From the IMG/VR virus record IMGVR_UViG_3300044714_000073, positions 1-22,671 of that record: a DNA stretch of 22,671 bases; one strand, 5' to 3'. The position numbers and the translations under genes were made by a program. The notes under the pieces are model-generated. The model saw nothing but the letters and a program-made list of their open reading frames with translations. It made no database searches and was not told the DNA's origin. Positions 1 to 22,671 of the stretch are shown here, piece after piece. Positions within the stretch are counted from its first letter, which is position 1, and each line of letters starts with the position of its first letter. The stretch comes from a virus.

Positions 1-210
1 TTTGCGGGGCCTGGTCCTGGTCTTGGTGCCGAGGTAGACCGACACCGCGCCGAGCCCGGTCCCGAGGACGGCCGACACGGTGGTGATCTCGTCGGTTGTC
101 ACGTCGCGCCCGTGGTTGAGGGTCGCGCCGATCGCGCCGACCATGAGCACCGCGAACACGCCGAGCACGATCAGCACGGCGGCGAGCCCCCGCCAGTCGA
201 AGCCGCGCAC
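1..210 (-). CDS. Partial small membrane protein, holin candidate (3' end off window)
   Basis: An open frame starts with GTG at 210, two bases after the TAG stop of the fibre gene at 213, and runs 70 codons to the window edge without a stop. The visible protein begins MRGFDWRGLA. It has a strongly hydrophobic segment at about residues 9-29, a polar stretch rich in D, T and E around 33-42, a second weaker hydrophobic segment at about 43-58, and a basic tail (KTRTRPRK). Two short helices, a small size and a position downstream of the lysin and fibre genes fit a phage holin or another lysis-cassette membrane protein. I cannot see the C-terminus and recognise no specific holin family. Reality of the ORF is fairly certain from the tight junction; the holin role is inference. 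Confidence 0.6.
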   Translation of the reverse strand, partial: MRGFDWRGLAAVLIVLGVFAVLMVGAIGATLNHGRDVTTDEITTVSAVLGTGLGAVSVYLGTKTRTRPRK

Positions 211-212
211 GG

Positions 213-1907
213 CTAGCGCGCGATCAGCCCGGTAGCCAGCGGCTTGGCGGTGGCCGCGCCGAGCACCGACGTGGCGGCCTTCATCACCGCCCGGTCGGAG
301 GCCCCAGGACCGCCGCCGATCGGGGTCACCCGCACGTACAGCACCACGTTCCCCGCCACGCCCGTATTGACCGCGCGCACCGGCCCGATCGAGAGCGTGC
401 CGTAGGGCAACGCCTGGTGGAGCGTGAGCTGACCCGAGGCCGGGCCGGTCACGGTCACCGTGCCGATGCCCTCGATCCACGCCACGATCAGCCGGGGCAG
501 CGCCGAAGGGAACGGCAGCTCGAACGTGAGGTGAGCGCTGCCCTGCGAGTCGCCCAGCGCTGGCATTACCGCCGTCGCAACCAGCGTGTCGGTGTCGTCT
601 TGCAGGATCACGTCGTTGGCCAGGGTCACAATCTGGAAGGACTCCAGCCTGTTGACGCGGGCCTCAAGGGCGTCTACCCGCTGCACGACCGGGATGAGGT
701 CAGCCATGCTCACCTCGCCCGGCACGCCCTGCGGCCCGGCCGGGCCTCGGATATTCCCGTCGAGGTTGTAGACCCCTGCGGGGAGCACCGTGTAGACGTT
801 GCCGTGGCCGGGAGCGTCCGGGTTGACCAGCAGCGCCAGAATCTTGTCGCCCTCGACCCCGGTGTTGGGCAGCGGCGGCGCGATCGGGGACCAGTGCCAC
901 GTCGAGCCCGGTATCCCCTGGACGCCCTGAATGCCGACCGGGCCAATGGGCCCCTGGTCGCCCTGGTCGCCCTTGTCGCCCTGCGGCCCCGTGACCTTCA
1001 TTGCTATCCACGGCTGCGGGGCGGCTCCCGTGACCCCGAGCCAGACGATCGCCTGGCCTTCGTAGAAGTCGTCGGGCTTCGATATGAGGACCGCCTCACC
1101 GACCTTCATCTGGTAGTTGGCGGGCGGTTTGCCCGCGCCGTCGAACCCGGCCGGGATGATGCCGTCGAGGATCGAGGCCACGTCCTGCGCGCCCTTGGTG
1201 TAAACGTCCATCACGATGAACGAGGGTGCGCCGGGGTCGCCCTGGTCGCCCTGCGGACCTGGCGGGCCGTCCGGGCCTTGGATGCCCTCGGGGCCGGGGT
1301 CGCCGGTCGGGCCGGGGTCGCCGACCGGGCCGGGTGGCCCCTCGGGGCCGGTGGCACCTTGGGAGCCGGTCGGCCCGGCGGGGCCGGTCGCGCCGGGCGT
1401 GCCGGGCTGCCCGATCTCGCCGCGCGCCCCCTGGGGGCCGGTGTCGCCCTGGTCGCCCTTGGGGCCGGGGCTGCCCGCGTTCCCGGTGAGCCCCCGGTCG
1501 CCGATCGGGCCGGGCGGGCCGGTGTCGCCGATCGGGCCTCGGTCGCCGGGCGGGCCGCGCATCTGGCCTGTCTCGATCCAGCCGCCGGGGATGGTCGACG
1601 GGCCGAGGAACAGCCACAGATACCCGTCCGCGCGGTTCTCGACCGACTGGCCGACGCCGACCTGTAGGTCGGCCTCGGGTGTCCGCACGTCGTCCCACCC
1701 GGCCTCAATCAGGCCGTCCTCGGGCAGCTCGCTCGGGTCGCGGTTGGCGAACGAGAACACGATCGTCGTCGTGCCGCCGGGGTCGCCCCGCTCCCCGCGG
1801 GGGCCGCGCAGGCCGGGCGGCCCCATCACGGGCGGGCCGACCTCCGCGCCGACCACGCCACCGGGCAGGCGTACCGCTACGGTGTGGCCATCCTCGACGG
1901 TCGTCAT
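213..1907 (-). CDS. Collagen-like tail fibre / minor tail protein
   Basis: A 564-residue fibre protein. Gly-X-Y collagen-like blocks lie at about residues 24-45, 118-228, 307-334 and 388-398. Three non-collagenous modules interrupt them (about 46-117, 229-306, 335-387), each ending in a GPxG-type re-entry into collagen. A short heptad segment (about 400-424, with [14 protein letters not shown]) probably trimerises the stalk, and a beta-rich C-terminal domain (about 425-545) probably forms the tip. In phages such proteins form trimeric fibres or decorations of the tail tip; receptor binding is inference. The ATG at 1907 overlaps the upstream stop as ATGA. The module at 46-117 clearly resembles one in the other collagen protein (3924-5348). 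Plus-strand ORFs here are only mirror images of the Gly/Pro codons. Confidence 0.85.
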
Positions 1908-2299
1908 GCTGGCACCAGCTCTCCCTCACGCGGCCCGGTGTCGGGGTCGCTCCGCAGCGGGTCGGTAACGCGGGCCTTGATGTCCATCGGCCCGGCCAGC
2001 ACCATGACGCCCTCGCCCGCTGCGGGCTGGCGGCAGGCGACATCGTAGGCCGCTGGCCGGCCTGGGGTGAGGCGCGCGGTGTCCTCCCCGCGCAGCCACA
2101 ACCGGACCCCGCCCTCGTCGGCGGCCCACTCGAAGTCGAGCCGCAGCGAGCCGGTGGTGACGGTGGCCGCGAAGGTCCACAGCGCGACATCGACGGCCTG
2201 GCCGTCGTCGCCGAGCAGCACCAGCCGGAACGCGAACGGGTCGCCCGCGACCGCGCGCAGCGTGGCCTCCATCGGCCAGGCGTCGACCACCGTTGGCAT
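1904..2299 (-). CDS. Small tail-tip-associated protein of unknown function
   Basis: A 131-residue soluble protein starting [20 protein letters not shown]. It alternates beta-type segments ([50 protein letters not shown]), suggesting a compact beta-sandwich of the kind found in small baseplate or fibre-attachment proteins. It lies immediately before the large collagen fibre and overlaps it by ATGA, so it may anchor or chaperone the fibre, but that is inference from position. Six bases separate its ATG from the stop of the Pro/Gly-repeat gene upstream. I see no signal peptide, membrane segment or recognised catalytic motif. Confidence 0.7.
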
Positions 2300-2305
2300 G
2301 GCTGG

Positions 2306-2839
2306 CTACTTGGGCTCGCGCTCGGGGAAGCCGGGGCCGCCCTGGTCGGGTGCGCCGGGTGCGCCGGGGGTGCGGACCCAGGCCCAGACCAGCGAGGCCC
2401 CGTAGAGCACCGCGACCCAGGTTCCGGGCAGACCCCGCTCGGGATAGCGCGGCTCGTAGCCCTCCTCCACCTGCGGGGGCTCGGGGTGGAGCGCGTAGGC
2501 GGTGAACTCGTCGGCCCCATCGGTGACCCGAATCCGGGTCGTCATGGCGAGGTCGGGCACCTCGGGATGGCCGCCGAGGTCGTCGGGGTCGTCCACGACC
2601 GGGTAGACCGGGCGCGGTGGGCGGCCGACTGGCGGGAGGCCCTGGCCGGGCCGCTCGGGCCAGCCGGGGATGACGGGGCCGCCCCCGATGCCGGGCGGCA
2701 CCTCGGGTAGGCCCTGGTCGGGGTAATCGGGGAAGCCGGGCGGGAAGACCGGCCCGCCGCCGATGCCGGGCGGGAGCCCCTGGTCCGGGTAGCGGTCGGG
2801 CACCCAGACGCGGACCTTGGTGTATCCCTCGACGTACAT
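2306..2839 (-). CDS. Proline/glycine-repeat protein, unknown
   Basis: A 177-residue protein that I do not recognise. The N-terminal half carries imperfect repeats: YPDQGLP-type segments at about 18-23, 39-44 and 64-69, each followed by a Pro/Gly stretch. PGIGGGPV occurs twice (about 24-31 and 49-56), and a degenerate YPERGLP occurs near 132. The C-terminal half (100-160) is less repetitive, with a hydrophobic patch VAVLYGASLVWAWV at about 142-155 that could be one membrane segment or a buried strand. The ATG at 2839 has an AGAGGA ribosome-binding site a few bases upstream. It lies between the lysin and the second fibre operon segment, so a structural role is possible. An internal ATG at residue 99 could start a shorter product. 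Confidence 0.65.
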   Translation of the reverse strand: MYVEGYTKVRVWVPDRYPDQGLPPGIGGGPVFPPGFPDYPDQGLPEVPPGIGGGPVIPGWPERPGQGLPPVGRPPRPVYPVVDDPDDLGGHPEVPDLAMTTRIRVTDGADEFTAYALHPEPPQVEEGYEPRYPERGLPGTWVAVLYGASLVWAWVRTPGAPGAPDQGGPGFPEREPK

Positions 2840-2870
2840 GCTGCGTCCTCTCGGTTGGTTGGTGGTTGGT

Positions 2871-2887
2871 CCCGACGCTACGCCGGG
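2871..2887 (-). terminator. Short hairpin after the lysin gene
   Basis: On the minus-strand RNA, CCCGGCG and CGUCGGG can pair around a UAG loop: seven base pairs including one G-U. It lies 13 bases past the lysin stop codon. There is no U-tract; the next bases are a repetitive ACCAACCACCAACCAACC run leading to the next ribosome-binding site. It could be a weak terminator or an RNA-stability element. Confidence 0.25.
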
Positions 2888-2900
2888 CCGCTGGGGGTGC

Positions 2901-3749
2901 CTACCTGGCTGAGTTGGCCGCGCCGCGACTGGCCCACGACCACGAGCCGGTGTTCACCGGCTTCTGGTACGTGCAGGGCGCGCCCGACCCGTTGGTGTAG
3001 GCGAGCATCACCAGGTTGGCCGGGTTGATGGCGATGCCGACGCCGCTCTTGGCGCCGCTCTGGGTGGAGTCGACCGCGTATGCCTCGGCCCGGCCGGGCG
3101 GGAAGTACATCACCTGGCCTCGCGTTGACAGCCAGGCGAAGTGCGGGTTCCCGTCCCGGTCGTAGGCCACGTCTGCGGACACGTCTACCTCCTGTGATGG
3201 TGCCGGGGCGGGCGAGCTGCCGCCGCCCCCGCGGGCGATTTCGATGATGCGATCCATCGGGAAGCCGTTGCCGCAGTCGTGGTGATTGCCGCCCCCGCTC
3301 CCGAAATTCTTGTGCTCGCACAGGCCCTTGGTGGAGCCCTGCGCTTGGGAGCTGGTGAGCTGGGTGAGCGGGATGCCGAACTGCTTGGCCAGCTCGCCCG
3401 CCAGCCGCCCGGCCGCGGTGAGCATGTCGCCCTTGGACAGCCACGTCGACCGCGACCAGCCCGAGGCCGCCCCGCTCGGGGTGCAGAAAGCGATCGAGAG
3501 GGCCTGGCCGTTGTAGTTGGCCTGCGCCCACGCGCGGTCGCCGTCGCGGACGAACTGGGCCGCCCAATTCGCACCGTGAGACATGTCGACCGCGAAGTGG
3601 TAGCTCACCTTCGAGCTCGGATTGGTGAGCCAGTTCCGCAGCGACTCGGCGGTCTGCGATCCCTCGGTGGTGTGGAACGCGATGAGGCGGCGGTTCAGGC
3701 CTCCGCTCGAGTAATGCTGGCTCGGCCACCAGGCCCTAGTGACTGCCAT
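2901..3749 (-). CDS. N-acetylmuramoyl-L-alanine amidase (endolysin)
   Basis: A 282-residue peptidoglycan amidase of the Amidase_2/PGRP type, expected to cut the amide bond between MurNAc and L-Ala at lysis. The fold is visible as LIAFHTTEG (probable zinc ligand H26), VSYHFAVD (about 48-55), CEHKNFG (probable ligand H146) and HHDCGNGFP (D158, equivalent to the DPG aspartate of AmpD-like enzymes). A Gly/Ser/Pro/Ala linker (about 174-186) leads to a C-terminal domain of about 95 residues, beta-rich with W and Y, that probably binds the cell wall. No signal peptide is seen, so a holin is expected. The ATG at 3749 has GAGGGAGGA seven bases upstream and overlaps the preceding small gene by 14 bases. 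It could instead be virion-bound, given its place among fibre genes. Confidence 0.92.
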   Translation of the reverse strand: MAVTRAWWPSQHYSSGGLNRRLIAFHTTEGSQTAESLRNWLTNPSSKVSYHFAVDMSHGANWAAQFVRDGDRAWAQANYNGQALSIAFCTPSGAASGWSRSTWLSKGDMLTAAGRLAGELAKQFGIPLTQLTSSQAQGSTKGLCEHKNFGSGGGNHHDCGNGFPMDRIIEIARGGGGSSPAPAPSQEVDVSADVAYDRDGNPHFAWLSTRGQVMYFPPGRAEAYAVDSTQSGAKSGVGIAINPANLVMLAYTNGSGAPCTYQKPVNTGSWSWASRGAANSAR

Positions 3750-3912
3750 CGTCCGGTCCTCCCTCGTGCTCTAGGTCGCCGTGCTGGTCGGCCTCGGGCA
3801 GCTGCACCTCGTCGGGGTCGACGGGCTCCAGGTCGGTGTCGCTGGTGTCGCCCGTGTAGGTCTCGTTCTCGCGGACCAGGCGGCGGTGCCGCCCCGGTCG
3901 GATCGGGCTCAA
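3736..3912 (-). CDS. Small acidic protein, unknown
   Basis: A 58-residue protein when started at TTG 3912, which has GAGGAGG five bases upstream. The frame extends further up to an ATG at 3966, but that start lies inside the fibre gene and lacks a comparable site. The N-terminus is basic (MSPIRPGRHRRLVREN) and the rest is very acidic (D/E-rich from about residue 18 to the end), with little hydrophobic content, so it is probably disordered. It sits between a fibre gene and the lysin, overlapping the lysin start by 14 bases. That hints at translational coupling and possibly a fibre-assembly or lysis-linked role. No family recognised. Confidence 0.6.
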   Translation of the reverse strand: MSPIRPGRHRRLVRENETYTGDTSDTDLEPVDPDEVQLPEADQHGDLEHEGGPDDGSH

Positions 3913-3923
3913 TGCGGCCTCCT

Positions 3924-5348
3924 CTAGGTTCGGCCCCAGCGGGGCGCGGTGGGTAGCGGTAGCCAATCATCGACCACCGACACGGGGCTGATGTCCGGGT
4001 TGCGCACCGGGAACTGGATATTGAGGCGGGCCGCCCCGCCCGGCCACCCGTTCGCCACGATGCCGAGGCCGCCCGCCGTGGACATGTAGAACCGGCTCGG
4101 GGTTACCCACTGGTTGGCGGCCCAGTTGCCATTGGGCGCGCACGGCCCGCCGACGATCCCCGGCGGCCGGTATGCCTCGGGGAGGATGACGAAATCGGCG
4201 AACTGCTGGGCTCCGGACCAGACGGTGCCGACGATCACGACCATCGTGCGGTCGGCGTTGAAGCGGTACTGGGGGACCAGCTCGCCCCCGCCGTTGTAGG
4301 TAAACCCGTTGATCAGGAGGGGCCGCATATCGTGCCACTGGTCGAGCGGGGGCAGGCCCCCGGACGGGCCGGGCGGCCCCTGCTCGCCCTGCGGGCCTCG
4401 GTCGCCCTGGGGGCCGCGCTCGCCGGGCGGCCCCTGCACGACGCCGGGGCTCAGCCACGGGCCGCCTGGCCCGGTGTCGCCGACCCAGGTCCACAGCGCG
4501 CCGTCCGGGTCGTAGACCAGCGACCAGCCGCGCTCTAGCTGGTGGCCCTCGGCGGGGCGGCCGGGGCCGTCCCACCCGGCCTCGATGTACCCGTCGCCGG
4601 GCAGGTCGGCCGGGGTCTTGATCTGGCCGAAGCTCCCGACGATGATCGTGGCCGCGCCCGTGGGGCCGGTCGGTCCTTCCGGGCCGGGGCCGCCGGTCGG
4701 GCCTTCCGGGCCGGTCGACCCCTGGGGGCCAGCGGGGCCGGGGCCGCCGGGTGGGCCGTCCGGGCCGGGCGGGCCGGGCGGGCCTTGGGGGCCGTCCGGT
4801 CCCAGCGGCCCCTCGGGGCCGGGCGGCCCGCCGGGCTGGCCGTCGAGCCCAGGCGGTCCCTGCGGGCCTGGCATCCCCTGGGGGCCTGGGGGGCCAGGGG
4901 GTCCGGGGGAGCCCGGTGGGTAGTCCTGGGCGCGCGGCACGAGGGTCATATCGAGGGCGGTCGCTGCGCCCGCGGGGACCTCGATCGTGCCGAGCTGCAC
5001 GCCGAGGTGGTCGCCCCCGGCGGGGTGGACCTGGAGCGTGAACAGGGCGGCCTCGGGGTCGGCGATGATGGCCCACAGCTCGTCGGTGCGGTCGTCGTCG
5101 GGGTCGCCGGGCCGGGCGGTGGCCTCCATGCCGACCGGGGAGGCCAGCACCGCGACCGTGCCGTCCCCGCAGTCGGCCAGCGCCAGCCACCCGGCGTCGA
5201 CCGAGACCGCGAGCCCGAACCCGGCCGACAGCACGGCGGGGTTGACGACGCCCGTCACCCGCCCGGCCAGCGCGGTGATCACCTGGCGGTCGTCCCAGGC
5301 CGAATAGCGGCCGCTCTGGCCCCAGCGGACCAGCGTCGGTGTGGTCAT
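3924..5348 (-). CDS. Collagen-like tail fibre with shared N-terminal tail-tip domain
   Basis: A 474-residue fibre. Residues 1-142 form a globular domain that resembles the N-terminus of the preceding gene product (5351-6256): both start MTTPT and share WGQ-G-Y-DDR-VITA and later GW-A-C-D blocks. A collagen-like Gly-X-Y block follows (about 146-231), then a 75-residue interruption module (about 233-305) homologous to one in the 213-1907 fibre. A second short collagen block (306-330) and a C-terminal beta-rich head (about 335-474) complete it. The likely job is a trimeric tail-tip fibre anchored by the N-terminal domain, with the C-terminal head as candidate receptor binder (inference). ATG 5348 lies two bases after the upstream TAG, with GGGAG overlapping that stop. 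A longer open frame to 5693 lies in the wrong frame for its neighbour and is not used. Confidence 0.85.
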
Positions 5349-5350
5349 GG

Positions 5351-6256
5351 CTAGCTCCCGATGTCCTCGACGGTGAGGGTCTGCACGTAGGGTCCGAGGT
5401 CGTTGTAACCGCCGGGCCGGATGATGGCCGTGCCGTTGGACCAGATCCGCCCGTCGAACACCCGCGTGACCGCCGGGTCGTTGAGGTTGTGGCGGAACAC
5501 GTAGTCGAGTTCGGAGATGACCGGGACGGTGCCGCGCGCCCAGCAGATCACCGCGCCGCGCCGCATGATGCTCGCGGTGTTGGCCTGGCCTGCGGTGCGC
5601 TCCCCGATCCCGATGCGGCCCTCCAGCGTGTGCGGGGGCCACGGCCCGCCGATCACCGAGGGGCACGCCGCGAAGTAGCGGACGCGGTACCACTGGCCGG
5701 GCTCGATATAGACCGGGATCGACTCCACGCCCCGGCCGACCGCTCCCCCGAACGTGGTGGCCTGGTAGTCGTTGAAGCCCTGTGAGGCGGGCATGTACGT
5801 GACCGACATCGCCCGCCGCTCGATCGAGGCGTCGACCGGGGTCAGCGTCATCTGCGAGGCCAGGTTGTTATTGGCGTTCGCCACGATCCACAGCAGCGGG
5901 ATACCGGACAGCGCAGCCGTCGCGGCGGCGGGCAGCACCGACAGCGCCCAGGTGCCCTCGTCCGGGTTGGTCGAGCACCACACCACGTCCTGGCGGGAGC
6001 CGCTGCCGGGGCCGGGGTTGGCCTGGACCACCACGTCGTCGCGGGAGCCCACCACGGCGCTGGTGAGGTCGTCGCAGCTCGCCACGCCGACCCAGCCGCC
6101 CCGGATGATGATCTGGAGCCCGGTCCCGGCCTCGGCGCGGACGGGCCGCACCAGGCCGACGCGGGCCGCGGTCACCGCGGTGATCACCGCGCGGTCGTCG
6201 GAGGCGTCGTAGTTGCCTGCCTGGCCCCAGGCGAGCTTGCCGGTCGGTGTGGTCAT
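5351..6256 (-). CDS. Minor tail / baseplate protein sharing a domain with the fibre
   Basis: A 301-residue protein with the same N-terminal domain as the next gene product (about residues 1-140; MTTPT start, [19 protein letters not shown], then G-GL-GW-VA-C-D spacing). The C-terminal half (about 150-301) is different and beta-rich, with a pattern like a receptor-binding or carbohydrate-binding head. There are no collagen repeats. ATG 6256 is preceded by GGGAG with good spacing, and nine bases separate it from the upstream stop. By position it belongs to the tail tip. The pair probably arose by duplication of an anchor domain onto different distal parts. Confidence 0.75.
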
Positions 6257-6265
6257 CGGGTCTCC

Positions 6266-7492
6266 CTAGCGGGGCTGGAGGTTGCGGTGGAACATGGCCG
6301 AGGTCGTCTTGTCGAGCCTGCGGAAGGCCCCCGCGACGGTCTCGCGGGTGACCTGCGGCGGGTTGAGCAGCGCCAGCGACCAGGTGGCGGTGCCCTCGCC
6401 CGCGTTGATCTCCAGCTCGTTGAGGCGGGCCTGAAACTCGATCCCATCGGGGATCAGCGGGGTGACGGCGTGGACGGTCACGGTGTCGCCCACGCCGTAG
6501 CTGGTGATCACCGGGTAGGACTCGGGCGGGCTGCCGGTGATCTGCTGGGCGGGCACCGAATTGATCACGGCCTGGGTGAGCGCCCGTTCGCGTAGCGTCT
6601 GGATCAGGATGGTGCCCGGCCAGTCATCGACGGCATCGAGGCGGGGCAGGCGCGGGTTGGCCATGACCGCGGTCGCCACCGGGCGGGGGGCGGGCGGCTG
6701 GAGCGGGTTGCCCACGGGCGTGTCGGCGGGCAGGTCGCCGACCGCGAACGTGTGCGTGCGGAGCTGGTCGGAGTCGAACGTGGCCCGGTAGCTCAGCACC
6801 GCGCCGGGCACCGACACGCCGAGGCCGGCCCCGTCGTCGCCGACGCGGGGGCACACGATCCGCAGCGTGCAGACCGGGCGGCCCTGGGGGGTCATCCGGT
6901 ACTCGGTGCGGAACTCGGGGCCGTTGAGCACCCCGGCCAGGTTGACGAGCAGCTGGCCCCGCGAGCCGCCCTCCAGGTACTCGTACTTGCGGTCGCGGCG
7001 GACCTCGTTAATCGCCTCGGTCTGGATCACCACGCCCACGTCCTCGACCGGCTCCGCGAGCACGCGGGCGATGTCGGTCTGCTCCCAGTTGGTGAACTCC
7101 CCGAACGGGTAGCGGTCCCACTGGCGGCGGGTGAGGTAGCCGGGCAGCTCCAGCAGCGTGAACTGCACGTGCGCCGAGCCGTTCTGGTCTTGCAGGCCGG
7201 TGGGCACGCCACAGAAGACCGGGAGCCCGTCGTAGAACGACCAGAGCCGCCAGCTCCACAGGGTCAGCATGGTGTCGGTGTCCAGCCCGCACGGCAGGTT
7301 GACCGTGACGTTGCCGTAGCCCCAGGCGTTCAGCCGCTTGACGCAGTAGAACGAGGACACGTCGACCATGCCGAGCCGCTGGTAGGGGGGCACCATCGTC
7401 TCGGCCCAGAACGTCCAGCGGCCGGGCAGCGGCACGTGCGGCCTGGTCGGGTCCAGCGCGAGGGGCAGCGTGGCCGGGGTGATCAGACCCAC
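6266..7492 (-). CDS. Tail-tip protein, ReqiPepy6 Gp37-like candidate
   Basis: About 408 residues when started at GTG 7492, which has GGAGG five bases upstream. An earlier GTG at 7504 is possible. It overlaps the distal tail gene by 10 bases. The N-terminal part describes a beta-rich module with LWSWRLWSFYDGLPVFCG (about residues 79-96), like the segment in Gp37-family tail proteins of actinophages that reads as a strand, DG, then PVF-G. The middle holds RDRKYEYLEGGSRGQLL and an Arg/Val-rich conserved core, and the end carries INAGEGTATWSLALLNP. In siphoviruses this position, right after the distal tail protein, is the tail hub or Tal. Family assignment rests on remembered pattern and position. 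Confidence 0.65.
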   Translation of the reverse strand: MGLITPATLPLALDPTRPHVPLPGRWTFWAETMVPPYQRLGMVDVSSFYCVKRLNAWGYGNVTVNLPCGLDTDTMLTLWSWRLWSFYDGLPVFCGVPTGLQDQNGSAHVQFTLLELPGYLTRRQWDRYPFGEFTNWEQTDIARVLAEPVEDVGVVIQTEAINEVRRDRKYEYLEGGSRGQLLVNLAGVLNGPEFRTEYRMTPQGRPVCTLRIVCPRVGDDGAGLGVSVPGAVLSYRATFDSDQLRTHTFAVGDLPADTPVGNPLQPPAPRPVATAVMANPRLPRLDAVDDWPGTILIQTLRERALTQAVINSVPAQQITGSPPESYPVITSYGVGDTVTVHAVTPLIPDGIEFQARLNELEINAGEGTATWSLALLNPPQVTRETVAGAFRRLDKTTSAMFHRNLQPR

Positions 7493-8424
7493 GTCGACCT
7501 CCACGCCAGCGCGATGGACCCCTGCCCGGCCGACCGCAGGAACCACCGCGACGAGCTGGCGGGCGGGATCATCATCGGGCGGGAGCCGGGCAAGATGTAG
7601 CTGGCGCGGGACAGGCCGCCCGCGGCCTCGGCCACCAGGCTGGCGGTGCTCACGAGGATTTGCATCCCGGCGTCCAGGGCCGCTATCCGGATGATCCCGC
7701 TGCGGTTGTCGGTGATCGCCGACTCGGACAGCGGCCCCTCATAGAGCGCGTAGACCGGCGCGTCGTAGTTGCCCTCATTGCGCAGCGTGGCGGCGTTGGC
7801 GATGTAGGGCGAGGCGTATTGCCAGTTGTACTCCTTGGGGTAGTCCCGGCCGGTGGTGCCCTCGGTGACGTTGGTCAAGGTGCCGCTCTGCCAGGTGCCC
7901 GCGTACAGCGCGGGGTCGGCCGCGGTGAGCGCGACCTGGTAGCGGAAGCCGCCCGAGCCCAGCGGGGTGTACCGGAACAGCTCGGTCCCGGCGCGCACGT
8001 CGGCGGTGAGCACCCGCTGGAGGTCGAAGTCGCCGACCGCCAGCAGCACGGGCTCGCGGTTGGCCGACCGGGCGGCGAGCTGGTCGCGGAGCTTGCCCAG
8101 CTCGTCGCGCGGCCCGGCCGCCACGCCCGTGATGGTGATCATGCGCTGGCGAAGCACCTTCGGCCCCCAGGCCGCGCCGTCGCTGATCACCCGCTCCACG
8201 TCGTTGCCGTCGATCGGCGGGGAGTCCAGCCACCCGGTGACGCGCTCCACGACCAGCCACAGGCCGCTGTCCTGGTCGCCGGTATTGAGCCAGAGGCCGT
8301 CCCAGATCACGGGCACCAAGGGCCGCGTGGCGGGCCGGGCGGCCCGCTCGTACACCCAGTCGAAGTCGCGCTCGTAGCCGCGCGTGGCGTCGGCCAGGCT
8401 GAGGCTCACCGGCATCTTGGTCAT
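7483..8424 (-). CDS. Distal tail protein (Dit-like)
   Basis: A 313-residue protein beginning MTKMPVSLSLADATRGYERD. ATG 8424 overlaps the tape measure stop as ATGA; the long upstream extension of this frame to 10197 is only a shadow of the tape measure gene. The N-terminal half has the alternating strands and the conserved DSPPIDGNDVERVISDG then MITITGVAAGP pattern seen in Dit-like proteins, and a later galectin-like half ends in PGSRPMMIPPASSSRWF. In siphoviruses Dit forms the hexameric hub joining the tail tube to the tip. The position straight after the tape measure is the usual one. Confidence 0.75.
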   Translation of the reverse strand: MTKMPVSLSLADATRGYERDFDWVYERAARPATRPLVPVIWDGLWLNTGDQDSGLWLVVERVTGWLDSPPIDGNDVERVISDGAAWGPKVLRQRMITITGVAAGPRDELGKLRDQLAARSANREPVLLAVGDFDLQRVLTADVRAGTELFRYTPLGSGGFRYQVALTAADPALYAGTWQSGTLTNVTEGTTGRDYPKEYNWQYASPYIANAATLRNEGNYDAPVYALYEGPLSESAITDNRSGIIRIAALDAGMQILVSTASLVAEAAGGLSRASYILPGSRPMMIPPASSSRWFLRSAGQGSIALAWRSTWV

Positions 8425-11126
8425 GCGACACCCCCAGCCATCGCCCACGACAGCTCGCGGGAGACCAGCGCCGCGACCTGCTGCTCGTCCTGGTGCTCGC
8501 GCGGGTAGACGTTGATCACCGGGCCGCCACCGGCGCCGCTCATCCCGGCGGCCGACGCGCCCAGGCCGCCCCCGGCCAGCGGCGAGGAGAACGAGGGCCC
8601 GTGACCCAGGTCGATCGAGTCGACGCCCGCCAGGCCCAGCTCCAGGCCCGCCACCATGTCCTCGCCGATCCCGGCCATCAGCGTGGACGGCGAGCCGATC
8701 CCGAAGAACCCCTTGATGGTGCCGAGGATCGGCCCGCAGACGTTGGCCTGTATCCAGCTCCCCAGCTCGCGGGCCTTTTCGAGGCCGACCTTGAGGCCCT
8801 CGATGATGTCGGCCCCGAACGTGATCGTGATCGAGCTGGGGGAGCCGATCCCGAGCCCGGACTTGAGCCAGCCGACCACGGGGCCGGTGACGTTGGCCTG
8901 CACCCAGCCGCCGAGCTGGCGGGCCTTTTCGAGGCCGACCTTCAGGCCCTCGATCATGTCGGCCCCGAACGTGATGGTGATGGTCGACGGGGAGCCGATC
9001 CCGAGGCCGCCCTTGATAAACCCGGTGACGGGGCCGGTGACGTTGGAGCCGATCCAGCCGCCCATCGACTTGGCCGCCGACAGGCCGGACTTGAGGCCGT
9101 CGATCATCGACGCCCCGGCCGACCGGGCGGTGGACACCATCGAGCTGAACCCGGACGACACCGCGCTCTGAATCTGGCCCATCGCGGTGTTGATCACGCC
9201 TTGCATCTGCGACCAGGTATCGCGGACGTGCCCGCCGATCGCGGAGGTGGCCGAGGAGACCACGCCAACCAGGCCGGTAAAGGCCGCCGACACCGCGCCG
9301 CCCAGCAGCCCGGCCACGGCGCTGGCGGCCTGGCCGAGGAGGCCGAACGCGGGGATGAGGCCGGGCGAGTTGCCGGTGATCCAGTGCCACAGCTTGGACA
9401 CGATGCCGATCAGCCACTCGATGGCCTGGCCCAGCAGCTTGAGCGGGTTGAGTACGGCGGTGATGGCCTGCACCCAGGTCAGCAGCTTGATGGCCATCTC
9501 GGCGATCGGGACGATGATCTTGACCACGATTTCCAGCAGGAACCCGATGACCTTGATCGCGCCGACGATCACGGGCACCAGCACGTTCAGCGCCGACGCC
9601 AGCCCGGACGCGCCGCCCTCCCCGGCCCCGCCGCCAGCCGCCTGGCCGAACAGCTGCCCGAGGGGGGCCAGCAGCTTGGACAGCTCCTTGATCACGGGGG
9701 CCAGGGCGTCCCCGATCGCCTTGACGATTTCCCAGAGGGCCAGCGCTAGCGGCTTTAGAGCCCCCTCCCATAGCCCCTTGAGGATCGGCATCAGGAAATC
9801 GAGAATCCCCTTGCCCAGCCCGATCATGGCCTCGCGGAAATCGGAGCTGGCGATCATTAGCGCGGCGAGCCCGGCGACCACGGCAGTCACGGGCAGCGCC
9901 AGGCCGCCGAGGGCCGCGCCGACCCCGCCAATCGGGCCGATCGCGCCACCCAGGCCGGGGATCAGCTGCACGGCTGCGGCCTTGCCCACGGACCCCAGGC
10001 CGCCCGCCACGAGCTTGGCCGGGCCGAGGAGGTTGGACAGCATCCCGCCGAGCACGGGAATCTGGGTGAGGATGCCGGGCGCGACCAGGGCCGTCAGCGC
10101 AGCGGCCCCGGCCAGGATGGCGGGACCGAACCGCTTGATCGCCTCGGTGATCCGCTCGACCTGCTCGGGCTTGAGGGCTTCGATCCACTTGGCCCACTGG
10201 GTGATCATGCCGGTGAGCGGCATCACCAGCTTGGAGACCGCCCCGCCGATGGCCTCGAAGATGGGGGCCAGCGCCCCGCCGGGAGCGACCGCGGCGGACA
10301 GCGCCTTGGCCATGTCGTAGAGCTGGATGATCAGCGGGCCGAACGCCTGCACGAGGCCCTGGCCTACCGACAGCTTGATGTCGTCAATGAGCCGGGGGAA
10401 GCTGCGCAGCACCTTACCCGGCTCGGTCATGGCCTCGGCGTAGGCCCCGGCTACGGTCTTGCCCGATTCAAGCACCGCATTAAGCACGGCCTGGGACCGC
10501 TCGGCGTCGGTCAATTCCTTAGTGGTTTTCCCGACGCTTTTCGCGTATTCATCGACGGCTTTACCGGCCTGCACATTCAGACCGGCATTGCGCAGCACCA
10601 TTGAATTCTGAGTCGTAATTCCGTGGACCAGATCGTCCAATACCTCGGTGGAATTGCGGCCGGAAATAACGGCGGCGTCCTGGGCCACGCGGGCGAGGTC
10701 GGTGGACTTGGCCAGGTCCAGGTTGTTCCGGGCGAATTGCGCGACGAGGGTCTGCGCGGTGCCGGTCTCGATGCCCTGCTTGCGCACGGCCTGGACCGTT
10801 TTCTGCATCGCGTCATACGACAGGTTGTTCGCCTTGGCCAGCGCCCGCAGCGAGGCGTCCATCTCGCCCGCCCGCGCGGCGGTGCGGAAGGCTTCGACCC
10901 CGAACCCGGTAGCGGCCACCGTCGCGCCCGCCAGGCCGGTGGCCACGGCCTTGCCGACCGACACGCCGAGGCCGCCGACCGCCTTGAGCCCGCTCGTCAT
11001 CGAGCCGCTGATCCCGGTCGCGGCCTGCTGGCCGGCCGCGGTCGCGGCCCCGGTGATCTCGCCCTTGAGGCTGCTCGTCTCGGCGCTGACGGGGATCGTG
11101 AGCTTGCCGTAGGTGTAGCTAGCCAC
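8421..11126 (-). CDS. Tail tape measure protein
   Basis: A 901-residue protein that sets tail length and is ejected ahead of DNA. The start is GTG 11126, overlapping the chaperone stop by eight bases (GTGGCTAG). The N-terminal ~330 residues contain the conserved TP901-type core (about 100-240, with RNNLDLAKSTDLARVAQDAA and GITTQNSMVLRNAGL). Several long hydrophobic stretches in the middle (about 340-450 and 510-600) resemble membrane-inserting segments typical of the family. Near the C-terminus GIGSPS occurs three times at exact 50-residue spacing, coded by near-identical 150-bp units. Part of the conserved core has markedly lower GC than the rest. The C-terminus ends in Gly/Ala-rich sequence. 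Confidence 0.95.
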   Translation of the reverse strand: MASYTYGKLTIPVSAETSSLKGEITGAATAAGQQAATGISGSMTSGLKAVGGLGVSVGKAVATGLAGATVAATGFGVEAFRTAARAGEMDASLRALAKANNLSYDAMQKTVQAVRKQGIETGTAQTLVAQFARNNLDLAKSTDLARVAQDAAVISGRNSTEVLDDLVHGITTQNSMVLRNAGLNVQAGKAVDEYAKSVGKTTKELTDAERSQAVLNAVLESGKTVAGAYAEAMTEPGKVLRSFPRLIDDIKLSVGQGLVQAFGPLIIQLYDMAKALSAAVAPGGALAPIFEAIGGAVSKLVMPLTGMITQWAKWIEALKPEQVERITEAIKRFGPAILAGAAALTALVAPGILTQIPVLGGMLSNLLGPAKLVAGGLGSVGKAAAVQLIPGLGGAIGPIGGVGAALGGLALPVTAVVAGLAALMIASSDFREAMIGLGKGILDFLMPILKGLWEGALKPLALALWEIVKAIGDALAPVIKELSKLLAPLGQLFGQAAGGGAGEGGASGLASALNVLVPVIVGAIKVIGFLLEIVVKIIVPIAEMAIKLLTWVQAITAVLNPLKLLGQAIEWLIGIVSKLWHWITGNSPGLIPAFGLLGQAASAVAGLLGGAVSAAFTGLVGVVSSATSAIGGHVRDTWSQMQGVINTAMGQIQSAVSSGFSSMVSTARSAGASMIDGLKSGLSAAKSMGGWIGSNVTGPVTGFIKGGLGIGSPSTITITFGADMIEGLKVGLEKARQLGGWVQANVTGPVVGWLKSGLGIGSPSSITITFGADIIEGLKVGLEKARELGSWIQANVCGPILGTIKGFFGIGSPSTLMAGIGEDMVAGLELGLAGVDSIDLGHGPSFSSPLAGGGLGASAAGMSGAGGGPVINVYPREHQDEQQVAALVSRELSWAMAGGVA
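8651..9100 (-). repeat. Three tandem 150-bp units inside the tape measure gene
   Basis: The motif coding GIGSPS (plus-strand GAGCCGATC) ends at 8700, 8850 and 9000, exactly 150 bp apart. The GGGCCTTTTCGAGGCCGACC stretch recurs at 8771 and 8921. Aligned by eye, the 85-bp segments from 8771 and 8921 differ at roughly ten positions, while the third unit is more diverged. At protein level each unit reads like EGLKVGLEKAR-LG-W-QANV-GP then GLGIGSPS. Such close units in the tape measure gene fit recent duplication or gene conversion. Confidence 0.85.
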
Positions 11127-11849
11127 GGTTCACGACCTTGACGCCGGGCATCCCGCCGAGCATCGCCCCGGCCTCGGCCCACGAGCTGGCCTTGGCCGCG
11201 CCCGGCTGGGCGGGGGCTGGGTCACGCTGGGCGGGTCGTGGGGCCGCTCCCCCAGCCTGCGGGGGCCTGGGTATGGGCCGGGGCTTGGGGACGTTCTTAG
11301 CGCCGTGGGCGCGCATCGTCACCCACGTCAGCGCGGCGAGGTGGTCGACCATCACGGCCAGCAGCTCGGCCTCGGTGGACCACTGCTGGCCTGCCCGCCG
11401 GGCGTGCGGGGGCAGCCGGTCGAGCAGCACCGCCACGCGGCGGGTCGACACGGCCGGGTCGAGCACGTCGACCCCGAACCCGGCCATCAGCGCCGCTTCG
11501 ACGTCCGGGTGGAAGCGCGCCGCGCACGCTGCGCGGAATTTGGGAGGCTCAGCCCGGCCTGGGTCGCGCCAGCTCCCCGGAACAGCGCCGTCAGCTCGCC
11601 GATGGTGAGCCCGTCGTCGCATAGCTGCTCGTAGGTCCCCGGGCCGATCAGCTCGGCCAGGGCGTCCTCCAGGTTGCCTTGGGCCACGGCGCGGACGGTC
11701 GTCAGCGGCCACCCGGCCATCGTCGGGAGCTCGTAGGGCTTGCCCTTGTACGCGAACGCGAACGGGGCCGCCTCGGCCTCGGCCGCAGCCGCGGCCTCCA
11801 GGTCGAAGATCGGCGGCGGGGTGTCCCCGTTGGCGTGGGCCGGGCTCAC
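11119..11849 (-). CDS. Tail assembly chaperone, long form by -1 frameshift (gpGT-type)
   Basis: The long product is made by reading 104 codons from GTG 11849, slipping back one base at the CCCAAAT heptamer (11544 to 11538), and continuing in the -1 frame to TAG at 11119. That gives about 243 residues, joining at the Asn codon to FRAACAARFHPD. The second part (about 105-243) is a helical domain followed by a Pro/Ala/Gln-rich tail. In lambda-like phages the G and GT proteins coat the tape measure during tail assembly, and the ratio is set by slippage. Position between major tail and tape measure genes matches exactly. The frameshift is inferred from site and frames; no protein data. Confidence 0.9.
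11487..11849 (-). CDS. Tail assembly chaperone, short form (gpG-type)
   Basis: The unshifted product is 120 residues: GTG 11849, overlapping the major tail stop as GTGA, to a stop at 11487. The N-terminus is MSPAHANGDTPPPIFDLE, then an Ala/Glu-rich helix, a small domain with PYELPTMAGWPLTTVRAVAQ, and LDDLxxGx-like GTYEQLCDDGLTIGELTALF. The last sixteen residues after the slip site are basic (RARRASTRTSKRR). The short form is normally the more abundant one. Confidence 0.9.
   Translation of the reverse strand: MSPAHANGDTPPPIFDLEAAAAAEAEAAPFAFAYKGKPYELPTMAGWPLTTVRAVAQGNLEDALAELIGPGTYEQLCDDGLTIGELTALFRGAGATQAGLSLPNSAQRARRASTRTSKRR
11538..11544 (-). promoter_or_regulatory. Slippery heptamer C CCA AAT for -1 frameshifting
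   Basis: On the minus strand the sequence is CCCAAAT. In the short-form reading frame the first C is the third base of a CTC codon, so the phase is C CCA AAT, the canonical X XXY YYZ arrangement. After slippage both tRNAs re-pair as CCC AAA and reading continues TTC CGC GCA in the frame open to 11119. Confidence 0.9.
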
Positions 11850-12472
11850 GCCGCCTTGTCAGCGGTCGCGCCCTGCCGGGCTCGGCGGGTGGCACTGGGG
11901 TCCTCGGCCGGGCCGAGCATGACGGTGGCCAGCTCGCCCGCGTCGTCCAGCGCGGACAGGGTGCAGTCGAGGGGCACGGCGGCCCCGCGGGTGATCTGCA
12001 TATCCCCGGCGTCGGACAGCGAGGCCCGGCCGAACGCGAGCCGCATGCACCGGGCGGCGTCCCGGCTGTCGATGCCGACCGCGTAGAGGTGCTGCGGGGT
12101 GTCGCTGCGCAGCTTCATCTTGAGCAGCCCGTCGCTGTCCTCGTCCTCGGGGTCGGCGTCGAAGTACAGCGCGATGGTGTCGCCGTTGAGCTGCCAGAGC
12201 ACGAACTGGAGCGTGATCGACCGGCCGGTGATCACCGACCGGATCGGGACGACCGACTGCCACGGGGTGATGTCCTCCTGGTCGACGCTCTGGCCCACGG
12301 TGGGGCCGTCGTCGGACAGGTAGCCGAGGATCGACCAGGGGGCTTCCCAGTCGTCCCAGGTGTTCTCGGGCGGCTCGGTGCCCGCTGGGGCCAGGTAGAT
12401 ACCGGGACCTCGTGCGGTGCCGACCTGCACCTCATCGGGGTCGAGTGCGCCGGTTGGCGGGGCTGGGGGCAT
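11846..12472 (-). CDS. Major tail tube protein
   Basis: A 208-residue protein, MPPAPPTGALDPDEVQVGTA, with a beta-rich core: ENTWDDWEAPWSILGYLSDD, then SVDQEDITPWQSVVPIRSVI and RSITLQFVLWQLNGDTIALY. This wording is characteristic of actinophage major tail proteins, in which subunits stack as hexamers to form the tube. The C-terminus (about 190-208) is charged and probably disordered. The ATG at 12472 is preceded by GGAAGGAAGCCCAGCC, a strong site resembling the leaders at 19780 and 20580. It overlaps the chaperone start by GTGA, as expected for a gene made in large amounts. Confidence 0.9.
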   Translation of the reverse strand: MPPAPPTGALDPDEVQVGTARGPGIYLAPAGTEPPENTWDDWEAPWSILGYLSDDGPTVGQSVDQEDITPWQSVVPIRSVITGRSITLQFVLWQLNGDTIALYFDADPEDEDSDGLLKMKLRSDTPQHLYAVGIDSRDAARCMRLAFGRASLSDAGDMQITRGAAVPLDCTLSALDDAGELATVMLGPAEDPSATRRARQGATADKAA

Positions 12473-12487
12473 GGCTGGGCTTCCTTC

Positions 12488-12877
12488 CTACGGTGCCTCA
12501 GCAGGCGCGGGGGCGGCGCTTCGGCGGGGATGGACACGGATCTCAAACCGCGCCGTGTATCGCGGGGTGCCGTCGTCGTCGGGCAGGAAGAACGGGCCCT
12601 CGACCGCCTGCACATAGCAGACGGTGCCCTCCGACCACTCGGTGTCGGCCAGGCCGACGATGGTCTGCCGCACGGTCTCGGCCAGCGCGCGGGCGGCCTC
12701 CTTGCGCTTGTGCCGCGCGTCGACCTGGACGAAGTGCGCGTAAATCCAGCCCGGCGCGTCGAGCTGGGTTGCGGCGTACCCGAACGAGGTGAGGTCGCCG
12801 AGCCGGGTGAGGTCGCGTATGTTGCGCCACACCCACGCCTCTAGGTCGGGCTGCACGATCACCGGGGCCGCCATCAT
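12488..12877 (-). CDS. Tail terminator-like protein
   Basis: About 129 residues, starting MMAAPVIVQPDLEAWVWRNI at ATG 12877, which overlaps the upstream stop within ATGATG. The second ATG at 12874 is equally possible. Layout is an N-terminal helix (LEAWVWRNIRDL), a beta hairpin (PGWIYAHFVQVDARHK), a helix (EAARALAETVRQTIVG) and further strands (GTVCYVQAVEGPFFLPDDDG, YTARFEIRVHP). That is the fold order of gpU-like tail terminators, which cap the tail tube before joining the head. It sits directly before the major tail gene, as usual. Assignment is by pattern and position. Confidence 0.75.
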   Translation of the reverse strand: MMAAPVIVQPDLEAWVWRNIRDLTRLGDLTSFGYAATQLDAPGWIYAHFVQVDARHKRKEAARALAETVRQTIVGLADTEWSEGTVCYVQAVEGPFFLPDDDGTPRYTARFEIRVHPRRSAAPAPAEAP

Positions 12878-13161
12878 CGGCCGCCCGAGGCCATCGCCCG
12901 GCCGAGGGGGGCCTTGGCCGGCATGTGCCGGGTGCCGTACTCGACGTAGCGGGCGTGCGGGGCGGTGTTGATCACGACCGTCGTAGCCGGGTCGGAGTAG
13001 CCCGGCCTGGTCTGCCAGCTCGACGCCATCAGCCCGGTGTCGCGCGGGGTGTTCGCGGCGGCCTGGGAGCGCAGGCTGGCGGCGATGTCGGCGACGTTCT
13101 GGCCGCACGCCTTGCGGGGGGCCAGCGGGTCGATGACCTCGAACCGGACGCCGCTAGCCAC
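12874..13161 (-). CDS. HK97 gp10-like neck/tail completion protein
   Basis: A 95-residue protein when started at GTG 13161, overlapping the previous stop by eight bases (GTGGCTAG). The frame is open farther upstream, but that sequence is Arg/Pro shadow of the preceding gene. Family signs are TPRDTGLMASSWQ (about 51-63) and HARYVEYGTRHMPAKAPLG near the C-terminus, the typical HK97-gp10 signature of DTG followed by YVEYGT and a proline-containing end. The family joins head to tail in siphoviruses. Confidence 0.85.
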   Translation of the reverse strand: MASGVRFEVIDPLAPRKACGQNVADIAASLRSQAAANTPRDTGLMASSWQTRPGYSDPATTVVINTAPHARYVEYGTRHMPAKAPLGRAMASGGR

Positions 13162-13516
13162 GGGGGGCCTCGGTGACGGTCGCCTGGAAACAGTCCAGCG
13201 TGCCGCCGGTCGGGTCGGCGACGAGGTGGACCTGGGCGAGGGTGAACACCCGGCCGCGTATCCGGGCCGACGACCCCTCCACGGGCTCGGCCGCGGCCGG
13301 GAGGAACAGCACGCCGGTATCGGTCGTGCGGGGCTCGGACGGACCCCGCCCGCCGCCCCCGGCCGCACGGGGGTCGGTCGGGCCGGGGCCGAGCTGGAGA
13401 TTCCCGAGGCCCGACCAGTAGGGCCGGGCGTCCGGGTCGGCCTCGCGCCACCCGTGGGCGTCCAGGTCGCCGGGCAGGTACAGCTCCACCTGGTCGGCGG
13501 CCAGCAGCACGCTCAT
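13154..13516 (-). CDS. Head-tail connector / head-closure protein
   Basis: A 120-residue protein from ATG 13516, overlapping the previous stop as ATGA; a GTG at 13522 is an alternative. Sequence begins MSVLLAADQVELYLPGDLDA and ends in beta segments GRVFTLAQVHLVADPTGGTL and CFQATVTEAPRG. A Gly/Pro/Arg-rich loop lies about 45-65. Position between an adaptor-like gene and the gp10-like gene, plus the beta-barrel look, points to a head-closure (stopper) protein. No strong family motif seen. Confidence 0.7.
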   Translation of the reverse strand: MSVLLAADQVELYLPGDLDAHGWREADPDARPYWSGLGNLQLGPGPTDPRAAGGGGRGPSEPRTTDTGVLFLPAAAEPVEGSSARIRGRVFTLAQVHLVADPTGGTLDCFQATVTEAPRG

Positions 13517-13890
13517 GGCCACGGCTCCGGGTCATCGAAACGGGGCCACGCCGGGGCCTTGGCCTCGTCCCACGCGGCGGCCCGCAGCGGGACGGACACG
13601 AGCGTCCCCATCATCGAGCGGTGCCACGCGGCGCGCCCGAGGGCGAGGCCGAGCTGCCCGCCCGGCATCGCCGGGCTGTACGCGACCGACTGCACGCCGG
13701 TCGACACGGACGCGACGGTGGGGGCCGGGGGCAGCGTCGCGGCGTAGCTCTCCCACTGGAGCGCCGCGCACAGGTGCGGGTCCTCCGACCACCAGGCGTC
13801 GGCGATGCCCTGGGCCTCGTCCCGGTCGAGCCCGCCAGTCGTCGGCGGGTTCAGGGGCGGCGCCCATGCCTCCCACGATGACGGGCTCAC
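13513..13890 (-). CDS. Head-tail adaptor-like protein
   Basis: A 125-residue protein from GTG 13890, three bases after the capsid stop. It begins MSPSSWEAWAPPLNPPTTGG, then a helix (LDRDEAQGIADAWWSEDPHL), a second helix (CAALQWESYAA) and a central loop with GVQSVAYSPAMPGGQLGLAL. The alternation of helices with a small or Tyr-containing loop resembles gp6/gp15-type adaptors that dock on the portal after packaging. Assignment is positional. Confidence 0.65.
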   Translation of the reverse strand: MSPSSWEAWAPPLNPPTTGGLDRDEAQGIADAWWSEDPHLCAALQWESYAATLPPAPTVASVSTGVQSVAYSPAMPGGQLGLALGRAAWHRSMMGTLVSVPLRAAAWDEAKAPAWPRFDDPEPWP

Positions 13891-13893
13891 GGG

Positions 13894-14931
13894 TCACTTG
13901 GCCTTGGTGCTGCGCTCGGAGCCGCCCTCGCCCTCAAGGGGTCCGCCGACCGCCCCGTGCGGGTGGTTGGCGAGGAGAGCGCCAGCCGCGCTGGTCACAG
14001 CGGACAGCTTGACCTTGGCGAACGGACGCGAACCGGCGGGCCTGCGCACGGTCGGCGGGTTGACGATCGCGCAGCCGAACCGAGCCCAGACCTTCATGGG
14101 CGTCACGTTGTCTTGGAACCCGGACACCGAGTTGGCGGTGGTGGTCCCGAGGATCACGCCCGAGGGGTCGAGCTTGAACCTGATGTCTTGCCGCACGCCG
14201 ATGATCAGGTATTGCCAGGCCCCGGTGATGAAGTCGGGGAGCGCGGGCGCGGGTCCGATCTGGGTGAACGGGTTGTAGGCGATCGGCGCGCCGTAGAGGG
14301 TTGGCCGCTGGGTCTGCCCGACCTGCTCGGTTCCGAGCAGCAGAGCGCCGGTCGAGTCGCGGACGCCCCGGAGGCGGCTCTTGACGATCAGGTCGGCGGC
14401 GTGGCCGGTGACGGCCAGGCCGTCCGCCTCGACCAGCGCCATCGCCTGGTTTACGGCGTCCACCACGTCGTCGGCCCCGGCGGGGTCCACGATCTGCGCG
14501 ACCCCGGCGACCCCGCCACCGGGGAACGTGGGCGGGGTGGCCCCGGCCACGCCGAACAGCATGGCGTCATCGACCGCCACGCCGATGGCCTCGGCCAGGC
14601 GCGGGCGGCAGAAATTCCACAGGTTGATCTCGTTGTCGTCCAGGTACACGTCGGGGATGGCGATCACCGCCGCGACCTCCTCGGCGGTGATGACCTGCGG
14701 CTGGAGGCCGATGTCGGTGTAGTTCTTGCGGCCGGTGTTGGCAGCGCCCGCGTAGGGGCTCGTAACCCACTCGGCCTTGGGGAACGTCTTGGGGATCGGC
14801 AGTTCGGTGATCCGGGTGCCCATCGGGAGCCGCTGGCCCAGCGTCAGCGCGGCCGACGCCTGGGTGGCCTCCTCGATGATCTGTGCGGAGTATTCGCGGG
14901 GAACGACCCCGGAGAAGTCGCCTAGCGCCAT
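13894..14931 (-). CDS. Major capsid protein, HK97 fold
   Basis: A 345-residue capsid protein, MALGDFSGVVPREYSAQIIE. Seen are the N-terminal helix, the E-loop region (LPMGTRITELPIPKTFPKAE), the spine-helix region (DDNEINLWNFCRPRLAEAIG, VAVDDAMLFG) and a P-domain with QTQRPTLYGAPIAYN and LPDFITGAWQYLIIGVRQDI. It has no long N-terminal delta domain, which matches a separate scaffold gene (15400-15933). The C-terminal 45 residues are low-complexity (GPLEGEGGSERSTKAK). ATG 14931 has only a weak ribosome-binding match (AAGCGAG), odd for a very abundant protein; upstream hairpins and repeats may matter. Confidence 0.93.
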   Translation of the reverse strand: MALGDFSGVVPREYSAQIIEEATQASAALTLGQRLPMGTRITELPIPKTFPKAEWVTSPYAGAANTGRKNYTDIGLQPQVITAEEVAAVIAIPDVYLDDNEINLWNFCRPRLAEAIGVAVDDAMLFGVAGATPPTFPGGGVAGVAQIVDPAGADDVVDAVNQAMALVEADGLAVTGHAADLIVKSRLRGVRDSTGALLLGTEQVGQTQRPTLYGAPIAYNPFTQIGPAPALPDFITGAWQYLIIGVRQDIRFKLDPSGVILGTTTANSVSGFQDNVTPMKVWARFGCAIVNPPTVRRPAGSRPFAKVKLSAVTSAAGALLANHPHGAVGGPLEGEGGSERSTKAK

Positions 14932-15000
14932 TGGGGGCTCGCTTTCGGGCGTGACGGTCAGAACACGATCACGCCGCTTTACGCGCCACCCGGTCGGGCG

Positions 15001-15041
15001 GGAATCCCTCCGCGCCCGGCCCGGCCTGGGAATCCCTCCGC
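15001..15041 (-). repeat. 13-bp direct repeat upstream of the capsid gene
   Basis: GGAATCCCTCCGC occurs at 15001-15013 and again at 15029-15041, 28 bp apart start to start. On the minus strand each reads GCGGAGGGATTCC. The pair lies 70-110 bases before the capsid ATG in non-coding sequence. It could be an operator or an RNA element. The GGAGGG inside looks like a ribosome-binding site, but no start codon follows at a proper distance. Confidence 0.5.
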
Positions 15042-15105
15042 AGTGAAGCGCACCCGGACTCGGCTACCGGCTGCCGGTGGCCTCCCGCCGACCGGCAACG
15101 GGGCC

Positions 15106-15135
15106 AGGATACGCCGCGCTGTACGCGCTTGTAAG
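15106..15135 (-). promoter_or_regulatory. Weak promoter candidate for the capsid gene
   Basis: On the minus strand CTTACA (15135-15130) and TATCCT (15111-15106) are 18 bp apart, matching four of six bases of each vegetative consensus. They lie after the two hairpins and about 175 bp before the capsid start. In GC-rich DNA such a match may be chance. Confidence 0.3.
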
Positions 15136-15190
15136 CCCCTGGGGGCCAGGGGGGTGCAACCACACCACCCACGGGCCGAGGGCCCGTGGG
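15136..15190 (-). terminator. Two consecutive hairpins between scaffold and capsid transcription
   Basis: The first is a perfect 10-bp stem (15168-15177 with 15181-15190, loop 3), the second a perfect 7-bp stem CCCCTGG/CCAGGGG (15136-15142 with 15146-15152, loop 3). There are no U-tracts, which is common for proposed terminators in high-GC actinobacteria. They lie 28 and 66 bases past the preceding stop codon on the minus strand. Stems are symmetrical, so either strand could be affected; an RNA-processing role is the alternative. Confidence 0.5.
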
Positions 15191-15217
15191 CCTCTCACTG
15201 GCAGCTGGGCACGGGGC

Positions 15218-15403
15218 CTAGAGCCCGGCGGGCCTTGGCAGCTCGGCCCACACCTCCTCGGCCAGCGCGCCCAGGCGGCGCAGCACGTGCAGCACCCGGC
15301 ACAGCCGCGAGCAATAGACCGACCCAGGCCGGGGCGGGCGGACCAGGCACGACAGGCACACCACGGCGGGGTCGGCCTGGTCCTCGTCGTCGTCCCACGT
15401 CAA
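15218..15403 (-). CDS. Small zinc-binding (treble-clef-like) protein
   Basis: A 61-residue protein from TTG 15403, which overlaps the scaffold stop as TTGA. The N-terminus is very acidic (TWDDDEDQAD), then C16-x2-C19-x11-C31-x3-C35 with VYCSRLCR, the look of a small zinc ribbon or treble clef, and a helix (VLHVLRRLGALAEEVWAEL). I recognise no specific family. A gene here, between scaffold and capsid, often codes a head-assembly helper, but DNA or protein binding through the zinc site is equally possible. The TTG start has only a weak ribosome-binding site. Confidence 0.65.
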   Translation of the reverse strand: MTWDDDEDQADPAVVCLSCLVRPPRPGSVYCSRLCRVLHVLRRLGALAEEVWAELPRPAGL

Positions 15404-15933
15404 CGGCGGACCCCGCGCTGCATCTGGTCGCGGAGCCAGTCGCCGTCCCCGTTCGCGGCGGGGTCGCGGGGGCCGGGGGGCACGTGGCCGGGGCCGGCCG
15501 GGACGGCGGCGAGCTGGCCGACCAGCTTGGCGATGGCGGCCTTGTCGGGCTTGTCGTCCTTGTCCAGCAGCTTGGCCACGTCGAGCGCGGCCAGCGCGGC
15601 CTCGGGGTCGGCGATCTTCCCGGCCGCGGCCACCCGGAACTCGGCGGCGGCGACGACCAGCGCGGCGGCGTGGGCGGCCTCGGCCTTGCCCTCCTCGCGG
15701 GCCTTGGCGACGGCGCGCTCTTGCTCGGTCATGCCCTGCTGGCGCAGCTTGGCCAGCTCGGTCTCCAGCTCCTTGCGGGCGTTGCGCTCCTGGTCGAGCG
15801 CGGCCCGCAGCTCGGCGGCGGGGTCGGCGGGCGGGCCGCCGGTCGGCGGTGCTGGCGGGCTCGGGGGGGCCGGGGGCGCGGGCGGGTCGGGCGGCGCGGG
15901 CGGGGGCGCGGGCGGGGCTGGTGGCGTGGTCAT
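15400..15933 (-). CDS. Capsid scaffold-like protein
   Basis: A 177-residue protein from ATG 15933, overlapping the portal stop as ATGA and preceded by AAGGAG. Residues 4-37 are nearly all Pro and Ala; 38-90 form a predicted coiled coil (LDQERNARKELETELAKLRQ); then an Ala-rich helical part (about 90-145) with LDKDDKPDKAAIAKLVGQL; and a basic C-terminus (DQMQRGVRR) that could contact the capsid protein. This architecture, with a position between portal and capsid, is that of scaffolding proteins that shape the procapsid and then leave. The Pro-rich head is an unusual extension. Confidence 0.8.
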   Translation of the reverse strand: MTTPPAPPAPPPAPPDPPAPPAPPSPPAPPTGGPPADPAAELRAALDQERNARKELETELAKLRQQGMTEQERAVAKAREEGKAEAAHAAALVVAAAEFRVAAAGKIADPEAALAALDVAKLLDKDDKPDKAAIAKLVGQLAAVPAGPGHVPPGPRDPAANGDGDWLRDQMQRGVRR

Positions 15934-17246
15934 GGCGCGGGGGCTCCTTGCGGCTCGGGGGCGGCGTTGGCTAGCTCGGCGGCGCGCTGCTCGCGCCACC
16001 TGTCGATCTCCTCTTGCGTCGCGCCGTACCGCTCCCACAGCGCCTCAAGCGGCACCCCGAGCGACCGCATCTTGACCAGCGAGTCGGCGAGCTGGGCAAT
16101 GCTCCGCGTCTCGAAGTCCGCCCAGATCACCTCAGCGCCAAGGTTGGTCGCGGCCGGGGAGCCGACCAGGCCGAGCGCCGTGCGCTCGACCTCCTCCCAC
16201 GCCTCGCCGATGTGGAGCGACCGGCGTCTGATTTTAGCGACCAGCCCGGCCTCGGCGGCGGTGATGGCCTCGGCGGACAGGTTCACCATCGAGCCGAGCA
16301 GGTACGTCGGCGGTGTCTGCGTCACGGCGGCCAGGTGGTTGACGTCCTGCTCGACGGCCGAGAGGTAGCCCGCCAGCGTCGACTCGGGGAAGCTCCCGAA
16401 CCGGCCCTCGGGATTCTGGTTGGTCAGCAGCCGGTTGGCCCCGATGTCGAACGGGCGGCGGACCTTGGTGACCTGGCTGCCGTCCTCGGTGGTCGAGACC
16501 TCGCTGGCGATCTTGATCCCGGTCGCCCAGATCTGCCGGAACGCGCCGTAGTCGGTGGCGACGAGCCGGTTAAACAGTGTGGTGCAGATGCGGTCTTGGA
16601 ACGGGATCGCGGGGGCCAGCTCGGAGCGGGGCCAGCGGCTCGTCCGGGGCTGCGGCACGACCTCGATCAGGGTGTCGCCCGCGTTCCGCTCGACCTCGGG
16701 GCCGCGGGCCTTGGGGTGCCACGTCACGATTTCGTCGGGCAGGATCAGCACGTCGGTGGTGGTCTGCCCGCCGTCCTCGCTCCACCGCTTGAAGCCCGCG
16801 CGCCGCTTGCGCCGGTTGCCCGGCTCGTAGAGCACGACCGCCTCCAGCGGCGACTCGACGGTGATCGACACGCCGGTCGGGTTGTCGTCGTCGGGCGCGA
16901 CCAGCACGAACGACTGGCCGGTGACCAGCGCGTCGGTGTGGACCAGCTCGTGGTCGGCGTCCATGCTGCTGGCCTGCCAGATGGCCCACGCCAGCTCGTC
17001 GTCGTCGTCGGAGCCGAACCGGAACCCGGTCACGCTCAGCCGCTCGGCCACGGCGTTGACGACCAGCTCACACCACGAGGCCCCGGCCTCATCGAGCAGC
17101 GTGCGGAAGGTCCGCCGCTCCTCGGTGTCCAAGATGGCGATGATCCCGGCCTCGTTGTCGTAGTACGCCTGGTACTCGCGGGCTCGCGCCGCCTGGGCGT
17201 CGAGCTTGGCCGCAGCGGCCGAGCGCAGGTCGTCCAGTTCGCTCAT
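15930..17246 (-). CDS. Portal protein, SPP1 gp6-like
   Basis: 438 residues from ATG 17246, whose site AGGAGG overlaps the terminase stop (TAGGAGG); GTG 17255 would place the start directly on that site and is less likely. Seen are YQAYYDNEAGIIAILDTEER, VVNAVAERLSVTGFRFGSDD, a beta-rich wing (ITVESPLEAVVLYEPGNRRK), the crown-side helix region FQDRICTTLFNRLVATDY and the clip/stem part SMVNLSAEAITAAEAGLVAK. This matches the Phage_prot_Gp6 portal family. It forms the dodecameric DNA gate at one capsid vertex and docks the terminase. The C-terminus is Ala/Glu/Pro-rich. Confidence 0.92.
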   Translation of the reverse strand: MSELDDLRSAAAAKLDAQAARAREYQAYYDNEAGIIAILDTEERRTFRTLLDEAGASWCELVVNAVAERLSVTGFRFGSDDDDELAWAIWQASSMDADHELVHTDALVTGQSFVLVAPDDDNPTGVSITVESPLEAVVLYEPGNRRKRRAGFKRWSEDGGQTTTDVLILPDEIVTWHPKARGPEVERNAGDTLIEVVPQPRTSRWPRSELAPAIPFQDRICTTLFNRLVATDYGAFRQIWATGIKIASEVSTTEDGSQVTKVRRPFDIGANRLLTNQNPEGRFGSFPESTLAGYLSAVEQDVNHLAAVTQTPPTYLLGSMVNLSAEAITAAEAGLVAKIRRRSLHIGEAWEEVERTALGLVGSPAATNLGAEVIWADFETRSIAQLADSLVKMRSLGVPLEALWERYGATQEEIDRWREQRAAELANAAPEPQGAPAP

Positions 17247-17258
17247 GGTGGGCACCTC

Positions 17259-18887
17259 CTAGAACCCGGCCGCCGCGTAGTCGTCCTCCGCGTCGGCGTG
17301 CCGGATCGCCCGGTCAAGGGCCATGATCGCGGCAACGATTGAGTCGATCTTGTCAGCAGACTTCGCCTTGTCCGGTTTGAGGTTCCCCGCCGGGTCGGTG
17401 CGCGTGATCATGTTCCCGGCCTGCCAGCGCGCCACCGGGTTGGCCCCGTGCCGGTAGGCCCCGGACGCGACCAGCCGCAGGAACTCCTTGGTCGGCCCCG
17501 ACATCGACGCGAACCCCTGCCCGGTCTGGATCAGCGGGAACCCCTCGTCAATCAGGTCCGTCGAGAGCTGGGTCGCGCCCCAGCGGTCGAACGCGACCTC
17601 TTGCAGGTCGTACACCTCGGCGTCGGCGCGCAGCGCCACCTTGATGGCCTCGTAGTCGATCACGTTCCCCTCGGTCACGGTGACGAGCCCGGCCGCCACC
17701 CACGTGGAGAACTTCCCGGCCGTGCGGCGGTCCAGCCCGGTGATCGCCGACTCGGGGCAGAACACCCGGAACAGGGCGTCGTGGCTGCCGTCGCCCGCGG
17801 GGAAGTCGAGCACGTAGCTGGCCAGGTCGATGGTGCTGGCCAGGTCCAGCCCGGCGTAACAGGTCTGGCCGGCCAGCTCGAGTATGGGCGCCGGGGCCGG
17901 GGCCGCGTCCCACACGGCGAGGTCGACCGCGCGGCCGAGCTGGGTGCTCTGCTGGTTGAGCCGGTACTGCTTGAACGCCCGTTCCTCGGCCGGGTTGTTC
18001 ACGGCTTTCTTGCACTCGGCCCGCAGGATGCGCGGGTCGAGGTAGTCGCCCAGCGCGGGGTTGGCCATCTTCCAGGTGGCCTCGTCGGTCCAGTCGGCGT
18101 CCTTGGGCGCGGCGAACAGCACGACGAGCCGGGCGTGGTCCAGCTCGGGGTCCTCGATCACCCGCTCGCCCCAGGCGCGCTCAGCAGCCGCGAACCCGGT
18201 CGGGTCGTTGTCGGCGGTGGTCGCCAGCACGAGGATCGGCTGGGACCGCGCGCCGAACCCGGTACGCAGGGCGTCGTACAGCTCGCGGTCGGGCTGGGAG
18301 AGCAATTCGTCAATGTAGGCCCCGGACGGGGAGGGGCCGAGCGCGCCCATCGCGTCCCCGGCGGCGACCGAGAAGAACGACGCGGTTTGCTCGTCGTAGA
18401 TGCGGCGGACCCCTCGGGCCACGTCGAGCCGCCGGGACAGGATCGGCGACAGCGCGACCATCCGCGCGGCGGCCGACCACGCGAGCCCGGCCTGGTCTTT
18501 GTCCAGCGCCAGGCCGTAGACCTCGGCTGAGTCCTCGTCATCGGCGATCAGCAGGTAGAGCATGATCCCGGCGATCAGCTCCGTCTTGCCGTTCTTACGA
18601 CCGGCGGACAGGTACAGCTCCCTGTACCTGCGCAGGTAGCGGCCCCATCCGGGGTCGTACTCGACGCGGCCGAACAGCGGGCGCAGCACCTCGCGCAGCT
18701 CCCACTCGGCGGGCACGAACGGACGCCGCGCCCAGTCGCCCTTGGTGTGGACCAGCAGCTCGGTGAAGAACGCGACGACGTGGGCGATGCGGGGCTCGCA
18801 CAGGTGCTCGCCACGGCGTCGGCAGGTCTGCCCGTCGAAGGTGCGCCCGCACGGCGGGAACCGTCGCCGGTCGGTCATGGCGTCCAT
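17259..18887 (-). CDS. terL: Terminase large subunit
   Basis: 542 residues, the packaging ATPase and nuclease. Walker A is SAGRKNGKTE (about 94-103), Walker B GAYIDEL (about 189-195, D193 E194), the coupling stretch LATTADN (about 221-227), and the nuclease aspartate is probably D348 in YAGLDLASTIDLAS with a later KIDSIVAAI aspartate near the C-terminus. It belongs to the Terminase_1 (HK97-like) group. An N-terminal Cys cluster (C13, C22, C30, H36 nearby) precedes the ATPase and is not a usual part. Start ATG 18887; ATG 18878 (residue 4) is an alternative, and neither has a strong ribosome-binding site. A likely terminator lies just upstream. Confidence 0.96.
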   Translation of the reverse strand: MDAMTDRRRFPPCGRTFDGQTCRRRGEHLCEPRIAHVVAFFTELLVHTKGDWARRPFVPAEWELREVLRPLFGRVEYDPGWGRYLRRYRELYLSAGRKNGKTELIAGIMLYLLIADDEDSAEVYGLALDKDQAGLAWSAAARMVALSPILSRRLDVARGVRRIYDEQTASFFSVAAGDAMGALGPSPSGAYIDELLSQPDRELYDALRTGFGARSQPILVLATTADNDPTGFAAAERAWGERVIEDPELDHARLVVLFAAPKDADWTDEATWKMANPALGDYLDPRILRAECKKAVNNPAEERAFKQYRLNQQSTQLGRAVDLAVWDAAPAPAPILELAGQTCYAGLDLASTIDLASYVLDFPAGDGSHDALFRVFCPESAITGLDRRTAGKFSTWVAAGLVTVTEGNVIDYEAIKVALRADAEVYDLQEVAFDRWGATQLSTDLIDEGFPLIQTGQGFASMSGPTKEFLRLVASGAYRHGANPVARWQAGNMITRTDPAGNLKPDKAKSADKIDSIVAAIMALDRAIRHADAEDDYAAAGF

Positions 18888-18918
18888 GATGCCCGCCGAC
18901 CAGCCCGGAGACCAGAAA

Positions 18919-18953
18919 AGGCCCGCCCATCGTCCCTCTCGGGGGGCGGGCCT
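18919..18953 (-). terminator. Intrinsic terminator before the terminase large subunit
   Basis: On the minus-strand RNA AGGCCCGCCC pairs with GGGCGGGCCU over ten base pairs (18944-18953 with 18919-18928), and UUUCUGG follows, giving a short U-run. A small inner CCC-GAGA-GGG hairpin can form in the loop. It lies 15 bases after the 35-residue membrane gene and 32 bases before the terminase start, the best intrinsic terminator in the window. Confidence 0.75.
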
Positions 18954-18968
18954 AGCCTGGGGTGCAGC

Positions 18969-19076
18969 CTACGCCGTTAGGCCGACACAGACCAGTGTGG
19001 CGACGACCAGCACCACTACCACGACGACGATCACGGCGAACGCCCGGTCGGGCGGCCCCGCGTGGCGGCCCGTCAT
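18969..19076 (-). CDS. 35-residue single-span membrane protein
   Basis: ATG 19076 overlaps the preceding stop as ATGA. The product has a short basic head (MTGRHAGPPDRAF), then one very hydrophobic helix rich in Val (AVIVVVVVVLVVATLVCVGL, about residues 14-33). It is too short for a normal holin but could be a small membrane modulator. The tight overlap supports reality; it is missed by usual length cut-offs. A terminator follows 15 bases downstream. Unknown function. Confidence 0.6.
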   Translation of the reverse strand: MTGRHAGPPDRAFAVIVVVVVVLVVATLVCVGLTA

Positions 19077-19351
19077 GGCCGGGCCAGCCCGGTGACCTCG
19101 TAGGCGTCGACCGCGGCGAGGGCGGCCACCAGCTCGGCCTCGACCAGCGCGGCCCCGAGGTAGGTCGAGCTGATCACGGACCCGCTGCGCGGGTGCCGCA
19201 CGGTGACACACCAGCCGTCCCAGCACCCGCCGTCGCGCAGGCCCCGGCGGCCGAGGTTCCGGCTGGTGTGCTGGGCATGGGAGAGATCGACCTGCGCGCC
19301 GTTGGGGGTCACCCAACGGCGCGCCTGGCGGATCGGTGAGACGGTGCCCAT
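19073..19351 (-). CDS. Unknown 92-residue protein
   Basis: Start ATG 19351 shares bases with the preceding TAA (TAATG). The frame is open upstream to 19681 but that part is shadow. The sequence starts MGTVSPIRQARRWVTPNGAQ, then a Cys/Trp/Gly-rich centre (GGCWDGWCVTVRHPRSGSVI) that looks like beta strands, and an Ala-rich C-terminal helix (LVEAELVAALAAVDAYEV). No family recognised. It lies in a chain of overlapping genes with 19351-19776 and 18969-19076, so the three are probably co-translated. Confidence 0.65.
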   Translation of the reverse strand: MGTVSPIRQARRWVTPNGAQVDLSHAQHTSRNLGRRGLRDGGCWDGWCVTVRHPRSGSVISSTYLGAALVEAELVAALAAVDAYEVTGLARP

Positions 19352-19776
19352 TACGACCTCAGCGAGCCGGGGCACTCGGGGCCTGGGCACTGGCCGGGCA
19401 CGCAGATCACGCAGTCGCGCTCTGGCTCCTCGGGCGGGTCGGCCTGGTCGGCCTGCCGGGTGATCTGGTCGTGTACCCGGTTGAGGGCGGGGTGCTGGAG
19501 GTAGCGCACGCTCTCGCGGTCCAGGCCGTGGACGTTCCGGAGGTGGGCTCGCTTGGTGTCCACGCTCGGCCCGGCCCGGAACTCGGCCAGGTGGCCCTCG
19601 GCCAGCTCCTCGGCCATCGCGTTGGAGAGCACTTGCAGGGCGGCGGCGTAAGCCAGGTCGCGGGTCGATCGGGTCCGCCACTTGCGAATCTCGGCGACGG
19701 CCCGCTCGATGATGCCGCCGACCTCGATGACGGTCTGGTCGCTCGGGGTGTACCTGTCGGGGGATGGGGTGGTCAT
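19351..19776 (-). CDS. Unknown protein with Cys-rich C-terminus
   Basis: 141 residues from ATG 19776, preceded by GGAAGGAACCACCCAGCC. An N-terminal helical region (about 15-65, EVGGIIERAVAEIRKW, LAYAAALQVLSNAMAEELAE) leads to a segment with RAHLRNVHGLDRESVRYL and ALNRVHDQI. These resemble short His-containing motifs (L-x2-VHG, L-x2-xHD) seen repeatedly in actinophage and actinobacterial small proteins. The end has CVICVPGQCPGPEC (about 124-137), four Cys that could bind a metal. No function known to me. A GC-rich hairpin lies upstream, so it may be expressed separately from the HTH gene. Confidence 0.65.
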   Translation of the reverse strand: MTTPSPDRYTPSDQTVIEVGGIIERAVAEIRKWRTRSTRDLAYAAALQVLSNAMAEELAEGHLAEFRAGPSVDTKRAHLRNVHGLDRESVRYLQHPALNRVHDQITRQADQADPPEEPERDCVICVPGQCPGPECPGSLRS

Positions 19777-19779
19777 GGC

Positions 19780-19794
19780 TGGGTGGTTCCTTCC
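19780..19794 (-). promoter_or_regulatory. Repeated translation leader, copy 1
   Basis: GGAAGGAACCACCCA on the minus strand, then GCC and the ATG at 19776. The purine run GGAAGGA is the ribosome-binding site, about ten bases from the start. Identical 15-mers lie at 20580-20594 and 20772-20786. Confidence 0.7.
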
Positions 19795-19805
19795 AAACTG
19801 GGTCT

Positions 19806-19831
19806 GCCCCCCGCCCGGCTGGGCGGGGGGC
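19806..19831 (-). terminator. GC hairpin after the HTH gene
   Basis: GCCCCCCGCCC pairs perfectly with GGGCGGGGGGC (11 bp, loop of four), 13 bases past the HTH stop codon. There is no U-run except GUUUGG further on. It is placed and shaped like a terminator of the U-less type, but may only dampen read-through to the next gene. Confidence 0.65.
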
Positions 19832-19844
19832 TGGGTGACTCGGG

Positions 19845-20579
19845 TTACTCGGCGGCCTGGCCGGCCTCGGCCAGGGCGGGCTCGCCGGTCGCCTCGGCGA
19901 CTGCTGCCACGATCTGGTCGGCGGCCTTGTCGGCCTGGGCTGCGGCCTCGGCGGCTGCGGCCTCGGCCTGCTTGACCAGCTCGTCGGTGGCCGGGCTGCC
20001 GTTGCCCTTGGGGGCGGCCTTGGCCTTGGCGGTCGGCTCGCCGAACAGGTCGGCCAGCTTGACCCCGAGGGCCTTGGCGATGGCCTCGGCCCGCACCAGG
20101 TCGACCTTGGCCACCTGGTCGTTGGCCAGCCTGCGCATCTGCGCCGGGTTCAGGCCGTGCTTGCGGCTGATCGCCATGATGTTGCTGCCGCTCGCGGCCA
20201 CGGCCTTGGCGATTGCGCCCTTGATCGGGGGCACGGTCTGGTCCCCGCCCTTGGGGGCCGTGATCTCGATCGGGGCGGCCGGGGTGGTCTCGCCCTTCGG
20301 GGGCTTGGGGGCCGTCTCCTGGCGGGGGGCGTCTGCGGGCACGATGGCCCAGAACTTGGTCGCGCTCCCGAACGCTCCACCGTCCACGGCCCGGCCGCTC
20401 GCGGTCTTTAGGGTGATGCCCTGCTTGTCGACTACGACCTTGGCAACCTTGATCGCCTTGGCGTTCGGCTCCTTGACCTGGGTTCCGAAGAACTCAAACC
20501 CTCCGGTCGGGTTGCCGTGCTGCTTCCAGGTGGCGCGGGTGGCGGTGGCCTGGGTCTCGGTGGTCTGGGTCTCGGTCAT
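19845..20579 (-). CDS. Cro/CI-type HTH protein with extra N-terminal domain
   Basis: 244 residues from ATG 20579. Residues 1-16 are a Thr/Gln repeat (TETQTTETQ). About 17-82 form a small mixed domain (GGFEFFGTQVKE, KVAKVVVDKQGITLK, FWAIVP). A Pro/Lys-rich linker (83-117) leads to an XRE-like helix-turn-helix (about 118-180) with IMAISRKHGLNPAQMRRLAN then RAEAIAKALGVKLADLF, the usual ending AIAKALGV--xxLF. An Ala-rich coiled coil (about 196-244) may dimerise it. It probably binds DNA, and a regulator or nucleoid-type role fits, but N-terminal function is unknown. It lies in a long untranslated region with a repeated leader and is followed by a GC hairpin, so it is likely its own unit. Confidence 0.75.
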   Translation of the reverse strand: MTETQTTETQATATRATWKQHGNPTGGFEFFGTQVKEPNAKAIKVAKVVVDKQGITLKTASGRAVDGGAFGSATKFWAIVPADAPRQETAPKPPKGETTPAAPIEITAPKGGDQTVPPIKGAIAKAVAASGSNIMAISRKHGLNPAQMRRLANDQVAKVDLVRAEAIAKALGVKLADLFGEPTAKAKAAPKGNGSPATDELVKQAEAAAAEAAAQADKAADQIVAAVAEATGEPALAEAGQAAE

Positions 20580-20629
20580 TGGGTGGTTCCTTCCTGGGTG
20601 GCGGCCCCCCCTGCTGGGTGGCCGTACAT
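20576..20629 (-). CDS. Possible 17-codon leader ORF before the HTH gene
   Basis: An ATG at 20629 starts MYGHPAGGAATQEGTTQ and stops with the TGA that overlaps the HTH ATG as ATGA. The ribosome-binding leader of the HTH gene lies inside it. Its own upstream match (GGAATAG) is weak. It could couple translation or be chance, since its length is small. Confidence 0.25.
   Translation of the reverse strand: MYGHPAGGAATQEGTTQ
20580..20594 (-). promoter_or_regulatory. Repeated translation leader, copy 2
   Basis: GGAAGGAACCACCCA ends immediately before the ATG at 20579 of the HTH gene. It is identical to the copy at 19780-19794 and to the copy at 20772-20786. Confidence 0.7.
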
Positions 20630-20749
20630 CTATTCCAACCGCTGCCCCGGCTGCTTTGAGCCCGGTTTACGTGTCGTCTAGACCACAGTCCGCTATGCGC
20701 CGGGGGGATCACCCTCGGCGTGCAGGCCCTCGGCGGGTATGCTCGGCGT

Positions 20750-20799
20750 GGTGGCCTGGTCGGTGGGTTCCTGGGTGGTTCCTTCCCGGCCAGGCCACC
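20750..20799 (-). repeat. Inverted repeat presenting a third leader copy in its loop
   Basis: GGTGGCCTGG (20750-20759) and CCAGGCCACC (20790-20799) are perfect complements separated by 30 bases. The loop holds GGAAGGAACCACCCA (20772-20786), the ribosome-binding leader, but no ATG, GTG or TTG start follows at usable distance. It could form a stem-loop in minus-strand RNA, 170-220 bases before the HTH start. Confidence 0.6.
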
Positions 20800-21006
20800 C
20801 GCCGGATTATGGAGCGCGACCGGCCGGACGCTCTGCGCCGAACACCTGCTGCACGGCTCTGTGCGCGTCCTGGGGCCTCCCAGACCCGTCTTAGGTGTAA
20901 CCACATCGGGCGGAAAAGATAGGGATTTGCCCAGGTCGGGAGCCTGTTTGGAACACCGCTGTTCGAGCGCCGGACCCCTCGGGATATGGCGCGAATTGCG
21001 CGCAGA

Positions 21007-21777
21007 TTACGCGCACGCCGCCTCGACCGCGGCCAACGTGCCGTCCCACAGCCGCGCCCGCGCCCACAGCGCGACCTCGGCGGCCGACCGGGCCTCGGCC
21101 CAGCGGCCCTCGTGGTCCCCGCACAGCTGCTCGACCATCGCCGTGGCCATGACGCCGTGCAGCTCGTCCAGCTCGACGTGCCGGGCGAGGTAGTCGGCGA
21201 ACAGGCCCAGCCGGGGCGAGTCGATCGCGGAGACCTGCCCGAACATCTCGGGGATCAGGTCCTCGCGGCCGAACGCGAACGCGGCGGCCTGCCCGTGGAC
21301 GTGGGGGCTCGTCACGGTCCCCCAGGTCGACGCCACGAACTGCGCGGCGGGCGTCGGGGCCTGGGCGTCGGCCAGCGCCCGCAGCACGCCCCGGCCGTCG
21401 CGGACCATCTCCACGAACCGGGTCACGGGGCCGGTGTCCGCGCCCGCCTGCGCCATCGCCAGCAGGTACAGCTCGAAGTGCGAGGCGTGCCGCGCGCCCA
21501 GCTCGCCACCGGGGACCAGCTCGTCGGACTCCTCGGCGAGCACGATGTCGTTGACCAGGCGGCGGGTCGACGGCGGGCCGACCGGCACCCACGGCACCTC
21601 GACGCACGTCAGGCGCCGCTGGAGCGCCTTGAGCAGGCTCATAAAGTCCCAGACGGCCCAGACGTGGTGTTCCATGAACGCGACCACGGCGGGTTCGGTC
21701 GTCAGCCGCGAATAGAGCGGGTGGCCGATCACCTGCTTGCGGGTGGCCTCGATTGAGTCGCGCAGATCGCTCAGCAC
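21007..21777 (-). CDS. DUF3050 protein, heme-oxygenase-like fold (putative diiron oxidase)
   Basis: 256 residues from GTG 21777, with GGGAGGA four bases upstream. Recognised as DUF3050 by IGHPLYSRL (about 17-25), FMEHHVWAVWDFMSLLKALQ (34-53), LAEESDELVPGG (80-91), RHASHFELYLLAM (96-108) and RHVELDELHG (199-208). Helices with E36/H37/H38, E82/E83, H97/H100/E102 and H200-x3-D204-x2-H207 fit a four-helix metal site. The last triad has the spacing I remember for heme-oxygenase-like diiron oxidases (HDO, such as CADD or SznF). Family membership is seen; catalysis is inference, since the whole ligand set cannot be aligned by eye. DUF3050 genes are ordinary in bacteria, so finding one between terminase genes suggests cargo. 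Substrate unknown. Confidence 0.85.
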   Translation of the reverse strand: MLSDLRDSIEATRKQVIGHPLYSRLTTEPAVVAFMEHHVWAVWDFMSLLKALQRRLTCVEVPWVPVGPPSTRRLVNDIVLAEESDELVPGGELGARHASHFELYLLAMAQAGADTGPVTRFVEMVRDGRGVLRALADAQAPTPAAQFVASTWGTVTSPHVHGQAAAFAFGREDLIPEMFGQVSAIDSPRLGLFADYLARHVELDELHGVMATAMVEQLCGDHEGRWAEARSAAEVALWARARLWDGTLAAVEAACA

Positions 21778-21795
21778 AGCGTCCTCCCTAACTAG

Positions 21796-22254
21796 TTAGC
21801 CGCTCAGCAGCCGCGAGGCGTCGGCCCCGTCGTGGTGGTAGTGCTCGACGCGGATTCCGGCCCTGGCCGAGGGCGTCAGGCCGAATTCGCGGGCGTACAT
21901 GCGGACCTCGATCGCGGCGTCGCGGATTTGCGAGTAGGCGGGGTTCTTGACCAGGATGCCCTCGCGCTGGATCACGGGCGGGGATTTCGCCACGACCTCG
22001 GCGAGGCCCCGCCAGCGCGCCACGGCCTCGCAGTAGACCGCCAGCGCCATCTCGTCGGCCCCGGTGAGCGTCCGCATGTGCTCCAGGTGCGGCCCCACCC
22101 GGTCCCACTCCTCGGACGCCCGAGGGGACAGCCAATCGGGCTTGACGACCGGCCCCGCCAGCGGCTTGGGCTCGTTGGTGTTGATCCGCCCGGGCTCGGT
22201 GCCCTTGAGCAGCTTGAGCCGGGTCGGTGCAGGCGCGGGGCCGCGCCTACCCAC
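21796..22254 (-). CDS. terS: Terminase small subunit, P27 family
   Basis: 152 residues from GTG 22254, overlapping the preceding stop by eight bases (GTGGGTAG). The opening GRRGPAPAPTRLKLLKGTEP, then WLSPRASEEWDRVGPHLEHM, is the classic P27-family terminase small subunit sequence. A helix with DEMALAVYCEAVARWRGLAE and a C-terminal part with YAREFGLTPSARAGIRV complete the family order. It recognises phage DNA for packaging together with the large subunit. Here the large subunit gene starts about 2.9 kb downstream, not adjacent. Confidence 0.93.
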   Translation of the reverse strand: MGRRGPAPAPTRLKLLKGTEPGRINTNEPKPLAGPVVKPDWLSPRASEEWDRVGPHLEHMRTLTGADEMALAVYCEAVARWRGLAEVVAKSPPVIQREGILVKNPAYSQIRDAAIEVRMYAREFGLTPSARAGIRVEHYHHDGADASRLLSG

Positions 22255-22543
22255 CGGGCCGGCCGGTGAAGTCGTGGCACGCGCCGCAGTACCCGTGCGC
22301 CAGGTCGGCGGGGTGGTGGCTGGTCCGCCCGCAGCGCGGGCAGGTGAACGCGGGCAGCTCGGCGCGGCCCCTCGGCGCTGTCAGCGCCTCGCCGACCGCG
22401 CGGGCGAACGCGGCCAGCTCGGCCGAGGCCTGATCCATCGCGCGCAGGTACGCCTCGGCGAGGGGCCGCAGCGCAGCGCCGAATCCGGCCGCGCTGTGCT
22501 CGATCTGGGCGCGCAGCTCGTCGGCCGGGTCGCGGCTAGCCAC
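22247..22543 (-). CDS. Zinc-ribbon protein next to terminase
   Basis: 98 residues from GTG 22543. The N-terminal ~55 residues are a helix rich in Ala and Glu (about 7-55, LRPLAEAYLRAMDQASAELA); the C-terminal end is a zinc ribbon with C68-x2-C71 and C86-x2-C89 in FTCPRCGRTSHHPADLAHGY then CGACHDFTG. This CPRCGRTSHNP-like ribbon ending in CHD-T is very common in actinobacteria and their phages, often of unknown function. It overlaps the terminase small subunit start by eight bases, so they are co-translated. DNA binding during packaging is possible but unproven. Confidence 0.8.
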   Translation of the reverse strand: MASRDPADELRAQIEHSAAGFGAALRPLAEAYLRAMDQASAELAAFARAVGEALTAPRGRAELPAFTCPRCGRTSHHPADLAHGYCGACHDFTGRPGG

Positions 22544-22671
22544 GATCCGGCCTCAAACGAGGTCGCAAAACGAGAACCGGGCCGCTTGCGGCCCTGGTCG
22601 CGGCCTGTATTCCGCCAGTCGCCGGGGGCGATGGCGGAAAAGGCCGAAACCTGCGGCGCGTTGCGCCGGGA
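22536..22671 (-). CDS. Possible C-terminal end of a gene running off the window
   Basis: A frame is open from the edge to a TAG at 22536 that overlaps the next GTG as GTGGCTAG, the same junction seen at 13154 and 11119. Visible residues are Pro/Arg-rich (end VLRPRLRPDRG). Another frame is open to a TGA at 22552 and a third stays open into the next gene, so which is coding cannot be decided here. The junction is the main argument. Confidence 0.3.
   Translation of the reverse strand, partial: PGATRRRFRPFPPSPPATGGIQAATRAASGPVLVLRPRLRPDRG

Follow-up and report, generated by a model that had tools for sequence, protein, structure and literature searches.

A small domain repeated within two collagen-like phage fibres probably ties three chains together in register

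A general question about long bacterial collagens is how their three chains stay in register. Collagen-like stretches are common among phage fibres, and in the viral DNA analysed here (the window, 22,671 nucleotides of IMG/VR record IMGVR_UViG_3300044714_000073) two predicted fibres have collagen that is broken by small noncollagenous modules. What are these modules, and what do they do? The first fibre, P1 (213..1907, minus strand, 564 residues), matches the Pfam Collagen family PF01391 with E 1.9e-22 and 79.2 bits, and the second, P2 (3924..5348, minus strand, 474 residues), with E 2.2e-13 and 50.2 bits, the cut-off being 27.2 bits. The coordinates and frames of both had been given correctly in an earlier, sequence-only reading of the same DNA.

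All features of the two fibres lie on the minus strand. Sequence comparison places module M1 at P1 residues 46-117 (1557..1772) and M2 at residues 227-306 (990..1229), and 37 Gly-X-Y triplets (1224..1556) separate them. Ten further triplets (900..989) lead to a third interruption, M3 (residues 335-386, 750..905), which belongs to a separate family; then come a predicted, coiled-coil-like helix (residues 401-421, 645..707, from a low-confidence model) and a beta-rich C-terminal tip (residues 425-564, 213..635). P2 begins with an N-terminal anchor related to the N-terminus of P3 (residues 1-143, 4920..5348), followed by collagen stretches (4650..4913), the single module M4 (residues 232-305, 4434..4655, again placed by sequence comparison), nine triplets (4353..4433) and a C-terminal tip of class A (residues 333-474, 3924..4352). 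Because the structure model of whole P1 reaches a mean pLDDT of only 43.9, the folds of M1, M2 and M3 within it are not comparable. Most of its PDB matches are jelly rolls from picornavirus capsids, with a query TM of 0.10-0.14, and all that they indicate is that the P1 tip may be a beta-sandwich. Megablast of the window against named phages gave no match. As to the host, there is a single hit, to a contig of 6.4 kb from an Acidimicrobiales MAG, and this is insufficient to name one.

The proposal that related modules interrupt the collagen of both fibres is borne out for M1, M2 and M4. M1 and M4 are 42-43% identical, and the similarity extends beyond short motifs: with the GPxG exit removed, the Smith-Waterman scores of M1-M4, M1-M2 and M2-M4 were each reached by 0 of 2000 shuffles. 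Profile-profile comparison of the orthologue sets gave E values of 2.5e-25, 3.2e-10 and 1.3e-12 for the same three pairs. By these comparisons M1, M2 and M4 are homologues. M3 is not detectably similar to them and scores at chance level: of 2000 shuffles, 1889 do as well as M3 does against M1, 559 as well as it does against M2 and 1051 as well as it does against M4; the profile-profile E is 0.097 or worse, and the GPxG exit is the only common feature. Of the two further P1 modules that were said to keep the same plan, M2 thus does so, while M3 gives no such signal. The M3 family was found in P1 orthologues only and is absent from relative L009. That the similarity might be nothing but low-complexity or convergent sequence at collagen edges, with no domain behind it, would suit M3, which matches at the exit only; for M1, M2 and M4 this is refuted by the scores obtained without the exit, and the lengthwise alignment of the wider family and the confident predicted fold of M1 (below) leave the idea a practically negligible chance.

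Searching with the unit alone, as had been suggested, recovered 73 distinct complete copies of the roughly 77-residue unit in virus fibres, identical copies and incomplete modules (model start >8, end <70, or E >1e-6) being left out. Some loci represent a single contig (L004/L028/L060, L005/L019, L006/L017, L007/L016 and L008/L029/L062); in addition, L005 and L006 have identical P1 and P2, and L061 is near-identical to L004. The 73 modules can be aligned over their length, their aromatic residues are conserved, W66 is invariant (73/73), and at the exit the G, P and G columns keep their residue in 90% or more of the rows. Gly-X-Y collagen adjoins both sides of 68 of the 73 modules, as against 160 of 2600 random windows from the same proteins. 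The modules belong to a family spread through the collagen fibres of soil viruses. This family has no counterpart in Pfam or PHROGs, where scans of the 73 modules and of the P1 and P2 segments returned stray matches only (best MbtH, E 0.041, and phrog_33894, E 0.0084, in 6 of 73). Among named phages, tblastn found no match at E 0.001 when queried with M1 or the whole of P1, and just four records at chance level when queried with M4; the module profile found five chains in a PDB sequence search, the best at E 0.5. Among the P1 regions tested, median dN/dS is lowest in M1 (0.26; the tip has 0.62), while M2 is looser (0.52); in P2 the module (0.48) is not more constrained than the anchor (0.49). 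These medians leave out pairs with dS <=0.02 or >=2.

A consensus query against named phages had a sole match, Eggerthella phage LE2-3, at E 0.2, and it is because of this match that a shorter unit was recognised. The short unit, of about 55 residues, occurs in 171 named phage records, and in the putative tail fiber protein 1 of LE2-3 (QXJ36642.1) it sits between Gly-X-Y stretches, as the modules do here. Module and short unit align with an hhalign E of 2.8e-10, or 1.3e-7 without GPxG (0 of 200 column shuffles), the significant alignment covering the C-terminal half only. On this similarity the module is a long form of the collagen-embedded phage unit, some 20 residues longer in its middle ([15 protein letters not shown]-type) than that of LE2-3. 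M3 resembles the short unit marginally, with a score of 15.01 against a maximum of 14.86 over 200 column shuffles and E 0.01.

The AlphaFold2 model of M1 is confident (pLDDT 92.1), and each module is predicted to fold compactly, with four strands and one short helical turn. Foldseek found no PDB match to the model at E 0.001 or better. In a second look with VIA-align at 310 chains, the top six of the 13 rows listed were trimerisation domains of collagens XV and XVIII; these are weak matches (Z 3.5-3.7, 50-52 residues aligned), and a Z below 4 may mean a common arrangement only. The list also holds Geobacillus virus E2 ORF18 (7chu, Z 3.4), on whose nature no literature was found. Among the matches listed from BFVD, most are to viral collagen proteins, 27 of 50 being named as such. 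The multiplexin (collagen XV/XVIII) trimerisation domain (PDB 3n3f, 3hon, 3hsh) is likewise a small beta domain adjoining collagen, with 54-56 residues in one solved human case. It is a trimer, and the phage module is likened to it here by the predicted fold of a single chain. No sequence homology to the collagen XVIII domain was found, comparisons being at chance level both for the module (hhalign E 0.16, a score that 61 of 200 shuffles equal) and for the short unit (equalled by 186 of 300 shuffles).

It is possible that the modules form knobs on the shaft that bind receptors or carbohydrates and move from one fibre to another, altering which hosts are bound, much as the sequence-only reading had supposed. 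The conserved aromatic residues with their invariant W66 would fit this, the chitin-binding region of chitinase B (residues 453-500) appears weakly in the fold list (Z 2.1, 40 residues aligned), and streptococcal phage Tal proteins are described with carbohydrate-binding modules between collagen linkers (PMC9437275). However, no carbohydrate-binding family is among the seven Pfam families listed for the 73 modules at E up to 10, and the modules form position-specific clades. In the tree of the 73, the ten P1 M1 rows group in a single clade, as do the ten P1 M2 rows, both with 100/99 support; AU tests reject holding M1 and M4 of the window together (p 3.5e-4) and all three of its modules together (p 6.7e-59). 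Tree and AU tests thus reject exchange between this phage's own fibres, and the proposed swapping is not supported. The sole hint of exchange between fibres, which would be old and outside this phage, comes from a second phage group, where five of six first P1 modules fall within the P2-module clade (95/93), but a clade of P2 modules only is not rejected (p 0.33). What visibly changes between relatives is the C-terminal tips. P2 tips fall into three classes and two singletons, all on one anchor and module, and class A is common to the window, L007 and L025. In L004 and L008 a new tip even lies inside the module, which is split over two intact reading frames; in L004 the first of these ends at 5285 and the second covers 5296-6093. 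That relatives replace tips rather than modules speaks against the knob explanation, which we regard as rather improbable.

A more appealing scenario, and one that we hold to be somewhat favoured by the evidence as a whole, is that M1, M2 and M4 serve as inline trimerisation and chain-register units in P1 and P2 and that the tips bind the host. In its favour are the collagen adjoining 68 of the 73 modules, the conserved exit, the confident M1 model with collagen XV/XVIII domains leading its fold list, the viral collagen proteins among the BFVD matches, the homology to the short unit, the position-specific clades, the low dN/dS of M1 relative to the P1 tip and the varied P2 tips on one anchor and module. 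Against it are the weakness of the fold matches, the chance-level sequence comparisons with the collagen XVIII domain, the chitin-binding region in the fold list, and the dN/dS of M2 and of the P2 module. P1 and P2 are tail fibres of an uncultivated tailed phage from soil, and copies of one domain of about 77 residues break up their Gly-X-Y collagen. Three chains would meet at each module, which probably ties them together in register; it would nucleate and re-register the triple helix on either side and so let a long fibre form with its chains aligned. Evolution retains anchor and module and exchanges the tip. Perhaps the modules are instead passive spacers or hinges, there to make the shaft longer or to bend it, while other parts such as the P1 helix and the tips trimerise the chains. 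The helix at residues 401-421 could trimerise alone, if its low-confidence model is right; relatives differ in module copy number and in whether they have M3; and in lactococcal phage BK5-T a collagen linker and 3-beta domain repeated 10 times gives length (PMC9692632). Against a merely passive role stand the specific core residues and the collagen exit, which are strongly conserved, the confident compact fold and the collagen trimerisation domains at the head of its matches, so that we consider this alternative unlikely, if worth keeping in view. Spacer and register roles are not mutually exclusive. A bolder version of the register-unit proposal, in which the module is the phage counterpart of the multiplexin domain and the halves in L004 and L008 rejoin in trans to dock a separate tip protein, is a long shot.

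A module continuous with the triple helix and belonging to no Pfam or PHROGs family is a concrete and easily expressed candidate for the register role, and it could serve recombinant collagens. The phage's relatives also show tips being replaced on a retained shaft, in one case at a joint within the module. Other fibre systems share parts of this design. Staphylococcal phage 80alpha, a siphophage, has a collagen-like tail fibre in its upper fibre FibU, but there a BppU-like N-terminal domain is followed by one short collagen stretch, and the portion of its description covered here mentions no inline module (PMC7048315). In the tail adhesion (Tal) proteins of lactococcal (C41431, BK5-T) and streptococcal phages, small beta domains of the 3-beta type take turns with collagen linkers, as here (PMC9437275, PMC9692632); a two-protein search gave no match of the module profile to BK5-T ORF18, the best domain having E 0.4. 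The side tail fibres EPclA and EPclB of E. coli O157:H7 prophages likewise combine collagen with noncollagenous domains (PMC3368898). Their PfN, PfC and Pf2 domains have Pfam families, none of which was found in P1 or P2. In EPclB a Pf2 repeat separates two collagen domains and PfC is a trimerisation domain, and the trimerisation of prophage collagens by PfC and by a coiled coil offers a precedent for the role proposed here (PMC3368898).

The sequence-only reading held that the two collagen-like fibres of the window, P1 (213-1907, minus strand) and P2 (3924-5348, minus strand), are built from related interruption modules, which may be swapped between fibres to alter host binding. Both products indeed score above the Pfam Collagen cut-off, and the proposed relatedness holds for three of the four interruptions. 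For M1 (P1 residues 46-117), M2 (P1 residues 227-306) and M4 (P2 residues 232-305), pairwise scores with the collagen-like exit removed were reached by 0 of 2000 shuffles in all three pairs, and profile-profile comparison between orthologue sets returned E values of 2.5e-25 for M1-M4, 3.2e-10 for M1-M2 and 1.3e-12 for M2-M4. By these sequence comparisons, the three are homologous. M3 (P1 residues 335-386) shows no similarity to them above chance, its scores being reached by 559 to 1889 of 2000 shuffles, and its profile search retrieves P1 orthologues only (9 distinct sequences). In one P1 orthologue (L009, 1-763) M3 is absent and the collagen stretches before and after it are joined directly.

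Searching with the module unit alone, as the same reading had proposed, uncovered a family: the profile search hit 49 IMG/VR loci and a single locus among GTDB genome contigs, and three rounds of profile building left 73 distinct complete modules, with G21, D28 and W66 (M1-row numbering) invariant in all 73. Of the 73, 68 are flanked on each side by four or more Gly-X-Y triplets, compared with 160 of 2600 random 78-residue windows of the same proteins; of the remaining five, two are truncated at contig ends and three are followed by collagen C-terminally only. The module thus sits inline with collagen. No Pfam family claims any of the 73, PHROGs yields nothing better than E 0.0084 (and that for six of them), and no paper on the family was among those listed by a literature search limited to open-licence PMC papers. 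Further fibre proteins of 918 to 1401 residues (stop-to-stop frames) at three loci, L033, L034 and L053, contain two to three modules separated by collagen. The module consensus also led to Eggerthella phage LE2-3, whose fibre carries, likewise flanked by collagen, a similarly built but shorter unit; the long modules have about 20 extra residues in the middle. A 16-sequence profile of this short unit aligns significantly with the long modules over the C-terminal half (E 2.8e-10; once GPxG is removed, E 1.3e-7, with 0 of 200 column shuffles as high), and tblastn places the short unit in 171 named phage records. The module is a genuine building block of collagen fibres in phages, a long variant of a widespread, unnamed unit.

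The proposal that modules are swapped between fibres to alter host binding finds no support in this phage. In a tree of the 73 modules (79 columns), in which many forks lack resolution, P1 M1 (10 rows), P1 M2 (10 rows) and M2 of P1B, the P1 fibre of a second phage group (6 rows), each form one clade (100/99), and the six labels together require 7 changes against a shuffle mean of 41.4. The AU test rejects a sister relationship between M1 and M4 of the window (p 3.5e-4), which speaks against the proposed swapping. One clade (95/93) is common to the 14 P2 modules and five of the six P1B first modules. The same test rejects neither a P2-only clade (p 0.33) nor the grouping of every P1A module into one clade (p 0.146), which leaves inter-fibre exchange in the second group a possibility rather than a demonstrated event. 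It is the tips, the C-terminal ends of the fibres, that look like the exchanged part. Among 19 P2-type tips, including two downstream tips of L004 and L008, three classes and two singletons occur on the same anchor and module: class A (the window, L007 and L025), class B (five tips) and class C (nine tips), with no BLAST similarity between the three classes at E 0.001. Tips thus turn over. The P1 tip end appears to be exchanged as in P2: between the window and L004, P1 DNA identity is 76-93% for residues 2-397 and 93-98% for residues 398-550, a region in which L005 has 60-76%. Median dN/dS among P1 orthologues (non-independent pairs) is lowest in M1 (0.26), 0.52 in M2 and highest in the tip (0.62); in P2, again over non-independent pairs, module and anchor are level (0.48 and 0.49), with a still lower value for the tip within class C (0.35).

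In L004 (4053-6093), L008 (4626-6660) and L061 (2759-4798, near-identical to L004), the break in the P2 gene falls within the module, separating predicted strands two and three. ORF1 closes with a class B tip fused to the first half-module. The ATG of ORF2 lies ten bases past the ORF1 stop codon, with GGAGG in the gap, and ORF2 begins MSEPPRDGSLWVY, the second half-module, followed by collagen and a class C tip. Since the ORF2 half-module is identical at 33 of 33 residues between L004 and L008 at dS 0.28, and the tip has a dN/dS of 0.32, ORF2 looks maintained. The simplest history would be that a class C fibre gained a new tip by insertion and kept its former end as a separate gene.

For the window itself (22,671 bases, 72% GC, an IMG/VR virus record), megablast against 50,697 phage records gave no match. 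Its tail genes lie on the minus strand: a tape measure (8421-11126), a minor tail protein (6266-7495), P3 (5351-6256), P2, an amidase endolysin (2901-3749), two small genes and P1. P2 and P3 have related N-terminal regions of ~140 residues (4920-5348 in P2; 38% identical over 141 residues), so the two proteins may attach to the same type of site. L046, L047 and L049 have P3-type and P1-type genes, between which no P2-type gene (anchor and module within a single frame) was found, so P2 may be either dispensable or subject to gain and loss. By eye, the amidase gene between P2 and P1 varies in sequence among relatives (L004, 6181-6978 region; L008, 6803-7606), these two sharing a C-terminal part absent from the window's version. 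Directly 3' of P1, an open frame (1-212, minus strand) that runs off the window end has, by eye, one hydrophobic stretch, VLIVLGVFAVLMVGAIG, and might encode a holin or some other small membrane protein.

The AlphaFold2 model of M1 (73-row alignment, mean pLDDT 92.1) predicts a compact fold with four strands plus a short helical turn. Full-length P1 models poorly (mean pLDDT 43.9), though a helix is seen at 401-421 and the tip is rich in beta structure. Foldseek returned 151 PDB matches up to E 10, none at E 0.001 or better. In a second look at 310 chains with VIA-align, the top six rows were without exception trimerisation domains of collagen XV or XVIII (Z 3.5-3.7 over 50-52 aligned residues), followed by a Geobacillus virus E2 protein (Z 3.4) and a siphophage baseplate chain (Z 2.4). 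Because Z is low and sequence comparison with the collagen XVIII domain was negative, the likeness is a lead, not a demonstration. Among the 50 BFVD matches listed, 27 are named collagen; the best E in that search is 2.6e-3, and query TM runs from ~0.3 to 0.54. In the most likely reading, each module would bring three chains together and set the triple-helix register on either side, and the tips would bind the host. There are precedents: PfC and a coiled coil are described as trimerisation modules of E. coli prophage collagens (PMC3368898), and in animal collagens a trimerisation domain is reported to select and align chains (PMC5126661). Among phages, staphylococcal phage 80alpha is described with a collagen-like upper fibre (PMC7048315), and 3-beta domains are reported to alternate with collagen linkers in lactococcal and streptococcal Tal proteins (PMC9437275; PMC9692632).
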